This document shows positions 1 to 64,000 of a DNA stretch of 64,000 nucleotides, piece by piece. Under the pieces are notes generated by a model. It was given only the letters and a program-made list of their open reading frames with translations, had not been told where the DNA came from and made no database searches. The stretch is from positions 62,001 through 126,000 of the IMG/VR virus record IMGVR_UViG_3300026097_000980. One strand, 5' to 3'. How positions within the stretch are numbered: the stretch's first letter is position 1; each line of letters begins with the position of its first letter. The stretch comes from a virus. The position numbers and the translations under genes are program-made.

Positions 1-402
1 TCTGGAGAAGTTAGTTATCTTGTAGATGTTGATAATGAGCAAATGTTTAGAATGTATACAGACGGAATTTGGTATCAAATGAATGCAGGTAAGAGACACA
101 GTGCTATAAATTTCGGGAGGGGATATAGGTATCAACTTGTGGTGCGTCATGTATTACATAATCCTGTGTTAAACGATCCTGTCAATGTAAAGATAATTTC
201 GCATGAACCTACTACAGATGATACTAGATATGTATTTGATAACTATATTAGTTCCTGGTTAAATGAAAGTTGTAAACAACAAAAGATAATGAACTTCGAA
301 CCTAATGTTAACGAAGTAAAATTCAGTACGGAAAGAAATCACATTGATAGTCTTAAAAAAATTTTACCAGAAACCTTGGAGATGATTTTATATGATCAAT
401 AA
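1..402 (+). CDS. 2OG-Fe(II) oxygenase-like protein, C-terminal part
   Basis: The frame is open from the first base, so the gene enters from upstream and only its last 133 codons are visible; the first ATG, at 43, is probably internal. Early in the fragment a stretch with MNAGKRHSAINFG followed by YRYQLVVRHVL matches the end of the double-stranded beta-helix of aspartyl/asparaginyl hydroxylase-like enzymes, where the distal iron-binding His is followed by the Arg that holds 2-oxoglutarate. The proximal HxD motif would lie outside the window. The rest is an unrecognised C-terminal extension. The stop overlaps the next gene by 11 bases. Many similar enzymes follow, which supports the family; the substrate is unknown. 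Confidence 0.6.
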   Translation, partial: SGEVSYLVDVDNEQMFRMYTDGIWYQMNAGKRHSAINFGRGYRYQLVVRHVLHNPVLNDPVNVKIISHEPTTDDTRYVFDNYISSWLNESCKQQKIMNFEPNVNEVKFSTERNHIDSLKKILPETLEMILYDQ

Positions 403-1081
403 TACAGGCTGGGAGTATGTTCGAAAGTATGTTGACAAAGGTGATAGATTTCAACTTAGCTCGACAAATGTTCTCTATACACCTACAATAAATCCGGAAA
501 AAACTATGATGTGTATGCATTATATAGTAGACACAAACTATATGATCGGAAGTTGTGTTCCTAGAACAGATGAAATGCTACAATATTGGTTTGAAAGAGA
601 ATTAGGATATCTCGAATTATTTCAGGGAAAGTCCTGGTGTCCTAACATTTACGATGTAGATTATGAAAACAAAAAAATATTAATAGAATATAATAAAGAG
701 AGTTTAAATTTTCCAGTCTATGTCGAGGAAAGATCTTTGGATAAAGAATATCCTAATTGGAAAGCAGATCTCTTTAATATTATTAATGAGGTTTATCAAT
801 TAGGATATTATAAAGCATCAATTTATCCACACTGTTTCTTTTATACAAACGAAGGAAAAATGAAAATGATTGACTACTATGCAACTGTTCCAAGAGACGA
901 TTCTCTTATTCACAAAAGCATTATCGAACCTATTATAGGAGTCGACTCTGAGCAACGATTTATAGAAGTTAAAAACGGAGAATATTTTGAAATGGCAAAT
1001 CACTTTAAAAACTCTCTTAAAACCTGGATCAAGTGGCCCGGAGATCCTCTTCCGGAATTTTGTGAAAAGATTTTTCAGTAA
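392..1081 (+). CDS. Kinase-like (possible pseudokinase) protein, copy 1
   Basis: This 229-residue protein is a paralogue of the one at 7177-7860. Both share a WxREL/V-x-YL motif, a P-x-IYxxDY motif, a KKI strand and, near residue 130-165, a block reading LGYYKASIYPH then GKMKMIDYY. That block is laid out like the catalytic loop and DFG region of small aminoglycoside or LPS kinases, but the catalytic Asp and Asn are not in their usual places, and no glycine-rich loop is evident. I infer a degenerate kinase fold; this rests on motif layout only. It starts inside the end of the preceding oxygenase gene and is followed by another oxygenase, so it may serve the same pathway. Confidence 0.5.
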   Translation: MINNTGWEYVRKYVDKGDRFQLSSTNVLYTPTINPEKTMMCMHYIVDTNYMIGSCVPRTDEMLQYWFERELGYLELFQGKSWCPNIYDVDYENKKILIEYNKESLNFPVYVEERSLDKEYPNWKADLFNIINEVYQLGYYKASIYPHCFFYTNEGKMKMIDYYATVPRDDSLIHKSIIEPIIGVDSEQRFIEVKNGEYFEMANHFKNSLKTWIKWPGDPLPEFCEKIFQ

Positions 1082-1105
1082 GTTAACGATAAGGGTGTGA
1101 GTATA

Positions 1106-1651
1106 ATGCAAAATTATGTTAATGCTGATTTTTTTAAATTTGAATATGATTGGTCAGGCCTGCTTGATAGTATAAAAGATTTTGAGGGTGTTCCAAATAC
1201 TCCAGATCCAAGTATTTGGAAAATGGAAATTCCTGCTTACAGCGAAATTAAAAAAACTTGGGAAGAAGCTAATTATCCTGATAGTCATATAAAATGGATT
1301 AATTTTTACCCCGGGCAACATTACACAGAAGAACTAGATAAGTTATTGTGCAATCACTTTAACATAGGATATAGAAGATCGTGGATAAGCAAAATAGAAC
1401 CAGGTTATAGTGCTCCGTGGCACTGGGACGTAGAAGACGATCCGGAAGACTACGATGGACCTTTACGTTTGAGTATTTTTATAAATGATTGTGAACCCGG
1501 ACATATTTTCATATTAGGCAAAGAAGATGTTTTTTATAATATGAAATCAGGAGATGGAATTTTTTGGAAAAGATTTAACGAATATCATATTGGCATGAAT
1601 GCCGGCTTAACTTCTAAATATATGTATCATTTAAAAGCAAAAATTATTTAA
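1106..1651 (+). CDS. 2OG-Fe(II) oxygenase-like protein (triplet family)
   Basis: The protein has about 181 residues with a compact cupin core. PWHWD gives the candidate HxD iron ligands (His106, Asp108), EYHIG supplies the distal His (about 161) and a Lys or Arg position follows in SKYM. GPLRLSIFINDCEPGHIFIL matches the core of the two genes at 2182-2706 and 2706-3209, so the three are paralogues although this one is on the opposite strand. A GTG at 1097 is possible, but AAGGG at 1091-1095 is better spaced for the ATG at 1106. The stop overlaps the convergent gene by 8 bases. The substrate cannot be told. Confidence 0.65.
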   Translation: MQNYVNADFFKFEYDWSGLLDSIKDFEGVPNTPDPSIWKMEIPAYSEIKKTWEEANYPDSHIKWINFYPGQHYTEELDKLLCNHFNIGYRRSWISKIEPGYSAPWHWDVEDDPEDYDGPLRLSIFINDCEPGHIFILGKEDVFYNMKSGDGIFWKRFNEYHIGMNAGLTSKYMYHLKAKII

Positions 1652-2189
1652 CACTTCTCCATTTTTTATATCTTACATCGTTTATTTCATCTACAAATAT
1701 TAGAGGAATATCAAAATCCGCCTTCAAAATCCAATCTATAGTTTGCACAATTTTGATAGGATCTATTTTTACATCTTCTTCAGGCCCGTACCTTTGAAAT
1801 CCGCTGGTAATAATATGTGTGGTTTTAATTTTCTCTGAAGCAAGACTCCAACTGGTATTTCGTATGTCCAGTTTTTCTTGATGAGTTACAGGATCTACCC
1901 ACGCAAATTCTTCAAACTCTAATACACTGCCGATTGTTATGATATGCCCTTGCGTCCATACGTCAGCAACATCTCGTATTACTCGTTCTTGAAACCCATA
2001 TTCGATTTGGGCATGGTTGATAAACACATCGTAGTCTTGCACTTTATCTAAAAATTCAGCATAATCGGAATCTACAGTAAGGTCAAGATTTTGACTCTTG
2101 CTTACAAAATCAATATCGGAGTAGTATTCTGATAGACATCTAGCAATACCTCCGTGGCCGGGCCTACCAGTGCAGATTATTTTAGTCAT
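1644..2189 (-). CDS. Rossmann-fold SDR-like protein
   Basis: This 181-residue protein begins with a strand and a glycine-rich turn, IICTGRPGHGGIA, as in NAD(P)-binding Rossmann folds. VFINHA sits where short-chain dehydrogenases carry NNAG, and a later strand IITIGS resembles the strand before the catalytic Ser. The Tyr-xxx-Lys pair is not clear, and the length is short for the family (usually about 250), so it may be a reduced or non-catalytic member. It overlaps the end of the oxygenase gene at 2182 by 8 bases and probably shares its transcript. The family is a moderate inference; the function is unknown. Confidence 0.5.
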   Translation of the reverse strand: MTKIICTGRPGHGGIARCLSEYYSDIDFVSKSQNLDLTVDSDYAEFLDKVQDYDVFINHAQIEYGFQERVIRDVADVWTQGHIITIGSVLEFEEFAWVDPVTHQEKLDIRNTSWSLASEKIKTTHIITSGFQRYGPEEDVKIDPIKIVQTIDWILKADFDIPLIFVDEINDVRYKKWRSVK

Positions 2190-2706
2190 GCAGTGTTACC
2201 TGTAAAGTATATCTAGGAATGTAACTAACATTAACACAGGCATGCACACATTCTGGATCACTCCATTCGTAGATATCTCCTGCCCGATAATTTGCGGCCA
2301 TAAAATCATCGAACACAAACACATGCCCCGGGATGTAATCCTGTAAAAACATTGAGTATCTTACAGGATTATCCACATCTACGAGATGAGGGTCAATATG
2401 CATGGTCTGCATCTGTCCGGGAAGCAGTTTAATAAACCACCAATGACAGTGTTTTCTAGTTTTAGGCAGTTCAGGAAGTGTCACTGGAAAATTTTTCATA
2501 TCTTCTGACATTAAATTAAACTGTTGAAAATAAGGAGTTCGTGATTCGAAGAACGGTCTAGCCATTTCTCTGAAAGTGTCTAGGGTTGAGTGCCCTGTCC
2601 AACGTTCGGGTTGCCATACAGGCACGGTATCTCCTGTGTGTTTTTCTAAATGAGTAATTATTTCTGGTGTTACCCATTCTTTTTCATTTTTAATAAAATC
2701 AAACAT
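2182..2706 (-). CDS. 2OG-Fe(II) oxygenase-like protein (triplet family)
   Basis: The 174-residue protein has a C-terminal cupin core: WWFIKLLPG, then MHIDPH (His103, Asp105), then LQDYIPGHVFVF, then CVHAC (His155) and PRYT (Arg165). These positions fit iron and 2-oxoglutarate binding. The neighbouring gene at 2706-3209 has the same pattern (WWFVK, LQDHIEGHMF, AGD, PRYT), so the two are tandem duplicates, and the gene at 1106 is a third, more distant copy. The gene abuts its neighbours with a shared base or short overlap. I cannot name a substrate; small hydroxylases of this sort modify amino acids, peptides or small metabolites. Confidence 0.65.
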   Translation of the reverse strand: MFDFIKNEKEWVTPEIITHLEKHTGDTVPVWQPERWTGHSTLDTFREMARPFFESRTPYFQQFNLMSEDMKNFPVTLPELPKTRKHCHWWFIKLLPGQMQTMHIDPHLVDVDNPVRYSMFLQDYIPGHVFVFDDFMAANYRAGDIYEWSDPECVHACVNVSYIPRYTLQVTLHD

Positions 2707-3209
2707 TATTCATAAACCGCGAAGTTAAATGTGTATCTAGGAATCTCTAGATTTATGTTTAGCGCACTGTGTCTAGCATCTGGATTATACTCAAACAAGT
2801 CACCTGCGGAATAGGTTTTTAACAATTCTCCTTCGACAATAAACATGTGTCCTTCGATGTGATCTTGTAATGGCATCCAGAATCGTCTCGCTTTTTTTAC
2901 AGTATTTCCGTCTCGGGGAGCATGATCACTATGAAACGGAATAAAGCCTCCGGTGAACATTTTCACAAACCACCAATTAATGCGTCCGTTGATTTCTACT
3001 GGTGGCATCACTGTAAACGGAAAATTGTCCGGCTCGAAACTATGCCATAAAGCATCTTTGCCGAATCTTTTTATTTTTGTCAGTGTTGTTTGATTTTTAG
3101 AACCATATTCCTCGGGATCCGACCTTGGATGGCTGTACCCTTTGTTAGATTCTATATATTCAAGCCAGGCAGGGTCAATCCATGTAGCGTAATTTCCGAT
3201 AAGTTTCAT
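2706..3209 (-). CDS. 2OG-Fe(II) oxygenase-like protein (triplet family)
   Basis: The 167-residue protein shows the same core as the next gene downstream: INWWFVKMF, PFHSDH (candidate ligands His93 and Asp95), LQDHIEGHMFIV, a YSAGD turn, RHSAL (His147) and PRYT (Arg158). I start it at the ATG at 3209, directly after the upstream stop (TAA, one base, ATG); a TTG at 3221 is less likely. It ends on the first base of the next gene. It is a tandem paralogue, and the distinct N-terminal 70 residues may set its specificity. Confidence 0.65.
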   Translation of the reverse strand: MKLIGNYATWIDPAWLEYIESNKGYSHPRSDPEEYGSKNQTTLTKIKRFGKDALWHSFEPDNFPFTVMPPVEINGRINWWFVKMFTGGFIPFHSDHAPRDGNTVKKARRFWMPLQDHIEGHMFIVEGELLKTYSAGDLFEYNPDARHSALNINLEIPRYTFNFAVYE

Positions 3210-3210
3210 T

Positions 3211-3795
3211 TTATTCAACAAAATAATCCTTAAAAATTATCAATGCTTCGTCCCAGTATATATAAGGTTCACAAGAATTGCTAGGTTTTAAGACAAAACA
3301 TAATGTCCACCTACCTAAAGTTTTGTTAGGGTTGTAGGTGCTATGCATTTGTCCGACATTCAATAACGAAGGTCTATTAGTGTTTGCTTCGTATACTAAT
3401 TCACACTCGTCCTCATCGCCGCGTAAACAATTATCTTGCCTAGATTCTATTTCATAGCCCTTATTTACTGTGTGGTTATCTACATTATCTCTCGGCGAAG
3501 GACAATGCCACCATCTAGTAACACCCTCATCTGCTCCCCAAGTTACATTAATTTTAACATGATTGTCGATTATCGATTCGTCACAATGTATGGGCAACGA
3601 CCCCATTGGAGGAGTATAAAAAGCTTCAATGTTTCCTATACCTATGCCAAAAGTTTCTAGCCATTTAACTACATCTTGATCACAATATCCTGGCATTTCT
3701 ATATGTTTTTCTTCGCTAGAATAAAAAGAATCTAAGTTAGTAGGCTTTTTAATTTCAAATGGCAAATTTAAATATCTATGAAAAGTGTTTTCCAT
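3211..3795 (-). CDS. 2OG-Fe(II) oxygenase-like protein
   Basis: A 194-residue protein with SLPIHCDES (His70, Asp72) as the likely HxD pair, GQMHSTYN (His151) as the distal ligand and GRWTLCF (Arg162) as the co-substrate Arg. It differs from the adjacent triplet in sequence and carries a Cys- and acid-rich insert near residues 120-135. It shares a boundary base with the gene upstream and stops one base before the start of the next. It belongs to the same oxygenase-dense operon; the substrate is unknown. Confidence 0.55.
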   Translation of the reverse strand: MENTFHRYLNLPFEIKKPTNLDSFYSSEEKHIEMPGYCDQDVVKWLETFGIGIGNIEAFYTPPMGSLPIHCDESIIDNHVKINVTWGADEGVTRWWHCPSPRDNVDNHTVNKGYEIESRQDNCLRGDEDECELVYEANTNRPSLLNVGQMHSTYNPNKTLGRWTLCFVLKPSNSCEPYIYWDEALIIFKDYFVE

Positions 3796-4601
3796 TAATA
3801 AGTCTCTAAATGATCTATTCCTAGTTTTTTACGAAACTCGTCGGTAAATCTTCCGTCGATGCGCAGACCATAACTTTGTTCCATAGTTCGTTCGCCACCG
3901 TGCCAATCTTGATCATTCCACCAGGCTGCTCTAGTGTTTAAGTAGATCTTGTTCTTTTCTTTCGGATCCCACAAATAAAAAGATTTTTTTGTGTTAGGAC
4001 GAATATGTATAAATTCATTTCGATGTGGGTATTCTACATTAACACCGTTTTTCGCGTCCAAGTCTCTATGTTCAAAAGGAATTCCGTCGTGTTCGCAATG
4101 AAAGAAAATAACACGACCTATATGTCCGAATATATTTTCTTGTTTAAGTTTTAAAACCCAATCTACTACACTAGGAAAAAAATGTGCTTCCTCTGTAAGT
4201 TGTCTCTCACCAGGGCGATCGTCCCAATCACCCTCTTCCCAGAGAAAGTAATAAATGTAAGGATCATACGCACCCATCGCCATCTTTAAGTAGCGTGTAA
4301 ATAAGTTACGCTGTTTGTAATCCTTAAAGTCAGACGGCCATAATTTCATACCTTCGGACTTAACAGGATCATGATCCGGAAGTTTCATAAAGTCATTCAT
4401 TGCTTGATAGATAGGAGTCCAGTTAATTTTATAGCTCATATCGTCGAATGTAAAACCAGGCTCCATCCAAGTACCTTCTTTAGCAAACTCACGTGCTAAA
4501 GCAAACCCTTTATATATTTCTGGTTGCAATTTATCAAACCCATCCATGTCAAGATATGGTTCTATATTAAAATAAGGTTGACTGTTAATTCCTCTTATCA
4601 T
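3795..4601 (-). CDS. Probable 2OG-Fe(II) oxygenase
   Basis: About 268 residues. FEHRDLD near residue 175 resembles an HxD iron motif, EFIHIRP and YLWDP follow, and WHGGER then YGLRIDG could supply the distal His and the Arg. The N-terminal 120 residues are a separate, aromatic-rich segment with many Trp and Tyr. I take the ATG at 4601 as start because it forms an ATGA overlap with the stop of the radical SAM gene upstream; a TTG at 4610 is the alternative. Coupling with the radical SAM gene suggests that they act on the same substrate, but this is inference. Confidence 0.5.
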   Translation of the reverse strand: MIRGINSQPYFNIEPYLDMDGFDKLQPEIYKGFALAREFAKEGTWMEPGFTFDDMSYKINWTPIYQAMNDFMKLPDHDPVKSEGMKLWPSDFKDYKQRNLFTRYLKMAMGAYDPYIYYFLWEEGDWDDRPGERQLTEEAHFFPSVVDWVLKLKQENIFGHIGRVIFFHCEHDGIPFEHRDLDAKNGVNVEYPHRNEFIHIRPNTKKSFYLWDPKEKNKIYLNTRAAWWNDQDWHGGERTMEQSYGLRIDGRFTDEFRKKLGIDHLETY

Positions 4602-6082
4602 GGTTTCCAATCTAATTTTTTTCTTTTGTATTCGCTTACATGATTATTTATGAATGGAGATTTGTCATTATATTTTTCCAAACGAATTATTTCTTTAATG
4701 TCATTTGTTTGATACTGAACTAATCCTGTAGGTGCACTAAAACCTGTGGTTATAAAATACTTTGGATAGACAGTTTCATAAAAATTGTCTAAAATTTCTA
4801 TTGCTTGGAGCTGATCCATGCCATCGTGCTCCCAGATACTCATAGATTCTAGCGACGGGAAGTAAGTTGTTAACACATGGTCTGAAACTTTTTTTGATTT
4901 TTTAATCATTTTTCTGCGTCTAAGTCCGTACTTTTCTAAATTTTTAGAAAATGCACTAAGATTTGTCATCGGAGAGTTATATTCTGGGACTTCTAAATAC
5001 CAACTTGTAACACTCTGTCCTTTCCAATTGCTCTTACACCAATTTATTCCATCTGCAAAGGTTTCTGGTGTTTCCTTAGGAAGCCCGCATATTAAACTAA
5101 TAGTTCCCCTGTATATATTATGAGGTTCGAAGTAGTTTCTTGCATCTATTAGTCCTTGTTTAAGTTTGTCAGGTTGCATTCCCTTGCCAATAATTTTTCC
5201 TGCATTATGATTAAAGGTTTCAATTCCATAAAAATGTCCACCTAACCCTAACGATAACATGTCTCCCCACAAATCTCTTTGGTTTACCAATAAATCCCCT
5301 CTCATAAAAGCCATGAACCATGGATCAAAATCTAGATCATTGACCGCTTCTGCATACTTTATTATCTTTTCTCTTCTGTCGTTAAATGTCTCGTCTGCAA
5401 TCGTATAATTCTTAACTCCATATTCGTTATAATTAAAAAGCAATTCCTCTTTAAAGTCATTAGCAGTTCTCGAAACATCGTCCTTTACTCCCAGTATAGG
5501 AAAATTACAAAAATCGCATTTAAACCTACATCCTCTAGATGTTTCTATTGTTAACATTTCATAAGACTCTATGAAGTCTCTTTTCTGATAATTTACACGA
5601 TAGGACGGCATATTCCATGCAGGAAAGTCACGTAACGCCTTTATAATTTTCTTCCCATTAGAATCTTCTAATTGAAATCTGCCATCAATTATGGTGTTTC
5701 CTGTGATATATTTTAACAATTCTAAAACAGCATATTCGCCAAAACTATCTATCCAGTAATCTATATTTTCAGCCGGCGTGAGCAAACAACCTTGACCTCC
5801 TATCATTGTAGCAATTCCAGGATAGGTTTTTTTAAGCCATGCAGTAAATTTATTTGCAGAGGAAGTCCAGTAGCTAATAAAAGAACTAAACCCAAAAAAC
5901 TTAGTATTAGGTCCTACTCGACTCTTTACAAGTTCTTGTAATTCTTCTTGTGTCCACTCGCTACAAAAATCTATAACTTCAACATCCCAATCATACGATC
6001 TTAAAAAGGTGGCAATTCGATGGGCTCCGTTACCCCGTTCGATACGTTCTTTTCTGTAACTAAAGATTAGTCCGTGATACAC
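4598..6082 (-). CDS. B12-binding-domain radical SAM protein
   Basis: A 494-residue protein. The first 150 residues look like a cobalamin-binding Rossmann domain, with GLIFSYRKER at the start, a strand FFGFSSF and IGGQG. The radical SAM core follows, with the cluster motif CRFKCDFCNFP (CxxxCxxC) near residue 190 and a GIETFNHNAG segment typical of the barrel. The family carries out methylations, rearrangements or oxidations using 5'-deoxyadenosyl radicals. The start is a GTG overlapping the upstream TAG (TAGTG), so it is translationally coupled to the other radical SAM gene. The substrate is unknown. The phage also encodes MetK, which makes the cofactor. Confidence 0.8.
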   Translation of the reverse strand: MYHGLIFSYRKERIERGNGAHRIATFLRSYDWDVEVIDFCSEWTQEELQELVKSRVGPNTKFFGFSSFISYWTSSANKFTAWLKKTYPGIATMIGGQGCLLTPAENIDYWIDSFGEYAVLELLKYITGNTIIDGRFQLEDSNGKKIIKALRDFPAWNMPSYRVNYQKRDFIESYEMLTIETSRGCRFKCDFCNFPILGVKDDVSRTANDFKEELLFNYNEYGVKNYTIADETFNDRREKIIKYAEAVNDLDFDPWFMAFMRGDLLVNQRDLWGDMLSLGLGGHFYGIETFNHNAGKIIGKGMQPDKLKQGLIDARNYFEPHNIYRGTISLICGLPKETPETFADGINWCKSNWKGQSVTSWYLEVPEYNSPMTNLSAFSKNLEKYGLRRRKMIKKSKKVSDHVLTTYFPSLESMSIWEHDGMDQLQAIEILDNFYETVYPKYFITTGFSAPTGLVQYQTNDIKEIIRLEKYNDKSPFINNHVSEYKRKKLDWKP

Positions 6083-7134
6083 TACATCATCCTGTATTTT
6101 TCAGGAACAATATCTAATAACGGCATTGCTTTATTTACAAGTCTGTCTCTTAGCAATACTTGATGGACAAGGGGAGAAGTAGGGTATCCTGGAAGCATGT
6201 CCGCCCAAGATTCGGTTTGCGTTTCGTTAAGGTCAATAGTTCTAAGATCGGGCCACTGAATTAATTTTACCATTACTCCATTTATTTCTACAGGATAGTG
6301 TGCTCGGATTCCTTTGTCGGGCCTTGGAACAAAAGACCATCCCATATTGTTAGATATCTGTTCCGACCGACTAACTAATTCACTCATAAACATTTTTTCG
6401 TGATCAGGACATCGACCTATATCTGTGCCTACCCGAATTCTATACATATCACAGTAGCCTTTATCTGAGTTAAACTGCTGTATTTCTTGTAGACAGTATT
6501 CTAATTGATCAAAACTTTCTAGTGTATAACTAATATTTTTAATCGGTAATCCGTGTATCAAGCAGTTTTCTAAACCCGCTATTTGTTTTTCTCTTACCTT
6601 CGGGCCTTGATAATCCGGATGATTAAGTCCAAATGTGAAATACACATTATCAAATTTGTCGAATTGACTAATGTAATCGATCTTAGAGAGGCGCACTCCG
6701 TTAGTGAGTATTATTATATGACGGTTACTGATGAAATTAATTCTTTGAATCAACTCGGGCAAATCATCTCGCACTGTAGGTTCTGCACCCATGAGCACTA
6801 CAGCATGTTGGCGAGGCATGACGTTGACTTGATCTAGTATCTGTTCAATGCTAGGATCGGAACTGTAATTGTCTGGCAATTGGTAACAATGCGGGCATGC
6901 TAAATTACAGCGATTTGTAATATCTAAACATACCGCATTATAAAATTTCTGTAAATCTCTTTTGGGATAATTATAATTTAGGTAAAAATCAGCATCTTTT
7001 TCTACAAGAAAAGTTTCAGTTCCGTGATCAGGACAAGTTTTTCTGATCCATACAGCATTATTCTCTACAAAAATTTTTGCAGGAATGTGTTTATAGCAAT
7101 GGGTGCAAAGAGATAATGTTTCAGAGTTTGTCAT
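6082..7134 (-). CDS. Radical SAM protein with N-terminal zinc-type motif
   Basis: About 350 residues. The N-terminus has CTHC (Cys10, Cys13) and TCPDHG, a zinc-binding-like module seen in some radical SAM enzymes. The cluster motif is RCNLACPHCYQ (Cys76, Cys80, Cys83), followed by ILTNGV and GIRAHYP elements of a MoaA-like barrel. There is no obvious SPASM Cys cluster at the C-terminus. Two in-frame ATGs exist, at 7143 and 7134; a late-type motif (AATAAATA, 7143-7150) overlaps the first, so I favour the second. It heads the operon of radical SAM and oxygenase genes reading towards 1.6 kb. The reaction is unknown. Confidence 0.75.
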   Translation of the reverse strand: MTNSETLSLCTHCYKHIPAKIFVENNAVWIRKTCPDHGTETFLVEKDADFYLNYNYPKRDLQKFYNAVCLDITNRCNLACPHCYQLPDNYSSDPSIEQILDQVNVMPRQHAVVLMGAEPTVRDDLPELIQRINFISNRHIIILTNGVRLSKIDYISQFDKFDNVYFTFGLNHPDYQGPKVREKQIAGLENCLIHGLPIKNISYTLESFDQLEYCLQEIQQFNSDKGYCDMYRIRVGTDIGRCPDHEKMFMSELVSRSEQISNNMGWSFVPRPDKGIRAHYPVEINGVMVKLIQWPDLRTIDLNETQTESWADMLPGYPTSPLVHQVLLRDRLVNKAMPLLDIVPEKYRMM

Positions 7135-7142
7135 AATAAGCA

Positions 7143-7150
7143 TATTTATT
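7143..7150 (-). promoter_or_regulatory. Late-type promoter motif (AATAAATA)
   Basis: On the minus strand this reads AATAAATA, close to the T4-family late promoter TATAAATA. It lies 8 bases upstream of the ATG at 7134 and covers the first base of the alternative ATG at 7143. It could start the radical SAM and oxygenase operon. It is one of a set of similar motifs just upstream of start codons. Confidence 0.4.
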
Positions 7151-7176
7151 GGTAAGTATTTTGCTAAGGATTGTTT

Positions 7177-7860
7177 ATGACATACGAATATTACTATAAC
7201 GATGTTCCCGGTATGGGATTAACTCGTAATAATCTTATCTATACAAGTTTAATAAACAAAGAAAAAACTATGTTTGTTCAATGGTATTATAATGATACAG
7301 GATATCATTTCGGCCAGAACGAAGTTGTAGATCCTGCAAAAATGAATGAAAAATGGGAACGTGAAGTAAAATATCTAAAGCTAATGACGGATCACTTTCC
7401 TCAGCATGTCCCAAAAATATATAGGATCGACTATGCAGAAAAGAAAATTTTTCTACAAGTAGACGGTACTGATTTTTGGAATCAAGCGGCTTGCGATCAA
7501 AAAAACTATAACGCAGTATTACCAAACTGGCAAGAGCAAATGCTTGAAATTATACAAGCACATAAAAGTCTAGGTTTGCACAAATATTCTATGCATCCCT
7601 CGAGCTATTTTATTGTTAACGGAAAATTAAAAAGCATCAACTATTTCTTTACCTATCACAAAGATGAAGACATAATAAGTATTAAAGAAGTAGAAAGCCA
7701 TATTCACAGTAATCGCCAGGCGGAAATGAAAAAACATCTAGCAACACTTGGTATAGAATGGAACAAGCCGCAACCTTGGACGGTTATGGACAAACTGTGT
7801 TGGAACAGTTTCAGAACAAACTATCCCGAAGACTTTATTGAAAGGGCACTCGATGTATAA
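7177..7860 (+). CDS. Kinase-like (possible pseudokinase) protein, copy 2
   Basis: A paralogue of the protein at 392-1081 with the same length and motifs: WEREVKYLKLM, PKIYRIDYAEKKIF, LPNWQEQMLEII and LGLHKYSMHPSSYF followed by GKLKSINYFF. The HPSSYF and KSINYF pair takes the place of the catalytic loop and DFG of small-molecule kinases but lacks the catalytic Asp and the metal Asp. AAGGA at 7166-7170 supports the ATG at 7177 over a TTG at 7171. The stop overlaps the next gene by 8 bases. Keeping two diverged copies suggests two related roles rather than decay; the function is unknown. Confidence 0.5.
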   Translation: MTYEYYYNDVPGMGLTRNNLIYTSLINKEKTMFVQWYYNDTGYHFGQNEVVDPAKMNEKWEREVKYLKLMTDHFPQHVPKIYRIDYAEKKIFLQVDGTDFWNQAACDQKNYNAVLPNWQEQMLEIIQAHKSLGLHKYSMHPSSYFIVNGKLKSINYFFTYHKDEDIISIKEVESHIHSNRQAEMKKHLATLGIEWNKPQPWTVMDKLCWNSFRTNYPEDFIERALDV

Positions 7861-8404
7861 AATTGTCACATATTCCGACGAACTAGATTTGCGAGAATTT
7901 TATGCAGAAGCCGAAAAGAAGGGTTTTGTGAATAACTCCACAAAACACATGCTAATAGATTGTTTTCGCAACGAACGAGAAAGTCAGACTTGGATTCTCT
8001 ATTATAACAATCGAGCAGTAGGTAGTGTTGCCGCACACTCATTCGACGAAATGGGGAAGAACTCATATCGCATTGCCGCACGGACTTGTGTATTTACAGA
8101 TGCAATACCTACACCTACCCTTAGAACACGAAATCAAATAGTAACACAACAACATGCTACTGGACAATTTTTAATTCCTGCATGTATCGAATGGGCGGGC
8201 AGAGAAAATAATTTATACATCACCTCAAACAATCTAGAAGGCGGAAGCCAACGGTTGGTACATAATGTTTATTTTCCCGCTATGGTTAAAACAGGGCAGG
8301 CCGAAGAAATATGCGAAATGGAGTATAGGGGAACCTGGCAAAGTGTTTGGCGCTTAAATGTAGATAGATTTTACGAAGAATTAAACAAATATCCTAGATG
8401 GTGA
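7853..8404 (+). CDS. GNAT-like acetyltransferase candidate
   Basis: A 183-residue protein. The order of elements, WILYYNNRAVGSVAAHS (a turn and strand 4), RTCVFTDA, and a later segment ending FPAMVKTG, recalls GNAT N-acetyltransferases, but a clear QxxGxG acetyl-CoA loop is missing, so the call is tentative. I start it at the ATG at 7853, which overlaps the stop of the preceding gene and has AAAGGG six bases upstream. Its 3' end overlaps the convergent oxygenase gene by 11 bases. Confidence 0.35.
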   Translation: MYKIVTYSDELDLREFYAEAEKKGFVNNSTKHMLIDCFRNERESQTWILYYNNRAVGSVAAHSFDEMGKNSYRIAARTCVFTDAIPTPTLRTRNQIVTQQHATGQFLIPACIEWAGRENNLYITSNNLEGGSQRLVHNVYFPAMVKTGQAEEICEMEYRGTWQSVWRLNVDRFYEELNKYPRW

Positions 8405-8987
8405 TATTTAAATTATAGATATTGTCAAATTCTTCAGTGTTACATATAATAATAACATGAACTCTGGTATTATGGCCGCAGTTTACTGTACCATGCATTT
8501 GTTTAACATCAAGAATATATGCACTACCGGGATACATATGATCAAATCCGTCTTCAGTTGACCACCATTGTGTTTCGTCAGAATAAATCGGAATATGTAT
8601 CTTTATCTTATCTTTTTGATCAGTGTGCGGTGTTACAATTGTGCCAGGTGGTGCTACGGCTACTATACTTCTATGGGCGGTATAAAAAGAATCGATTGCT
8701 TTTGCCGCCCAGTCTACACAACACCCAGTTTTTTTGTACAGTGTATAATCGTCAATTTCATTATTTTCAAACGCATGATACTCTCTGTTAATATCTTCGT
8801 ATATAGTTTGCAATCCCCAGCCGTAAGCCTTATCGTCCGCCCAAGGATTTTCGCAAGCGCATCCGCCTAGTCCAACCCATTTTTGATCTTGAAAATCAGT
8901 AACCAACCGATCATACCATGCACGAGCTGAATCTATATCTATTTTTAAATTAGGAATTTCTGTAATAACTTTTCTTTTTTCTTGCAT
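8394..8987 (-). CDS. 2OG-Fe(II) oxygenase (Asp/Asn hydroxylase-like)
   Basis: A 197-residue protein with a recognisable double-stranded beta-helix at the C-terminus: APPGTIVTPHTDQ (His121, Asp123), IKIHIPI, YPGSAYILDVKQMHG (His165) and TRVHVII (Arg175). This pattern fits the aspartyl/asparaginyl beta-hydroxylase group. The N-terminal GLGGCACENPW segment is rich in Cys and Gly and has no match that I know. It follows one base after the fibre gene at 8989, so the two are probably co-transcribed. Confidence 0.7.
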   Translation of the reverse strand: MQEKRKVITEIPNLKIDIDSARAWYDRLVTDFQDQKWVGLGGCACENPWADDKAYGWGLQTIYEDINREYHAFENNEIDDYTLYKKTGCCVDWAAKAIDSFYTAHRSIVAVAPPGTIVTPHTDQKDKIKIHIPIYSDETQWWSTEDGFDHMYPGSAYILDVKQMHGTVNCGHNTRVHVIIICNTEEFDNIYNLNITI

Positions 8988-8988
8988 A

Positions 8989-9558
8989 TTAGTGTAAATC
9001 TATCCAGGATCCGTTAGCATAACCTTGGAACTTATCTATATCTTCGTTATAGATGATCATTCCGTTTTTAGGCTCAATTTTATTTATAGTTTCGTTGTTT
9101 TGTTTTACACACTGAAATATTTTAGATTGTAGAGCACCGTCTTTGTTAAACCGCCAGACTCGGTAATCATTAGCATATTCGCCTTCTCCGTCGCCGGCAT
9201 TGACAAGGATATTCAGATTACTTGCCGGTGCCGGATGATTTATGTTTGCAGATTCATCTACTTGCGGAACTAACGTTGCTATACTTTTAGCAATATCTCC
9301 ATCATCTTGTTCAAAAAAAGTAGTGAAGCTCATATTCATTCCGTAATCGCCCGGGCGAAGAACTTTAGGATCTTCTGTAGAACCTCTTACTGTGTGTATA
9401 TCTAATTTTGGTTTACTGCCACCGTTGTAAACACCTGTAAATCTTGCAACAACATTGCCGTTGGTTTGTATCTTTATTGCACCTTTCTTATCTACAATAA
9501 CTCTATGTCCAACATCATCAAATGATGATATTAAAATATTTTCTCCATTATCCTTCAT
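8989..9558 (-). CDS. Tail-fibre C-terminal domain protein (headless)
   Basis: The 189-residue protein is homologous to the C-terminal third of the fibre protein at 11640-12977. Shared blocks include GGS-PKLDIHTVRGS, PGD, SFTTFFEQDDGDIAKSIATL, APASNLNI, AGDGEGEYANDYR and GMIIYNEDIDKFQGY, and both end in INLH or IDLH. It lacks the N-terminal attachment and repeat part of the longer protein, so it could be a separate distal fibre piece or a spare receptor-binding tip. It overlaps the upstream oxygenase gene by 4 bases. Confidence 0.65.
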   Translation of the reverse strand: MKDNGENILISSFDDVGHRVIVDKKGAIKIQTNGNVVARFTGVYNGGSKPKLDIHTVRGSTEDPKVLRPGDYGMNMSFTTFFEQDDGDIAKSIATLVPQVDESANINHPAPASNLNILVNAGDGEGEYANDYRVWRFNKDGALQSKIFQCVKQNNETINKIEPKNGMIIYNEDIDKFQGYANGSWIDLH

Positions 9559-10208
9559 GTTAGCACCTCAGAGTTATGATAAGAGCCGGAAATATTTTGA
9601 TTCTCACATGCGGCATTTAATTTTTCCTTCCATTCGTTAGTTGAATCGAATCGGTGAATTATTAAATGATAACGATCCTCGTTGCTATTGTTATAAACAG
9701 AATGTGGATAATGTATGTTCATGACATAGGTATTTCCAGGCTTCATATACAAAGATTCGCCGTCTCCCCACTTCCAAAGACATGTTTCGGGATTGCTTAA
9801 ACTAATATTTGTATTATCAAGCAATGGAACACTCGAATCAGTATGTTCGGAAATATAGCCTCCTGCTTCTAAAAGCATAAATCTAACTCTTCCTAGTAAG
9901 TTACTAGGAAAATAATTTTTAACAAAATCAACAGTTTTAGGACAATATTTAGATAATTCAGTCCAGTGCATATCATTTATTACTTCGTCAATACTGTTAT
10001 AACCATAGTCTTTCCAATGACCCGACTGCTGGTGCCGCCACCCGTGAAGAACTAAACTTCGCCATCCTTTATGATCATAACTTCCCGGACGGTGCGTCAC
10101 GAAATGTGTTTTCAATGCTTTTGCTTCTTCTAACATGCTAATGTGGTCTACATCGATATCTAGAATAACATGTTTTGCATTTGAAACAAAATAATCTTTA
10201 CTAATCAT
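9555..10208 (-). CDS. 2OG-Fe(II) oxygenase (Asp/Asn hydroxylase-like)
   Basis: A 217-residue protein with a well-kept core: GWRSLVLHG, then RVRFMLLEAGG, SEHTDSSV (His122, Asp124), NISL, a WKWGDGE turn, PGNTYVMNIHYPHSVYN (His169) and DRYHLIIH (Arg179). This is the pattern of aspartyl/asparaginyl hydroxylase-like oxygenases common in marine T4-like phages. It is the first gene of a minus-strand group (9555, 8989, 8394) divergent from the large gene at 10248. The target is unknown; coupling to a fibre-tip gene makes a virion protein conceivable. Confidence 0.75.
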   Translation of the reverse strand: MISKDYFVSNAKHVILDIDVDHISMLEEAKALKTHFVTHRPGSYDHKGWRSLVLHGWRHQQSGHWKDYGYNSIDEVINDMHWTELSKYCPKTVDFVKNYFPSNLLGRVRFMLLEAGGYISEHTDSSVPLLDNTNISLSNPETCLWKWGDGESLYMKPGNTYVMNIHYPHSVYNNSNEDRYHLIIHRFDSTNEWKEKLNAACENQNISGSYHNSEVLT

Positions 10209-10247
10209 TATGCCTTATCCTTGAACTATATTTAATTAAATAAATTC

Positions 10248-11648
10248 ATGCTACAAAAAATACCAACCTCTCAACTAAAAAAACCTATTCTAATTTGTAT
10301 ACATGATATTTTAGACACCTGTTCATCTGATTGGTCGAAAGAGATTGCAAAAAATTTATCAGATTATATGATAAATCGATTTCTAAATAACGGCTATGAT
10401 GTGTGTATAGGAACAGACGAAAACGAGTTATTAGCACAACCAACCGATCAGTATACTCATGCAGTAGTCATTGCTTCGGGAACAAGTCCTAAGCTGTCTG
10501 ACAGAATAATTTATGCTATCGAAGACAAATGCAAAGAAGACTTTTATATCGCAGGACATGTTTTAGACAGAAAAGAAAAATATTTTGAATTACATCATCA
10601 GTTTTATATTATCAACTTGTCGACACACAAGGATCTTGGGTTTCCTTCTTTGGGTGAAGAATCGGAAGTAGAACATGTAAGAATTCAACCTATTTCGAAT
10701 AGTGAAGATGAATATATATCGCAAGAATTATGTTTGGGAGATTCAAACACCTTATATAAAGGAACCATGCATGGTTGGAATATTTTAAACACTGCTCTTA
10801 TAAACAATAAAAAAGTAATAGACCTCGGTAGTGATATTAGAAATAACAAACGATATTTTTATTATGAATACGATCATGTATTTTTGAGAGAATCTACCGA
10901 ACTGTTTTACAATCAATTTCTTTTTAATAACATAGTAGTTCCGTTTAACAGTGACGAATTGAGAAACAATATAGATAAAGACGGTCCTATAGAACAATAT
11001 ATTACGTTAGGCACCGGAATTAACTGGGTAGAAAATTTACATCTAATCGGTTTCAGTGAAAGAACAGAAGTGTTTTTTACCGACATAAATCCATTAGTGT
11101 TACAGTTTATGCAACGAATGGTCAACGACTGGGACGGAAAAGATTATGTTGATTTTTATCTCGAACAAGATTTTTTACTGCCAAATCACATCACTTATGA
11201 TTACGATAATTTTATTGCACAAGCAAGGACCCAATGGAACAATTTCCTCAATAAAGTGGATAACTGGCAAGAAAAATGGAACGCTGTAAAAAAATTAAAG
11301 TTTCATTTTATCTCGATAGATTATATGAGTGATTACAATCTAGACTGGTTCGAAAATGATAAAAACACTGTTTTTAACGCAAGCGATATGTTCGATCACA
11401 TACCAGGAGTGTTCCAGCAAAGTATGAAGTATAGAATAGCGGCTGAAAATCGATTCCTAAACAAATTAAAGGAAAAAGACTCGAATATTTTCTTGTTATG
11501 GAGCAGTCGATCAGCAGGTGCATTTATACCTAAGACATGTCGTTCGTCTTCTGGTGTAGTTTCTAAGATAGATTTGATTGATATAAACGAACTAATTCGT
11601 CCTTATTGGCATAAGGACGATTGGAATGTTCTTAGACCTTTAGTGTAA
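10248..11648 (+). CDS. Unrecognised protein, possible methyltransferase-like domain
   Basis: I do not recognise this 466-residue protein. The N-terminal part (KPILICIHDIL, then THAVVIASGTS, then FYIAGHVLDRKEKYFELHHQFYIINL as separate strands) looks like alternating beta/alpha structure, as in glycosyltransferase or Rossmann folds. In the middle, YITLGTGINWVENLHLIG followed by TEVFFTDINP resembles motifs I and II of a SAM-dependent methyltransferase. A motif close to late promoters (ATTAAATA, 10235-10242) ends 5 bases before the ATG. The gene is alone on the plus strand and converges on the long fibre gene with a 9-base overlap. Confidence 0.5.
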   Translation: MLQKIPTSQLKKPILICIHDILDTCSSDWSKEIAKNLSDYMINRFLNNGYDVCIGTDENELLAQPTDQYTHAVVIASGTSPKLSDRIIYAIEDKCKEDFYIAGHVLDRKEKYFELHHQFYIINLSTHKDLGFPSLGEESEVEHVRIQPISNSEDEYISQELCLGDSNTLYKGTMHGWNILNTALINNKKVIDLGSDIRNNKRYFYYEYDHVFLRESTELFYNQFLFNNIVVPFNSDELRNNIDKDGPIEQYITLGTGINWVENLHLIGFSERTEVFFTDINPLVLQFMQRMVNDWDGKDYVDFYLEQDFLLPNHITYDYDNFIAQARTQWNNFLNKVDNWQEKWNAVKKLKFHFISIDYMSDYNLDWFENDKNTVFNASDMFDHIPGVFQQSMKYRIAAENRFLNKLKEKDSNIFLLWSSRSAGAFIPKTCRSSSGVVSKIDLIDINELIRPYWHKDDWNVLRPLV

Positions 11649-12977
11649 ATTTATCCAGCCAGGAGTGCCGTTAGATACTCCGCCACCAGCAAGACCTGTA
11701 TCATCTACATATCCCTGATATTTTTGTGTATCTGAATTAAATATTACCATTCCTGCAAGAGGAGTAATACTGGAAATTTTTGATGCGTCTTGCTCTGCAT
11801 ATTTTACAATTTTAGATTCAAAAGCACCGGTATAGTACATGGTAAACTGATGGTAATCGTTTGCTACGTCGCCTTCACCGTCGCCTGCACTAATTGAGAA
11901 AGCTAAATTAGATGCCGGTGCATTATCCGATGCTGTTGCAGAAGAGTCCATCTGACTTAGAAGACTTGCCAAACTCTTTCCGATATCATCTCCAGCACTA
12001 TCGAAATAAGTAGAAAATACAAGTTGGCTGGTCACGTCGCCCGGGCTTACTGTTGCAGGACTTTCAAATGATCCGCTTACAACATGTAATTGTATTTTCG
12101 GAATTGACCCACCGGATTTAAGTCCGTTTATACGTAAAACCTGTTCTCCTTCCGATCTAATAAAGGTACCTTGTGTTGTATCAACAAATACTTTACCCAA
12201 CCCACCGGCGTCTTGAATGCTTGAAGTTACAAGACTTCCTGTCAACGTGCCGTCTATTGCATCAACTATGGGTGTGCTATCGTCGCGGAATACAGAACCA
12301 ATTACATCACCATTTAGTGTACCATTAAATGTTGCTGTAGCAGAGTCCACAACTAAAGTGCTATCGTCACCGACGATATTAATATTAAAGTTAGTCCCGT
12401 TAACAATTTCTGCTCCGGTGCCAATTGTTGAGCCGCCTATTGTGGATCCTGCTGGCAAGTTCACAGCAGTACCTGTCGATGTTATCGTTGCATCACCTAA
12501 AAATAGACTAGATCCGCTTAGATACAAGTCTCTAAATTTATTGCCAGATGTACCTAGATCATACACGCTGTCTGCGGCTGGCACAATGTGTGATCTAATT
12601 GTGCCGTTCAAGTTAAACGAACCTAAAACACCATCTACCAAGATCTGCGAGTCGTCTGCAAATACTGAACCTTTAAAGCCGTCTGCACCTATTACACCTT
12701 GATAATTAGAAAGATCTTGACTTACTGTGGCAACAACTTTGTTTAGAACATCGTCGTAAGCAAAACTAACACCTTCGTGATCGCTATGAGATGTGAATAA
12801 ATCCGCAGAAGCATCTTGTGCTTCTTCAGCGGTAAAATTGGCAGCCGCAATTCCTCCTGCGGTTGATCCGTTACCTATAAAAAGTTGTTCTAATTGAGTA
12901 TCCCAAATCAGTTCACCTTCGACGGGTGTGATTGCATTTCTGTCTGCGGTAGGACCTCTTCTAATTTGTAAAGGCAT
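11640..12977 (-). CDS. Tail-fibre protein
   Basis: A 445-residue fibre protein. It begins with a virion-attachment-like segment (LQIRRGP, then PVEGELIWDT and LFIGNGS) that is also seen in the spike at 57315. A repeat region follows: GSVFADDSQILVDGV and GSVFRDDSTPIVDAIDG, shared with the fibre at 51678, and YDLGTSGNKFRDLYLSG, a motif frequent in phage fibres. The C-terminal third matches the separate gene at 8989. It has the Gly-, Ser- and Asp-rich composition of trimeric fibres and a GATAAATA late motif upstream. It probably binds the host receptor. Confidence 0.8.
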   Translation of the reverse strand: MPLQIRRGPTADRNAITPVEGELIWDTQLEQLFIGNGSTAGGIAAANFTAEEAQDASADLFTSHSDHEGVSFAYDDVLNKVVATVSQDLSNYQGVIGADGFKGSVFADDSQILVDGVLGSFNLNGTIRSHIVPAADSVYDLGTSGNKFRDLYLSGSSLFLGDATITSTGTAVNLPAGSTIGGSTIGTGAEIVNGTNFNINIVGDDSTLVVDSATATFNGTLNGDVIGSVFRDDSTPIVDAIDGTLTGSLVTSSIQDAGGLGKVFVDTTQGTFIRSEGEQVLRINGLKSGGSIPKIQLHVVSGSFESPATVSPGDVTSQLVFSTYFDSAGDDIGKSLASLLSQMDSSATASDNAPASNLAFSISAGDGEGDVANDYHQFTMYYTGAFESKIVKYAEQDASKISSITPLAGMVIFNSDTQKYQGYVDDTGLAGGGVSNGTPGWINLH

Positions 12978-13010
12978 ATCGTAATGACTCCAGATAAGAT
13001 TGTTACAGAG

Positions 13011-13018
13011 TATTTATC
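13011..13018 (-). promoter_or_regulatory. Late promoter motif (GATAAATA) for the tail fibre
   Basis: The minus strand reads GATAAATA, one base from the T4 late consensus, 33 bases upstream of the fibre gene start. It overlaps the stop of the upstream oxygenase gene. Spacing leaves room for a short leader with an SD (CTGGAG). It fits late expression of a virion gene. Confidence 0.5.
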
Positions 13019-13580
13019 ATATATACTCTATATCTGCCGCGATTACAAATCGATTTTCTGAGCTGGTATAAATGCCCGGTCTGTGCCAAACACTGCTTGG
13101 ATATATCAACCAGGTATGCGGCTGAGGTTTAACATACACAGTATTTTCAAATTTCTCGCCATCGAGACTCATCTCGGTGCCCGACAAATCATAATCCGTA
13201 ACATCGTCTGGTATGTGAGCATAATATATTCCAGACAGCATGGGAGTGGTTTTATGCTGATGGTGATGCCATAGATTGTTGCGATCTTCTGCGGTTTCTT
13301 TATTGGTCATAAAGCTCCAAGCCATCAAGTTAGATATCTTTGCTTCTCTGCCTAAATACATAAAGACCGCAAACATAAAACTCATTCGGTATTTCAACCA
13401 CACAGGCTCCGACCGTGCAAAAATATTTTCTTCGGTTTGAAACCTTGGGGAATTTTTAAAATAACCGCCAGCGTCTATTATGTTCTTAACAATTTCGCAT
13501 GCTGTTTGATCGTCCTGTTCAGTAATGACCGAACTGAAGTCGAATTTTCTAAAAAGATCGTCCTGTTCTATAATATTCAT
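13017..13580 (-). CDS. Putative 2OG-Fe(II) oxygenase
   Basis: A 187-residue protein of a type often annotated as a putative 2OG-Fe(II) oxygenase in marine T4-like phages. AWSFMTN leads to NLWHHHQH (His105-107), then LSGIYYAHIP, then PHTWLIYPSSVWHRPG (His166) and ENRFVIAADI (Arg177). The first ligand motif is His-rich rather than a plain HxD. It abuts the transglutaminase-like gene with no gap. The substrate is unknown. Confidence 0.65.
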   Translation of the reverse strand: MNIIEQDDLFRKFDFSSVITEQDDQTACEIVKNIIDAGGYFKNSPRFQTEENIFARSEPVWLKYRMSFMFAVFMYLGREAKISNLMAWSFMTNKETAEDRNNLWHHHQHKTTPMLSGIYYAHIPDDVTDYDLSGTEMSLDGEKFENTVYVKPQPHTWLIYPSSVWHRPGIYTSSENRFVIAADIEYI

Positions 13581-14198
13581 TTACATCCTAAAATATTCAA
13601 AATAGTCCTTGACCAATGCTTTTTCTCTGTCTCTATTTTCGTAAATCCAGTGCTTGGTCAATCTATGCGGAGTTCTCGGTGTGTAAGTAAATTTTCCGAA
13701 AAACCCTGTATCATACGGTTCGCCATACCACTCCGGATTGTGTTTTACAATACAGGCTATAGGAGCCATAGCTCCGAATGTATAATGTACAGAACTGAGC
13801 ATTGCAAAATCACAAATAAATCCATCAGCAACCACAACCATATGCGTATCAATGGTACCTTGTTCTACCCAGCTGTTGTATTGACCAATTTCAGCATACC
13901 AATTTTTCTCTGGCTTTTCGTACAGCAACGTAACCTGTTTACAGTGTGCTTCAACACCATGCAGTCTCAGCACACGCCTTAACATATTGCTCATTAATAT
14001 ACATTGATTTCCGTACTCGTGTACCCATCCTATCCTATAAAACCGAGTATAGGTTTCTAATATTTTAGGAGGAAGGCTATTTAGATCTGTAGTTGCTAAA
14101 GAATAGTCTTCCGGAGCAACCTTAAAGTTCGGCGACCAATCATACCTTTTATGGCCGTCTCCGGTTTTGTCTTTCCAATTATCGAAAAAATTTGTCAT
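13581..14198 (-). CDS. Transglutaminase/papain-like fold protein
   Basis: A 205-residue protein. Its spacing suggests a transglutaminase-like catalytic triad: Cys66 in YGNQCILMSNMLRRVL, at the start of a helix, His119 in TIDTHMVVVADG and Asp130 in FICDFAM. Members of this superfamily are cysteine proteases, peptide N-glycanases or acyltransferases. The order Cys, His, Asp and the strand after His are what I see; activity is inferred. It overlaps the next upstream gene by 4 bases and lies inside the accessory island. Confidence 0.5.
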   Translation of the reverse strand: MTNFFDNWKDKTGDGHKRYDWSPNFKVAPEDYSLATTDLNSLPPKILETYTRFYRIGWVHEYGNQCILMSNMLRRVLRLHGVEAHCKQVTLLYEKPEKNWYAEIGQYNSWVEQGTIDTHMVVVADGFICDFAMLSSVHYTFGAMAPIACIVKHNPEWYGEPYDTGFFGKFTYTPRTPHRLTKHWIYENRDREKALVKDYFEYFRM

Positions 14199-14647
14199 TC
14201 AAAAATTCCTATTTTTTGTAAATGTTCAACTGTCTGGTCGGATAGTTCGATTTCAAATTGGATTTTTTTGTTAAGTTTATCTTCTTCTAGATCAAATATC
14301 TGTTTTCTTAAATTAATTATTTCTTTTTTTGCTTGATCGATATCGTCTTGACTTAAAAATACGTATTCGTTGTTGTTAACGATATCGAGAAGTTCGCTGA
14401 TGCGATTATGAGCCATGTTAATTTTTTGTTGATTTAGGTCAATTCCTGAATGAATATTCGCCGCATTTAACAAAGTTTTAACATTATAAAAACACAGGGT
14501 CATGAATTGTTTTTCAGAATCATAAACTGACCAATTTTGTCGCAGATCATCGCTAGACTCGGATGAGTCATAATTAAAACAAAAGAGATTTATCTTTTCT
14601 CTTAATAATTCTAAAAGATTCTCCGCACGATAAATGCTCAGTTTCAT
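14195..14647 (-). CDS. Unknown helical protein
   Basis: I do not recognise this 150-residue protein. Residues 85-130 (AHNRISELL, then DDIDQAKKEIINLRKQI and DLEEDKLNKKI) look like a long amphipathic helix or coiled coil. There is no signal peptide or membrane segment. It overlaps both neighbours by 4 bases, so it is translated with the omega-subunit gene upstream and the transglutaminase-like gene downstream. Confidence 0.6.
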   Translation of the reverse strand: MKLSIYRAENLLELLREKINLFCFNYDSSESSDDLRQNWSVYDSEKQFMTLCFYNVKTLLNAANIHSGIDLNQQKINMAHNRISELLDIVNNNEYVFLSQDDIDQAKKEIINLRKQIFDLEEDKLNKKIQFEIELSDQTVEHLQKIGIFE

Positions 14648-14868
14648 AGTTCGAAATCGAAATTTTCTAAATGTCGATTATCGAATTCTTTTCTTGTGTA
14701 TAACCCTCGTTCAATCTCTTTTAACGCAGTTACAGGTGCAGAATGTTCTTCTTCAATTCTTGGTTCGCTGCCATTTTGAATTTCTCTGGCACGATGTGCC
14801 GCCATCAAAATTAAATCATGTTGTCCGCCAGCGTTAATTACGCATTTGTCTCTATCAATATGTGCCAT
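14644..14868 (-). CDS. rpoZ: RNA polymerase omega subunit homologue
   Basis: A 74-residue protein matching the bacterial omega subunit: an acidic/basic start with DKCV at the position of the family's EDCV, then GQHDLILMAAHRAREI (residues 15-30), the helix that clamps the beta-prime C-terminus, then GSEPRIEEEHSAPVTALKEI as in host omegas, and a short tail. Omega helps assemble and stabilise RNA polymerase. Here it could alter the host enzyme in favour of the phage; that role is inference. The acidic end ENFDFEL differs from the host proteins I know. It lies 7 bases after the oxygenase gene at 14876. Confidence 0.8.
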   Translation of the reverse strand: MAHIDRDKCVINAGGQHDLILMAAHRAREIQNGSEPRIEEEHSAPVTALKEIERGLYTRKEFDNRHLENFDFEL

Positions 14869-14875
14869 TTTTTCC

Positions 14876-15502
14876 TCACTTTAATTCTAATCTGCACGTA
14901 CCGTCTCCGATAGTGCCTCTTACCCAAACGTTAAATGCTATGCTGTATCTATCAATAGAACTTCGATTCGGATTTACTCGATGTTCTACATGCCATGGAA
15001 ACAAAAATACGTCTCCTTCTGAAGGAACAAAAGCATATTCTTCAGTGTTAAAACAATTCTGTTCGTGGTCCTCCTTAAAATCAAATCTTATCATTTCTCC
15101 GAAAAGACTTACATGATTATGTGCTTGTTTAAAAACAATTTCTCCACTGTTTTCTGCAACCGTCATATAGTAAACACCAGAAATAGCACAATTACTGTGC
15201 CAGTGTTGTGTGTTGTATTGACCTTTTGTGTGCCGATTAGCCCAACTGTTTAAAATATAAAATTCTACGTCTTTGCTAATACCCAAAATTTCATGTGCGA
15301 AATTGTTTATTTCATCTAAAATTTTAGATTTAAGATTAGCTAATTCAGGACGATCTAGTAAATACTTGTCATCGGTGTCTGCATGTCCTACAGCGTTTTG
15401 ATCGTAAGTGCATTTCCTTACTAGGTCTTTTTTAATTTGATTTAATCCTCCGATATTAGCATGATACAACGGAGTTGCAAACATCGGATGAACGGTTGCC
15501 AT
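14876..15502 (-). CDS. 2OG-Fe(II) oxygenase (TIGR02466-like)
   Basis: A 208-residue protein that fits the phage 2OG-Fe(II) oxygenase family known as TIGR02466: an N-terminal MFATPLYH, then ILNSWANR, TQHWHSN (His100 and His102), ISGVYYM, ENSGEIVF, a P-SEGDVFLFPW strand, HVEHRVNPN (His174) and DRYSIAFNVW (Arg185). Such proteins are widespread in T4-like cyanophages and pelagiphages; substrates remain unsettled. The start overlaps the stop of the small basic protein by one base. Confidence 0.8.
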   Translation of the reverse strand: MATVHPMFATPLYHANIGGLNQIKKDLVRKCTYDQNAVGHADTDDKYLLDRPELANLKSKILDEINNFAHEILGISKDVEFYILNSWANRHTKGQYNTQHWHSNCAISGVYYMTVAENSGEIVFKQAHNHVSLFGEMIRFDFKEDHEQNCFNTEEYAFVPSEGDVFLFPWHVEHRVNPNRSSIDRYSIAFNVWVRGTIGDGTCRLELK

Positions 15503-15645
15503 TACTTGCCTTGTCCTCTATATCTTTTCTTTACAGCATTTTTGCCTTTATATCTACTGAAAGAAGAGTTTCCTATTGATGTTCTTTTTTTGGTTCTGCG
15601 TTCTTTGATAGAATCGCTGAGAGTTGCTTTTTTGCCTGCGGCCAA
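15502..15645 (-). CDS. Small basic conserved phage protein
   Basis: A 47-residue protein with a TTG start preceded by AGGAGA five bases upstream. It is strongly basic: AAGKKATLSDSIKERRTKKR at the start and AVKKRYRGQGK at the end. I recall similar short Lys/Arg-rich proteins with an SIKER motif and a YRGQG tail from T4-like cyanophages, where the function is unknown; nucleic-acid binding is plausible. The TTG start and strong SD decide the reading. Confidence 0.65.
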   Translation of the reverse strand: MAAGKKATLSDSIKERRTKKRTSIGNSSFSRYKGKNAVKKRYRGQGK

Positions 15646-15647
15646 TG

Positions 15648-16085
15648 TTATCTCCTATTAAACTTAATTGTGTATTCTCTACCACCGTCCCAAAATGTAA
15701 TGGTGCTGTGACTGTATACTTCTACACGCTCTTCGTCGTAGCGTGTTTCAGTTTGGCATTGTGTTTGTGTACCACCTACGGCATCTGAATTTTGATTGCC
15801 GATAATGCCACCTAATACTCCGCCAATCTTTGCGCCGTCATCGTGATCGATTTGGTGTCCTACAACACCGCCGATAATAGTGCCAACAATAGTATCAGCT
15901 GTGCGATCTCCAGGAACTTGCACCTGTTTGCACACTTCCACTGTGTAAGGACGTTGTTTGATAACAGTCTTGTAGTGATCGTTGGTCACACCCATAACAT
16001 TATTTTGTGCAAATGCAATACTCGATAATAAACTTGCACCAAATGCTATCACCACTGTGTGAAAATATAATTCTTTAAACTTCAT
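15648..16085 (-). CDS. Glycine-zipper 2TM surface protein
   Basis: A 145-residue exported protein. Residues 1-26 form a signal peptide (hydrophobic VVIAFGASLLSSIA, cleavage after AFA). Residues 64-100 carry the glycine zipper of the 17-kDa antigen/SlyB type: TIVGTIIGGVVGHQI and KIGGVLGGIIGNQNSDA. The C-terminus has CQTETRYDEERVEVY and a beta-like end. In bacteria such proteins sit in the outer membrane or periplasm. It lies between a basic phage protein and tRNA-Ser. It may alter the envelope of the infected cell, like the lipoproteins at 45.7-46.8 kb. Confidence 0.7.
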   Translation of the reverse strand: MKFKELYFHTVVIAFGASLLSSIAFAQNNVMGVTNDHYKTVIKQRPYTVEVCKQVQVPGDRTADTIVGTIIGGVVGHQIDHDDGAKIGGVLGGIIGNQNSDAVGGTQTQCQTETRYDEERVEVYSHSTITFWDGGREYTIKFNRR

Positions 16086-16102
16086 TTTCTTTTCCTATAA
16101 AT

Positions 16103-16193
16103 TGGCAGAGATGGAGGGATTCGAACCCTCGGAACGCTATTAACGTTCACTCCCTTAGCAGGGGAGCGCCTTCAGCCACTCAGCCACATCTCT
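16103..16193 (-). tRNA. tRNA-Ser (GCU), CCA encoded
   Basis: A class II tRNA of 91 nt. The acceptor stem is AGAGATG/CATCTCT with discriminator G and an encoded CCA. The anticodon stem CTCCC/GGGAG closes the loop CTGCTAA, giving GCU, which reads AGC and AGU. The long variable arm is present. A consensus sigma70 promoter lies just upstream, so it can be made early by the host polymerase. Confidence 0.9.
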
Positions 16194-16203
16194 AATTTAT
16201 TTT

Positions 16204-16231
16204 ATTATACACTAATTATTAAAAAAGTCAA
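16204..16231 (-). promoter_or_regulatory. Sigma70-type promoter for tRNA-Ser
   Basis: TTGACT (16226-16231) and a perfect TATAAT (16204-16209) are separated by 16 bases on the minus strand. Transcription would begin about 16198, just before the mature tRNA 5' end at 16193. It lies in the gap after sdhB. Confidence 0.7.
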
Positions 16232-16233
16232 TA

Positions 16234-16941
16234 TCAAGTAGCACGACTGACCAACATATCACGAATATGTCCAATCGCCTTTGTGGGATTGAGTCCTTTA
16301 GGACACACACTCACACAGTTCATGATTCCTCTGCAACGGAACACTGAGAACGGATCATCCAGTTCGCTCAGTCGTTCTTCTGTGGCTGTGTCTCTGCTAT
16401 CAGCAAGATAGCGATATTGTGCTAACAGTGCTTGCGGTCCTAGGAACTTGTCTGGATTCCACCAAAAACTAGGACAACTTGTTGAACAACAAGCACACAT
16501 GATACACTCGTACAGTCCATCTAGCTTTGCTCGTTCTTCTGGAGATTGTAGTCGTTCTTGATTGGGTGTAGGCTCGTCGTTTTGTAGATAAGGTTTTACT
16601 TTTTGATACTGCTTATAGAACTGTGTCATATCAACCACTAGATCGCGAATAACAGGCAACCCAGGCAGTGGACGAATAACCAATCTACCTTTGCGATCTA
16701 CAACTTCACTCACAGGAGTAATACAGGCAAGTCCATTCTTGCCGTTCATATTAACACCGTCACTGCCACAAACACCTTCGCGGCAACTTCTACGATATGT
16801 AAAACTTTGATCCCGTTCTTTGATCATACCCATAACATCAAGCACCATGAGATCCTTGCCTTCAGGTAGATCAAACTCTACCTCTTGCATCCAAGGTACG
16901 TCGTCTGTTTCTGGATTATAACGATATAAACTTACTTTCAT
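16234..16941 (-). CDS. sdhB: Succinate dehydrogenase iron-sulphur subunit
   Basis: A full-length 235-residue SdhB. All cluster motifs are intact: the 2Fe-2S ligands in SCREGVCGSDG (Cys53, Cys58, Asp61) and Cys73; the 4Fe-4S and 3Fe-4S ligands in CIMCACC (146-152), Cys156, Cys203, Cys209 and Cys213. The quinone-side SFWWNPD (159-164) is also present. It is close to Pseudomonas and E. coli SdhB as I remember them, so it looks recently acquired from a proteobacterium. The enzyme normally needs SdhA, SdhC and SdhD, none of which is here, so the protein would have to join the host complex. It overlaps the start of the small protein gene downstream in position (16938) by 4 bases and belongs to a respiratory cassette. 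Confidence 0.92.
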   Translation of the reverse strand: MKVSLYRYNPETDDVPWMQEVEFDLPEGKDLMVLDVMGMIKERDQSFTYRRSCREGVCGSDGVNMNGKNGLACITPVSEVVDRKGRLVIRPLPGLPVIRDLVVDMTQFYKQYQKVKPYLQNDEPTPNQERLQSPEERAKLDGLYECIMCACCSTSCPSFWWNPDKFLGPQALLAQYRYLADSRDTATEERLSELDDPFSVFRCRGIMNCVSVCPKGLNPTKAIGHIRDMLVSRAT

Positions 16942-17102
16942 TTTAATCTACATCCTAACTTCCAAGTAGGCTGAATATCATTGTTTTCTTCAACCCAAGT
17001 TTTTGCCCATTTGCATTGCTCTTTATCTTTGTATACAAAGAGTTGTTCCTCGCCGTAATAGGGAGGAACCAGAGTAAGCCAAGAAACAAATAATACATAC
17101 AT
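16938..17102 (-). CDS. Small exported or membrane-anchored protein
   Basis: A protein of about 54 residues beginning MYVLFVSWLTLVPPYYGEE, a short hydrophobic segment that could act as signal or anchor, followed by a charged domain with Cys residues (EQCKWAKTW and LGCRLK). An upstream extension of the same frame to 17183 exists but overlaps the gene at 17111-17269, so I start at 17102. Its end overlaps the sdhB start by 4 bases, suggesting coupling. I do not recognise it. Confidence 0.5.
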   Translation of the reverse strand: MYVLFVSWLTLVPPYYGEEQLFVYKDKEQCKWAKTWVEENNDIQPTWKLGCRLK

Positions 17103-17110
17103 GTAAATAT

Positions 17111-17269
17111 TTACCAAAAGCCCAATACTCGACTGTTGCCTGTAATAATAGCAAGACAGGTGACGATATGTAATAGCACCCAACCTGTTCTTATAATAGC
17201 GACACGGTCTGCTTTATGATCTTCATCATAAGCCTTTTGACCTATGGCTTTGCACCAATATTCCCACAT
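17111..17269 (-). CDS. Small single-span membrane protein (52 aa)
   Basis: A 52-residue protein starting MWEYWCKAIGQKAY, with a charged middle (DEDHKADRVAII) and one hydrophobic span (WVLLHIVTCLAIITG). It lies in the tight run between cytochrome c and sdhB, 6 bases after the 26-residue peptide gene. Size and context suggest an accessory subunit of a respiratory or membrane complex, but I do not recognise the family. Confidence 0.5.
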   Translation of the reverse strand: MWEYWCKAIGQKAYDEDHKADRVAIIRTGWVLLHIVTCLAIITGNSRVLGFW

Positions 17270-17275
17270 CGAATA

Positions 17276-17356
17276 TTAGTCTTGTCTACCAGTGTCTGCA
17301 ATAGCCATGACCAAAAAAACAGCAACCCATAGGCAAAATAGAGTAAACGGATCCAT
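17276..17356 (-). CDS. 26-residue membrane peptide
   Basis: The peptide starts MDPFTLFCLWVAVFLVMAIA and ends in a polar tail (DTGRQD), so almost all of it is one membrane helix. Its ATG overlaps the cytochrome c stop (TAATG), the usual sign of coupled translation. Very short single-span subunits accompany terminal oxidases such as cbb3 and bd; an analogous role here is inference only. Confidence 0.45.
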   Translation of the reverse strand: MDPFTLFCLWVAVFLVMAIADTGRQD

Positions 17357-17775
17357 TATAATGTCTCCACATAGTTGCCAATGTCACGCATGTCTTGTTC
17401 AGTCATCCAACTGGCTTGACCCCACATCATTGCACTTTGCTGTCCGATGGTCTCGCCATTCTTGTATTTGGTAAGTTTTTCAACAATCTGATCACTGGTC
17501 TGACCTGCAAGTGTTGGACCAACGCCACCTTCACCTGCTTGACCGTGACAGGCGGCACACTGAACATAGTGTTTTGCACCCACAGCCACAGCAGGATCAA
17601 CTGCCGCTACTTTTACTGGCTCACCACTCTTCCAGGTTACTCCACAAAAGTAATCACCACGAGGACATTGTCCGTTATTAAATCCAATGTTACGATTCTC
17701 ACCGCCGCCCAAAAATGCAAACACACTTGCGGTTGCAACAAACATTAACACCATTCCGATTACTGCTTCTTTCAT
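17356..17775 (-). CDS. Class I c-type cytochrome
   Basis: A 139-residue protein. Residues 1-22 are a hydrophobic signal or anchor (VIGMVLMFVATASVFAFLGG). The heme motif is CAACH (Cys73, Cys76, His77), followed by GEGGVGPTLAGQ as in short cytochromes c and a C-terminal helix; the distal Met is probably Met116, Met117 or Met124. Two more Cys (37 and 44) precede the heme domain. It would work in the periplasm as an electron carrier and needs the host's heme-attachment machinery. It is translationally coupled on both sides to small genes. A phage-encoded cytochrome c next to sdhB is unusual. Confidence 0.85.
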   Translation of the reverse strand: MKEAVIGMVLMFVATASVFAFLGGGENRNIGFNNGQCPRGDYFCGVTWKSGEPVKVAAVDPAVAVGAKHYVQCAACHGQAGEGGVGPTLAGQTSDQIVEKLTKYKNGETIGQQSAMMWGQASWMTEQDMRDIGNYVETL

Positions 17776-17927
17776 ATTCCTGCGTCCTTTTTATATACTT
17801 CTGCTTTTTCCATCAAGAAACTATACTGCTTGATGTCACCATTACGCTGTGCCTTTTGAGCGAGCTCTAGTGTTTCAAGATACTGCTTCTTGGCTTTTTC
17901 TTTAGGCGATTTAAATAGTCCGAACAT
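17772..17927 (-). CDS. DUF6435-like small protein
   Basis: A 51-residue soluble protein that starts MFGLFKSPKEKAKKQY and contains KAQRNGDIKQYSFLMEKA, the pattern I know from the short bacterial Lacal_2735/DUF6435 family of unknown function. The ATG overlaps the upstream stop by one base, and its own stop overlaps the cytochrome c start (ATGA). The family assignment is from memory of the motif. Confidence 0.6.
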   Translation of the reverse strand: MFGLFKSPKEKAKKQYLETLELAQKAQRNGDIKQYSFLMEKAEVYKKDAGI

Positions 17928-18115
17928 TATTTGTCCTTTCCTTTTTTATCTTCTATGTCAGAATATCCTGTGTCCCAATCCCAGTGACGTTTTGAGTCAA
18001 CTATATGCGGATGCTGAACACGGCGTTTACGATCTCGCAGTTTTTCTTCATCTGTTTTGAATAGGTCTGCGAGTAGATTGCGAAACTTGCTCACCCTTCT
18101 CGCTCTAAATCCCAT
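17927..18115 (-). CDS. Small basic protein, unknown
   Basis: A 62-residue, highly charged protein (FRARRVSKFRNLLADLF, then DRKRRVQHPHIVD and a Lys/Asp tail). It overlaps the neighbouring membrane-protein gene by 25 bases and the DUF6435-like gene by one base. I do not recognise it. Its place in the cassette suggests an accessory role. Confidence 0.5.
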   Translation of the reverse strand: MGFRARRVSKFRNLLADLFKTDEEKLRDRKRRVQHPHIVDSKRHWDWDTGYSDIEDKKGKDK

Positions 18116-18390
18116 TGAACTCGGTTAGGTGGTGCAGGAGGAGTTCTTGACTTCTCCTTGGTGAATACATAAAAAGTAAAGAACAAACAAGTAAGAAGCA
18201 CTGTGTGTCCAATAATATTGTATCCAATGAATAATAGTTCTGCTGTGTAGATACCAAATGCAATACACCACATTGCCGCAAGAATATTGCTTGCTAAGAA
18301 CTTGTATTCCATAGGACTGTTGCGCAGTCCATTCTTTGTAGCATCCAAAATGCCGTAAGCAAAAGTGCCCAAGTTAATCCAACCCATCAT
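18091..18390 (-). CDS. Two-span membrane protein
   Basis: A 99-residue protein with hydrophobic spans at about residues 32-50 (LASNILAAMWCIAFGIYTA) and 54-76 (IGYNIIGHTVLLTCLFFTF), a polar N-terminus and a Pro-rich cytoplasmic tail (SRTPPAPPNRVQW). It starts inside the last codons of glyA (4-base overlap). I do not know the family; it fits the membrane-rich respiratory cassette. Confidence 0.55.
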   Translation of the reverse strand: MMGWINLGTFAYGILDATKNGLRNSPMEYKFLASNILAAMWCIAFGIYTAELLFIGYNIIGHTVLLTCLFFTFYVFTKEKSRTPPAPPNRVQWDLEREG

Positions 18391-19526
18391 TTTAAAATCT
18401 CCACGATTCTTTCTGCTAATTGTTTAAACCATTCAGCATCCCTGCCCCGTGTAGTCTCTGCGGCTGTGCCAATCCTAATACCACTTGTTTCTACAAAACT
18501 TCGTGGATCATTTGGTACACCGTTCTTGTTCACTGTGATGCCGTGCTCCTCCAGTAAGTCTGCGGCTTCACGACCTGAATGTTTACTTTCACTCAAGTCA
18601 AGTAATAGTATATGCGAATCCGTGCCTCCTGTCAACAGTTTAAAGCCATTATCTACAAATACTCGTGCCATTGCCTGTGCATTGTGTACAACACGACTTG
18701 CATAGTCAATAAACTCGTCTGTGTTTGCTTCTGCGAATGCCTGTGCCTTTGCCGCAACAATGTTCATCAACGGTCCGCCCTGTGTGCCTGGGAAGATAGC
18801 TGAGTTGATTTTCTTAGTAAAGAACTCGTCGTTCCAAAGAATGATGCCTCCTCGAGGCCCACGCAGAGTTTTGTGTGTTGTGCTTGTGACAACATCTGCA
18901 TAATCACAGGGATTAGGATATGCTTTACCAGCAATCAACCCACTGTAGTGTGCCATGTCTACCATGAAGATTGCACCTACTTGATCAGCAATGTGTCTAA
19001 ACTTTTCCCAGTCAATGCGTCTAGGATATGCACTTGCACCTGCAATAATCATAGCAGGTTCTACTTCCAGTGCTTGTTTCATAATAGCATCATAGTCCAG
19101 CCAACCTTCGTCGTCTACACCATAACTGTGTGCTTCAAACCATTTGCCACTTAGGTTGGCAGGAGATCCGTGTGACAGGTGTCCACCACTTGCCAAGTCC
19201 ATTCCTAGAATCTTATCACCAGGTTCCAAAAATGCTTTGAACACAGCTAGGTTTGCATTCGCGCCTGAATGCGGTTGAACATTGGCAAATTCACAGCCGT
19301 ATAGTTCTTTGAGTTCGTCAATGGCAAGTTGTTCAATTTCGTCCATGTGTTCGCAACCGTTGTAGTAACGCTTGCCTGGATAACCTTCAGCATACTTATT
19401 AGTGAATACACTGCCGCAAAGCATCATTACGTAGTCACTGGCAAAGTTTTCTGAAGCAATAAGCTCAACAGTATTTCTTTGTCTTTCGTCTTCTTTCTCT
19501 AATATATTAACTATTCTTTTATCCAT
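18387..19526 (-). CDS. glyA: Serine hydroxymethyltransferase
   Basis: A 379-residue PLP enzyme that converts serine and tetrahydrofolate to glycine and methylene-tetrahydrofolate. Family motifs are clear: NTVELIASENFAS, YAEGYPGKRYYNG, NVQPHSGANAN, VDMAHYSGLIAG and the PLP lysine in STTHKTLRGPRGG (Lys219). It is about 40 residues shorter than E. coli GlyA, mostly at the C-terminus. I start it at the ATG at 19526, one base after the upstream stop and with AGGATCT as a weak SD; an in-frame ATG upstream would add 12 residues. It could feed thymidylate and methionine synthesis with MetK and AhcY of the same phage. Confidence 0.92.
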   Translation of the reverse strand: MDKRIVNILEKEDERQRNTVELIASENFASDYVMMLCGSVFTNKYAEGYPGKRYYNGCEHMDEIEQLAIDELKELYGCEFANVQPHSGANANLAVFKAFLEPGDKILGMDLASGGHLSHGSPANLSGKWFEAHSYGVDDEGWLDYDAIMKQALEVEPAMIIAGASAYPRRIDWEKFRHIADQVGAIFMVDMAHYSGLIAGKAYPNPCDYADVVTSTTHKTLRGPRGGIILWNDEFFTKKINSAIFPGTQGGPLMNIVAAKAQAFAEANTDEFIDYASRVVHNAQAMARVFVDNGFKLLTGGTDSHILLLDLSESKHSGREAADLLEEHGITVNKNGVPNDPRSFVETSGIRIGTAAETTRGRDAEWFKQLAERIVEILK

Positions 19527-19527
19527 T

Positions 19528-19737
19528 TTAAGATCCTGCTCGTAAGAAGATAGGCAACACAAAGATAAAGAAAACCAGCAACCAGAAGTTTAGATACAGC
19601 CTATCCAACTTGTCGCTCATTTTCTTGATGCGAAATACTTCACCTTCGATGTATTTCTGCAGGGTGGGATCATCCGTGGTCCGTCGTGCTACTTCCTTGG
19701 CTTCTTTTTCGTATTCTTCGTCTGTTTGACCGAACAT
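19528..19737 (-). CDS. Tail-anchored membrane protein, unknown
   Basis: A 69-residue protein with an acidic N-terminus (TDEEYEKEAKEVARR), a helical middle and one C-terminal span (YLNFWLLVFFIFVLPIFL). It stops two bases before the glyA ATG. The topology suggests a cytoplasmic domain anchored in the inner membrane. Not recognised. Confidence 0.5.
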   Translation of the reverse strand: MFGQTDEEYEKEAKEVARRTTDDPTLQKYIEGEVFRIKKMSDKLDRLYLNFWLLVFFIFVLPIFLRAGS

Positions 19738-19753
19738 GATGTTTCCTCAAAAA

Positions 19754-19830
19754 TGGTACCGCTGAGTGGACTCGAACCACCACTGTATAGAACCTAAATC
19801 TATCGCCTCTACCAATTGGGCTACAGCGGC
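19754..19830 (-). tRNA. tRNA-Leu (UAG), short variable arm
   Basis: A 77-nt tRNA with acceptor GCCGCTG/CAGCGGT, discriminator A and encoded CCA. Anticodon stem ATAGA/TCTAT encloses TTTAGGT, so the anticodon is UAG, reading CUA (Leu). The T arm is GGTGG TTCGAGT CCACT. The variable loop has only about 5 bases, whereas bacterial tRNA-Leu is class II with a long arm. The D stem is short (GCC/GGC) with a large loop. The identity is therefore from the anticodon only. Confidence 0.75.
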
Positions 19831-19860
19831 ATACTACTATTTAATTATCGGGCTATAAAC

Positions 19861-20085
19861 TTACAGGTCGCTCGAATCTTTTACAAACGGGCCTGCATCT
19901 AAAATGTTCATTACAGCATTGCTGTGATCAACTTCAAACATCAAATTTAGATGTTCAAACTCTTTGGTCTCCCAGTCCTCATTTGATTGAATACGCACAT
20001 CAGTGGCTCCAGCGGCTAATGCGGCTTGAAATGCTTCGGTTCCTGCTTTGATATCTTTTGTGTATACATCTACTGATACTTTCAT
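19861..20085 (-). CDS. Unknown small protein
   Basis: A 74-residue soluble protein (begins MKVSVDVYTKDIKAG; contains AALAAGATDVRI and LMFEVDH). Alternating strands and helices suggest a small alpha/beta fold. No family recognised. It lies between tRNA-Leu and a run of very short genes. Confidence 0.5.
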   Translation of the reverse strand: MKVSVDVYTKDIKAGTEAFQAALAAGATDVRIQSNEDWETKEFEHLNLMFEVDHSNAVMNILDAGPFVKDSSDL

Positions 20086-20107
20086 TAAGTTTTTCCTTTT
20101 ATTACAT

Positions 20108-20284
20108 TTATTTGAATAGGCTCTTGCCTACAGTTTTTTCAAGTTCTTCTAAACTTGTTAAGTCTTGCTGTTTCTCTAGTATAGCACGTTTTGGATTTAG
20201 GTTAAACCGTTCTTCGAACCAAAAGTTAATGGTGTCGAAAAAGTCCACGCACCAACGGAAGATCTTGCGTTTACGAATCTTCAT
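20108..20284 (-). CDS. Small basic protein, unknown
   Basis: A 58-residue protein starting MKIRKRKIFRWCVDFFD, with aromatic residues (NFWFEERFNLN) and a helical C-terminus (EKQQDLTSLEELEKTVG). It overlaps the 27-residue peptide gene by 14 bases. Not recognised; the basic, aromatic start may bind membrane or nucleic acid. Confidence 0.45.
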   Translation of the reverse strand: MKIRKRKIFRWCVDFFDTINFWFEERFNLNPKRAILEKQQDLTSLEELEKTVGKSLFK

Positions 20285-20354
20285 CACTTTGCACCGCTTT
20301 TACTAATGCATAGATTGATCCAATAATAATAAGAGCAATAATTAAATCATTCAT
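20271..20354 (-). CDS. 27-residue membrane peptide
   Basis: The peptide is MNDLIIALIIIGSIYALVKA plus a short acidic tail, that is, a single membrane helix. The ATG overlaps the stop of the gp4-like gene by one base (TAATG). It is similar in layout, not sequence, to the 26-residue peptide at 17276. Confidence 0.45.
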   Translation of the reverse strand: MNDLIIALIIIGSIYALVKAVQSDEDS

Positions 20355-20728
20355 TAAAATAATTCCTTTTCGGTTAACACTTTAAACTCATATCCTTGCT
20401 GTTCACAGTATTCTTCAGCGGCCTTCCACTTGGCACGATTAACCTTGTACTTCTTTTGATAGTAGGGTTTAATCTCTACAATAATAACTCTACCATCCCT
20501 AGTGTTTACCATAAAATCAGGATAGTAGTTATGCCACTTTTCATCTTTGGGAGCAACATAGGGAATATGTAGTTCCTCTGAGCTCCATTTAAATATCTTA
20601 GGGCTACGATCGCAATACAGCATAAAACGCCTTTCCCAAAGACTGCGATAGGTAATCTTGTTTACGTTACCCGCATACTTCTCAGGATTCTGTGGACGAT
20701 ATCTACCACGTATTGCTGTTGGCTTCAC
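20354..20728 (-). CDS. Head completion nuclease (T4 gp4-like)
   Basis: A 124-residue protein with the conserved order of T4 gp4 (gp50) head completion proteins: RGRYRPQNPEKYAGN, ITYRSLWERRFMLYCD, IFKWSSEELHIPYVAPKD, then YYPDF and VIIVEIKPYYQ. The Asp in PDF and Glu-x-Lys in EIK form a PD-(D/E)xK nuclease site. In T4 this protein finishes filled heads before tails attach and probably trims DNA ends. It is one of the best markers here for a T4-like virus. It is followed by a TM peptide and preceded by a phosphoesterase gene. Confidence 0.85.
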   Translation of the reverse strand: MKPTAIRGRYRPQNPEKYAGNVNKITYRSLWERRFMLYCDRSPKIFKWSSEELHIPYVAPKDEKWHNYYPDFMVNTRDGRVIIVEIKPYYQKKYKVNRAKWKAAEEYCEQQGYEFKVLTEKELF

Positions 20729-20730
20729 TA

Positions 20731-21267
20731 TTACTTAACTCTCAATTCTTCAATGTTAATCGGAGTGTAGTCAATGTGCTCAACACAAACACATCTGTGA
20801 TGCTCTGTGGGACTGGGATTCTGGTGAATATGTCCGTGAACATTTAACAACTGCTCGCCTTCCTTGTTGTGGCGATAGCGAAACAATCCACTAGGATCCA
20901 AAGGAATGTGACTTAACAGTAATCCGTATTCGTGAAACTCTCTCCACACAACAACCTTGGTAACAAGTCCGTTCTGAATAAAGAACTTAGCATCATCGTG
21001 GTTGCCTAAGATAAGACGCTTGCTGCCGTTGAGCCTAGCCCATAAACTTCTAAATGTGTCTTTGTTACCAAAGAACACATCACCTAAGTGATACACTGTA
21101 TCGCCAGGCTTAACAACACGATTCCAGTTCTCGATCATTGTTTCGTCCATTTCTTCAACAGAGTCGAAACGATCTCCACGAACTAACTTACCTGTGTTTG
21201 AATCCACAAAGGTAAGGATGTTAGCGTGTTGAAAGTGTGTATCACTTATTAACCAGATGTCTTTCAC
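20731..21267 (-). CDS. Metallophosphoesterase
   Basis: A 178-residue calcineurin-like phosphoesterase: ISDTHFQHANI (metal Asp and His), YHLGDVFFG, LILGNHDD and NVHGHIHQN. This small form is common in T4-like phages. It hydrolyses phosphoesters, but the natural substrate (nucleotide, RNA or signalling nucleotide) cannot be read from the sequence. It overlaps the upstream gene by 4 bases. Confidence 0.85.
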   Translation of the reverse strand: MKDIWLISDTHFQHANILTFVDSNTGKLVRGDRFDSVEEMDETMIENWNRVVKPGDTVYHLGDVFFGNKDTFRSLWARLNGSKRLILGNHDDAKFFIQNGLVTKVVVWREFHEYGLLLSHIPLDPSGLFRYRHNKEGEQLLNVHGHIHQNPSPTEHHRCVCVEHIDYTPINIEELRVK

Positions 21268-21578
21268 AGTTCTACTATCTCTACCGCATCGCCGAAACGT
21301 TCTTTGAGTTGATTGTAAATGCCAGCATTGCTCATCCGCAATCCTTGATACTCTTTACGCAGATTATACACGCTTCCGCTGTCGGTTTCGACTGTGATAT
21401 AGTCTTGATCAATGTTGATGTTCATTTCTTTGATACGACTGCTCATACGCCATGAGTCACCATAAAGATAACCACCACTCCATCCTGACAGAATCTTTTG
21501 AAACTGTTCACCTTCGTGATTGACTTCAACAATCACCCAACTGTCTGGTGTAATTCCTTGTTCTGGTTCAAGTTTCAT
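21264..21578 (-). CDS. Unknown phage protein
   Basis: About 104 residues with a beta-rich look (SWVIVEVNH, ILSGWSGGYLYG, DYITVETDSGSVYNL). I use the ATG at 21578, whose AUG overlaps the end of the upstream gene; further in-frame starts lie at 21590 and 21596. Not recognised. It is part of an early-looking operon behind the promoter at 22020. Confidence 0.5.
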   Translation of the reverse strand: MKLEPEQGITPDSWVIVEVNHEGEQFQKILSGWSGGYLYGDSWRMSSRIKEMNINIDQDYITVETDSGSVYNLRKEYQGLRMSNAGIYNQLKERFGDAVEIVEL

Positions 21579-21834
21579 AAAGATCATCATTCCCATTGGT
21601 GATGAAGATCTTCAGTGTGCGATCATCATCTTGGATGTCATGGTCCATGTACTCATTATCTTTGAAGTATCGAACATACTCACGTTTCTCTGGTCCAATC
21701 ACTTCGACGCGAGAAATCTTTGAGAACTTTCTTTCACGTTCTAACTCACCTACTCTCTTGAATAAGAACCACGCATACCCTTGAAGTTGCTCGTGATCCA
21801 TGTTCTTGATAGTTCCTGGCACTTTATCACTCAT
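21568..21834 (-). CDS. Unknown phage protein with RVEVI/TLKIFI motif
   Basis: An 88-residue protein. Its second half (ISRVEVIGPEKREYVRYFKD, then IQDDDRTLKIFI) repeats in the gene at 22294-22854 (VNRVEVID, GYVKYLKD, LQDDNRTLKIFI), so the two share a small beta domain. The ATG overlaps the previous stop (ATGA). The function is unknown. Confidence 0.6.
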   Translation of the reverse strand: MSDKVPGTIKNMDHEQLQGYAWFLFKRVGELERERKFSKISRVEVIGPEKREYVRYFKDNEYMDHDIQDDDRTLKIFITNGNDDLYET

Positions 21835-21989
21835 GTGTTTTTATCCTCCCTACGCTGTTTGCGAATCACTGCGATTGCTTGTTGAACGGTTTTTTCTGTG
21901 AGTTTACCTTCACCTGCAATCAAACGGATGTCCTGCATATCGATACCGTCTGCTGTTGGGATTTGTGTTTCCAGTTCTTTTGAACGCAT
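21831..21989 (-). CDS. Small helical protein, first gene after a sigma70 promoter
   Basis: A 52-residue protein (MRSKELETQIPTADGIDMQD at the start, RKQRREDKNT at the end). AGGTGAG precedes the ATG at good spacing, and a consensus sigma70 promoter (22020-22048) lies 30 bases upstream. The stop overlaps the next start (ATGA). It is therefore probably an early gene. Not recognised. Confidence 0.6.
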   Translation of the reverse strand: MRSKELETQIPTADGIDMQDIRLIAGEGKLTEKTVQQAIAVIRKQRREDKNT

Positions 21990-22019
21990 TTCACTCACCT
22001 TTCTAACTACTATATGTAT

Positions 22020-22048
22020 AGTATACTGTCAGAGTTTGGCTGTGTCAA
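22020..22048 (-). promoter_or_regulatory. Consensus sigma70 promoter
   Basis: TTGACA (22043-22048), a 17-base spacer and TATACT (22020-22025) on the minus strand. The -10 lies in an AGTATACT palindrome. It would drive the short genes from 21989 downwards, including the phosphoesterase and the gp4-like gene. Confidence 0.75.
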
Positions 22049-22088
22049 CTGTTAAGCAAAACTTAATGGTTCAGTTGTTAAGCGCCGC

Positions 22089-22310
22089 TTAATAAGTGGG
22101 TGCGGAATAGTCTGTGGTTTTAGTGTATTCCGCAAACCCATCAGAACCATAGGCAGGACACACTAAGATTTTCTCAGGTAATCCCACGGCATCCTTGTCA
22201 CCTACTTCACCGCAGATAAAATATCGTCCACTCTGTTCAGGAACACTGTGCATCCAAATGTTTTTGAGTTTTTCAAACAGTTCGTATTCTTCGTCAGTTA
22301 TCGTTTTCAT
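22089..22310 (-). CDS. Unknown small protein
   Basis: About 73 residues from the ATG at 22310 (MKTITDEEYELFEKLKNIW, with GRYFICGEVGDKD further on). A longer reading to 22478 would lie wholly inside the next gene and looks non-coding, so I reject it. It overlaps that gene by 17 bases. Not recognised. Confidence 0.5.
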   Translation of the reverse strand: MKTITDEEYELFEKLKNIWMHSVPEQSGRYFICGEVGDKDAVGLPEKILVCPAYGSDGFAEYTKTTDYSAPTY

Positions 22311-22854
22311 CTTCTGGTTCCCAATCCGGTTCCCAATACTCGCATTCGCATACATAACGATCCATGGAGAGACTGGCATTTCGATCGAATCCGTGAGGTG
22401 CGTCAGGATGCGTTTTACAGGGCACTTCTTGTGTATTCTCGATACGATCCAGTTCATGGGTTGCTGTAAGAGTGTCAATAAAGATTTTCAGTGTGCGGTT
22501 GTCGTCCTGTAGGGCATAACGCACTCCCTCTCCATCCTTGAGATATTTTACATACCCGCGGCCAGTCTCGTCGATCACTTCAACTCGATTTACCTTATCG
22601 TAATCAATGCCTTCCAGTTTTGAACTTGCTTTAAACATTTCCATCTTCACAGTCTCCCAGAGTTCATCATGGATAAATTTTTTCTTTGAGCGTAGACGTT
22701 CTTCTTCAACGGCCCTAAACCACTCGTTGATATCGTCTTTCATCTCACCACAAGTGGCAGGGTCTTCTAATGCCGCACTTAACCACTTGCCTATTTTTTC
22801 GTCTGCGATTTCTTTATTGCTGGCATAAGGTAATTCTGATTTTGATTTAATCAT
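22294..22854 (-). CDS. Unknown phage protein with RVEVI/TLKIFI motif
   Basis: About 186 residues from the ATG at 22854 (MIKSKSELPYASN). The N-terminal half is helical and charged; residues 90-130 carry the small domain shared with the gene at 21568. The C-terminus has a cluster of CKTH, VCECEY and Trp/Glu/Asp residues. An upstream in-frame start at 22926 overlaps the neighbouring gene and is less likely. Confidence 0.55.
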   Translation of the reverse strand: MIKSKSELPYASNKEIADEKIGKWLSAALEDPATCGEMKDDINEWFRAVEEERLRSKKKFIHDELWETVKMEMFKASSKLEGIDYDKVNRVEVIDETGRGYVKYLKDGEGVRYALQDDNRTLKIFIDTLTATHELDRIENTQEVPCKTHPDAPHGFDRNASLSMDRYVCECEYWEPDWEPEDENDN

Positions 22855-22856
22855 TT

Positions 22857-23324
22857 CTAGTTCCTTGTGCAATCTAGTTTGTGAATATGCTTTTTTGTTT
22901 TGCGTAAGTCTGTGACCAGCCCGCACTCATAACACTTATACCAAGTGTCGTCTGCCCAACGAATCTTTGTACCACTGTCTTTTTCATACTGAGCAACGAG
23001 GTCATCAAACTCCCACAGTTCTTCAGTAGGGTATTCTTCCAACCAATCACCAAAGTCGTTCCAATCTTCACCGTGCATTATGGGCAAACTGTATTCATGC
23101 CAACCGTTCCAATACTCGTCACCAGGAACACCACGAATATCAATACGCCCACCTGCATAGTATGTGGTGACTACCTCGTATTCCCACACATCACCTGGAC
23201 CAAGACCTTTGGGATAAATCGTTTTACCTTCTTCGAGAACTTCTCTAACTTTTTTAGTTAGTCCTCGTTCGCGAAACCATTCCATATTAACAGGACCCAT
23301 CATGTTGGTGCTGTATGTAATCAT
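22857..23324 (-). CDS. Unknown protein with C-terminal zinc-like motif
   Basis: A 155-residue acidic protein. The C-terminus contains WYKCYECGLV and HIHKLDC, giving a CxxC...HxxxxC arrangement that could bind zinc. The N-terminal part is rich in Trp, Tyr and Gly (GDVWEYEVVTTYYAGG). It abuts the upstream gene. No family recognised. Confidence 0.55.
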   Translation of the reverse strand: MITYSTNMMGPVNMEWFRERGLTKKVREVLEEGKTIYPKGLGPGDVWEYEVVTTYYAGGRIDIRGVPGDEYWNGWHEYSLPIMHGEDWNDFGDWLEEYPTEELWEFDDLVAQYEKDSGTKIRWADDTWYKCYECGLVTDLRKTKKHIHKLDCTRN

Positions 23325-23626
23325 TAACTTTTCTTTCTTTTAGGCTTGTTGTTAGCAATCAAGTCGTGTCCTGAAATGTCAGCACTCATACCTGTTTCAC
23401 CTTGCGCGATCTTTTTCAATCTATACTTGTCAAGGGTTCGATCACTTTCAATGAGCGTCCTCACAGCCGCAAGTTCAAGATCACGTTCTTCGTTGCCTGC
23501 TCGGGTCTGCTGGCTAAGCACAATTTCATACATTCTGTATTTGTCTGGTGTGCTTAGACTCTTCAGCATTTCCCTTGCTTCTTTGTCATAATTGCGATCG
23601 TTAGTCGTTCCGAATCTCTGCATCAT
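23324..23626 (-). CDS. Unknown helical protein
   Basis: A 100-residue charged, helical protein (EAREMLKSLSTPDKYRMYEI; C-terminus PKRKKS). It overlaps its upstream neighbour by 26 bases and its downstream neighbour by one. Not recognised. Confidence 0.5.
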   Translation of the reverse strand: MMQRFGTTNDRNYDKEAREMLKSLSTPDKYRMYEIVLSQQTRAGNEERDLELAAVRTLIESDRTLDKYRLKKIAQGETGMSADISGHDLIANNKPKRKKS

Positions 23627-23822
23627 CCGCCTCCACAGCAGGTTGAGGTGCGTTATATACCACGCCCAGTTTGATTTTTCGTGCTAATGCTTTTGCATAG
23701 CGATCTCGCTTCTTTCCTGATGCTGACTCTAGTTTTGCTGTTAACTGCTTGAGAGTCAGTGGACCTAATCGTTCTTTTCCGCTTCTGGTCATCAGTGGTG
23801 TTCTTTTTCCTGTTTTCTGCAT
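23601..23822 (-). CDS. Unknown basic protein
   Basis: A 73-residue protein, basic in the first two thirds (KRTPLMTRSGKERLGPL, then KKRDRYAKALARKIKLG) and acidic at the end. It overlaps the downstream gene by 26 bases. It may bind nucleic acid; no family recognised. Confidence 0.5.
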   Translation of the reverse strand: MQKTGKRTPLMTRSGKERLGPLTLKQLTAKLESASGKKRDRYAKALARKIKLGVVYNAPQPAVEADDAEIRND

Positions 23823-23836
23823 TTTTACCTCTTTTG

Positions 23837-24451
23837 TTAAAATTCAATCCATGTAGCCATTAAGTATTTGACATTGCTTCTGGGCGGATTACCCCTATGC
23901 GTATGTGTATAGTTTCCTGGATAAATTAGAAGAGTTCCTTCTACCGCAGTTTCGGCTTTGTTATGATATAAAAACTCTGTCTCTCCACCATCTTTTACTG
24001 TGTTAAGGTATAGGGTAACATTCATAAACCTATTACACTCTGCTCTACCCGATTGCTCCCAGTGCCATACATGAAATCCTCCGCCGATATCTGTTCTTTG
24101 AATTTGTACTTCGTTAATGTGTTGCGGGTGGAACTGTCTAGTATCTACTAAACTATACCGGTCTGCATACTGATTATAGCATTCCCACACTGTTTCGATG
24201 AACGTTTTCTGTATGGCTGGAACTCCGACTACACCCATTGTATGTACCGAGTTACTGATCAGATCAGATGTATAAAATAGTTGATTATCTTTAATGTGTT
24301 TCGGAACTTTGTCATTTTGTTGCCGAGATTTTCCAAATCCCATTTTATCCATTTGTTCGAAATATTGAATTGCGCTTCTGCAGTAACTAGGACTGAACGC
24401 TCCTTCAAATCTACCGATAAAATTATCAATTTCAACTTTACAATTTTGCAA
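23837..24451 (-). CDS. 2OG-Fe(II) oxygenase (prolyl-4-hydroxylase-like)
   Basis: About 204 residues. The core fits the P4Hc type: INEVQIQRT, HVWHWEQ (candidate ligands in a His-rich motif), NRFMNVTLYLNT, GGETEFL and LLIYPGNYTHTHRGN, with a closing Lys in NVKYLMATWIEF. I use the TTG at 24451, which has AAGGAG six bases upstream. An alternative GTG at 24490 lies exactly 6 bases after a sigma70 -10 and would give a leaderless message with 13 more residues. The gene stands apart from the oxygenase island. Confidence 0.65.
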   Translation of the reverse strand: MQNCKVEIDNFIGRFEGAFSPSYCRSAIQYFEQMDKMGFGKSRQQNDKVPKHIKDNQLFYTSDLISNSVHTMGVVGVPAIQKTFIETVWECYNQYADRYSLVDTRQFHPQHINEVQIQRTDIGGGFHVWHWEQSGRAECNRFMNVTLYLNTVKDGGETEFLYHNKAETAVEGTLLIYPGNYTHTHRGNPPRSNVKYLMATWIEF

Positions 24452-24496
24452 CAGTATCTCCTTACAGCTTCGAATCAATGAACTTCGCACTAATTA

Positions 24497-24525
24497 ATAG
24501 TAACAAAAGAATATGCCCTTGTCAA
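24497..24525 (-). promoter_or_regulatory. Sigma70-type promoter for the P4H-like gene
   Basis: TTGACA (24520-24525), 17 bases, TACTAT (24497-24502) on the minus strand. The -10 ends 6 bases before a GTG in frame with the oxygenase, and about 45 bases before the TTG with an SD. It lies next to the tRNA-Cys 3' end. Confidence 0.65.
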
Positions 24526-24532
24526 CCTAAAA

Positions 24533-24608
24533 TGGAGTGAGGGACGAGATTCGAACTCGCGTAAAACAGATTTGCAGTCTGGTGCCTAACCAATTCAGCC
24601 ACCCTCAC
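24533..24608 (-). tRNA. tRNA-Cys (GCA), CCA encoded
   Basis: 76 nt. Acceptor GTGAGGG/CCCTCAC, discriminator U, encoded CCA. The loop CTGCAAA between CAGA and TCTG gives anticodon GCA. The T arm GCGAG TTCGAAT CTCGT is standard. Last gene of the tRNA cluster. Confidence 0.92.
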
Positions 24609-24612
24609 AAAG

Positions 24613-24688
24613 TGGAGCGGATAGGGAGAATCGAACTCCACTCTCTACGGCTTGGAAGGCCGAGGACACAACCCGTGTGCTTACCCGC
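24613..24688 (-). tRNA. tRNA-Gly (UCC), CCA encoded
   Basis: 76 nt. Acceptor GCGGGTA/TATCCGC, discriminator U, encoded CCA. The anticodon loop CTTCCAA gives UCC, reading GGA and GGG. The T arm has one mismatch (TGGAG/CTCCC), and the D arm (CACA/TGTG) is unusual, so this tRNA is somewhat diverged. Confidence 0.8.
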
Positions 24689-24739
24689 ATTGTAAAAAAC
24701 CCTTGGCAGAGTCTATGACATCACCCAAAGGCCGTGTTA

Positions 24740-24815
24740 TGGTGCAACCTCCAGGGATCGAACCTGGTTCTTCGGAACTTCAACCCGACGTGAGGACCAC
24801 CTTCACCAAAGTTGC
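24740..24815 (-). tRNA. tRNA-Phe (GAA), CCA encoded
   Basis: 76 nt. Acceptor GCAACTT/AGGTTGC, discriminator A, encoded CCA. The anticodon stem TCGGG/TCCGA holds TTGAAGT, giving GAA. The D stem is GTGA/TCAC and the T arm CCAGG TTCGATC CCTGG. Confidence 0.92.
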
Positions 24816-24819
24816 AATA

Positions 24820-24903
24820 TGGTGGAGAGTGTTGGATTCGAACCAACGCGATGTTACTGCCAGATTTACAGTCTAGTGCTTTCGACCACTCAGCCAACTC
24901 TCC
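24820..24903 (-). tRNA. tRNA-Tyr (GUA), CCA encoded
   Basis: 84 nt with a long variable arm, as expected for bacterial tRNA-Tyr. Acceptor GGAGAGT/ACTCTCC, discriminator A, encoded CCA. The loop CTGTAAA gives GUA. It is 4 bases from tRNA-Phe. Confidence 0.92.
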
Positions 24904-24909
24904 TCTTAA

Positions 24910-24983
24910 TGGCACCGGATGAAGGAATCGAACCTCCAGTAAGAGATTTGGAGTCTCCTGTGTTTCCATTACACCAATCCGGC
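24910..24983 (-). tRNA. tRNA-Trp (CCA), CCA tail encoded
   Basis: 74 nt. Acceptor GCCGGAT/ATCCGGT, discriminator G, encoded CCA. The anticodon stem GGAGA/TCTCT holds CTCCAAA, giving CCA for UGG. The T arm is TGGAG GTTCGATT CCTTC-like with weak pairs. Confidence 0.88.
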
Positions 24984-24989
24984 TTTATA

Positions 24990-25065
24990 TGGTCAGGATA
25001 GATGGATTCGAACCACCGTCTCCGCGCCCCAAACGCGGTGCTAAACCAACCTCAGCTATACCCTG
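24990..25065 (-). tRNA. tRNA-Pro (UGG), CCA encoded
   Basis: 76 nt. Acceptor CAGGGTA/TATCCTG, discriminator A, encoded CCA. The anticodon stem CCGCG/CGCGG holds TTTGGGG, giving UGG. C1 is typical of bacterial tRNA-Pro. Confidence 0.9.
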
Positions 25066-25070
25066 TAAAA

Positions 25071-25145
25071 TGGCTCCCGGTGTTGGAATCGAACCAACCA
25101 ATGACGGATTAACAGTCCGCTCCCCCACCTTGGGGGCAACCGGGA
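25071..25145 (-). tRNA. tRNA-Asn (GUU), CCA encoded
   Basis: 75 nt. Acceptor TCCCGGT/ACCGGGA, discriminator G, encoded CCA. The anticodon stem GCGGA/TCCGT holds CTGTTAA, giving GUU. The D arm is unusually G/C rich (CCCC/GGGG). Confidence 0.88.
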
Positions 25146-25152
25146 ATAAAAA

Positions 25153-25227
25153 TTAGCACGGTAGGACTCGAACCTACACCACCCAAACAAAAACTGCCAG
25201 GCGTTCTACCAGTTAAACTAAATGCCA
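25153..25227 (-). tRNA. Degenerate tRNA-like element
   Basis: The T arm (GTAGG TTCGAGT CCTAC) and D arm (GTTT/GAAC with loop AACTGGTA) are normal, but the acceptor stem TGGCATT/CGTGCTA has a mismatch and a G-U pair, no CCA is encoded, and the anticodon stem only pairs (CCTGG/TTGGG) if the loop has 10 bases. The anticodon cannot be decided. It may be a decaying tRNA or a highly edited one. Confidence 0.5.
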
Positions 25228-25244
25228 ATAAACTTATTAGAAAA

Positions 25245-25298
25245 CACTTGCTGGCTGGACTCGAACCCACTGTAGACCTCAAAATACTACAACAAGTG
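25245..25298 (-). other. Truncated tRNA-like element
   Basis: A 54-nt element with a full 7-bp acceptor stem (CACTTGT/GCAAGTG) and a T-arm-like GTGGG TTCGAGT CCAGC, but with only one hairpin (TGTAG/CTACA, 11-base loop) between them where D and anticodon arms should be. It looks like a tRNA that has lost an arm. It is the first element of the cluster after the terminator. Confidence 0.5.
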
Positions 25299-25410
25299 CT
25301 TTATAATAAGTGCCAGGCTGTCCCTGACTTGACCTATCTCATTACATCCAGGCCGCCGCCCATTTATTTTTTAAAGTGCTTGTCGGATCGCGTTTCCTTT
25401 GCACTATACA

Positions 25411-25443
25411 TTAAAAAACCCCGGAGTATTTCTACTTCGGGGT
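25411..25443 (-). terminator. Rho-independent terminator
   Basis: On the minus strand ACCCCGAAGTAG pairs with CTCCGGGGT-type sequence around a short loop, followed by TTTTTT. It lies between the promoter at 25584 and the tRNA cluster, so the RNA from that promoter would end here unless there is read-through. A close relative lies at 48079-48112. Confidence 0.75.
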
Positions 25444-25583
25444 CCAGTATAATCTTGTTGTGCTACTCTAGACTATACTGAACCTCCATGACGATCATTA
25501 TACCAGCCACAGAACGATCCTGCCACCGTTGGCTGGTTCTTGGGCTTGATAATCATGTACATCGTTTTGTTCATCATAGTCTT
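25444..25583 (-). ncRNA. Candidate structured noncoding RNA
   Basis: About 140 bases without a gene between a consensus sigma70 promoter and a strong terminator. They contain two inverted repeats: ACCAGCCA with TGGCTGGT (25503-25537 region) and CAGTATA with TATACTG (25445-25482 region). The promoter-hairpin-hairpin-terminator order suggests a short RNA of about 165 nt. No known family is recognised; it may instead be a leader of the tRNA transcript. Confidence 0.4.
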
Positions 25584-25612
25584 ATATTACGACACTTGCT
25601 CTACTGTGTCAA
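25584..25612 (-). promoter_or_regulatory. Consensus sigma70 promoter
   Basis: TTGACA (25607-25612), 17 bases, TAATAT (25584-25589) on the minus strand, facing the structured region and the tRNA cluster. Confidence 0.7.
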
Positions 25613-25635
25613 CCTCTTTTTACAAATTTATTTAT

Positions 25636-25908
25636 CTATTCTTCGTCCCATGCGTCCATATATCGAACAAACATGTTTTTACCAATTTCATACAGTCCTA
25701 CACCTGTAGCATAATCGCATCCGCTAACATGCAACACCGCCGATCCGTTGGCATCTAAACTACAGGCAACAAATTCAGTCATTTCTCGATTTTCAACTCG
25801 TCGTCTCATTTCATCAAGAGCTTCCAACAAGTCAGCTTGTCGTTCCTCCCAGAATTGTTCTTCTTGATCCTGTTTTTTATCTTTATCGTTAATGCTTACA
25901 ACTTTCAT
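25636..25908 (-). CDS. Unknown phage protein
   Basis: A 90-residue protein: an acidic, helical N-terminal half (DQEEQFWEERQADLLEALDE) and a C-terminal domain with FVACSLDANGSAVLHVSGCD and VGLYEIGKNMFVRY. The order suggests a small alpha/beta domain. Not recognised. The gene ends just upstream of the promoter at 25584. Confidence 0.5.
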   Translation of the reverse strand: MKVVSINDKDKKQDQEEQFWEERQADLLEALDEMRRRVENREMTEFVACSLDANGSAVLHVSGCDYATGVGLYEIGKNMFVRYMDAWDEE

Positions 25909-25911
25909 ATT

Positions 25912-26118
25912 TTATCCTAATATTTTTCCTAATAAACCCGCGGCGGTCATAAAACCGTTCGTTGCAATCAACGGCTTGTCTTTCATTACAACAGCCGCTA
26001 CTAACCAAAACACACCACCGGTGATCTGTATATACCAACCGTATTCGATTCCAGCTGAAAACAATCCAAATCCTAAAATTAACAAGCTGGTTGCAAACCA
26101 TTTGTAGGTTTCGAGCAT
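25912..26118 (-). CDS. Small inner-membrane protein
   Basis: About 68 residues from the ATG at 26118 (MLETYKWFATSLLILGFGLF), with two or three hydrophobic spans and a Gly-rich end. A start at 26139 would overlap the upstream gene more. No family recognised. Confidence 0.5.
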   Translation of the reverse strand: MLETYKWFATSLLILGFGLFSAGIEYGWYIQITGGVFWLVAAVVMKDKPLIATNGFMTAAGLLGKILG

Positions 26119-26119
26119 A

Positions 26120-26305
26120 TTAATTTTTACCTTTATCATTTTTTCCAGTAAAATTAAAAGGATCTACATGATCCATAATCATGTTGTTTAATGCTTTGAC
26201 ATAGGCATTGTATGTGACTTGCATAAACTCAGTTTGTTTATCCCCCGGAACAAACATTTCTTTTGCTTCTTCCGGAGTCATATCTATTTCGATTTTAATT
26301 TTCAT
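26120..26305 (-). CDS. DUF6489-like small protein
   Basis: A 61-residue protein beginning MKIKIEIDMTPEEAKEMFVP and containing YVKALNNMI, which resembles the short DUF6489 family of proteobacteria (a beta strand followed by TPEEAR). The function is unknown. It ends one base before the membrane protein's start. Confidence 0.5.
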   Translation of the reverse strand: MKIKIEIDMTPEEAKEMFVPGDKQTEFMQVTYNAYVKALNNMIMDHVDPFNFTGKNDKGKN

Positions 26306-26501
26306 TATTAAACCCTAGTTTGGTGTATTCTTCATCTGTGAAACACGCTTCGCAGGTAATATAACCTTCGTTCCAAGCTCTCATAATAGTTAGAGCAAGA
26401 TCTCCTGGTGTATTAGGATTAATGACGAGAGCGCAACGTTCAACCGAATCGTTTCCTTCTTTGACCTTGTAAAACGGACTGTCTTCTGTGATAGTTTTCA
26501 T
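26295..26501 (-). CDS. Unknown small protein
   Basis: A 68-residue protein with CALVINPNTPGDLALTIM and a pair of Cys near the end (ITCEACF). It overlaps both neighbours (11 and 4 bases). Not recognised. Confidence 0.5.
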   Translation of the reverse strand: MKTITEDSPFYKVKEGNDSVERCALVINPNTPGDLALTIMRAWNEGYITCEACFTDEEYTKLGFNNEN

Positions 26502-26761
26502 CTCTTTAACGCCTCTTCTACTTTACGTGTTTCTTCTTCGACTTCCCATTTTGCTCGACTCCAAGCAATCTGTACACCTGTTACCCCCATAAATGTACCG
26601 AGAACAGTTATAAGTCCTGCGGCTCCTGCCGTATCTTTATCTAACCCGATACCGTGATGCCAAAACATAATACACAGGACGGTTACAGTTATAGAACCAA
26701 AAGCTATTAAGACACCTCCGGCTATTTTTTTAAAAAATCTTCGTTGAATTCGAGTAAACAT
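26498..26761 (-). CDS. Two-span membrane protein
   Basis: An 87-residue protein with a basic N-terminus (RIQRRFFKK), spans at about 14-34 and 45-64, and a charged C-terminal helix (EVEEETRKVEEALKR). The shape resembles small holin-like proteins but I see no decisive motif. First of a run of overlapping small genes. Confidence 0.5.
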   Translation of the reverse strand: MFTRIQRRFFKKIAGGVLIAFGSITVTVLCIMFWHHGIGLDKDTAGAAGLITVLGTFMGVTGVQIAWSRAKWEVEEETRKVEEALKR

Positions 26762-26831
26762 AAGCTGACCTTATCTTAAATGAATTTATTGTTTAAGTAT
26801 ATGGTCTTTTGTTTAAGATGTCAATACCGAA

Positions 26832-27671
26832 TTAGACTTCGATAATTAACTCTGGATCATATCCTGTTTCTTCTGCAAATGTTTGAGTAATATAACCTCG
26901 AGGATTACACACAATTCTAGTGTCTCCTAACATATAATCAAACGCAAAATGAGTGTGGCCGTGTGTCCATAACTTGATATTGGGATTATCTAAAATGATA
27001 TCGCTAAGGTCGCTGTGATACCCGCCATTGGTTAGCATATCATCTTTATATGTATCGTGAACACTTAAAAAACAAGGAGAATGGTGTGTACACACAACAA
27101 CTGGTCCTTCCACACTCCCTACGGTAGTTTTAATAAAACGTACACTATCCATATGGCGGAGCAAGGTATCTCTAGGTTTAATTCTACGATACCCTTCTTT
27201 GTCGTTGCGAATATTTTTATAATCGTTCAAATAATTTTCAATTGTGTACATAGTGTGCGGATCTTGTTTGTTAAAGTCAGTCCAAAGAGTTGCACCTACA
27301 AACGTTACACCGTCGATCTCTACGCTATCATCCTCCAAGAAATGAATATTATCATATTCTGCTACTTCTTCTCGAATGTAATCCAAACCTTTAAAGAATT
27401 TGCCATGATAAAATTCATGGTTACCCGCAATCAAAATTACATGATCGAATGCTAGACTGGCAGTTTTTAGTAATTCTCTTGCACGTGAAACAGCTTGTTG
27501 CCTGCGACTTAACCCGTCAATAGGCAATTCTGTATCCGTCGCGGCAAAATCATGCAAATCCTCAGCAACGAAGATGTCACCGCCAAGAATCAAAGTGTCA
27601 GCACCCATTTCGTTATGCAGATTATAGTCAGCAAATTCTAAGTGTAAATCTGAAATTGTTGTGATTTTCAT
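26832..27671 (-). CDS. Calcineurin-like phosphoesterase
   Basis: A 279-residue metallophosphoesterase with all metal motifs: ISDLHLEF, LILGGDIF, ILIAGNHEFYHG, VVVCTHHSPC and WTHGHTHFAFD. It is longer than the one at 20731 and only distantly related to it. A consensus sigma70 promoter ends 6 bases before its ATG, so its message should be early and perhaps leaderless. The substrate is unknown. Confidence 0.85.
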   Translation of the reverse strand: MKITTISDLHLEFADYNLHNEMGADTLILGGDIFVAEDLHDFAATDTELPIDGLSRRQQAVSRARELLKTASLAFDHVILIAGNHEFYHGKFFKGLDYIREEVAEYDNIHFLEDDSVEIDGVTFVGATLWTDFNKQDPHTMYTIENYLNDYKNIRNDKEGYRRIKPRDTLLRHMDSVRFIKTTVGSVEGPVVVCTHHSPCFLSVHDTYKDDMLTNGGYHSDLSDIILDNPNIKLWTHGHTHFAFDYMLGDTRIVCNPRGYITQTFAEETGYDPELIIEV

Positions 27672-27677
27672 ACTGTA

Positions 27678-27705
27678 ATTATACTATCTCATTATCAAAA
27701 GTCAA
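27678..27705 (-). promoter_or_regulatory. Sigma70-type promoter, start codon 6 bases away
   Basis: TTGACT (27700-27705), 16 bases, perfect TATAAT (27678-27683) on the minus strand. The ATG at 27671 begins 7 bases after the -10, where transcription itself would be expected to start. Confidence 0.7.
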
Positions 27706-27722
27706 GAATATCATCGATGATA

Positions 27723-27929
27723 TTATTTAAAGCGGGTTGTTAACAAGTGACGAAGTATCACAACGGCTGATAGCACCGCAACCCAGGTTAGGTATATTGT
27801 CAGTCCGCTTCCGCCTGTAATTTCCATAAGTTCTCGTTTATCAAAGAACGATCCTAGAATGCCCAAGCTGATTAACATCAATGCAAATGCTCCCAGCCAA
27901 CATAACGATAAATTCAATAACAGTTTCAA
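27723..27929 (-). CDS. Small membrane protein
   Basis: A 68-residue protein with two spans (LSLCWLGAFALMLISLGILG and TIYLTWVAVLSAVVILRHLL). Overlaps the upstream ParB-like gene by 4 bases. Not recognised. Confidence 0.55.
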   Translation of the reverse strand: MKLLLNLSLCWLGAFALMLISLGILGSFFDKRELMEITGGSGLTIYLTWVAVLSAVVILRHLLTTRFK

Positions 27930-28492
27930 TCTAGGATACCTTCAATTACCAAACTGGGCTTTTCATCATACTGTTCTCTAAAGTATGGAGGTATTTTAAT
28001 ATCACTTGAGAAATACCAATGACTACCATTGGCGGGATCGCCTACGCTCTTGTTGCTTATTCTACAGATGCAAGGCAGATGAGTCCACCCCATGAGAGGC
28101 ATCATGTAAACTCTGTGATTGCCTGAATCTAAACGGATGGTGCGTTCAATGATGTTTACCCAAATAAGTATAGGATCCTTTACTCCATTAGCGTCTACGT
28201 CCCTGCCCAATTCTACTAGATCTAGAGCATCAGCATATGTGGGTGGCATTGCGGCCCACTGTAGTAATTTTCGTATTGATATTTGTTCTATGATGTCTGG
28301 CATATCTAATCCCAATATTTGTTGTAGTCTATGGTCTTCCAATACCGTTCGTTGTTGCGGTTCCAAAAATTCTTGATCAAATACCAAGCCATACCAAAGT
28401 ATCCCATCTTTTGAAAGCGTCTGCTTTACATCCACGGGTTCCGAGATGAAGATCTGAAATAAAAATGCTCTTGTAATGTGCCATGACAACAT
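27926..28492 (-). CDS. ParB/sulfiredoxin-fold-like protein
   Basis: A 188-residue protein. The middle contains GVKDPILIWVNI, then RLDSGNHRVYMMPLMGW, which is the ParB N-terminal-like pattern (strand, then GNHRV helix); it may hydrolyse nucleotides or bind DNA. A GGTAAATA motif overlaps the ATG. Starts further inside are possible. It overlaps the membrane gene downstream by 4 bases. Confidence 0.5.
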   Translation of the reverse strand: MLSWHITRAFLFQIFISEPVDVKQTLSKDGILWYGLVFDQEFLEPQQRTVLEDHRLQQILGLDMPDIIEQISIRKLLQWAAMPPTYADALDLVELGRDVDANGVKDPILIWVNIIERTIRLDSGNHRVYMMPLMGWTHLPCICRISNKSVGDPANGSHWYFSSDIKIPPYFREQYDEKPSLVIEGILD

Positions 28493-28499
28493 ATTTACC
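28492..28499 (-). promoter_or_regulatory. Late-type motif (GGTAAATA)
   Basis: The minus strand reads GGTAAATA, and its last base is the first base of the ATG of the ParB-like gene. It may be a weak late promoter or chance; if real, translation would start further in. Confidence 0.3.
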
Positions 28500-28549
28500 G
28501 CTCTGACTAGATTAAAAGATTAAATCAATATTACAGTTTTTAGGAAAAA

Positions 28550-28975
28550 TTATAGGATGGCAAGTATAAAGGCACCAGTTGCGGCTATACAAATCGCAAC
28601 AGCAACAGCCACTATACTCATATCAACTAGGAATTTTTTACGCTGGGCTCTAGCAAGTCTTTTTTTGCGTTCAGCTTCTTCACGAGATTTTTTCATGTCT
28701 GCTTGGAACTGTAGCCAGTCTTGCCACATACCACCGCGACCTTGCCAAATCATTAAATCCTTGAGTTCGTCTTCTTGAGCTTTGAGTTTTTCAGCGGCCA
28801 TGAACGCTTGAAGATCACTTTTGTATCCGTGTTCGTGTGCTCGTTTTTGGATTTCAGTTTTTAGACCAAAGTATTCAGCAACAGCTTCACCTGCTTCGTA
28901 GATTTCTTTGCCGTTCTGAATACTCTGTTTGATGACGTCAAACGCCGCGTTTGCCGCCGCAAGTTCTGCCAACAT
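28550..28975 (-). CDS. Helical protein with C-terminal membrane anchor
   Basis: A 141-residue protein: Ala-rich start (MLAELAAANAAFDVIKQSI), a charged helical middle (FQADMKKSREEAERKKRL) and a C-terminal span (SIVAVAVAICIAATGAFILAIL). Similar proteins occur in T4-like marine phages, from memory. SD AGGAGGAG precedes the start, with a GGTAAATA late motif 27 bases upstream. Confidence 0.55.
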   Translation of the reverse strand: MLAELAAANAAFDVIKQSIQNGKEIYEAGEAVAEYFGLKTEIQKRAHEHGYKSDLQAFMAAEKLKAQEDELKDLMIWQGRGGMWQDWLQFQADMKKSREEAERKKRLARAQRKKFLVDMSIVAVAVAICIAATGAFILAIL

Positions 28976-29002
28976 AGGTCGCTCCTCCTAGTTGCTATAT
29001 AG

Positions 29003-29010
29003 TATTTACC
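29003..29010 (-). promoter_or_regulatory. Late-type motif (GGTAAATA)
   Basis: The minus strand reads GGTAAATAC, 27 bases upstream of the gene at 28550-28975, leaving room for a normal leader with an AGGAGGAG SD. It overlaps the stop region of the coiled-coil gene. Confidence 0.45.
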
Positions 29011-29630
29011 TACATATCGTTAAGCGGATTGTCCAGAGCTTCCTGCACCATTTCAGTTAGATCAGTTTCTAATTGGCGCATATCTGCATCAATACGATCT
29101 TCAGTTTCACGCATTGTGGCACGAACATCCTTTTCGCTTTCACGGATAATGGCTTCTACTTCACGGATGCTTGCTGTCACATCTTTTTGCACCTGATTCA
29201 TTTCGTCGCGAACTGTTTCAAGATGTGTTTCAATACCATCCTGTGCATCCTTAACCCTGTCTTCACTCTTCTCAACCTTGTCTTCAAGACGTTCTACCAG
29301 AGCCTCCATCTGCATTACGTCTTCACGAAGTCCGTTTTTGATGTCGCGAGTGTAATCAATGGCATCTGCAAGTTTGGTTTCAATAGCAACATTACGAGCT
29401 TCTACTGCTTCTATGTCCATAGTCTCTAACTTCTCTGCCATTTCCTGAAATGCCTTGTATGATTCAAACGCACCATACAGTGTGCCTAGTAAAGCACCTA
29501 CCAGTGTAAGAGCACCCATTATGCTGGTAGGTGTCACCGTAATGCCAAAGATTTTCATCTTGGTATTTTTAAGATTTTCCATTTCGTTTTCTATATTTTC
29601 GGTGATTTCACCCAAGTCTTTGTCACTCAT
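29010..29630 (-). CDS. Membrane-anchored coiled-coil protein
   Basis: A 206-residue protein. A short N-terminal helix leads to one span (SIMGALTLVGALLGTLYGAF, residues about 34-53), followed by about 140 residues of heptad-like coiled coil rich in Glu, Arg, Val and Met (EDKVEKSEDRVKDAQDGIE, REVEAIIRESEKDVRATMRE). It resembles Bdr-like or attachment coiled-coil proteins in shape only. It overlaps the sulfotransferase-like gene by 8 bases. Confidence 0.6.
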   Translation of the reverse strand: MSDKDLGEITENIENEMENLKNTKMKIFGITVTPTSIMGALTLVGALLGTLYGAFESYKAFQEMAEKLETMDIEAVEARNVAIETKLADAIDYTRDIKNGLREDVMQMEALVERLEDKVEKSEDRVKDAQDGIETHLETVRDEMNQVQKDVTASIREVEAIIRESEKDVRATMRETEDRIDADMRQLETDLTEMVQEALDNPLNDM

Positions 29631-30315
29631 TGTTCGCTCCTAGTGTTGTATAAAGTTGTTTGAGTTCTGTGTAATTTTTTACAGTTGTATTTTTCCTAGC
29701 ATTAGCTACAGTGCTAGGTTTTTTGTTAGAATGTAGGTCAAAATCAAACACTGTTTTAAGATCCTGTTTCGGATTAAATGATAGCCGATCATAATCAACT
29801 ATCCTATCAAATTCGCAAAAATTTTCCACGTAGTTTTTTTGTCTTTTAAGGGTATAATACGCTTCTGCGAATAGTTCGGTACTTACAGTGATCTTTTTAA
29901 CCATACCAAACTCAAATCTTTTTCTGTGCCATTTTCCTGTTTCAGACGCTACAGAATAACTTAACACAATATCAAATAAATTTTGTCTGTCAATGTATAC
30001 TGTATAGAAATTTGCATCTACATAATTTCTGTATTCTCTATCTAAATCTTTGAACTTTTCAAAGTGATTCTCTTTTTGGCTGATATACCAAAAAAGATTC
30101 CCGATATCTTTTATTAGAGCCGAGTTACTGTTTTTTATATTTTTTAATTTGTTAACAAATTTTTTATAGTCTGTATCATATTCTAAGTCAGGGTTTTTGC
30201 CAGTGTGAAACGGCTCACAATAATCAACATTATAATGTTGCATAAACTGTGCAATCTCTAACATATATGTGCTTCCTGATCTAGGAAGACTAATTATTGC
30301 AATTTTATCTATCAT
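29623..30315 (-). CDS. Sulfotransferase-like protein
   Basis: A 230-residue protein beginning IAIISLPRSGSTYMLEIAQF, the PAPS-binding P-loop of the sulfotransferase superfamily, with YTVYIDRQNLFDIVLSYSVA as the second (3'-phosphate) motif and a C-terminal NARKNTTVKNY segment in place of the family's K-x-x-G loop. Related proteins are known in marine T4-like phages, where the acceptor is unknown. It is low in G+C compared with its neighbours. Confidence 0.7.
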   Translation of the reverse strand: MIDKIAIISLPRSGSTYMLEIAQFMQHYNVDYCEPFHTGKNPDLEYDTDYKKFVNKLKNIKNSNSALIKDIGNLFWYISQKENHFEKFKDLDREYRNYVDANFYTVYIDRQNLFDIVLSYSVASETGKWHRKRFEFGMVKKITVSTELFAEAYYTLKRQKNYVENFCEFDRIVDYDRLSFNPKQDLKTVFDFDLHSNKKPSTVANARKNTTVKNYTELKQLYTTLGANNE

Positions 30316-30502
30316 TACCTATCCGTGTCTCTGACACTACGTTATCATTCTGTTTGATTTTTATTATTATGGTTTGTTCTAATTCTACTTGTTCTTCGCA
30401 CACTTCTATTTTACATTTCAAATGTTCGTCGTATTGTCTATGTGTAAACTCGCCGATTTCTGCTCCAAAATATGCTAAAAATCCAAACGCTATCGCTTCC
30501 AT
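30305..30502 (-). CDS. Small unknown protein
   Basis: About 65 residues from the ATG at 30502 (MEAIAFGFLAYFGAEIGEF), then a charged domain with KCKIEVCEEQVELEQ and a beta-like IIIKIKQND. The longer reading to 30550 would overlap the 50-residue gene extensively. Not recognised. Confidence 0.45.
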   Translation of the reverse strand: MEAIAFGFLAYFGAEIGEFTHRQYDEHLKCKIEVCEEQVELEQTIIIKIKQNDNVVSETRIGNDR

Positions 30503-30642
30503 GTTCTTTTTGCCATCTCTCTGTCTAATGCTTTTTGAAAGTTTGAACATCTAGGGTTCATTCTTTTAATCTTTAGCTCATTATCCTGCCATTCACTGGT
30601 CCAACATATCACAGGTGAATAACGAGTTCGTTCACTGTTCAT
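30490..30642 (-). CDS. Small unknown protein (50 aa)
   Basis: A 50-residue protein (starts MNSERTRYSPVICWTSEWQD; ends DREMAKRTWKR). It overlaps the preceding large gene's end by 11 bases and the next gene by 13, as real genes in this window do. Not recognised. Confidence 0.45.
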   Translation of the reverse strand: MNSERTRYSPVICWTSEWQDNELKIKRMNPRCSNFQKALDREMAKRTWKR

Positions 30643-32623
30643 ATTGACTTCTCACCATTGATTTATGTTTTGCATCGCTGGCTCCATTAAAGAAGCGAGC
30701 CGCAGGATTGTCATAGTTCTTCTTGTCCGTGTATATATCCTTTGGCGGGTATAAATCGCCGTCTGCCATTTGCGGTTGTTGATATGCTCTAAAGTCGGGA
30801 TTATATCCTAACAGTGCTACCAGTGCTGATTCATCTGTGCTACCTGCCATTGCAGCCTGTGCCAGTCTATCTTCTTCTGCATTGGCTTGTGCGATACTGG
30901 TTTCATTGGCTTCTTCCATTGTATCTTCTTGTTCGTCCTTGATGTCTTGTAGTGTGCGTTCTGCAACGCCGTTCACAATGTCGCGTATCAGATTCAAATC
31001 CAAACTGGCCAGTTCAATGTCTGCCATGTCAGCACCTTGACTTAACTGCTCTGATGCGCTCAGTGCAGATTCGCCTGTGATGTCTTCAGTTTGCACTGAC
31101 CCGCCCTGTGCAAGATCCATGCTGTTGTCACTGCCCGCATTGCCTGCACTACTACCAGAGCCGTCCATACTGTTCATACTGCCCATGCCACTGCCTTGTG
31201 AACTGCTACTTCCAAAGCCTCCTCCACTGCTACTCATACTGGAGTTCATAGCACTAAGACTGCTTGTAAGGCTCTGTGTGCTACTCTCTGCGGCTGTGCT
31301 TTGTGCGGCACTGGCTACATCGTCAGCGGCACTGAGAGCGTTCAGTTCGTTTGCGTTTAAGGATCTTCCCGATCCTGATGAGGTTGTTTCCGTGCTCGGA
31401 GCAATATCCCCTGTTGACACTTCAATACCTCCAGCGACTGCTTGTGTTTCTTGCACAGGCGTTCCTGTTGCTGGGTCAGTTGTCTCCATTCCCACCATTC
31501 CTTGAGATTGTGTATCCATTGAAACATTTCCTGTTCCTCCTGTTATATCTGGAGTGCCTGTAAAATCTTGTGTGCCTGAATATAAATCTTGTTGCGGTGC
31601 TATTTGTGCCATCATAGCATCATTGTAGCCTGGACATTCTGGGGAGAATGTAGGATCTGCTGAACACTGTGCTGACAGCAATACCGTATCCTCTAGGCTT
31701 TCCTCTTCTAGGGGATTGCCTGCGTATCTGTAGTTCAGTTTGATTGAGGGATTCGCAAACTCTGGACCGTAGTATCCTGCCCAGTATCCCAAATCTTTAC
31801 CAGTCACATTCAGTTGAATAGATTCCAGTGTGTTCACATCAAACGGGTCTTTGAATGTTTCCTCACCTGAGATGTTTGTCCACTCACTGTAATATTGACT
31901 GTAGTCATAGGTCTTTGAAAACACAGCCGTGCCCTGTGTGTCACGAATAACTACCTCCACATAGAAAGTGTCTGGAGTGCTTCTTGCATTATTAGTATAG
32001 TTGGCATCCCAGTTCTTGACACTCCACGAATAGTTGTAGCCAGTGGCTTCTATTCCTGCTTGCTCTAGTGCAATGTTTATTGCGGCGAGGTTCGTGAGTG
32101 TGCGTTCTACATATCCAAAGTTAATCTGTCCATCCGCCGCACCAACGTATTGATCATTAATAGTAGGACATGATCCGCCTGAAGTTCCACCCCATCCTCT
32201 GTTAAGTTCGTAGCATCCATTCCAATATTGGCTAGTGTCACCTATCAAGTCGCCGGTTTGCCCCACAATGTATTCCTGTGTTGCCCAGTCTATCTCGTCA
32301 ATCTGTATATATGAGTAGGTAGAATCCATTGACCTATTGACGCAGACATCTGAACGACCCACATACACTTTGTTTACATCGTCTCTCAAACAAAGATATT
32401 CGTTGCCTAACACGCCGTCCGATCCTGTGGTTGAGTTTTCTGAATAGAAATATTCGTCAACACTGCCGCCTTGATCTATCCACCAATCTTTTATTTCATT
32501 GTGGTCGGGTGCTTGGAATGTGTGGGTGTCGTGAGGACCCGCTTTAGAAAGCGGCGCCACCAGTAGCATACATAAGCAGAGCACTGCCCAATATGCCCCA
32601 GCCAATGCCTTTGAGTGTGTCAT
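30632..32623 (-). CDS. Large exported Ser/Gly/Met-rich protein
   Basis: A 663-residue protein with a signal peptide (AYWAVLCLCMLLVAPLSKAG). Residues 30-330 are a beta-rich domain with paired Cys and many aromatic residues (YNYSWSVKNWDANYTNNA). Residues 340-520 are low complexity, rich in Ser, Gly, Met, Thr and Gln (SSLSAMNSSMSSSGGGFG). The end is polar (YPPKDIYTDKKNYDNPAARF). It probably acts in the periplasm, on the cell surface or in the virion. Its signal-peptide region overlaps the end of the upstream exported-protein gene by exactly 80 bases. No family recognised. Confidence 0.65.
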   Translation of the reverse strand: MTHSKALAGAYWAVLCLCMLLVAPLSKAGPHDTHTFQAPDHNEIKDWWIDQGGSVDEYFYSENSTTGSDGVLGNEYLCLRDDVNKVYVGRSDVCVNRSMDSTYSYIQIDEIDWATQEYIVGQTGDLIGDTSQYWNGCYELNRGWGGTSGGSCPTINDQYVGAADGQINFGYVERTLTNLAAINIALEQAGIEATGYNYSWSVKNWDANYTNNARSTPDTFYVEVVIRDTQGTAVFSKTYDYSQYYSEWTNISGEETFKDPFDVNTLESIQLNVTGKDLGYWAGYYGPEFANPSIKLNYRYAGNPLEEESLEDTVLLSAQCSADPTFSPECPGYNDAMMAQIAPQQDLYSGTQDFTGTPDITGGTGNVSMDTQSQGMVGMETTDPATGTPVQETQAVAGGIEVSTGDIAPSTETTSSGSGRSLNANELNALSAADDVASAAQSTAAESSTQSLTSSLSAMNSSMSSSGGGFGSSSSQGSGMGSMNSMDGSGSSAGNAGSDNSMDLAQGGSVQTEDITGESALSASEQLSQGADMADIELASLDLNLIRDIVNGVAERTLQDIKDEQEDTMEEANETSIAQANAEEDRLAQAAMAGSTDESALVALLGYNPDFRAYQQPQMADGDLYPPKDIYTDKKNYDNPAARFFNGASDAKHKSMVRSQYEQ

Positions 32624-33509
32624 TGCGTCTGGTTTCCTCTTCCTGTTCAGTAGGCTTTAGTTCTGGATACTTTGCCCACATTTCTTTGGCTTCATCGCCT
32701 ATCTTGCCATTGAACGGACAAGGTGTTCCAGCCATTTCCATTGCTGTAAATACCTTTGGATCCTGGCACATTAGACTCACAGCCGCAACCTTCATGCCCA
32801 TGTTGTACAGGGTCTTTGAATTCTTTAGTCGCTCACAGTTTAGATCACGAACATGTCCACCGCCCGCAATACCCAGTATTTGACTTTGCACTGCCGCTGA
32901 ATATGAAACTGTGCAGGTGTCATTGCCTCCTGCGTTCACCGTGGGGGCAATAGCACTGGGTGGTGGTGACTTGATGGTCTGTGTAATATCACTCTTGTTG
33001 TTGTTATTGTTTGTGTTGTTATTGTTGTTGGTGTTATTACTGGTTGACGTATTTGTGTTCGTGTTGTTGTTAGTGTTTGTGTTCGTGCTGGTGCTGTTCA
33101 CAGTTTGGTCAACAGTTTGATCAATGGTGCTGTCCGTGGTCTGATTGATAGTGCTGTCTGTGGTCTGATTGATTGTGCTGTTAGTAGTGTTATTAATCGT
33201 GCTGTTGTTGGTGTTGTTGGTAGTCTGATCAATAGTGCTGTTATTAGTGTTTGTGTTAGTGTTGGTGTTGTTAGTGCCGCCACTCAGAATATTGTTGTTG
33301 GTGTTTGTGTTTGTGTTGGTGGTTCCGCCACTCAGCACATTATTGTTGGTATTTGTACTGTTCACCGTTGAGTTGGTATTTGTGGTGCTTTCCGTCACCA
33401 CAAGGCTTGAACTGTCTGCTTCGCCATCTGCATCTTCAAGTGCATGTGCTTGTGGCACCGCACTGATAGACAAGGCTATAACTGCTACGAATAGCACTCT
33501 TTTAATCAT
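32544..33509 (-). CDS. Exported Asn/Thr-repeat protein
   Basis: A protein of about 321 residues from the ATG at 33509 (MIKRVLFVAVIALSISAV, signal peptide ending AHA; SD GGGAGCG). Residues about 45-185 consist almost only of Asn, Thr, Ser, with Gln, Ile and Asp, in imperfect repeats (NTNTNTNNNILSGGT, STINQTTD). The C-terminal 130 residues are a normal domain with four Cys (NDTCTVSYSAA, DLNCERL, LMCQDP, GTPCPFNG) and a last hydrophobic helix (GILGSALLMYATGGAAF). The pattern suits a surface or virion protein with a flexible stalk. The DNA of the stalk is strongly repetitive. Confidence 0.7.
   Translation of the reverse strand: MIKRVLFVAVIALSISAVPQAHALEDADGEADSSSLVVTESTTNTNSTVNSTNTNNNVLSGGTTNTNTNTNNNILSGGTNNTNTNTNTNNSTIDQTTNNTNNSTINNTTNSTINQTTDSTINQTTDSTIDQTVDQTVNSTSTNTNTNNNTNTNTSTSNNTNNNNNTNNNNNKSDITQTIKSPPPSAIAPTVNAGGNDTCTVSYSAAVQSQILGIAGGGHVRDLNCERLKNSKTLYNMGMKVAAVSLMCQDPKVFTAMEMAGTPCPFNGKIGDEAKEMWAKYPELKPTEQEEETRRNDTLKGIGWGILGSALLMYATGGAAF
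33000..33370. repeat. Tandem-like Asn/Thr codon repeats
   Basis: The + strand is a series of imperfect short repeats built from gttgtt, gtgttt and gtattg units, with a longer unit (ggtctgattgatagtgctgt) repeated about three times near 33120-33180. It encodes the N/T stalk of the gene at 32544. Such DNA is prone to slippage, so length may vary among related genomes. Confidence 0.75.
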
Positions 33510-33545
33510 TTTTCGCTCCCGGGATAAATCGTATTCCCTCAACAG

Positions 33546-33553
33546 TATTTAAT
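33546..33553 (-). promoter_or_regulatory. Late-type motif (ATTAAATA)
   Basis: The minus strand reads ATTAAATACTG, 36 bases upstream of the ATG at 33509. Together with the motif at 33593 it forms a tandem pair upstream of the two exported-protein genes. Confidence 0.4.
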
Positions 33554-33592
33554 CACAGGTTATTGTGAATTTTAGTACTACTTTAGTACAAG

Positions 33593-33600
33593 TATTTATC
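33593..33600 (-). promoter_or_regulatory. Late promoter motif (GATAAATA)
   Basis: The minus strand reads GATAAATAC, about 84 bases upstream of the N/T-repeat gene. It lies in the divergent region between that gene and the Fis-like gene. Confidence 0.4.
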
Positions 33601-33605
33601 ATAAA

Positions 33606-33625
33606 GGTGTAAAAATATTTACACC
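33606..33625. promoter_or_regulatory. Inverted repeat, candidate operator
   Basis: GGTGTAAA and TTTACACC form an inverted repeat with 8-bp arms and a 4-base centre. It sits in the divergent intergenic region, 5 bases before a TATAAATA motif and 17 bases before the Fis-like gene, a usual place for an autoregulatory site. Confidence 0.45.
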
Positions 33626-33629
33626 AGAC

Positions 33630-33638
33630 TATAAATAC
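33630..33638 (+). promoter_or_regulatory. Perfect late promoter motif (TATAAATAC)
   Basis: An exact T4-type late promoter on the plus strand, with only 4 bases between TATAAATA and the ATG at 33642. Transcription from it would start at or within a base or two of the start codon. Confidence 0.6.
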
Positions 33639-33641
33639 ATC

Positions 33642-33863
33642 ATGTCCAGAGAAGAAGATGACGAACTGAGAAGAATCGTTGAGGAACTAGAAAGTTTAAG
33701 AAAACAAGTAGGGCTTCCAGACCGTGTTGAAAAAGTAGAAAAGGATGCTATTCAGAATGCTCTTTATGAGACCGATGGCAATCAAACACTTGCGGCAAAA
33801 AAACTTGGATTAGGTAGAACCTGTTTGATTGCCAAAATGAAGAAGTATGGGATTATAAAGTAG
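33642..33863 (+). CDS. Fis-type helix-turn-helix protein
   Basis: A 73-residue protein. The N-terminal half is a charged helix (DDELRRIVEELESLRKQ) and the C-terminal half is the HTH_8/Fis module: AIQNALYETDGNQTLAAKKL then LGRTCLIAKMKKYGI, as at the end of NtrC-type regulators. It is the only plus-strand gene between 11.6 kb and the end of the window and has its own late motif and a nearby inverted repeat, so it may regulate the divergent genes or itself. It overlaps the convergent structural gene by 11 bases. Confidence 0.75.
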   Translation: MSREEDDELRRIVEELESLRKQVGLPDRVEKVEKDAIQNALYETDGNQTLAAKKLGLGRTCLIAKMKKYGIIK

Positions 33864-35553
33864 CGTTAGGCTCGTTAGGTTTCTTATCTAGAGAATCTGG
33901 CATTCCATCATTGTCAGCGTCATTATATGTATTAGGAGTGTCAGTGTCTTTCTTCTTATAGATTGTCAGCATTTCATTGTTAAGATCTGCTAACACCTTA
34001 CCGGCGGCATCTACTTCAACAATATTTCTAATAGTTTTTCCTTGTTGAATGTATGAACGATACTGTACTAGAATATTGTTCTTACCTAACTTCTGTGCAA
34101 TATTTTTTATTTCATCAGGTGCATCTTTTAGTTTTTCGCTAGGCTTAACTTTAACTTGTAACGCAACGCCATTTCCGCCTTTGGCAGTTAAAACATTACT
34201 GCACTCTAAGTCAAAATATTCGCAGACTTGATAAAATGTTTTTCCAAACCTTAGTTCTACAAAATCTTTACCTGCTCCTGGATCCATGATAGTCACAACT
34301 ACTAGCTCGTCGCCGCGAGTCTTAGAAGAGGCATCTTGCTGATCAACATTCTTCCCTGAATGATATAGTAGTCCTTGCTGTAAATGTGATAGAAAGTCTA
34401 TTTCACCTTCTGTTGTATCACCTGCAAGATGTTTGTTAATTTTTTGTTGGGCCCATTGATAAGTTTCTTTAATAGGCCCATTCATTACTGCTTGAAGAGT
34501 CTTAGGATTTACTATGAACTCACCATCTTTGGTATAGTTGTCTATTACTTTTGCAAATGATGATTTGAAGTTTTCAGGTAACTCATAGTTAAAACTCTGT
34601 CTCCAGAACAATCCAAGTTTCTCAAAAGTTCTACCACTTGCCTGTCCAATCTGTGAACGGCCACTGCCTGCTTTTAAACTTAAAAGACTTAGTGTTTCTG
34701 GATCTCCTTCGCTACCAGCAACGATAAGTTTTAAATCAACCTTTGTCATATTTTGGTTTTCTGCTTCTGCACCGTCACTTACTACGCTGATCTCTTGTTT
34801 GACATCATCAGTGTAATATTCTTGGATTTTAGATACAGCATTACTTGGTTCAAGGCCTGTGTTTGCATAGTTTGCCGCCTTGCTTATCATTTCATTTAGT
34901 TTCTTTCCAGCATCATCACTTAATTCTAGTTTTCTCTGCACTGCTAATCCGTCGCCTTTTGCTTCTATAAGCATTCTTAAGGCTTTGATGTCTCCTCTAG
35001 GGAGTGTCACTTTAATACTTAGACTATCATCGGTTCTGTCTTGCACCGGCAAACTTATTTCATTTTTTCCGCTTGCAAAGAAATTTTCTCCAATGCGTAG
35101 AACATCGTCTGCCGAAATTTCTGTAGATGTATTAGTAAATCTTGCAGCCATTGCAAATCCTAATACACCTTCAGTAACATTTCCTGCATTTACAGTAGTT
35201 TTAACAGCTGACTTATCTATGTTTGTAGGAATAAATTTATGAGTTTTGCCGTCTTCGTCTACGCCGGTTATTTTTTCTTTTACATTTGTTTTTTCACCCG
35301 ACGATCTTAGTTCTACTTGCTTGTTTATTATTGCAAGAGCATTTTCTATCTCTTCTTCAGGAATAGTAACAGGAATTAACCCACTCCCTGCCTTAACTAT
35401 GATTGTCTCTCCTGCTTTTATCTTTGCGATAAGAGGAGGTATGTATGCATTATGGCTTTTATTTTCCGGAGTCCAATATTCTCCCGAAATTAGAGCTTCG
35501 TGTAGTTTCATTGTAGACTTGACTGTTTCTGATAAAAATTCAAATGCTCTCAT
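33853..35553 (-). CDS. Probable internal head protein with capsid-targeting-like N-terminus
   Basis: A 566-residue protein. It begins MRAFEFLSETVKSTMKLHEA, similar to the capsid-targeting peptides of T4 internal proteins (MKTYQEFIAE), which end in a prohead-protease site (small/hydrophobic-x-Glu); both FLSE and KLHE fit. The rest is mixed alpha/beta with no family that I know. The last 20 residues contain DADNDGMPDSLD, a calcium-binding type 3 repeat. A late motif (AATAAATA) lies 5 bases before the ATG. I infer packaging in the head and perhaps injection with DNA; it could also be another virion protein. Confidence 0.55.
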   Translation of the reverse strand: MRAFEFLSETVKSTMKLHEALISGEYWTPENKSHNAYIPPLIAKIKAGETIIVKAGSGLIPVTIPEEEIENALAIINKQVELRSSGEKTNVKEKITGVDEDGKTHKFIPTNIDKSAVKTTVNAGNVTEGVLGFAMAARFTNTSTEISADDVLRIGENFFASGKNEISLPVQDRTDDSLSIKVTLPRGDIKALRMLIEAKGDGLAVQRKLELSDDAGKKLNEMISKAANYANTGLEPSNAVSKIQEYYTDDVKQEISVVSDGAEAENQNMTKVDLKLIVAGSEGDPETLSLLSLKAGSGRSQIGQASGRTFEKLGLFWRQSFNYELPENFKSSFAKVIDNYTKDGEFIVNPKTLQAVMNGPIKETYQWAQQKINKHLAGDTTEGEIDFLSHLQQGLLYHSGKNVDQQDASSKTRGDELVVVTIMDPGAGKDFVELRFGKTFYQVCEYFDLECSNVLTAKGGNGVALQVKVKPSEKLKDAPDEIKNIAQKLGKNNILVQYRSYIQQGKTIRNIVEVDAAGKVLADLNNEMLTIYKKKDTDTPNTYNDADNDGMPDSLDKKPNEPNATL

Positions 35554-35558
35554 AAGTG

Positions 35559-35566
35559 TATTTATT
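35559..35566 (-). promoter_or_regulatory. Late promoter motif (AATAAATA)
   Basis: The minus strand reads AATAAATAC with 5 bases between the motif and the ATG at 35553. It predicts a leaderless or nearly leaderless late message. Confidence 0.5.
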
Positions 35567-36248
35567 CAATATCGGGGAATAGGCAATCTTGTATGAATGC
35601 TCGGACATCCTCTTCGTCCAGGCCTAATGCGGCCATTGTGCGAGGAGTATGTGGATTTTGTTTTTGGTAATACGCATAACGATTTTGTGCGGTGATGCCT
35701 TGTTCGCGATCGCCTTGATCATTAAAGAACGCAATCTCATCTAGGTAAGCATACACATTATGTTCAGCCATTGCGTAAATCTGTTCTAGTTCATCTTCCT
35801 TGTTAACATTACCGGCAGCGACCATATGCTCAGAAAATATAGCTTGCGCCCAGTCTGGTAACTCTCTCTTTTTACGCCAGTCTAGTTTGGCAACTTCTTG
35901 AGCAAATCCTTCAATCATAACATGATGTGGATTTTGTGTTGCTGAGTAATCGTGAAAGCATCCTGTAATTTTATTTTTGCCTGCAATAACATCGAATCCA
36001 AATATAGGACCGTCATTTTCTAGGTGTGGGAAGATGCAACAATGCATCATCCACAGTCCTTTGGTATCGCGAGCATCAACTACATCCACATGAGCCCTGC
36101 GATACTGATCACTATTCCAAACACGATTAACCCACCCAGGCTGATTGAAGCGATCCATACCAGGCTCCGATACCTCAGTTCCTGTTTTGTCAAACGCCGC
36201 TTCAAAAGTCTGCTGTACTCCTATCAATGTATCCCAAACTTGACTCAT
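35562..36248 (-). CDS. pcyX: Ferredoxin-dependent bilin reductase
   Basis: A 228-residue protein of the ferredoxin-dependent bilin reductase family (PcyA, PebA, PebS, PcyX). The landmark is LENDGPIFGFDVIAG (residues 77-90), with the P-x-x-G-x-D core, followed by CFHDYSAT where Asp100 matches the catalytic Asp of PcyA. The C-terminal HNVYAYLDEIAFF and RYAYYQKQNPHTPRTMAALG also fit the family. The enzyme reduces biliverdin with electrons from ferredoxin; no ferredoxin gene is visible here. A heme oxygenase lies 1.7 kb upstream in the same direction. I give the symbol because pcyX is known from uncultured marine viruses; product (PEB or other) is not proven by the sequence. Confidence 0.8.
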   Translation of the reverse strand: MSQVWDTLIGVQQTFEAAFDKTGTEVSEPGMDRFNQPGWVNRVWNSDQYRRAHVDVVDARDTKGLWMMHCCIFPHLENDGPIFGFDVIAGKNKITGCFHDYSATQNPHHVMIEGFAQEVAKLDWRKKRELPDWAQAIFSEHMVAAGNVNKEDELEQIYAMAEHNVYAYLDEIAFFNDQGDREQGITAQNRYAYYQKQNPHTPRTMAALGLDEEDVRAFIQDCLFPDIE

Positions 36249-37534
36249 TAGTATCTATAAGTCTCTAGTTTGTAAGGTCCTTGTACAGGTACACTAATAT
36301 ACTTTGCCTGTTCTTTTGTGAGCACAGTTAGGTCAGCACCTAGTTGTTCTAGATGTAGTCTAGCTACCTTCTCGTCTAGATGTTTTGGTAGAAGATATAA
36401 CTTGCCTTTTTCGTAGTTTTCTGCATTATTCCACATTTCAATTTGTGCAAGAACCTGGTTAGTAAAACTATTGCTCATTACATAACTAGGATGGCCAGTA
36501 GCACAACCTAGATTTACTAATCTTCCTTTTGCTAGAACGATAATCTTTTTACCATCAGGAAATTTTACATGATCAACCTGTGGTTTAATTTCATCCCACT
36601 CATATTTTTCTATGCCTTTAATATCAATTTCACTGTCAAAATGGCCAATATTACACACAATAGCATTGTTTTTCATTTTAATCATATGGTCGTGTGTGAT
36701 AACATCGATGTTGCCTGTGGCTGTAACAAAGATATCTGCTTTGTCTGCGGCATACTCCATTGTGGTAACTTTGTACCCTTCCATAGCCGCTTGGAGTGCA
36801 AGAATAGGATCAATTTCAGTAATCCATACTTGAGCACTTAATGCTCTTAATGCCTGAGCAGATCCTTTGCCAACATCTCCATATCCACAAACGACAGCAA
36901 TTTTGCCAGCAATCATAACATCTGTTGCTCTTTTAATTGCATCTACACAGCTTTCACGGCAACCATATAGATTATCAAATTTAGATTTAGTAACACTGTC
37001 ATTTACATTGATTGCAGGAATTTTAAGTGTGTTATTTTCAATTCTTTCCAACAGTTTGTGAATACCTGTAGTAGTTTCTTCTGTAACTCCTACAATGTCT
37101 TCCAACAGTTCAGGATACTTGTCGTGAATATAACCTGTAAGATCGTGGCCATCATCCAGTAGAATGTTAGGTGTCCAGCCATTAGAACCTCTCAGTGTTT
37201 GTTCGATACACCACCAATACTCATCTTCAGTCTCACCTTTCCATGCAAATACTGGAATACCTTGATCAGCCAAAGCGGCTGCCGCATGATCTTGAGTAGA
37301 AAAAATATTACAACTACTCCAGCGAACATCAGCACCTAGCTCTACTAGTGTTTCAACTAACACTGCTGTTTGAATAGTCATGTGCAAACTACCTGTAATT
37401 CTAGCACCAGCTAGAGGTTTTTTACCTGCATACTCTTTCCTAATTGCCATCAATCCTGGCATTTCGCCTTCGGCAATCTCTATTTCTTTTCTGCCGTAAT
37501 CTGCAAGGTTAATATCTTTAATTTTGTAATCCAC
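36248..37534 (-). CDS. ahcY: S-adenosylhomocysteine hydrolase
   Basis: A 428-residue enzyme that splits S-adenosylhomocysteine to adenosine and homocysteine and so relieves inhibition of methyltransferases. Motifs are intact: [43 protein letters not shown], the NAD site [29 protein letters not shown] and the C-terminal [10 protein letters not shown]. Length is normal for the family without the extra insert. It ends on the first base of the bilin reductase gene. With MetK it brackets the methyl cycle. Confidence 0.93.
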
Positions 37535-37556
37535 TAATGTTTTCCTTATGTTAATA

Positions 37557-37952
37557 TTATAAACTGTTTACTAAATTCATTGCTACACTGGTTCCCGTTA
37601 TCGCACTGCCTATCATAATAGCGCGATCGTTCCATACGCCGCCTACGTATATCCACAAGACAGATGCGATTAGATAGGACAGTTTTCCATAAACGTCCAT
37701 ATCAGCCGAAAACAAAAATACACCAATAATAGCCAATACAGTTGCACCCCACTTGGCATAATAATCAACGGTGCCAGTAGGTGTTGTCGGACGTAGATCA
37801 TCCGCCTCTGCTTGAAGCTCTTCTAGCTCCTGCTTCAGTCTTCTTTTTTCTGTGGCAAGTTCCATTGCAAGCTTCCCTGCTTTAGACATGGTGCTGCCTT
37901 CGAATCTTTCGTGTGTTTCTTCACTCACTATCGGGTCATCTCTATCTGTCAT
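37557..37952 (-). CDS. Coiled-coil membrane protein
   Basis: A 131-residue protein: charged N-terminus, a coiled coil ([24 protein letters not shown], written in parts: [15 protein letters not shown]) and three hydrophobic stretches ([29 protein letters not shown] and a C-terminal one). Not recognised. It lies between heme oxygenase and ahcY. Confidence 0.55.
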
Positions 37953-37958
37953 AAAGGA

Positions 37959-38501
37959 TTATTTATCTACAAATTCCATCATTTCTTGAAATAATCTAGT
38001 TGCAAACTCAAAACATAGTTTAGCTTCATCGGCCATACTGTCGTCAACCTTTTTTCTAATTTTTTCTTTTAATTCTTCTCGATCACCATCGAATTGATAA
38101 AAACGTCCTTCTCCAGGAACTTTTTTAGCAATTATTTGTCCGCCACTTAGATCGCCCATGTGCCTTACATAGATATGAGCCATAAGTTTATGTGGGTCAT
38201 TGCTGATGCTCATGATATGATCAAGATATTCTTTTACAACCGCACACTGAGGTGGCTGTTGATCCTTGTGCGGCCACAATTCCATAAAGTCCGCATAGAT
38301 TTCCTTAGATCGTTCAACAATTCGCATATCGTTTAATAATCCGTGACGTGCGGCCATAACTTCTAACAGTTCATACATTGGAAACTGATTCCATAGGTAG
38401 GTTGCATATAATTCTGCATCGATATCTTTAAACAATACTTTTACAAATTCTTGCCTTTCGGCGTTTGTGTGTTGTTCTTTGGTAAGTTCTTTTAGACTCA
38501 T
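37959..38501 (-). CDS. Heme oxygenase
   Basis: A 180-residue HO-1-type heme oxygenase, which opens heme to biliverdin, CO and iron. His11 in KEQHTNAERQEFV is the proximal heme ligand, and HMGDLSGGQ (114-122) is the distal helix with its flexible glycines. MYELLEVMAARHG and the C-terminal FATRLFQEMMEF also match. It is shorter than many bacterial versions but complete. It overlaps clpS by 4 bases and is in the same direction as the bilin reductase, so the two can form a heme-to-bilin pathway. Confidence 0.9.
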   Translation of the reverse strand: MSLKELTKEQHTNAERQEFVKVLFKDIDAELYATYLWNQFPMYELLEVMAARHGLLNDMRIVERSKEIYADFMELWPHKDQQPPQCAVVKEYLDHIMSISNDPHKLMAHIYVRHMGDLSGGQIIAKKVPGEGRFYQFDGDREELKEKIRKKVDDSMADEAKLCFEFATRLFQEMMEFVDK

Positions 38502-38800
38502 TGTTCTTCTTCTACCACAATCTTTAACGGATACCCGTTGCTTCTCGCAATCGCTGTTGCTTCTAGACCTTTTTGTTCTGCAATTTCATATAGATATGCA
38601 CCGGCTATGCCACTTCCTGTATTATGCACTTCCATTGTGATTTGTTCAGCAGTCATCCTATCATGTCTAAATATTCCCATTAAGATTTCTATCACCAGTT
38701 CCATAGGTGTTACGTCGTCGTTCAACAATAACACTTTCCATAATTTTGGAGGTGACAGGTCCGTTTTGGTTTTTATTTTAAGATCATTTTCTGTTGTCAT
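38498..38800 (-). CDS. clpS: ClpS adaptor
   Basis: A 100-residue ClpS. After a flexible N-terminal tail come KVLLLNDDVTPMELVIEIL (the NDD/T substrate pocket), HDRMTAEQITMEVHNTGSG and GLEATAIARSNGYPLKIVVE, all typical. ClpS delivers N-degron substrates to ClpAP. A phage copy might redirect host proteolysis; with the phage tmRNA (LAA-type tag) the virus touches two inputs to Clp. An 18-bp GC hairpin (38819-38837) lies just upstream. Confidence 0.9.
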   Translation of the reverse strand: MTTENDLKIKTKTDLSPPKLWKVLLLNDDVTPMELVIEILMGIFRHDRMTAEQITMEVHNTGSGIAGAYLYEIAEQKGLEATAIARSNGYPLKIVVEEEQ

Positions 38801-38818
38801 GTTATCCTCTGATATAAG

Positions 38819-38837
38819 TGGGGGAGTTGCCTCCCCC
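38819..38837. other. GC-rich hairpin between hsp20 and clpS
   Basis: GGGGGAG and CTCCCCC form a perfect stem around GTTGC or the complement. No T-run follows on the minus strand, so it is not a full terminator. It could stabilise or partly attenuate the transcript between hsp20 and clpS. Confidence 0.5.
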
Positions 38838-38846
38838 TAGACTGTG

Positions 38847-39311
38847 TTACTTGCTATCTACTGTGAGAGATTCTTTTGAAGCAGGAGCCTCAATTGCAAT
38901 CTTCTTAGGTTGTAGCTCTTCTGGAACTTCACGCTTGAGGTATACATTCAGCATACCGTTGTCTAGCGAAGCTCGTTCTACTTCTACGTGATCAGCAAGT
39001 GTAAACGATCTGCTGAAGTTACGTCCTGCGATGCCTTTGTGTAGATAGTTTACTTCATCATCACCTTTTGGAGATATACCTTCTACAGTAAGGATATTTT
39101 TGTCCTTGGTAATATCCAAGTTATCCATATCGAACCCAGCAACGGCCAAAGTAATTACATACTCGTCGTCGTTAATCTGTGCAATGTTATATGGAGGATA
39201 TCCTTGCGGAGCACTGTTTGCGAATTGACGATCTAGTTCGTCGAACAGTCTATCAAATCCCACAGTTGCTCTGTGTAATGAAGGTAGGTCTAGAGTTGTT
39301 AGTCTTGTCAT
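38847..39311 (-). CDS. Small heat-shock protein Hsp20
   Basis: A 154-residue IbpA-like protein. FDRLFDELDRQF in the N-terminus, PPYNIAQINDDEYVITLAVAG opening the alpha-crystallin domain, GISPKGDDEVNYLHKGIAGR and a closing LDNGMLNVYLKREVPEE are characteristic. Hsp20 is a holdase common in marine T4-like phages. The GATAAATA late motif at 39372-39379 lies upstream, so it may be made late for particle assembly. Confidence 0.9.
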   Translation of the reverse strand: MTRLTTLDLPSLHRATVGFDRLFDELDRQFANSAPQGYPPYNIAQINDDEYVITLAVAGFDMDNLDITKDKNILTVEGISPKGDDEVNYLHKGIAGRNFSRSFTLADHVEVERASLDNGMLNVYLKREVPEELQPKKIAIEAPASKESLTVDSK

Positions 39312-39371
39312 TTTGTTTCTCCTTTTAAATAAGCAAGATTTTTACGTAGGACCCATTATGGCGTCCAAGTT

Positions 39372-39379
39372 TATTTATC
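39372..39379 (-). promoter_or_regulatory. Late promoter motif (GATAAATA)
   Basis: The minus strand reads GATAAATAAAC, 60 bases upstream of hsp20 and overlapping the stop codon of guaC. This leaves room for a conventional leader with an SD (AAAGGAGAAAC). Confidence 0.5.
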
Positions 39380-40490
39380 ACACGAATACACCGTTGTACT
39401 GTTGTGTGACTCTGACAAATGTAGTACATTTACTTAGGTGCTTGAGCTTTGCGGCTCCGGCATAGGTACAGGTACTACGCAAACCGCCCAGGATGTCCTG
39501 AACGACGTCTTCTACTGCTCCGCGATATGGCACAAGAACTTCTCTGCCTTCCGCGGAACGGTATTCTCGTAATCCACCAAAGTGTTTTTCATTTGCGGCC
39601 TTTGAGCTCATTCCGTAGAATTGTACAAACTGTTTTACTTCCACAATTGGTTTTCCATCTTGTAGGGTATACTCTTTCTGGTACCAACGGTTTACAACGT
39701 CTCCGCCGCCTTCATCACAGCCCGCAAGCATACCACCAAGCATTACAAAGTCAGCACCTGCGGCAAACGCCTTAGCCACATCGCCAGGACAAGTGCAACC
39801 GCCATCAGCAATAATGTGGCCGCCCAAACCGTGGGCTGCATCGGCACACTCAATGACAGCTGATAACTGAGGATAACCAACCCCAGTTTGAATCCGTGTA
39901 GTACATACACTACCAGGGCCAATGCCCACTTTAACAATATCTGCACCTGCAAGAATAAGTTCCTCAGTCATCTCACCTGTTACTACATTACCCGCAATGA
40001 TGACAATATGCGGATAAGTCTTGCGCATCTCTGACACAAAGTCACGGAAGCGATTTGAATATCCGTTGGCTACGTCGATGCAAACGTATTTTAGATTACC
40101 GTCTGCACGACTGTATACATCTGCAAACTTGTTCCAATCACTGCCGTTGATGCCTATGCTCATAGCAACTTTATTAGTTCGTAGATATTCGTCTGTGTCG
40201 TAAAAGTCCACAAGCTCGTCCGCAGTGTAAGTCTTAACTAGACAGGTAAACATACCTAGACGTGCAAGTTCGTCTGCCATCTCAAATGTACCAACACCGT
40301 CCATATTGGCAGCCATAACAGGAATGCCTCGCCAGTGTTCATCTTCGATATTGTCAGGAAACTCTGGCGTCCAATTGCGCCAAGTGTATCCTCTATGAAG
40401 CTGTACTTCTTTGCGACTGCCTAGTGTGCTACGCTTGGGGCGAATAAGAACGTCTTTATAATCTAGTCTAAGTTCTGATTCAATTCTCAT
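39378..40490 (-). CDS. guaC: GMP reductase
   Basis: A 370-residue enzyme that converts GMP to IMP. It is very like E. coli GuaC as I remember it: [20 protein letters not shown] at the start, [29 protein letters not shown], the catalytic Cys196 in [32 protein letters not shown] and a C-terminal [13 protein letters not shown]. Lack of a CBS domain and the close match separate it from IMP dehydrogenase. The ATG at 40490 overlaps the exonuclease stop (ATGA). It may help recycle host guanine nucleotides into dATP precursors. Confidence 0.9.
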
Positions 40491-41050
40491 CTGCTTTCTC
40501 CAATAGGATCTAGTCCTTTGTTTCGCAATCCTTTTAGCACATTCTGTACACCGACTGCTTGATTCCAAGCATCTTCTAGTGCGTGATGTTTTAGCACAGG
40601 CGGACGATTGGGATCAATACCTAAGTCATACAATGTACGAGTGTCACGGGCTTGCCAAAACTGCCAAGGACATGATTTTTGTAATTTGCTAAAAATATGT
40701 TCTAGAATTACCAAGTCAAATCCTGCTCCGTGACTCCACACTCGTTTAGCACCCCAACAAAATTTATACAATTGATCCATAGCATCCTTAATATCGACTC
40801 TGCCTTCAGGATTAAATGCTTCTTCTTGTGCTTCGGCACTTTGCTTTGCCCACCACTCAATGGTAGCATCGCTTGTGGTAAGACCTAGTGCGTCGCAACT
40901 GTCGATGTCCACACGGACATAAAACTTTTCACAGTCAGGTGATTCGACATCGTCACCATAAGGATCAAACTTCACAGCACCAATACTCAAAACTGTAGCC
41001 GTAGGCAATACGTCCAAAGTTTCTAAATCTATCATTACATCACTTAGCAT
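40487..41050 (-). CDS. DEDD exonuclease (T4 DexA-like)
   Basis: A 187-residue 3'-5' exonuclease of the DEDDh class: [11 protein letters not shown] gives the first Asp and Glu, [17 protein letters not shown] the third acidic residue and [16 protein letters not shown] the last His and Asp. T4 DexA and Rv2179c-like enzymes share this form. It may degrade RNA or DNA ends. A sigma70 promoter with a palindromic -10 lies upstream, so it and guaC are probably early. Confidence 0.8.
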
Positions 41051-41076
41051 TATTTTCTCTCAAGTTTTTGATCTAT

Positions 41077-41110
41077 GTTACTATAGTAACATCTAAGAAA
41101 ATTTTGTCAA
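41077..41110 (-). promoter_or_regulatory. Sigma70-type promoter with palindromic -10
   Basis: TTGACA (41105-41110), 16 bases, TACTAT (41083-41088) on the minus strand. The -10 lies inside the perfect 14-bp palindrome GTTACTATAGTAAC (41077-41090), which could be an operator. Confidence 0.65.
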
Positions 41111-41140
41111 TAAAAAAGGACTCCGAAGAGTCCTTTTTGT
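41111..41140 (-). terminator. Rho-independent terminator after groEL
   Basis: AAAAAGGACTC, a TTCG loop and GAGTCCTTTTTT on the minus strand, right after the groEL stop. Its T-run on this strand ends the chaperonin transcript; the stem is also flanked by T's on the other strand. Confidence 0.85.
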
Positions 41141-41146
41141 TTTTTA

Positions 41147-42748
<1,602 letters not shown>

Positions 42749-43045
42749 TTACTCTCCCTCTCTTACAATTGCATACACTTCTTCTTCTTTTAGAATGTGG
42801 TAGTCCTGTCCGTCAACTTTAATCGTTTGTCCTTGGAAAGTACCAAACACTACAGTATCATCTACTTTAATTTGCATTTCTACATGTTCACCGTTGTCTA
42901 GTACTCTACCAGGTCCAACTGCAAGAACTTTTCCTTTGGTGGGTTGCGCATTCACCGCATCTGGAATAACCAGCGATGAAGCATTTAATGTATCGTCATC
43001 TAGTAATTGGACAACGAGTCTGTCTCTGATAGGTTCAAATTTCAT
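42749..43045 (-). CDS. groES: Co-chaperonin GroES
   Basis: A 98-residue GroES. FEPIRDRLVVQLLDDD, then a mobile loop region (SSLVIPDAVNAQPTKGKVLAVGPG split here as SSLVIPDAVNA and TKGKVLAVGPG), VKVDDTVVFGTF and ILKEEEVYAIV fit the family. It forms the operon groES-groEL ending at the terminator at 41111. The upstream gap holds a second AATAAATA-like motif at the end of the bS21 gene. Confidence 0.92.
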   Translation of the reverse strand: MKFEPIRDRLVVQLLDDDTLNASSLVIPDAVNAQPTKGKVLAVGPGRVLDNGEHVEMQIKVDDTVVFGTFQGQTIKVDGQDYHILKEEEVYAIVREGE

Positions 43046-43106
43046 TATATTCTCCTTTTAAAGTAAGATTGTTTTCGGCCCTATTTAGGTTCCATGACTA
43101 TTTATT

Positions 43107-43349
43107 TTAATAGTTTTTCTGCGGTAATTTTTGTTGATTAAGTTTTTTACGCCATCGAGCTTTTGCCGCAGAACGTGCCCGCTTCCTTTCAGAACTAGGT
43201 TTTTCGTAAGACTCTCTTTTTCGTACTTCTTCCAATATACGACTATCGTTGACTTTTCGTTTAAGTCTACGAAGAGCTTGAGTAAGATTTTCATTGTCTT
43301 TTAATTTGACAGATCTGCCTTTAAAATCGTTATGTTTATAATTAGCCAT
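43107..43349 (-). CDS. rpsU: Ribosomal protein bS21
   Basis: An 80-residue bS21: VKLKDNENLTQALRRLKRKV, then ILEEVRKRESYEKPSSERKR and a basic tail (AKARWRKKLNQQ). It binds the small ribosomal subunit near the mRNA exit and helps initiation. bS21 is a known phage-encoded ribosomal protein and could bias translation to viral messages, perhaps leaderless ones. A perfect TATAAATA motif lies 5 bases before its ATG. The overlapping frame at 43085-43294 is a shadow. Confidence 0.9.
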   Translation of the reverse strand: MANYKHNDFKGRSVKLKDNENLTQALRRLKRKVNDSRILEEVRKRESYEKPSSERKRARSAAKARWRKKLNQQKLPQKNY

Positions 43350-43354
43350 GGAAA

Positions 43355-43362
43355 TATTTATA
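43355..43362 (-). promoter_or_regulatory. Perfect late promoter motif (TATAAATA)
   Basis: The minus strand reads TATAAATA with 5 bases to the ATG of the bS21 gene at 43349. It could drive bS21, groES and groEL as a late operon. Confidence 0.6.
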
Positions 43363-43396
43363 TTTTAACCTTAATACAACTATTATATATGAAACA

Positions 43397-43807
43397 TTAA
43401 AGATTGTCTACCGAAGGATGCTTTAAAATAATATTAGTAATCTGACTATATGAATTTATAATTCTGTGATTGTAGCTTGGAAAAAATCTATCGTTGCCTA
43501 CTGAATATGCTTTTTTATTTGCTTTTAAAAACCCAACTAATTCTCTAAAATCTGATTCGGCATTATAGATTATTAAATCGCTTTTTACAATTTTATCGAG
43601 CAACCATTCCTGACTATGTTCTTGACCCCAATAATAACATATAACAGGCACTGTCTCCCCAATATCCAACAAAGGCTTTGTAAAATTTTGAGTTTGATCT
43701 TGATTTAAATCCACAAGAAGAAGGCGAAATCCTGATTCAAGATAGTCATCCGGTTCGGTAACTACAATAATTTTCTGATCTACTTCTTGTTCTTGATTTG
43801 GTTCCAT
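43397..43807 (-). CDS. Unknown protein
   Basis: A 136-residue protein with alternating strands (KIIVVTEPD, FRLLLVDLN, VPVICYYWG, SDLIIYNAESDF) that suggest a Rossmann-like or receiver-like alpha/beta fold. No catalytic motif stands out. It lies between bS21 and the large coiled-coil gene. Confidence 0.5.
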   Translation of the reverse strand: MEPNQEQEVDQKIIVVTEPDDYLESGFRLLLVDLNQDQTQNFTKPLLDIGETVPVICYYWGQEHSQEWLLDKIVKSDLIIYNAESDFRELVGFLKANKKAYSVGNDRFFPSYNHRIINSYSQITNIILKHPSVDNL

Positions 43808-43844
43808 ATAGAGGTGCTCGATTGTTCAGAGTTTTGAATGTAAT

Positions 43845-45647
43845 CTATTTTTCTCTTTTGATCTGCTGGGTTCCCTGTTTCTCTATCCACTGAGATCTTT
43901 TTTTTTGATCTTGTTGTTCAGCTATCCATTTGAGTGCTTCGGTAGCATCCTCGTCGAGCTCTAAATATTCTTCAGTTTCCCAAGGCAATAACTCTATTTT
44001 TCCGTGTTTTAACAATTGTCTTTGTCTTTTTAAACTGTCCTCAGGATTGTCTGCCTTCCACATTCTCATTGCTTCTCTTTCAGCTTCATGAACAGAATCT
44101 AAAATTTCTTCGTCCGTTTCGTCGTACTCTTCTTCTGTATCATTATCCGAATCGATCTCTGTCTCGACTGTCTCAATTTCTGTTTCAGTGATTTCAACTT
44201 CTTGATTGATTTTTTCATCTCTACTTACAGGATTTTCGTCATTGTAAAATTCTTCTACCAATCCTTGTGTTTCTTTTTGCGTAGCAAGGTCCCAATCTTG
44301 TAAATATTTTGGATCTATCGTTGGCGCCGGTATGTAGTCATCTTGCGTAGGATCGCTTCCTTGTTCCTCTGGAATTGGTTCCTCACTTCCTCTATCCGTT
44401 CCATTAGGAGGTCCGTCTCCGTCAGGATCCTCTGGCCCTCCATCATTATCGTTGGGCTCATCTTTTTCCTCGGTGGCAGTTTCATTTCGCTCCTCCCTGC
44501 TCCAATTAAAAGTATACTGGCTTGCAATTAGAAGTAGTACAGCAAGAGGATCAAACACAATGATAATAACAATAATAACCCAACGAACTGCTTCTTCTAA
44601 TAGATTTTTATCTGCTTGCTCGCCATAGATAAACTCTGCAATATACTTGATAGGACCAACTTCCGCTTCTAGCTTGCGATACTCAGCTTCTAGAGTAAAC
44701 TTTTGTTCTGTGAGAGCGTCAAGCTCTGTGTTAGCGGCTTTGATTCTTGCGTTCTGTTCGTCGATGATAGCATCAATATCTTCGCCTGTGCTTTGACCTA
44801 ATTGTCCACGAAGTCTGCCAATAAGTTTGTTGCTGTCATCAATCTCTGCTTCAGCACGACTACGAAGTCTCTGTATTTCTTCTTGAGCGTTTGCTTTTAG
44901 TTCTTCAATCTTAGCGAGAATCTCCGTACGTTCTTGCTCGAGCCCTTCTTTATATGCAGATACAGCACGGGCTGTGCCGCCGCCGTATGCACCGTCTGGT
45001 CTAGTACCTACTAGACTTTGTAGGCGTTTAACTGCTTCTTCGTCTGTGGTATCAATATCGGATAGTTCGTTAAATCTAGCAAGTTTTTCATCAACAGCTG
45101 GAAGTTGACCTAAATAAAATTCTTTGTCTCGTTCAAGTTTTTCGTTAGTAGCATCAATAGCAGGTTGTACACGATCGTAGGCTGTGTCAATACGCTCTTG
45201 TTCTCTGTCAATCTGTGACTGTATGTTTTGATCTGCACCTGTGCCTGAAGTTTGTGTAGTTTCTACTATTTGTTCGGCACGAGCAATAACTGCTTGCTGT
45301 CTAGCAATCTCTTTTTCAATCTGTTCAATTTGTGCAACGCCTTCGCCTGCGGCTGACGTCTGTTCTATGTGTGCCTTTGACAAGAACCCAAAGATACCCA
45401 TGCTTGTAATAAACATTAGAATAATAACAGCGGTACTTAGATAGGTTTTGAGCCACCAAGTAGCACGTTCCCAGTGCTTGTGTAACCACACTGCTGTGAC
45501 CAGTTTACCAATCTCAAGAGCGCCGCCCATAATGATAATTGGAACTGCGGCTGCCGCAAAGATAGCAACAAGCCCTGCTACTGAGTAGTAAATGGCAACC
45601 GCACTAATAGTGAGTGCGGTGATGAGTGTTAGTACTGCTAAGAACAT
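43845..45647 (-). CDS. Large coiled-coil membrane protein
   Basis: A 600-residue protein. Four hydrophobic segments lie in the first 95 residues (SAVAIYYSVAGLVAIFAAAA, VPIIIMGGALEIGKLV, TYLSTAVIILMFITSMGIFG) and one near 365-385 (WVIIVIIIVFDPLAVLLLIAS). Between them is a long coiled coil with a peptidoglycan-binding-like stretch (LQSLVGTRPDGAYGGGTARA). The C-terminal 200 residues are very acidic. Similar proteins occur in marine T4-like phages, from memory. A late motif lies 4 bases before the ATG. It may sit in the cell membrane during late infection or in the virion. Confidence 0.6.
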   Translation of the reverse strand: MFLAVLTLITALTISAVAIYYSVAGLVAIFAAAAVPIIIMGGALEIGKLVTAVWLHKHWERATWWLKTYLSTAVIILMFITSMGIFGFLSKAHIEQTSAAGEGVAQIEQIEKEIARQQAVIARAEQIVETTQTSGTGADQNIQSQIDREQERIDTAYDRVQPAIDATNEKLERDKEFYLGQLPAVDEKLARFNELSDIDTTDEEAVKRLQSLVGTRPDGAYGGGTARAVSAYKEGLEQERTEILAKIEELKANAQEEIQRLRSRAEAEIDDSNKLIGRLRGQLGQSTGEDIDAIIDEQNARIKAANTELDALTEQKFTLEAEYRKLEAEVGPIKYIAEFIYGEQADKNLLEEAVRWVIIVIIIVFDPLAVLLLIASQYTFNWSREERNETATEEKDEPNDNDGGPEDPDGDGPPNGTDRGSEEPIPEEQGSDPTQDDYIPAPTIDPKYLQDWDLATQKETQGLVEEFYNDENPVSRDEKINQEVEITETEIETVETEIDSDNDTEEEYDETDEEILDSVHEAEREAMRMWKADNPEDSLKRQRQLLKHGKIELLPWETEEYLELDEDATEALKWIAEQQDQKKRSQWIEKQGTQQIKREK

Positions 45648-45651
45648 ACTG

Positions 45652-45659
45652 TATTTATT
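45652..45659 (-). promoter_or_regulatory. Late promoter motif (AATAAATA)
   Basis: The minus strand reads AATAAATAC with 4 bases before the ATG at 45647; it overlaps the stop region of the upstream exported-protein gene. Confidence 0.5.
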
Positions 45660-46089
45660 TTTCTACCCATGTCCAAGCACCGGAACCGTTATCGAAACAC
45701 GCAGTAGCGTCCATGGTTTTTGTAACATTATGTGCAGTTGCTTGAATGTAAATTTTTCGACAGTATCCGCTTCCGGCTGGATAGGTAATAACAGGAACAG
45801 CCATACCGGTTGCTTCAGAGCCGTACCAGATAACTTTTTCTCCGTTTTCCGCAAACATCAAAGCATGGTGAATTGAACTTTGATACTTCACTTCGTCCTG
45901 ACTGTTCATTGTTTTAAACCAGCCAAATGATAGTGTGATAATTTGGTTTGTAAAGTTTCCCGAACGATACTCGTAAAATTTAGGACTATTAAAGTCAGCA
46001 AATGCCTGATTAGTAACCAGGCATAGCGGTATTAATAACTTCCCAAGTGCCGTCAGGACGTTGACAGCTGATAGCTTGGCGATGAACAT
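45655..46089 (-). CDS. Exported RT0821/Lpp0805-like surface protein
   Basis: A 144-residue protein with a signal peptide (ALGKLLIPLCLVTNQAFA) and a C-terminal domain (VITYPAGSGYCRKIYIQATA, then DATACFDNGSGAWTWVEK) that matches the Cys-Arg ... Ala-Cys ... Trp pattern of RT0821/Lpp0805 surface antigens. Its signal-peptide region overlaps the upstream lipoprotein gene by exactly 80 bases, as in the pair at 32544. It probably acts in the outer membrane or periplasm. Confidence 0.6.
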   Translation of the reverse strand: MFIAKLSAVNVLTALGKLLIPLCLVTNQAFADFNSPKFYEYRSGNFTNQIITLSFGWFKTMNSQDEVKYQSSIHHALMFAENGEKVIWYGSEATGMAVPVITYPAGSGYCRKIYIQATAHNVTKTMDATACFDNGSGAWTWVEK

Positions 46090-46339
46090 AATGTCCTCCG
46101 ATTTGCATTGGATATGTGAACACTCCGCAATTAGGTGCCATACCTAATCTATGTTGTGCAACCCTTTTGATCTGATCATCAGTACACTCGACAAGAGTTT
46201 GACTTTCGACAGTTTCGCCATTCTTGGTTAAGATTTCCTGTGAAGTATGGCAGTATTGCGGAGTGTGATTAACAACTTTTGTTTGAGCAGAGGAGCAACC
46301 TGCTAATGCAATTGCTCCTAAGATTAACAGACCACGCAT
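46010..46339 (-). CDS. Lipoprotein, unknown
   Basis: A 109-residue lipoprotein: ILGAIALAGCSS is a clear lipobox. The mature part has paired Cys (PQYCHTSQE, LVECTDDQ, PNCGVFTYP, ISCQRPDGTW); the last motif, C-x-RPDGTW, recalls the same RT0821 type as the next gene. It starts one base after the upstream gene ends. Confidence 0.65.
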   Translation of the reverse strand: MRGLLILGAIALAGCSSAQTKVVNHTPQYCHTSQEILTKNGETVESQTLVECTDDQIKRVAQHRLGMAPNCGVFTYPMQIGGHYVHRQAISCQRPDGTWEVINTAMPGY

Positions 46340-46340
46340 G

Positions 46341-46829
46341 TTATTGTGCCTTGTTAGTTGTTATTAAAGCGTCGAATACATCTTTAGGCATTTTAAGTTT
46401 TACAAACGTGTAATGTTTGCCCTGAAAAATATAAGTGCCTCGTTCTTCTTCAAGATGCTGGGTAATTGCAGTATCTTTTACACTGTATGAAATAACAGTA
46501 TGAGTCGAACGCTGGTCGTTTACAAATTCTAGTTTTGTTTCTGAATTAACTTTGCCATTAATTCGCTTGGCAAAATTATTCATTGCAATTGCATGCATTT
46601 GTTCTTCAGCGGCTTGCTGATAACGACTTTCACCTGCACCGCAAGCATATGCATAATCCTTTGACCACCAAAGGAACCCTTCTGTGCCTGCCTGTGCGCA
46701 ACTTGCGTACCACTTAGGTTGGGCGTATGAATCGCGTTCTGCGATTTCAACAGTTGATGAAAATGTAGAACAACCTGCTGTTACTGCAAATGCTGATGCT
46801 ACTGCCAGTGCCTTAAATGTGCCTTTCAT
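46341..46829 (-). CDS. LPP20-like lipoprotein
   Basis: A 162-residue lipoprotein with lipobox AFAVTAGCST and a mature domain (PKWYASCAQAG, then AAEEQMHAIAMNNFAKRINGKV and FKG-like QGKHYTFVKLKMPKDV) that resembles the LPP20 fold. It is the first gene after a consensus sigma70 promoter (46870-46898). With the next two genes it forms an envelope-protein operon. Confidence 0.65.
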   Translation of the reverse strand: MKGTFKALAVASAFAVTAGCSTFSSTVEIAERDSYAQPKWYASCAQAGTEGFLWWSKDYAYACGAGESRYQQAAEEQMHAIAMNNFAKRINGKVNSETKLEFVNDQRSTHTVISYSVKDTAITQHLEEERGTYIFQGKHYTFVKLKMPKDVFDALITTNKAQ

Positions 46830-46869
46830 TGTATTAGTCTCCGTGTGTGTTTTCTAACAATGTTTAATT

Positions 46870-46898
46870 AGTATAAGTGAAATTGATCCGGTTGTCAA
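46870..46898 (-). promoter_or_regulatory. Consensus sigma70 promoter for lipoprotein operon
   Basis: TTGACA (46893-46898), 17 bases, TATACT (46870-46875) on the minus strand. A leader of about 35 bases with CGGAGAC as SD leads to the LPP20-like gene. Confidence 0.7.
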
Positions 46899-46902
46899 CC
46901 TT

Positions 46903-47454
46903 TTATTCGGCTCTGTAAAAGATGTGAGCACCGATGCGTCCAATTGTGCGGAATCGCTTGTTCCAACTTGGGTCAACATAGGTTGCATGATAGTGAGTAG
47001 CACCTTCTGTGATGCCTCTGTATAAGTCGCGATTGAGGATTTGAAATGCCACAGTCTGTGCCCGTCTCCATGCCTCGGCATCAGTAGGATTATCACTCTT
47101 GCCATCACAGAACCAGCTGAACTGACACTTGTGTCTAACAGGTACAAGTTTGTTGTGATTATCTTTCCACCATTTGGAATATTTCGCATCTTGAACTACT
47201 CCACAAGGTGTGTTCGGCCAGCGGCTGTCTCGCACACGATTAAGAACAACATCGCTGACAGCGAACATTCCTGCAAGATTGTCTGAACGACTTTCGTGGT
47301 ACACATTTAGTGCCATACAGTATTCCTGCGGATGGCTCTCCATTGTGTATAATTCTGCTTCTGGTGCTCTGATAGTATCACCAAAGGAATTGTCTGACGC
47401 AACCGATACTGTTGCAAACAACATCGAAGACACGATTGCTGTTGTAAATTTCAT
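46903..47454 (-). CDS. SleB-type cell-wall hydrolase
   Basis: About 183 residues from the ATG at 47454 (MKFTTAIVSSMLFATVSVAS, signal peptide). The hydrolase_2 domain has ALNVYHESRSDNLAGMFAVS with the catalytic-type Glu, DVVLNRVRD, GVVQDAKYSKWW, CQFSWFCDGK and GATHYHATYVDPSW. These enzymes cleave peptidoglycan and are used by T4-like marine phages as lysins or in spreading the wall. The signal peptide allows export without a holin. An SD-like GGAGCGAATA precedes the start. Confidence 0.85.
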   Translation of the reverse strand: MKFTTAIVSSMLFATVSVASDNSFGDTIRAPEAELYTMESHPQEYCMALNVYHESRSDNLAGMFAVSDVVLNRVRDSRWPNTPCGVVQDAKYSKWWKDNHNKLVPVRHKCQFSWFCDGKSDNPTDAEAWRRAQTVAFQILNRDLYRGITEGATHYHATYVDPSWNKRFRTIGRIGAHIFYRAE

Positions 47455-47507
47455 TATTCGCTCCATCAATTATTTAAAGGTTAATCTCTTATAATAAACT
47501 GTTAAGT

Positions 47508-47954
47508 TTACCCGCGACGCATTTTACTGATCATTTCTGCTTCTTCTTGATTAATAACAGGAACAGCATTACTTTTATGCATAGTAGCCACTCCCTTGAT
47601 GAGTGTGCCTGTATATTCTTTCTTTGGTTGTGCAAGTGCATTTCCTGTGCTCAGTTCGCCACTGGGGATATGTGATCCGCTGTCTCTGCGATAGCCTTTT
47701 GGTTGCCAGTCGAATGTTTTTACTTCTGGTGCTGTCTGATACTGCACAGGCTTGCGGCGTTCTGTTTCGCCATGCACCCAAGCAACATATTGATCAATGT
47801 CCATGCAGAGATCGTGTTGATGTGCCTGCTTCATTCGCTTGTTGTAATCGCGAAGTTCTGCTTGATACTTTTTTAACTGCGTTTTTGTAAGTTTGCTTTT
47901 CTTAGGCTTGGCTGTTCGTAAAGTAGACAAACCTTTTTCGAGATGCATTGTCAT
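47508..47954 (-). CDS. Conserved phage protein
   Basis: About 148 residues from the ATG at 47954 (MTMHLEKGLSTLRTAKPKKS). The N-terminus is basic and helical (QLKKYQAELRDYNKRMKQ), with IDQYVAWVHGE in the middle; I recall MHLEKGL-type proteins with a WVHG motif from T4-like cyanophages. The C-terminus is polar. Function unknown. Driven by the sigma70 promoter at 47987. Confidence 0.6.
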   Translation of the reverse strand: MTMHLEKGLSTLRTAKPKKSKLTKTQLKKYQAELRDYNKRMKQAHQHDLCMDIDQYVAWVHGETERRKPVQYQTAPEVKTFDWQPKGYRRDSGSHIPSGELSTGNALAQPKKEYTGTLIKGVATMHKSNAVPVINQEEAEMISKMRRG

Positions 47955-47986
47955 ACGACACTCCGTAGTTGTTAAACTATACAACT

Positions 47987-48015
47987 ATATTAAACTCGTG
48001 TTGTAGAAATGTCAA
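47987..48015 (-). promoter_or_regulatory. Consensus sigma70 promoter
   Basis: TTGACA (48010-48015), 17 bases, TAATAT (47987-47992) on the minus strand, about 33 bases upstream of the gene at 47508-47954. Confidence 0.7.
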
Positions 48016-48018
48016 CCG

Positions 48019-48066
48019 TTATTGTATTTGTGATTTCATCCACTGCCAGTATTCTGAATCAGTCAT
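48019..48066 (-). CDS. 15-residue peptide with strong SD
   Basis: MTDSEYWQWMKSQIQ is preceded by GGAGAAAGGAA, one of the best ribosome sites in the window, immediately after the terminator at 48079. It overlaps no other gene. It may be a leader peptide, a remnant of a longer gene or chance. Confidence 0.35.
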   Translation of the reverse strand: MTDSEYWQWMKSQIQ

Positions 48067-48078
48067 TTCCTTTCTCCA

Positions 48079-48112
48079 TTAAAAAACCCCGGAACATTTC
48101 TATCCCGGGGTT
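48079..48112 (-). terminator. Rho-independent terminator
   Basis: AACCCCGGGA and TTCCGGGGTT pair on the minus strand, followed by TTTTTT. It ends the rubrerythrin-peroxiredoxin transcript. Its sequence (CCCCGGA, ATTTCTA, CGGGGT) is nearly the same as the terminator at 25411-25443. The 80 bases between it and the peroxiredoxin gene hold a further GC-rich palindrome (CTCCCCGGGAGA). Confidence 0.8.
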
Positions 48113-48192
48113 AAGTCTAGCACAATAGAGCCTACTCCCCGGGAGAGTATCCTAATAGTAGTAGACTGCTGTGTGCGATTGTCTTCATATTA

Positions 48193-48786
48193 TTATTTAC
48201 TCAAACTTTTTAAAAATTGAAATGCTTCTTTAGATTTAAGATAATCTAAACAATTCTCCGGTGTTGATTCAAAATAAGGATCTTGATCTTCACCGAGGTC
48301 ATTAATATCTGGTTCTTGCCACCATTTTTCTATAACACAATCATTAATAATTGCAGAATAACGCCAGCTACGCATACCAAAACCAAGATGCGACTTATCG
48401 ACTAACATTCCCATTCTACGAGTAAAATCACCATTACCGTCTGGGATAAATTTAATGTTTTGAACGCTTTGATCAATCATCCACTTACGCATTACAAAGG
48501 TGTCGTTTACTGAAATAACATAAATGTCATCTACGCCTTCGTCAAGAATCTGTTGATAGTTTTCTTCAAATCCTGGAACTTGAAATGTTGAACATGTAGG
48601 TGTAAATGCTCCAGGTAAAGAAAATAACACAATTCTTTTATTTGCAAAAATATCTTCGGTTGTAAATTCTTTCCAATCAAACGGATTTTCACCGCCGTTA
48701 GTTGTGTCTACATAAGTGATAGGATGTCCGTCAGTGCGGACACGATAATGAAATGTTGTAAACGGAATTTGTATGCCTTCTTTCAT
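48193..48786 (-). CDS. Peroxiredoxin (Prx5-like)
   Basis: A 197-residue thiol peroxidase. RIVLFSLPGAFTPTCST contains the peroxidatic Cys in the PGAFTPTCS motif of the Prx5 group; VDDIYVISVNDTFVMRKWM and FIPDGNGDFTRRMGM follow as usual. It reduces peroxides with glutaredoxin or thioredoxin; a glutaredoxin is encoded at 53305. It overlaps the acetyltransferase-like gene by 4 bases and lies in one operon with rubrerythrin, which points to oxidative-stress defence. Confidence 0.88.
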   Translation of the reverse strand: MKEGIQIPFTTFHYRVRTDGHPITYVDTTNGGENPFDWKEFTTEDIFANKRIVLFSLPGAFTPTCSTFQVPGFEENYQQILDEGVDDIYVISVNDTFVMRKWMIDQSVQNIKFIPDGNGDFTRRMGMLVDKSHLGFGMRSWRYSAIINDCVIEKWWQEPDINDLGEDQDPYFESTPENCLDYLKSKEAFQFLKSLSK

Positions 48787-49037
48787 GTGTGTGTTTCTCC
48801 TTGATAAGCACGAAAAAGTTTTGAACCTAATGGACTGATTGGTTCTTGAGGTTTCGCTTTTTTCCCTGTCCTTTCTTCTACCATCATTAACAGTCTGGTA
48901 GCGTGTCCTCGTTTTCTATATAGAGGATTCACAAAAATATATTCTATCTCTGCGTGTGTGTTATACCTAACAAAAGCAATAGTGGTGTTAGGATTACGAA
49001 AAGTGATGACGCCATCACCGTAGATGACGTCCCACAT
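48783..49037 (-). CDS. Short GNAT-like acetyltransferase
   Basis: About 84 residues from the ATG at 49037 (MWDVIYGDGVITFRN). AEIEYIFVNPLYRKRGHATRLL is strand 4 and the acetyl-CoA loop of GNATs; the N-terminal half of the fold is missing, so it is a minimal or truncated version. The upstream extension of the frame lies inside rubrerythrin and is not coding. It overlaps the rubrerythrin gene at its start. Confidence 0.5.
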   Translation of the reverse strand: MWDVIYGDGVITFRNPNTTIAFVRYNTHAEIEYIFVNPLYRKRGHATRLLMMVEERTGKKAKPQEPISPLGSKLFRAYQGETHT

Positions 49038-49044
49038 TACACAG

Positions 49045-49479
49045 TTAGGCGTTTTCTTCGTTGTATGCATCCAAAGTCTTCTTGAACTTGTTAGCATGTG
49101 AACGCTCTGCCTTAGCAAGAGTTTCAAACCAATCTGCAATCTCGTCGTGGCCTTCGTCACGAGCTGTCTTTGCCATGCCCGGGTACATGTCCGTGTATTC
49201 ATGTGTTTCACCAGCAATAGCACTTTCCAATGCTTCTACAACATTGCCTGCCGCTAGACCGGTTTCTGGATCACCCGAGCCACCTTGAATTAGATATTCC
49301 ATGTGTCCGTGTGCGTGACCAGTTTCGCCTTCTGCTGTGTTACGGAATACATTGGCTACTTCTGGAGCACCTTCAATGTCTGCCATGTTTGCAAAATACA
49401 AATAACGACGGTTGGCTTTTGACTCACCTGCGAAAGCATCTTTCAATGCCTGTTCTGTTTTAGAACCTTTAAGACTCAT
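49045..49479 (-). CDS. Rubrerythrin-like diiron protein
   Basis: A 144-residue four-helix protein with rubrerythrin ligands: [16 protein letters not shown] (first Glu), [17 protein letters not shown] (ExxH), [19 protein letters not shown] and [16 protein letters not shown] (ExxH). The C-terminal rubredoxin domain is absent. It would reduce peroxide with a diiron centre. It is first in the operon behind the promoter at 49512, with an AGGAGG SD. Confidence 0.9.
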
Positions 49480-49511
49480 AGTTTCCTCCTGTTGTTGTAA
49501 ACTATTAAACT

Positions 49512-49540
49512 ATTGTAGTAGATATTTACTATTAATGCAA
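49512..49540 (-). promoter_or_regulatory. Sigma70-type promoter for rubrerythrin operon
   Basis: TTGCAT (49535-49540), 17 bases, TACAAT (49512-49517) on the minus strand, about 30 bases upstream of the rubrerythrin ATG. The remaining bases to the terminator at 49611 show no gene. Confidence 0.6.
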
Positions 49541-49610
49541 CCGTAAAAATTGCAAAAATCTATGTTATTTTTCTATGGGTGTGTTAGTTAAAATCTATTA
49601 TCTTTACAGA

Positions 49611-49640
49611 TAAAAAAAGGCCGCCGAAGCGACCTTTTTA
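49611..49640 (-). terminator. Rho-independent terminator
   Basis: AAAAAGGTCGC, TTCG loop and GCGGCCTTTTTTT on the minus strand, just after the small beta-rich exported protein gene. Confidence 0.85.
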
Positions 49641-49652
49641 CTAGATTCTATA

Positions 49653-49994
49653 TTAGAATGATAATTTGATGCCTACAGTTGTTTCTGTACGCTCAACATC
49701 CTCGTTTAGATCTGTGTTGACATATGCTGATACACTGTCTGTGATTGATTTACTAACGTCAACTTCAATGTCTTCAAGTGTAAAATCTGCACCAGCATCT
49801 GTGTCATGTAGATTGATGCTTGTTGCAACTTCTACGCCGTATGGTAAACCTGTAAGGCTGTTGCCTAATACAAAGTTATTAATTTCACCTTTCGCTTCGT
49901 GCTCAAGTGCAATCGATGTTCCAAGGTCTAGTCCTTCAGCTGATACTGCTGTTGCAGATACGGCAAACATTGCCGCGATTAACGTTTTAGTCAT
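49653..49994 (-). CDS. Small exported beta-rich protein
   Basis: A 113-residue protein with a signal peptide (MTKTLIAAMFAVSATAVSA). The rest has alternating strands (TSIALEHEAKGEI, GVEVATSINLHD, VDVSKSITDSVSAYVNTDLN) and ends in a Phe (GIKLSF), as outer-membrane barrel proteins do. At under 100 mature residues it is small for a barrel. It has its own terminator and a GAAGGAAA SD. Confidence 0.6.
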   Translation of the reverse strand: MTKTLIAAMFAVSATAVSAEGLDLGTSIALEHEAKGEINNFVLGNSLTGLPYGVEVATSINLHDTDAGADFTLEDIEVDVSKSITDSVSAYVNTDLNEDVERTETTVGIKLSF

Positions 49995-50040
49995 TTTATT
50001 TCCTTCTGTGTGTGATATTGTTTAGATATCTAAGTATAGT

Positions 50041-50070
50041 TATAAAAGAAAAGCACCCGAAGGTGCTTTT
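50041..50070 (-). terminator. Rho-independent terminator of tmRNA
   Basis: AAAAGCACC, TTCGG and GGTGCTTTTCTTTT on the minus strand, directly after the 3' end of the tmRNA coding piece. Confidence 0.85.
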
Positions 50071-50072
50071 CT

Positions 50073-50395
50073 GACTTTTGGATTACAAGGCAGTCAACCC
50101 CGAAGCCTCATGCGGCCAGTGCGAATGTTTCATCATTTGCAGTTATTTTATTTTGCTTCTACGACCGGGTATACTCCCAATCCTAACGGCTTTCACATTG
50201 CCGGTAACTCCACTCGCCTAATCATCTCGCCGTCGAATCCTTGATCTGCCCCATCATAGATACACCACGTTCTTCTCCTACTATTTCACCTTTCGGTCTA
50301 CTCTCTCGGAGTTGTAGATGTATCTATGGTGGAACAGCCGGGAGTCGAACCCGGGTCCGTCAACCTTTCGGTCTGCTTCATCGTTACAGTATTAT
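50073..50395 (-). ncRNA. ssrA: Two-piece (permuted) tmRNA
   Basis: The order on the minus strand is circularly permuted. First comes the acceptor piece: T arm (GGACCCGGG TTCGACTC CCGGC type) ending in CTGTTCC-A-CCA at 50327. Then a spacer whose ends pair (TAGATACA with TGTATCTA). Then the coding piece from GGGGCAG at 50252, which pairs with CTGTTCC, followed by AAGGATTCGACGG. The tag frame (50108-50140) reads Ala-Asn-Asp-Glu-Thr-Phe-Ala-Leu-Ala-Ala-stop. tmRNA frees stalled ribosomes and tags the product for Clp proteases. The LAA-type tag is like those of beta- and gammaproteobacteria; permuted genes are known mainly from alphaproteobacteria, cyanobacteria and some betaproteobacteria. Exact ends are estimates. 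Confidence 0.9.
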
Positions 50396-50680
50396 TTAAC
50401 TATCTTTTTTGCTGTCTGTCAAGTCTTCTAATTGCTTTTTTAAATTTAAGACTTGGATATGCAGTAACATGTTTTCCACAACCAATTTAGTCATAGATGC
50501 AAGGAGCACAACTTTGTCTTCTTCTGTGTACTCTTCTTTATCGAATTGCTCCAGGATAGATGTTCCTATCATTTTAAAGGCTTCGTCTTTGCCTACAGAT
50601 AATTTATCCCAAGGAATAGGATCTCCCGATTCCGCTTCTTTAGCGATGTCTACTAATAATTCTAAATCAATTTCTCTCAT
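50396..50680 (-). CDS. Unknown helical protein
   Basis: A 94-residue acidic helical protein (MREIDLELLVDIAKEAESGD, then IPWDKLSVGKDEAFKMIG and a leucine-rich C-terminal helix LLHIQVLNLKKQLEDL). Similar small proteins are common in T4-like marine phages, from memory. It overlaps the oxygenase gene by 4 bases and ends next to the tmRNA. Confidence 0.55.
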   Translation of the reverse strand: MREIDLELLVDIAKEAESGDPIPWDKLSVGKDEAFKMIGTSILEQFDKEEYTEEDKVVLLASMTKLVVENMLLHIQVLNLKKQLEDLTDSKKDS

Positions 50681-51318
50681 AATTCTAAATCTCTACTTTC
50701 AAAAACGATGTTATTAACAAATCTAGATCTGTGTTTTGTGGGACAGCTACCAGAATGCCATAATTTCGAAGGAAATAGCATAGCTCTTCCTTTTTTCGGC
50801 TCTACTTCTTTGAGAATTTTCAAGTTATCTTCTCCGAATCCTAAATGTGGTATCTTCTTTTTAAACAATCTAGTAGGACCATCCGAGTCGCTAACATAAT
50901 ATATTAATGTGAATCTGTTAGGGAATGTACTGTCTTGATGTGGAGGATGAAATTTATTTTCAAATCCCGGATGCTGTAATAAACAGTTGTTTTTAATTCT
51001 ATCAATACCGTTAATTTGGCAGCTCAAAAGTTCTTGCAACAGATAGACCAAACTGCACTGTAAATAGAAATGCTCTCTATCGTATACACCATCTTCTTGT
51101 TTGCTAATATGAACAAGTTGAGGTGTTTCAAGTATGTTAGGATTGTTATTCCAGTCTTTGGGTTCTACTGTCCAATCTGTATACTTCCAATCTATGTCTC
51201 CATCTCGAAATATATTTTCTAGATCGTTCTGTAATGTTACCGGAGCAAAGTCGTCGATCACTAAACAGGTTTTATCTAAATAGTCCAATTTTTTTGTTGT
51301 TTTTAATTCTTTCATCAT
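50677..51318 (-). CDS. 2OG-Fe(II) oxygenase
   Basis: About 213 residues from the ATG at 51318. The core is well kept: KFHPPHQDSTFP (HxD), RFTLIYYVSDSDGPTRLF, KKGRAMLFPSKLWHSG (distal His) and HRSRFVNNIVF (Arg). This form resembles the oxygenases of T4-like phages that act on unknown targets. Its start lies inside the end of the DUF454 gene (47-base overlap). It is the last of twelve oxygenase-like genes in the window. Confidence 0.75.
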   Translation of the reverse strand: MMKELKTTKKLDYLDKTCLVIDDFAPVTLQNDLENIFRDGDIDWKYTDWTVEPKDWNNNPNILETPQLVHISKQEDGVYDREHFYLQCSLVYLLQELLSCQINGIDRIKNNCLLQHPGFENKFHPPHQDSTFPNRFTLIYYVSDSDGPTRLFKKKIPHLGFGEDNLKILKEVEPKKGRAMLFPSKLWHSGSCPTKHRSRFVNNIVFESRDLEL

Positions 51319-51691
51319 ACTCTTTCTTTGTACTAGGAAAATGCCATGCCCAAAATGCAATTAGAAACATAAAGCCGCCACTGTAAATAACTGCATTTAA
51401 ATTTCCGGTTGCATAGTATGTTATCAAAACAGTCGAACTCATCACAGTAATCATGGCATACTTGGCTTTCAACGGAAAAACTTTATAATGTGTCCAATTG
51501 GTTAGAAACTCGCCGAACCATGGATGATTGTACAACCAATCGTGCATCTTTTTAGAACTTTTACTAAACGCCCAAGCGGCAGTGACAAGGAATATTGAAA
51601 ACGGAATACCCGGTGTTACAAATCCTATGTAGGCCATTCCTACACAGAAAAAGCCTAAAGTCATATATAGATATTTTTTAAGGTGATACAA
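51272..51691 (-). CDS. DUF454 (YbaN-like) membrane protein
   Basis: A 139-residue protein with the DUF454 pattern: FVTPGIPFSIFLVTAAWAFSK, SSKKMHDWLYNHPWFGEFL, a KAKYAM segment and two or three further spans. The start is a TTG at 51691 (ATG at 51664 is an alternative that would lose part of the first span). It overlaps the fibre gene upstream by 14 bases. Function in bacteria is unknown. Confidence 0.75.
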   Translation of the reverse strand: MYHLKKYLYMTLGFFCVGMAYIGFVTPGIPFSIFLVTAAWAFSKSSKKMHDWLYNHPWFGEFLTNWTHYKVFPLKAKYAMITVMSSTVLITYYATGNLNAVIYSGGFMFLIAFWAWHFPSTKKEYDERIKNNKKIGLFR

Positions 51692-52481
51692 CTATAATCT
51701 CGCCGGTAGTCGGATTGTAATACATAGGACTAAATCCTGCAGGGGGTGTGCCGCCGGTTACTTCTCTAACTGGTTTTACATAGAATCTGTTTGAATCTTC
51801 AGATTCTAATACAGCTATTGCAGGCTGTGCGGAGATGATAATTGTATGTTCATGTTGATTATTTGCCCCGGCGCCGAGGCCTATAGCAATTGATCTCGCT
51901 CCCTGGTTGTTACGACCTGCAGAATCACCGATGGCTATTGCATCTTCTCCCTGATCGATTCTACCTGCGAAAGCGCCCATGGCTACAGCGGCTTGTCCTT
52001 GGTTTTGATATCCGGCGTTGTCGCCGACGGCTACAGCATCGTCTCCTTGATTGGAATTTCCGGCGACGTTGCCGATTGCAATAGCAGTAATACCTTGCGA
52101 GCTAATGCTGCCGGCTTTGTAGCCAATTGCTACAGATCTCAATCCTGCATCAAGTCCTGCTTCAAAACCTAATGCAATCGTCTGTTCTGAAGTTCTTATT
52201 TGTGACGTTTCGACCGGGCCGACAATTTTTCCGTCAACCCCGTCTACAAGTATAGTACTATCGTCAGCAAATACCGATCCTGTCAAATCTCCATCAATTC
52301 GATCAAGACTAATAGTAGTGAACGAAAGTTGACCATTACCATCGGTGGTTAGTACCTGATTTTCTAATCCATCAGTAGCAGGAAATTGATATGATCCATC
52401 GCCACCTAAATGGGTAAAGTTTCCATCAAGTTCGTTATATGTTAAGGCTTCGCCCTTGTCGCTACGCTTAACTAAAGTCAT
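51678..52481 (-). CDS. Tail-fibre protein with YadA-head-like repeats
   Basis: A 267-residue fibre protein. The N-terminus (LVKRSDKGEALTYNELDGNF) is a typical phage fibre start. GSVFADDSTILVDGVDGKIVG repeats a module of the fibre at 11640 (written there as GSVFADDSQILVDGV). The middle has about eight 14-16-residue repeats of the pattern AIGxxAGxxxQGxxAVAxG, as in trimeric autotransporter heads. A chaperone-type intramolecular peptidase domain is not present. It lies beside PAAR and other tail genes. Confidence 0.8.
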   Translation of the reverse strand: MTLVKRSDKGEALTYNELDGNFTHLGGDGSYQFPATDGLENQVLTTDGNGQLSFTTISLDRIDGDLTGSVFADDSTILVDGVDGKIVGPVETSQIRTSEQTIALGFEAGLDAGLRSVAIGYKAGSISSQGITAIAIGNVAGNSNQGDDAVAVGDNAGYQNQGQAAVAMGAFAGRIDQGEDAIAIGDSAGRNNQGARSIAIGLGAGANNQHEHTIIISAQPAIAVLESEDSNRFYVKPVREVTGGTPPAGFSPMYYNPTTGEIIVVSP

Positions 52482-52675
52482 TCGCTAATATTTCCGTCAT
52501 CGTCGTAGTGTTCGCCTACATAACTACTAAACACACCATTCTCTATTCCTGGATTGTTTTCAACATAATCAAAAACAACATATTCAAATCTTGCTGTTTG
52601 TTGACGAGTTGGCAATCTTAAAAAGGTAAAACCAGTGTCATCAAGTGTTGCTTCTGTTTCTCCGTATCTTGGCAT
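52478..52675 (-). CDS. Small virion-associated protein
   Basis: A 65-residue protein (MPRYGETEATLDDTGFTFLR; then RQQTARFEYVVFDYVE). It overlaps the fibre gene by 4 bases and follows the PAAR gene, so it is probably a tail or fibre accessory. Not recognised. Confidence 0.55.
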   Translation of the reverse strand: MPRYGETEATLDDTGFTFLRLPTRQQTARFEYVVFDYVENNPGIENGVFSSYVGEHYDDDGNISE

Positions 52676-52680
52676 TTATT

Positions 52681-52977
52681 TCATCCATTGGCAATCACAT
52701 CGCCACTTCCTGTAGCCGCAGAGTTCGGAACCCAAGAACCGTGTCCGCTCGTAGCATCGCCTAGCCGATGCACTGGAATATTATTTGCAAAAACATCAGG
52801 AGAACCGGCCGAAGCAGGATCTCCACAACTTGTAGTATCACCAATTCTTACTGTTTTAGAATTATTTGTGAATACATCCGGAGAACCAGTTGCATAAGAA
52901 GTTTGGTGGAAAGGGCTAGGTGTAGGACTTGCGTGTCCAACGTGAACATCTTGCCCAACTCTAACCACCGCAGGCAT
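52681..52977 (-). CDS. PAAR-domain tail tip protein
   Basis: A 98-residue protein from the ATG at 52977. Three repeats of the PAAR pattern are seen: PAVVRVGQDVHVGHASPT, KTVRIGDTTSCGDPASAGS and IPVHRLGDATSGHG, with the His and Cys that bind metal at the tip. PAAR proteins cap the spike of contractile tails, which fits a myovirus. An upstream extension of the frame overlaps the next gene and is not needed. Confidence 0.88.
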   Translation of the reverse strand: MPAVVRVGQDVHVGHASPTPSPFHQTSYATGSPDVFTNNSKTVRIGDTTSCGDPASAGSPDVFANNIPVHRLGDATSGHGSWVPNSAATGSGDVIANG

Positions 52978-52996
52978 TATAATGCTGGTCCTTGTG

Positions 52997-53305
52997 TCAT
53001 AACGTTCCTTGATTAGGAGAAACAGAAATCCCAGTGGTAGCTTGAATATATTGATCGGCAAACCCTGCTTCTGTGTTAGTTGCAACACAAACTGATCCCT
53101 TGTCAACTGGAATTTCTTTAGTTACATCTACGGTAAACAAAAACGGAACTAATCCAATACCTTGCGGCGATGCACTAATAACCATAGGCGAACTAATTAC
53201 ATAAACGTTGTCTTTATCTTCTACAAACTTTGCTACCAATTCTTCTCCACTAAAAAGTTTTAGTGTAACAATTTCGCCTGCGACTAAGCCTTTTTCGATT
53301 AACAT
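52997..53305 (-). CDS. Sm/LSm-like phage protein
   Basis: A 102-residue protein. GEIVTLKLFSGEELVAKFVED is like the Sm1 motif of LSm domains (a five-strand barrel), followed by VYVISSPMVISASP. Related small proteins occur in T4-like marine phages. RNA binding is possible but unproven. It ends one base into the glutaredoxin gene. Confidence 0.55.
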   Translation of the reverse strand: MLIEKGLVAGEIVTLKLFSGEELVAKFVEDKDNVYVISSPMVISASPQGIGLVPFLFTVDVTKEIPVDKGSVCVATNTEAGFADQYIQATTGISVSPNQGTL

Positions 53306-53559
53306 TATAATTTTCCTTCTGTTGAACCTGTTGTTGTTTCTTCTAAATATGTTTTTAAGTCTGTCATTCCGCCTACATATTGACCATAGATAAAAATCTG
53401 AGGAACTGATCTTGCAGTCGGAACCTGCTCAATCAACTGCTCTTTCGTCCAGCCCGAGCCTATCTTTCTTTCTTCAAATGATATATCGTGCGCATGTAGA
53501 AGATGCTTTGCTTCTTCGCAGTGCGGACAATTTTCTTTACTCCAAACAATAGTTTTCAT
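53305..53559 (-). CDS. Glutaredoxin
   Basis: An 84-residue glutaredoxin with the dithiol site KENCPHCEEAK, the cis-Pro in ARSVPQIFI and the GG turn YVGGMTDL. It would supply electrons to the class Ia ribonucleotide reductase encoded next to it, and perhaps to the peroxiredoxin. It lies 9 bases after the small gene at 53568. Confidence 0.9.
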   Translation of the reverse strand: MKTIVWSKENCPHCEEAKHLLHAHDISFEERKIGSGWTKEQLIEQVPTARSVPQIFIYGQYVGGMTDLKTYLEETTTGSTEGKL

Positions 53560-53567
53560 TCTTTTCC

Positions 53568-53735
53568 TTATGATGTAAACACAATTTTATTTTGCTTGTC
53601 GGTCACCCGAACTAGGACTGCGCCAGCATTTTTCTTTGCAATTGCCATTGAAATTGCTTGGTTCTCACTACTGTAAGAACCAATCGTTGTCCATTTTTCA
53701 TACGGACTGTTTCTTTTTAATTGTGCTTTAAACAT
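53568..53735 (-). CDS. Small unknown protein
   Basis: About 55 residues from the ATG at 53735 (MFKAQLKRNSPYEKWTTIGS), a short beta-alpha-beta protein (AGAVLVRVTDKQNKIVF). It starts one base after the nrdB stop. Not recognised. Confidence 0.5.
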   Translation of the reverse strand: MFKAQLKRNSPYEKWTTIGSYSSENQAISMAIAKKNAGAVLVRVTDKQNKIVFTS

Positions 53736-53736
53736 A

Positions 53737-54837
53737 TTATATATTAGGCAAATCGTCGTAGTCAAGTTTTTCTGTCATAACTCCTATGACGTAATTTGTG
53801 CTCTCATTCTCCTGTAGTGCAGTTTGCTTTGAAGACGTATCCGAGTGCTTGTTGAACCAAGGAATCGGAGTAGTCTTGGGAGCCTGCTCAGTGTATTTAA
53901 TCCCAATGTCCTTCAAACTTTCCTTTGCCGTGTAGTCTACAAAGTCTCTGAGAATGTTTGCATTTAGACCAATCACTGGACCTTTCATAAACAAGTAGTC
54001 TGCCCATTGCTTTTCTTCTTCAATAACAGCCATATACATATCATAAACTTCTTGCTCGCATTCTTCCTTAGCACGAGCAAATCTTTCATCTTCTTTAACA
54101 ACTTGATTGATAAGATATGCAGTCCATCCTTTGTGTAGTAGCTCGTCCTGCAGAATAAGGCTGATGATATTGCCGTTGCCGATAAAGATCTTATTCTCTA
54201 CCATTGCGAGGCTTGTAGCAAAACTTACCATAAAGCGAAGTGCTTCGAGCGCATAACTTGCGTTCAATGCCAGCCAGATAGCTTTAATGTGTTCGTACTC
54301 ATCTACTTTCTTACCTAGTTCAACTTCACAGTTTAGCACATGCAGTTTGTCATAGTATTCGCCTACATTGGCAGCCATGTCTACGATTTCATTCGTATCG
54401 TGAATAGAGTTAAACACCTCCTTAGGTACATTGTAAATGTTACGAATGATATGGCTGTATGAACGGCTGTGAATATTTGTTTCAAAAAATCCCCAGTTTA
54501 AACACAGTGCTTCTAGTTCTGGTAGACTCACAACAGGAGTGAATACCTGTGTAGGACCTCGTCCTTGGATACTGTCCAGTGCGGTCTGTCTCAGTAGATT
54601 AGAAGTAAAGATGTGTTTAACTGCGTCGCTTGAATCTTTAAAATCTTGTGAATCTTTTGTTAAACTTACTTCTTCAGGAACCCAAAAGAATCCGCGAGCT
54701 GTAGTTTCAAAGCTCTGAATTTTTGGATATTTTACTTCTTCGAAACGTTGGATAGTTACAGGACCTGCTGGATCCAGAAACATTTTACGCTGTAAATAGT
54801 CTGTATTCTTTGTTAAGTCATATTGTGCTTTGCTCAT
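53737..54837 (-). CDS. nrdB: Ribonucleotide reductase class Ia, beta subunit
   Basis: A 366-residue R2 protein. LDSIQG (Asp ligand), IHSRSYSHIIRN (His and radical Tyr), ALEALRF (Glu) and LQDELLH (Glu, His) match E. coli NrdB. One oddity: where E. coli has E-T-I-H between two iron ligands, this protein has E-T-N-I-H, one residue more. The C-terminal DYDDLPNI is the tail that docks with NrdA. It lies 8 bases downstream of nrdA. Confidence 0.93.
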   Translation of the reverse strand: MSKAQYDLTKNTDYLQRKMFLDPAGPVTIQRFEEVKYPKIQSFETTARGFFWVPEEVSLTKDSQDFKDSSDAVKHIFTSNLLRQTALDSIQGRGPTQVFTPVVSLPELEALCLNWGFFETNIHSRSYSHIIRNIYNVPKEVFNSIHDTNEIVDMAANVGEYYDKLHVLNCEVELGKKVDEYEHIKAIWLALNASYALEALRFMVSFATSLAMVENKIFIGNGNIISLILQDELLHKGWTAYLINQVVKEDERFARAKEECEQEVYDMYMAVIEEEKQWADYLFMKGPVIGLNANILRDFVDYTAKESLKDIGIKYTEQAPKTTPIPWFNKHSDTSSKQTALQENESTNYVIGVMTEKLDYDDLPNI

Positions 54838-54845
54838 GTTTGCTC

Positions 54846-57197
54846 CTATAATTTACACGCTTCGCAATCTTCATCTTCTTCGAATCCAATAACACTGTGT
54901 CCGTTAGTTTGTATTTCTAATTTAGGTTGTTCTGTTGTGTTGAGAAGTTTATCTTCTTGTTTTGCACCGCTTTTGTTAATTAGACTGTAATAGAATGTTT
55001 TTAGTCCCCAATAGTGTGCCTGCATTAAATTTTTAGCAATCATGGTACTAGGAACTTTACCTCCTTCAAAGTAAGCAGGATTATAAAATGTATTGGTGCT
55101 AATACTCTGATCAACATACGCCGCCAAAACTGCCGCAGTTTTTATATACCCGACGCAGTCTGTCTGTTGCCACATCAACTGGTATTTCTTTTTAAGTTTA
55201 TGATACTCGGGAACTACTTGTACAAACGACCCTGCTTTTGATTCTTTGGTTGAAATCAGTGCCATTGGCATTTCGATACCGTTAGTACTGTTAATAACAA
55301 CTGAGCTTGACTCTACCGGAGCAATAGCTGTTAGTGTGGCATTATGAATTCCGTATTGTTTCATATCAGCTCGTAAAGTTTCCCAGTCAAGTTCTGGAGT
55401 AAAATCAACCAAGTCGTTAACTCCCGGAGCGCGGCATTCCCAAGGAAACACTCCACGGCCGTACCGAGTCTTACTTGAATCTTTGCAAGCGCCTCTTTCT
55501 TTAGCAAGTTCGACACTGGCTTCGGTTAAGAAAAACGCTTGATGCTCCATCCATGTTTTTACTTCTTCTAGTGAATCTTGTTCGCCGTACTGTAAATTCC
55601 TCTTAGCATGCCAATACGCAAGATTGGTAACACCGATGCCTAAAGGACGGATTTCGTCATTGCTTAATCGACTTTGGACACTTAAGAAGTCTTGATAGTC
55701 TAGGATATTACACAAACTACGCTGTAAGATTCTACATGCCCTGCGCATGTCTTCCGGATTTCTAAAGGAACCCCAATTAATGCTTCCTAAGGTACACAAC
55801 GCTATGCGTCCATCTTCATCGTCCAGGCGCTTAAATGGTTTTGTGGGCAGTAGAATCTCACAGCATAGGTTTGATTGGTAAATTGTGTGATACTCAGGAT
55901 CAAAAGGACCTTGATTCATCACATTGTCAATGAACACAAGATAAATGCGTCCAGTGTCAGTGCGTTCTTTCAGTATGCCTGAGCGGAACACTTCATCTGC
56001 TGAGATTGTTTTCTTTCTAATGTCTGTGCGCTTTTCATATTTTACGTACAGCCTTTCGAACTCCTCCGTGTTAGAATAAAATGCTTCGTACAGTTCAGGT
56101 ACTTCATTAGGATCAAAGAATGTTATTTCTTTTTGTTCTTTAAATCTTCTCCAAAAGAATGCATTGAGGACGACACCATAGTCCATATGTCTGACTCGGG
56201 TTTCATCGGTTCCTTGATTATTTTTAAGAACAATAAGATCGTCAAACTGGTAATGCCAAATAGGATAAAACACTGTAGCACTTGCATTTCTAATCCCTCC
56301 TTGCGAGCAACTACGAAGATCACCAAACCACTTCTTAAGGAATGGGATCATACCTGTGTGCATAATCTCTCCGCCTCGAATAGGAGCACCTAGCGGACGA
56401 AGCCTACCAATTTCAAATCCAATACCTGCTCGCTTTGAAGCATACTTCGCCATCATTTCGCCTGACGCAAAAATACTATCAAGATCATCGTCCGAACGAA
56501 TTAACACGCAAGAACTGAACTGTTTTGTTTTAGTACCAAGTCCGGCAAGCACAGGAGTGGCAAGGGTAAACAAGCCGTCCGAGGCACAGTTATAATACTC
56601 TTTGATTAACTTCATTCTTGTGCGATTAGGTTCTTCACGATGCATAACGGTTGCGGCGGCAATCATATATCTAACTTGAGGCGTTTCGTATATGGTCTTA
56701 GTACTTCTGTTCTTGACTAGATACTTTTCAATCATCTGTTCAATTGCAGAATAGGAATAGTTCTCATCCTTTTCGTGATCGATGATTGTGTTCATACGAT
56801 CCCAATCCTCTTCTGTGTACCACTCAAGAAGTTCAGGTGTGTACAATCCGACCTGGACGTTCTTTTTTACAATATCATACAGGCTCGGAACTTCGTATGA
56901 GCCGTATACATCTTTGCGTAACATAGATAATCGCTGTTTGCCTGCGACATATTGATAGTTTGTATGGCCGACTCCTGGATTTGATTCTACATTAATAAGG
57001 TCGACGATTGCTCTCAGTGTTATTTCGTCAATTTCTTTTGTGGTAATACCGTCATAAAAGTGCGGCTGTGCATTAATTTCGATCATGCTCTGACTTACGT
57101 CGGCAATTCCTTGACAAACTTTCGCTATCTGTGCCTGCCATTTTTCGACTGCTAATATTTCTTTCTTTCCGCTTCTTTTAATGACTGTGATTGACAT
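54846..57197 (-). CDS. nrdA: Ribonucleotide reductase class Ia, alpha subunit
   Basis: A 783-residue R1 protein that makes deoxynucleotides with NrdB. It has an N-terminal ATP-cone (VIKRSGKKEILAVEKWQAQI), active-site cysteines in FSSCVLI, SNLCCEI and ALCTLGSIN, and the C-terminal CEAC redox pair (EDCEACKL). Radical-path tyrosines are expected in the QTDCVGYIKTAAVLAAYVDQ region. The 117-base leader upstream has a short hairpin (CATCA/TGATG) and no consensus promoter. Confidence 0.95.
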   Translation of the reverse strand: MSITVIKRSGKKEILAVEKWQAQIAKVCQGIADVSQSMIEINAQPHFYDGITTKEIDEITLRAIVDLINVESNPGVGHTNYQYVAGKQRLSMLRKDVYGSYEVPSLYDIVKKNVQVGLYTPELLEWYTEEDWDRMNTIIDHEKDENYSYSAIEQMIEKYLVKNRSTKTIYETPQVRYMIAAATVMHREEPNRTRMKLIKEYYNCASDGLFTLATPVLAGLGTKTKQFSSCVLIRSDDDLDSIFASGEMMAKYASKRAGIGFEIGRLRPLGAPIRGGEIMHTGMIPFLKKWFGDLRSCSQGGIRNASATVFYPIWHYQFDDLIVLKNNQGTDETRVRHMDYGVVLNAFFWRRFKEQKEITFFDPNEVPELYEAFYSNTEEFERLYVKYEKRTDIRKKTISADEVFRSGILKERTDTGRIYLVFIDNVMNQGPFDPEYHTIYQSNLCCEILLPTKPFKRLDDEDGRIALCTLGSINWGSFRNPEDMRRACRILQRSLCNILDYQDFLSVQSRLSNDEIRPLGIGVTNLAYWHAKRNLQYGEQDSLEEVKTWMEHQAFFLTEASVELAKERGACKDSSKTRYGRGVFPWECRAPGVNDLVDFTPELDWETLRADMKQYGIHNATLTAIAPVESSSVVINSTNGIEMPMALISTKESKAGSFVQVVPEYHKLKKKYQLMWQQTDCVGYIKTAAVLAAYVDQSISTNTFYNPAYFEGGKVPSTMIAKNLMQAHYWGLKTFYYSLINKSGAKQEDKLLNTTEQPKLEIQTNGHSVIGFEEDEDCEACKL

Positions 57198-57314
57198 ATC
57201 TTTCCTTATTCTTGATTGAACTTGTGATACACATCAACTGAGATGATGCGTTCGAGTGTAGAAGTATGTATCCAAATTCAGGACTTCATTAAACATTTAG
57301 TTAATTTTTTGTAA

Positions 57315-58883
57315 TCAGCCGCCATATGTGACTGAGAACGCTAAAGTGCCCGGTAACGCTGATGACAACGGATTTCTGTACGTTAACAGTATTGTGTCTT
57401 GGCGAGAACTGTCGTCGGCAATGTTGTTTCTTAGTGTAGCAGAAAATTCAAAATTTGTAAATATTGTAGGAGAACTTCCTCCTTCTATTACGTAATCATA
57501 GTCATCTGATATGCTAACAACATTGTTATCTTCCACGGTCATAATAGTAAGACGACCTCGTCTTACTGATGTATCTAATGTAAGAGTATAATCTACATAG
57601 ATATAACCGTTATCAGCTCCTAATGCTAAGAATGGTCTAGGACTTGGATCAAGGAATACTTCAGTTTTAATAACATTAGAAAATTCAGCAAAACTAGAAC
57701 CAATTACTTCGGCTATTGCTCCAGTTCCTTCTCCGGTTGTAAGTCCTGCATTTTCTACTCTGTTTGATGTACAGTTGTACATCACGTTTTCTAGTGTGTC
57801 TCCGAAATAAACTATTTCGCTTATAGGGTTAGCGGCAGACTGAGTTCCGTTTCCGCAATTTCTAAAGTCGGTGGTACGAATTGTTGTGCCACCGCCAGCG
57901 TTAAAATTTATTGCTCGTGTGTGTATCTCTTCAAATGTACAGTGATCGAAAATCCAATTATTGGTCTGTCCTGTTACACCATTTACATAGACACCGTCGT
58001 GTAAGTTAGTAAAGTTACAGGATTCAAAAGTTAATCTGGTTTGAAAATTATCTGTCTGTGTAATCTTAACAGCAAGATCGGAATCTTTAAAAGTACAATT
58101 ATCAAAAAAGACATCAGTTACACTAACTCCGACAAGCTCGTTAGTCCAGTTTAGCATTCCGAACCTACTTTCTATCGGCCCTACGGCGTTTCCTAATGTA
58201 TAATTTGATTCGAACGTGACATTTTCAAATTTAGAATTTTGTAATCCAGACAGGTTCATTTGTCCGCCTGCGAAGTCTAAAGTTAGATTTGAAATTTGAA
58301 CATTATTAGGTATGTTAGAACTGGTGAAATCTGCAAGTTCGTCGCCATCCTCGGTAATAAAAAACACACTGTTCCCGCCGAATCTTAAAAAAGTGTTCTG
58401 TTCAGTTTCTCCTCTTAGGATAACGTTGGAAGGAATATTTAGAGTTTGTGTAAAAAGGTATTCTCCATTCGGAACTATTAAAACTTTTCTAAGATCAGTG
58501 TTAGTGCTTCTAAATAATTGTGTGAATGCGTTTTCGAAAGCTTGAGTACTATCAGTGGATCCATCATTGACTGCTCCGAAATCAGCAACACTTACATACT
58601 CGTCTAGTTTATTCTGCAAGCTTCTCGAAGTAGAAAGACTTATTCCACTTACATTTCTTCCGTACTGATAACTTGCCGCTAATTCTAAGAGATTATCATT
58701 TTCAGTAACAATTTTAGTGTTTCCGACATATGGAGCGCCTTCTGCTACACTGCCATTTCCTATAAACAATTCCTGAGAATCAATTGCCCAGGCGATCTCA
58801 CCTGAACTTAATTGAGGAATGCCGTTATTGTTATTTTTAAGACCTCGTCTTACCTGAATTTTTGAGATTTGAACCACTGCCAC
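57315..58883 (-). CDS. Tail-spike protein, pectate-lyase-like
   Basis: A 522-residue protein. The N-terminus (KIQVRRGLKN, then LSSGEIAWAI and LFIGNGSVAEG) is the attachment module shared with the fibre at 11640. After VSVADFGAVNDGSTDSTQAF, the classic opening of phage spike pectate-lyase folds, comes a right-handed beta helix rich in N, T and F (SKFENVTFESNYT, FDHCTFEEIHTRAINFN, TTDFRNCGNG). It probably binds or degrades a surface polysaccharide. A CATAAATA late motif and TAGGAG SD lie upstream. Confidence 0.85.
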   Translation of the reverse strand: MAVVQISKIQVRRGLKNNNNGIPQLSSGEIAWAIDSQELFIGNGSVAEGAPYVGNTKIVTENDNLLELAASYQYGRNVSGISLSTSRSLQNKLDEYVSVADFGAVNDGSTDSTQAFENAFTQLFRSTNTDLRKVLIVPNGEYLFTQTLNIPSNVILRGETEQNTFLRFGGNSVFFITEDGDELADFTSSNIPNNVQISNLTLDFAGGQMNLSGLQNSKFENVTFESNYTLGNAVGPIESRFGMLNWTNELVGVSVTDVFFDNCTFKDSDLAVKITQTDNFQTRLTFESCNFTNLHDGVYVNGVTGQTNNWIFDHCTFEEIHTRAINFNAGGGTTIRTTDFRNCGNGTQSAANPISEIVYFGDTLENVMYNCTSNRVENAGLTTGEGTGAIAEVIGSSFAEFSNVIKTEVFLDPSPRPFLALGADNGYIYVDYTLTLDTSVRRGRLTIMTVEDNNVVSISDDYDYVIEGGSSPTIFTNFEFSATLRNNIADDSSRQDTILLTYRNPLSSALPGTLAFSVTYGG

Positions 58884-58915
58884 TTTGGCACACTCCTAAT
58901 TGATATTATCCAAAG

Positions 58916-58923
58916 TATTTATG
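58916..58923 (-). promoter_or_regulatory. Late promoter motif (CATAAATA)
   Basis: The minus strand reads CATAAATAC, 32 bases before the spike ATG, overlapping the stop of the nuclease gene. It allows a short leader that includes TAGGAG. Confidence 0.5.
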
Positions 58924-59635
58924 TGATTCTGTAGTACTGTTCGACTCGCTTACACCACTCTTCAGTCCAGTAATCAAAGTGTTCAGGCTCAAGGACAAAT
59001 TCTTGATATTGCGGATCTCCCCATTTACCTGGTTCAACTTCAGGTGGACGAACACACATAAGCACAACACCTTTGCGAATATTTGTACCATGCACTTCAT
59101 TATGCGCTAATGCATATGCCGTTAGTTGTAAAAAGTAATCATTAATCCATTCTCTTTTTTTAGGTTTGTTAGATTGTTTGAAGTCGAGAATAGCTTCGTC
59201 ACCGTTATGCAACCCCACACAGTCAGTGGTACCAGCGTAAAGCTCTGGAAAATATAAAGGAACTTCTGAACCCCATACTTCTGAGATAGCAGGGAATCCA
59301 ACTTCGATGACTTTCTTTGCCATGTTTAGACTTTGTTGAGCATACGGATTGCTCACGCTTTCTTTAAGTTCGTCGCCTTTGATGTAGTTTTCAAGATAAG
59401 TGTGCATACGAGTTCCGCGACTGGCAGCTTCTGTAGTAATCTGCTGTGCTTTCTGTTCGCCTACACGTTTACGCCATGCTTGAAGTGCTTGTCTTTGTTC
59501 TTCAGGTTTAGTCTTATCTAAGATAGTTGTTACTGAAGGAACTCGACTGCCATCCGGGCATTGATATAATCTTTTACCTTGGGAGTCATCACGAGAGAGA
59601 TTGAAGTATTGAAATTTATTTTTTAATAAGCTCAT
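58919..59635 (-). CDS. PD-(D/E)XK nuclease (RecB/MGME1-like)
   Basis: A 238-residue exonuclease-like protein. PSVTTILDKTKPEEQ, ASRGTRMHTYLENYIKG, a GTTDCVG acidic residue, EAILDFKQSN (D-x-K) and QLTAYALAHNE form the RecB-family nuclease core, as in MGME1 and phage exonucleases. It may process DNA ends in recombination or degrade host DNA. The ATG at 59635 lies 6 bases after the -10 of a consensus sigma70 promoter, so the message may be leaderless; a TTG one codon earlier is less likely. Confidence 0.8.
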   Translation of the reverse strand: MSLLKNKFQYFNLSRDDSQGKRLYQCPDGSRVPSVTTILDKTKPEEQRQALQAWRKRVGEQKAQQITTEAASRGTRMHTYLENYIKGDELKESVSNPYAQQSLNMAKKVIEVGFPAISEVWGSEVPLYFPELYAGTTDCVGLHNGDEAILDFKQSNKPKKREWINDYFLQLTAYALAHNEVHGTNIRKGVVLMCVRPPEVEPGKWGDPQYQEFVLEPEHFDYWTEEWCKRVEQYYRIT

Positions 59636-59641
59636 CAAACA

Positions 59642-59670
59642 AGTATACTTGCTCTTTGTACCGTTGTCAA
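59642..59670 (-). promoter_or_regulatory. Consensus sigma70 promoter with palindromic -10
   Basis: TTGACA (59665-59670), 17 bases, TATACT (59642-59647) on the minus strand. The -10 is the centre of the perfect palindrome CAAGTATACTTG (59640-59651). The expected start of transcription coincides with the ATG at 59635. Confidence 0.75.
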
Positions 59671-59671
59671 G

Positions 59672-60769
59672 TTAATTTTCAATTAATTTTTCCCAGGGTA
59701 CATCTTTACTACCGAAATGTCCGTAAACACAATTGGCACTGTACTGAGTAAAATTAAACATATTAAATTGTCTAATGATACCAAGTGGTGTAAGATCAAA
59801 TTGTTCAATCCAATTAAGTATACTCGCGTCGGCGCCGTCGCTGTCAACATATATGCTAACTGGATCTTTTACTCCAATAGCATAACCTAACTGTATAGTA
59901 CAACTGTTACAAAAACCTTTTGCTACAGCGTTTTTAGCTAACCAGCGAGCCATGTATGCCGCACTTCGATCTACTTTGGTAGGATCTTTTCCACTAAACG
60001 CACCGCCACCGTGACGAGCATAGCCGCCGTAAGTGTCTACAATAATCTTACGACCGGTAACACCTGCATCGCCATCCGGGCCACCTACTACAAAATTGCC
60101 TGTTGGGTTAAGATATAATTTTGTAACACCTTCTTGATATAATCCTCCAAGTTCTTCTATAATTGCAAGATTAGCTAAACCAAGTGCTTCTAATTTTTTA
60201 CCTTCGGCATGCTGTGTGCTTACAACCACGGCTGTAGCCACACTAGGCTTTCCGTCTACATATTTAATAGATACCTGTGACTTGGCATCTGGACCTAGTA
60301 TATCTAAATTAGATAAACGCTTGTTATCTAAATTTTTAAGTATTTCGTGACTGTAATGGATAGGTGCTGGCATATAACTTGACGTTTCGTTACAGGCATA
60401 CCCGAACATTAGTCCTTGATCGCCTGCTCCGAAGTTGTCTGTGCCTAACCCAATGTCTCCACTTTGCTTGTGTAAATGATTGTGTACTGTTAATTGGTTC
60501 CAATGAAATCCTTGTTGTTCGTAACCGATTTCTTTGACCTTGTCTCGCACTAACTGCTCAACTTCGTCAGTAGTTAGATTGAAGTTTTTAACTTCTCCCG
60601 CTAGGCAAACATAGTTTGTAGTTACAAGAGTTTCGCATGCTACTCTGGTAGTTTCATCACCCGCTTGCAATGCCGCATCTAAGATTGCATCTGAAATCTG
60701 ATCAGCAACTTTATCAGGATGTCCGGAGCTCACTGACTCGCTTGTAAATATAAAGTTATCTTTATTCAT
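59672..60769 (-). CDS. metK: S-adenosylmethionine synthetase
   Basis: A 365-residue MetK, making SAM from methionine and ATP. FTSESVSSGHPDKVADQISD, GAGDQGLMFGYACNET, the P-loop-like GGPDGDAGVTGRKIIVDTYGG and GGGAFSGKDPTKVDRSAAY are all intact. It is about 20 residues shorter than E. coli MetK. No clear SD precedes the ATG. The product serves the two radical SAM proteins and methyltransferases; AhcY removes the by-product. Confidence 0.94.
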   Translation of the reverse strand: MNKDNFIFTSESVSSGHPDKVADQISDAILDAALQAGDETTRVACETLVTTNYVCLAGEVKNFNLTTDEVEQLVRDKVKEIGYEQQGFHWNQLTVHNHLHKQSGDIGLGTDNFGAGDQGLMFGYACNETSSYMPAPIHYSHEILKNLDNKRLSNLDILGPDAKSQVSIKYVDGKPSVATAVVVSTQHAEGKKLEALGLANLAIIEELGGLYQEGVTKLYLNPTGNFVVGGPDGDAGVTGRKIIVDTYGGYARHGGGAFSGKDPTKVDRSAAYMARWLAKNAVAKGFCNSCTIQLGYAIGVKDPVSIYVDSDGADASILNWIEQFDLTPLGIIRQFNMFNFTQYSANCVYGHFGSKDVPWEKLIEN

Positions 60770-60792
60770 ATATGTAGTTATTCGTTTGCTTA

Positions 60793-61152
60793 TTAGGAAA
60801 GATTTTTTTCGGCGTTTGATGCGGCGATCTGATCAACAGCATCTTGGCTGTCGTCGCCATCTGAAGTTCGTTTTTCTTTTCCGACACCCGGAACATTTAG
60901 TTCAATACCACTGCCGTCATAGTTTTTTGTAAGATTTTTTATAACTTTCCCTTCATCGCTATTAAAAATAGCGTCGAAGGTTTCATAATCCATAGTAACA
61001 TAGATTTCGTTGTTTGCGAGGAAGTCAGTCAGCGCACCGTAGTTTATCTTAGCTGGGGAAGTTCTGTAAGATGACTTTGAAATGTAATTTTTCAAGACAG
61101 TAGCAAGAACACTTATAATGTGTTCTTGGTTTGAAAATTCAAACAGCTTCAT
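60793..61152 (-). CDS. Conserved marine T4-like phage protein
   Basis: A 119-residue protein starting MKLFEFSNQEHIISVLATVL, with YVTMDYETFDAIFNSDEGKV in the middle and a polar acidic tail. I recall homologues beside virion genes in T4-like cyanophages; function unknown. The ATGA-type overlap with the next gene is 4 bases. Confidence 0.6.
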   Translation of the reverse strand: MKLFEFSNQEHIISVLATVLKNYISKSSYRTSPAKINYGALTDFLANNEIYVTMDYETFDAIFNSDEGKVIKNLTKNYDGSGIELNVPGVGKEKRTSDGDDSQDAVDQIAASNAEKNLS

Positions 61153-62219
61153 CCAGCTAAAATTCCTAACATTCTGCTAGAACGCTCGATGCTTTCTCTC
61201 TTTGCTCTGCCCTCTGCTTCACTGCCACCTACTGCTGGTTCCGAAGTCCCAAAATCATCTTCTTCAGGCTCTAATTCATCTAAATCCAAAGGACCTTCAT
61301 CTTCTGGTTCTTCCTGAGGTTCGTCGCCTAGCATATCAGTTGGAGCTGATTCTCCCGATAGTACCAAAAGTGCATTATGTAAATCCATTCTGGTAGTCTT
61401 AAGATGATCTAATGCATCAGAAATTGCAGGTGATACCGACTCAATGAAGTCTTTTGCTTCTTGATAACCCATTTCTTCGCGGATGGAATCGCCTAGTTGT
61501 AGTAAAGTTTCATTTTCCATACCACTAAGTTCGTCAATCCAGCGATCCACTCTATCAACCATTGTTTTTGCAGTTACAATTGCAGAAGCCTGTTGTACTT
61601 CACCTTCTGCTACTACACTGTTATTATTTTCTATACTATCCATCATATCATCCATCGGGTCGTCATCGTATTCTTGTCTAAAATCAAAATCATCATTTTC
61701 GTATTCTATTACTGCCTGAAAATCATCTTCAAGATCCTGTAAGAGATTATCGAATCCCCTTCTTGGTTCTTCGCCATCATCGCCTGAATATTCATATGCC
61801 ACAGCTTCTATTGCGGCCTCAACATCACCTTGTTCTAGGTGACGAATCACTGTTTCAGGATTTACATCACCGTAGGCACGATAATCATCGTTGGCTTTTT
61901 GGTCAAACTTTTTTAGTAGTTCACGGACCATATTTTCATCAACGTCCTGTCCTTCAGCAACCTGTTCCTCTCTCTCAGCAAGTTCGGCATTGATAGCATC
62001 AAGCATCCACTGTGCTTGAAGATAATTTTCATTTTGTAAATCTTCATTAAATTTGCTATTTGATCTAAAATTATGTAACTGTGTACGTAATTTATTTCTA
62101 GAATCTTCTAATTGCGGATCGGAGAACGACTCAAAATTAATTTTTTTACCGAAAGTTTTAGCCATACTTTCGTTAATTTTTTTCGAAGTGTTCTTTGAAA
62201 AAATTTCTTTTGTTATCAT
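61149..62219 (-). CDS. Conserved virion-associated protein
   Basis: A 356-residue, strongly acidic protein. The middle (QQASAIVTAKTMVDRVDRWI, then ETLLQLGDSIREEMG and ISDALDHLKTTRMDLHNALL) matches, as I recall, a structural protein found in many T4-like cyanophages. The N-terminal part is helical, with a run of Asp (RQEYDDDPMDDMMDS). The C-terminus is very acidic with a final helix. I infer a virion or prohead role. Confidence 0.6.
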   Translation of the reverse strand: MITKEIFSKNTSKKINESMAKTFGKKINFESFSDPQLEDSRNKLRTQLHNFRSNSKFNEDLQNENYLQAQWMLDAINAELAEREEQVAEGQDVDENMVRELLKKFDQKANDDYRAYGDVNPETVIRHLEQGDVEAAIEAVAYEYSGDDGEEPRRGFDNLLQDLEDDFQAVIEYENDDFDFRQEYDDDPMDDMMDSIENNNSVVAEGEVQQASAIVTAKTMVDRVDRWIDELSGMENETLLQLGDSIREEMGYQEAKDFIESVSPAISDALDHLKTTRMDLHNALLVLSGESAPTDMLGDEPQEEPEDEGPLDLDELEPEEDDFGTSEPAVGGSEAEGRAKRESIERSSRMLGILAG

Positions 62220-62668
62220 AATAAAATTTCCAACTGTCTTTTATTTAGTGAATTTTTAACTAAATTTTCTATTTTTTGTTTTGTAAGATCTAAACGGATT
62301 TTTGCTTCTTGATATCTCGATTCGAATATTTCAGCGTCATAATATTTTCTCTGACCAAGTTTTTCTTTGTGATGTTTCGCAAAAATTTTTGTTTCGATTA
62401 ACCAGTGTCCGTATTCTTGATCTAATCCGTACAATTGTTGTTGTTTCTGTGCGTTGGCTTTGAAAAAAACGTATTCTGCAAGTGCAAGTGCAGTATCATT
62501 TAAAAATATGTTATCGTATAATGTTTTATTTTTAAAAATGATTTTTTTTCTTTTATTTTTTTGAACTATTTTAATTTCGCCTAGCTGAATACCTTCATTA
62601 ATTTTTTTAGGAATTAATTTATTACTTGTTTTAATGATCTGATTAAGTTTTTTGTCAAGATCGTTCAT
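62216..62668 (-). CDS. Unknown basic helical protein
   Basis: A 150-residue Lys-rich helical protein (KIVQKNKRKKIIFKNKTLYD, then ALALAEYVFFKANAQKQQQL and a final helix). Overlaps the next gene by 4 bases and probably belongs to the same virion-related group. Not recognised. Confidence 0.55.
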   Translation of the reverse strand: MNDLDKKLNQIIKTSNKLIPKKINEGIQLGEIKIVQKNKRKKIIFKNKTLYDNIFLNDTALALAEYVFFKANAQKQQQLYGLDQEYGHWLIETKIFAKHHKEKLGQRKYYDAEIFESRYQEAKIRLDLTKQKIENLVKNSLNKRQLEILL

Positions 62669-62699
62669 GATCTTGTATTTAAAAAAAGAAAAGGACTTC

Positions 62700-62942
62700 T
62701 TAGCCCATTTTGAGTAGTATGGTAACTACAATTGACAGCACACCAGCTACCACAGTACCTGCTGTACCAATGATTACTTTGCTTAGGCTTTTTTGTCCGG
62801 TGATGATGTCGTCGTGAATGTCATCTACTTTGGTTTCGAGGGTTGTTAAGCGGTTGTCTAACTGCTCATAACGAAGGGCACACAAATCAACATGTGCTTC
62901 TAGACTTTCTTTTTCTAATGATGTAGGCTGTTTAGTTGCCAT
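62700..62942 (-). CDS. Small coiled-coil membrane protein
   Basis: An 80-residue protein: a short coiled coil (RLTTLETKVDDIHDDIITGQ) and one C-terminal span (IGTAGTVVAGVLSIVVTILL). The layout is similar to phage holin-associated or spanin-like proteins, but nothing is decisive. SD CGGAGAT. The 95 bases upstream of it contain no convincing gene. Confidence 0.5.
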   Translation of the reverse strand: MATKQPTSLEKESLEAHVDLCALRYEQLDNRLTTLETKVDDIHDDIITGQKSLSKVIIGTAGTVVAGVLSIVVTILLKMG

Positions 62943-63037
62943 CTTATCTCCGTTTATCTCGCTCCGAGATGAATAAAGTAAACTCTTGGTTGGCCTTTAT
63001 TGAGTTGTTCTAAGATGCCTTGTTTGCCTATATGTGT

Positions 63038-63361
63038 TTATTTATCTTCTTGCTTTAAATTCTGATTGATCTCGCGAAGTTCTTCGCTGATTTCTTTTAG
63101 ATTGTTTGCTGTATTTAATAAGAGATTACTTAATCGTGCCAGTTTAAATATTGCCCACCACCACCAATACACAGCAACAGCGAAAAATGCAATGCCGCCG
63201 ATAACAACAGCACGATTCCAACCTTCAGTCCAGCCGATCATGTCTATAAAAAATATACCGGCTAATGCAATTAGTGGAACAGTCCAGCCAGCATACGCCC
63301 ACCAACGAACTTCTCTGTTGGTAGTAGAATAGAAATTTTTAAACCGTTCTAAGTTGATCAT
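63038..63361 (-). CDS. Two-span membrane protein
   Basis: A 107-residue protein with two spans (YAGWTVPLIALAGIFFIDM and VIGGIAFFAVAVYWWWWAIF) and a C-terminal helical tail (NNLKEISEELREINQNL). A TTTAAATA motif lies 5 bases before the ATG. It might be a holin-like protein; not certain. Confidence 0.5.
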   Translation of the reverse strand: MINLERFKNFYSTTNREVRWWAYAGWTVPLIALAGIFFIDMIGWTEGWNRAVVIGGIAFFAVAVYWWWWAIFKLARLSNLLLNTANNLKEISEELREINQNLKQEDK

Positions 63362-63397
63362 ACTAATATTTAAATTTTTTTGTAAAAAAAGAAAACA

Positions 63398-63790
63398 CTA
63401 GGCTTTAATATGAACCCAGGTGTTAGACGCTTCGCCGATGGTTATAAATGCAGGCGGTGAGAAATCTACAGTATCGTCGAGCCCTTCTATAATGGGAACA
63501 CCTTGTAGGTCTTTTATAAGTAAACCGGCTTCTCCGTCTTCGTCAAGAAAAAACCCATTCTGTTCTGTGTTGAATTCCCAGATCCAGTGAGCGGCTTTTC
63601 CTCTGTTCGCAACCGGAACTGTGCCAGTATGTTTTACAGGATCGACTATCCAATCTATATTACTGCGAAGCCCTATCGTTTGAATTAGAGCGTTGAGATT
63701 AGACTGTTGAAGCTTCTGATAATCAGATTGAGGACGCAGATTATCTGTTCTAGTTATGTCTACTAATGTAATAATCTCAAAAGTCTGCAT
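63398..63790 (-). CDS. Conserved marine T4-like phage protein
   Basis: A 130-residue protein: FEIITLVDITRTDN, NALIQTIGLRSNIDW, KAAHWIWEFNTEQNG and GLLIKDLQGVPII. I recall this pattern as one of the most widespread conserved proteins of unknown function in T4-like cyanophages and relatives. A CGTAAATA motif lies 6 bases before the ATG, and no SD is evident. Confidence 0.7.
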   Translation of the reverse strand: MQTFEIITLVDITRTDNLRPQSDYQKLQQSNLNALIQTIGLRSNIDWIVDPVKHTGTVPVANRGKAAHWIWEFNTEQNGFFLDEDGEAGLLIKDLQGVPIIEGLDDTVDFSPPAFITIGEASNTWVHIKA

Positions 63791-63806
63791 GACCTTTATT
63801 TACGTC

Positions 63807-63840
63807 ATAAAAAAAGGGCAATAAAATTATTGCCCTTCTT
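63807..63840 (-). terminator. Rho-independent terminator
   Basis: GAAGGGCAATAA, then TTATTGCCCTT and TTTTTT on the minus strand, 20 bases after the stop of the partial gene. It separates that gene from the operon downstream. Confidence 0.85.
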
Positions 63841-63859
63841 CGTAATAGTTTAAAAACTA

Positions 63860-64000
63860 TTAAGCGAAAGTACCGCCAGTAAGTGTGACTTCAGTGATAG
63901 CCACGTCGTCAGCTGACTGACCTAGTGCAGAAGCAACTGCTTCTTCCATGCTTTCGAAAGTAGTGTTTCCAGTATCGTCTGTACCACCGTATGCAGAAGC
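63860..64000 (-). CDS. C-terminal end of an unknown protein (partial)
   Basis: The frame runs open from the window end to a TAA at 63860 and gives the last 46 residues (ASAYGGTDDTGNTTFESMEE at first, then VAITEVTLTGGTFA at the end). The Gly/Thr-rich beta-like end suits a virion protein. A terminator follows directly. Its start lies outside the window. Confidence 0.6.
   Translation of the reverse strand, partial: ASAYGGTDDTGNTTFESMEEAVASALGQSADDVAITEVTLTGGTFA

Follow-up and report, generated by a model that had tools for sequence, protein, structure and literature searches.

Omega subunits of RNA polymerase encoded by uncultured large phages and their possible role around ppGpp site 1 of the host enzyme

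Introduction

The gene at positions 14644-14868 of the window (the whole stretch of phage DNA analysed here, 64,000 nucleotides long) encodes, by its sequence and predicted fold, an omega subunit of RNA polymerase, the smallest component of the bacterial enzyme. Sequence comparison places this protein in a family of phage omegas, previously uncatalogued and found in many uncultured large phages, as it lies on the phage side of an omega tree and its gene adjoins that of a predicted partner, c3. No description of a phage-encoded omega was found in the open-access literature.

Phages use sigma factors, inhibitors and DksA mimics to remodel the polymerase of their host, and T4 does so with gp55, gp33, gp45 and others, although to our knowledge the T4 polymerase-modifying set holds no omega homologue. 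Phages that carry a phage-specific omega may also customise the polymerase of their host. We hypothesise that such an omega docks on the beta-prime subunit of the host, alters the face shown at site 1 for the starvation signal ppGpp and works together with the coupled c3, a reading to which we give a probability of about 0.6.

Identity of the omega gene

The omega gene lies within a run of genes on the minus strand, with the following features (window coordinates).

16204..16231, minus: sigma70-like promoter candidate, TTGACT-16-TATAAT, 11/12 match, upstream of the omega gene run; putative function
14876..15502, minus: 2OG-Fe(II) oxygenase (PF13759, phrog_81), directly upstream of omega in the same gene run
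14874..14877, minus: GAGG, predicted from sequence as the omega gene's Shine-Dalgarno site, 5 nt before the ATG and overlapping the TGA of the preceding oxygenase gene
14644..14868, minus: phage omega (RpoZ-like) subunit, 74 amino acids, 74 codons, ATG start; assigned by PF01192, TIGR00690, PDB chains and AF2/Foldseek
14195..14647, minus: c3, a predicted mostly helical protein of 150 amino acids, downstream of omega, its start overlapping the omega stop (junction sequence, alignment)
13581..14198, minus: protein of 205 amino acids with a 4-nt overlap with c3; its single IMG/VR match is an identical copy
13017..13580, minus: c5, 2OG-Fe(II) oxygenase-like (PF13759), its position after omega and c3 conserved in relatives
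11640..12977, minus: protein with a match to tail-fibre cluster c23 (Mtd_N), which closes the conserved block

The encoded protein, MAHIDRDKCVINAGGQHDLILMAAHRAREIQNGSEPRIEEEHSAPVTALKEIERGLYTRKEFDNRHLENFDFEL, scores 35.9 bits against Pfam PF01192 (E 7.7e-9; gathering score 26 bits) and 31.5 bits against the rpoZ equivalog TIGR00690 of NCBIfam (cut-off 23.6 bits). The sequence-only reading had called the gene RpoZ and had named an HMM search as the check; that search, now run, gives a significant match above the curated cut-offs of both models, and the identity is borne out by PDB omega chains and by an omega fold match. Using phmmer against solved structures, 21 sequences were matched, nearly all of them omega chains, led by those of V. 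cholerae (E 7.7e-9, the best) and E. coli (E 8.1e-8). An AlphaFold (AF2) model, built from an alignment of 23 window and viral sequences, has a mean pLDDT of 86; Foldseek matches it best to E. coli omega chains of the PDB, at TM 0.7-0.8 (about 0.77) and probability 1.00, the ppGpp co-crystal 4jk1 among them. The two motifs quoted in the earlier reading are indeed present in the open reading frame, as AAHRAR and ALKEI, which correspond to the conserved omega motifs AAKRAR and ALEEI (PMC7700224). Thus the protein has in common with bacterial RpoZ/omega, such as that of E. coli, a helical core, the AAxRAR and ALxEI motifs, a length below 100 amino acids and a predicted fold at TM of about 0.77. 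It is the single omega across the whole 155,508-base virus record.

The omega gene belongs to the phage

That the gene is phage-encoded, as had been claimed, is upheld: phage genes stand on both sides of it, their order is collinear with that of a related phage record, and it is far from any gmk-rpoZ-spoT block. The virus record encodes a phage clamp loader, virion proteins, an AAA ATPase, a ClpA-like protein, NrdA, GroEL and an Mtd_N-type tail fibre cluster. Among its metabolic and chaperone genes are GroEL with a probable GroES (window 41147-43045), NrdA with a probable NrdB, forming a ribonucleotide reductase (53737-57197), and a probable S-adenosylmethionine synthetase (59672-60769).

A second omega-bearing IMG/VR record of 138 kb (G029) shares 50 genes with the window's record (matches covering at least 60% of gene length), mostly in collinear order and at a median identity of 46%. 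The two omegas, which occupy corresponding places, are 49% identical. Since this orthologue is collinear, the omega gene was most simply inherited within the lineage and is not a recent host capture or a chimera. We also considered whether omega has evolved faster than its neighbours in the genome and rejected this, as 49% is near the median of the 50 common genes. Another IMG/VR record, L002, is identical to the window over 7,487 bases; it represents the same virus and therefore is not independent evolutionary evidence. Single-protein scans for close relatives returned only this identical record.

Searches with T4-like capsids and terminases did not place the window's record with T4-like phages, and 2-3 other omega-bearing records do fall there (two have T4-like capsids). 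The closest deposited relatives found, by the ATPase and the ClpA-like protein, are the jumbo phages PA5oct and Paride (Arenbergviridae), Phosso and Atu_ph07; the window ATPase is 54% identical to that of PA5oct and relatives. Unlike the window phage, the complete genomes of PA5oct, Phosso and Atu_ph07 have no omega by PF01192. As context, replication of Paride in dormant Pseudomonas depends on (p)ppGpp (PMC10761892), and its relative PA5oct is among those without omega.

The host is likely a marine gammaproteobacterium, because the SdhB of the record is closest to that of Marinobacter and neighbouring gammaproteobacteria (79%) and the ATPase is nearest to those of Pseudomonas phages. This SdhB, a full-length iron-sulfur subunit (window 16234-16941, minus), together with a c-type cytochrome (17356-17775, minus) and a ferredoxin-like protein (13886-14212 of the whole record), makes up a set of electron-transfer genes that is unusual for a phage.

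Gene neighbourhood and the partner gene c3

The omega and c3 genes overlap by 4 nt (ATGA), so that c3 starts within the omega stop codon. The pair is flanked by two 2OG-Fe(II) oxygenase genes (14876-15502 and 13017-13580), and relatives too carry genes of this kind close to omega; c5 is 62% identical to its copy in the G185 record. The order omega, c3, 2OG oxygenase and Mtd_N fibre is common to the window and the relative L115, whose cluster c23 protein matches PF18454 and tail-fibre PHROGs.

By alignment, the c3 of the window is homologous to the c3 of other phages and has at least 205 relatives in IMG/VR. A c3-seeded scan returned 80 loci, 55 of them with an omega within the DNA covered, and in 33 of the 80 omega directly precedes c3 (within 20 bases on the same strand), which amounts to 24 distinct omegas. 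Eleven c3 records with no nearby omega hold none elsewhere either, although these records may be fragments. At loci that seemed to have no omega, the DNA upstream of c3 was searched for a hidden, divergent one, and none was found. The link between omega and c3 is thus strong but not obligatory. It suggests that the two proteins may interact.

Pfam and PHROG gave no match to c3 above cut-off, nor did the deposited phages give one. The AF2 model of a c3 relative (pLDDT 89) is mostly helical, and a fold match to 3kdq, a Corynebacterium diphtheriae protein, was set aside as weak (TM 0.37-0.40 on the query, E 0.06).

The sequence-only reading had also expected polymerase modification from the presence of both sigma70-type and T4-type promoters, and this part did not hold. 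T4 resembles the present case in that phage proteins remodel the polymerase; its late promoter motif, however, is not enriched in the window, where TATAAATA occurs 3 times against 5.6 expected. Around the omega gene there are 12 sigma70-like sites, compared with 19.5 in shuffles, and a sigma70 region 2 protein was found neither in the window's virus record nor in ten omega-bearing records. The further suggestion, that the viral omega could replace the host subunit and change promoter choice, is a plausible hypothesis.

Distribution and selection of phage omegas

With an omega alignment as query, a scan of IMG/VR returned 35 loci, from which L137 was rejected as host DNA, with gmk adjoining omega, and the host-like omegas of L142 and L143 were left out of the phage set. 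Combined with the c3 scan, this yielded 60 distinct phage omegas, the window's included. Six of these were scanned against PHROG, with no match. In 50,697 deposited phage records, tblastn returned no genuine phage omega, the matches being host contaminants and the 4.4-kb MT839270, which was set aside. Among those rejected, six records labelled Salmonella, Escherichia or Campylobacter carry an enterobacterial gene (the assemblies of Campylobacter phages A11a and A18a have enterobacterial rpoZ), and Acinetobacter phage MD-2021a (CAKLQH020000003, CAKLQF020000004) carries a chromosomal gmk-rpoZ-spoT block; the bacterial rpoZ in the MD-2021a and A11a/A18a records is likely contamination or mislabelling. 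MT839270.1 (our L161) is an unverified 'Bacteriophage sp.' scaffold from human faeces with an omega, of either phage or host origin, at 1446-1604 (E 4.9e-19). As a side observation, translation initiation factor IF-1 (PF01176) is encoded by 11 of 29 viral records examined, namely L115 (4669-4887) and 10 other omega-bearing records; the window's record has none.

In a tree of 92 omegas (85 columns), 46 phage proteins fall on one side of a branch with support 97/91 and 46 proteobacterial proteins on the other, the host set being Proteobacteria only and the window omega standing on a very long branch (2.37) that meets another long branch. Among close phage omegas the median dN/dS is 0.125 (69 non-independent pairs), which indicates purifying selection and hence that phage omegas are kept functional.

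Divergence from host omegas and ppGpp site 1

The window omega is at most about 41% identical to sampled host omegas (range about 28-41%), and a search of 26 gammaproteobacterial genomes with the window protein found no bacterial omega more than 70% identical to it. Bacterial rpoZ sits in gmk-rpoZ-spoT, whereas the window gene has neither gmk nor spoT beside it, its neighbours being the 2OG oxygenase and c3.

We compared the phage omegas position by position with 53 proteobacterial host omegas, with the proviso that the hosts of other phages may be non-proteobacterial. A2, R3 and T5 are kept in 53/53 of these host proteins but in 29, 37 and 20% of phage omegas; likewise, the invariant or nearly invariant host residues D44, K45, T47 and R52 (the last of which may be a ppGpp contact, a point not used as a claim on site 1) are kept in 2, 7, 12 and 25%, respectively. 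Q29 has become E in 98% of phage omegas. Core positions are in contrast retained, with R26 at 100%, R28 at 97%, A50 at 97% and L51 at 100%. Phage omegas are also shorter, with a median of 75 amino acids against 91.5 in hosts, and many have N-terminal extensions. The MAR N-terminus is retained in 15 of the 60 distinct phage omegas, about a quarter (counts at the N-terminus are somewhat inexact, since start codons were assigned by rule), and thus a loss at site 1 is not universal among them.

The window protein itself begins MAHID where hosts have MARVT, and so differs from the MAR N-terminus (residues 2-5) that marks site 1. It is changed at the host-invariant positions R3, T5, N15, R16, F17, K45 and R52, it has lost the host D44-K45-x-T47 loop residues, and it is without the long acidic C-terminal tail; with several host-invariant positions changed, host contact residues are only partly kept. 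N15, R16 and F17, gone here, are retained at 75-97% in other phages, most of which keep GNRF, and for this reason docking of the window omega could be weak.

In E. coli, site 1 is formed by omega residues 2-5 together with beta-prime R417 and K615, which together hold the phosphates of ppGpp; removing omega 2-5 abolishes ppGpp binding there (PMC7676912). Site 1 slows elongation and promotes backtracking and is dispensable for the stringent response, and the phosphate contacts to omega residues 2-4 are partly main-chain (PMC10191844). Given these main-chain contacts, ppGpp might still bind after R3H or another substitution on its own. The N-terminal extensions of other phage omegas would probably be more disruptive to site 1 than a substitution. 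The N-terminal divergence of phage omega, as seen in the aligned sequences, is real.

Proposed mechanism

We propose that, during infection, omega would be co-produced with c3, to whose gene its own is translationally coupled, and would take the place of host omega on beta-prime of the host RNA polymerase. It retains the docking-helix motifs (AAxRAR, ALxEI) but is without the long acidic tail and is changed at the N-terminus and in the loop. The polymerase of the infected cell would therefore show a face peculiar to the phage around ppGpp site 1, and would offer c3 or some other phage factor a place to attach. As a result, phage transcription would be less sensitive to ppGpp-slowed elongation, phage genes would be favoured, or both. 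We infer from the sequences incorporation of phage omega into the polymerase, with an altered ppGpp response or insensitivity. Because most bacteria can do without omega, a phage omega might bring little gain. A stronger form of the idea, in which a viral omega that is widespread and inherited along with its c3 partner makes the polymerase ignore ppGpp at site 1 and recruit a phage factor, thereby allowing uncultured large phages to transcribe in starving or slow-growing hosts, is tentative and on balance doubtful.

Alternative explanations

It may be that phage omega simply equals the host's in function, keeping beta-prime folded and the polymerase assembled at host shut-down, with its differences due to neutral drift. 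The retained core motifs, the purifying selection and the MAR sequence in 15/60 phage omegas would suit such a dosage or assembly helper, as would the known scaffold role of omega for beta-prime (PMC7700224). Neutral drift, however, sits poorly with the consistent phage loss of the host-invariant D44, K45, T47, R52, A2 and R3, and the common Q29-to-E change (98%) and tight coupling to c3 suggest a common changed role; we regard this explanation as unlikely, though one to be taken seriously. Less probable again is that the protein is a decoy which does not support the polymerase and instead sequesters omega-binding host factors, or poisons the polymerase for host promoters to bring about host shut-off. 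The unusual N15-R16-F17 divergence and the long branch of the window protein could be read in this way, but the docking motifs are retained and GNRF is present in most phage omegas.

A recently captured host gene (a moron), or a chimeric assembly that includes host DNA, might be suspected from the clearly host-like SdhB (79% Marinobacter) and cytochrome c in the same region, and from the host contamination behind most omega matches in deposited phage records. This is nevertheless very improbable, given the identity of at most about 41% to sampled host omegas, the phage-side placement in the tree, the collinear orthologue at the lineage's median identity, a flank in which neither gmk nor spoT adjoins omega, and a second record with an identical 7.5 kb. 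Our preferred reading therefore remains that of a phage-specific omega that would dock on host beta-prime and alter the site-1 face.

Relation to known systems and significance

Among the nearest parallels are TraR and lambda Orf73, plasmid and phage homologues of DksA that reprogramme the polymerase without ppGpp (PMC9239242). Like phage omega, they are small mobile-element homologues of a polymerase-associated, ppGpp-site-forming host protein, and a ppGpp-independent action is what we propose for omega; they differ in belonging to the DksA side (site 2, the secondary channel) and in being experimentally characterised, whereas phage omega concerns site 1 and is known from sequence and a model. 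A model for c3 docking is offered by the gene transfer agents of Rhodobacter capsulatus, in which virus-like genes are transcribed via an omega-binding factor, GafA (PMC9638019), although GafA uses the host omega, while c3, a protein outside the Pfam and PHROG families at their cut-offs, lies beside a phage omega.

If the stronger form of the idea is true, a c3-partnered viral omega would be the omega and site-1 counterpart of TraR at site 2. A phage omega family maintained by selection, with a conserved partner and consistent alterations at site 1, would open a direct way to study the roles of omega and site 1, and would inform how phages cope with nutrient-stressed hosts.
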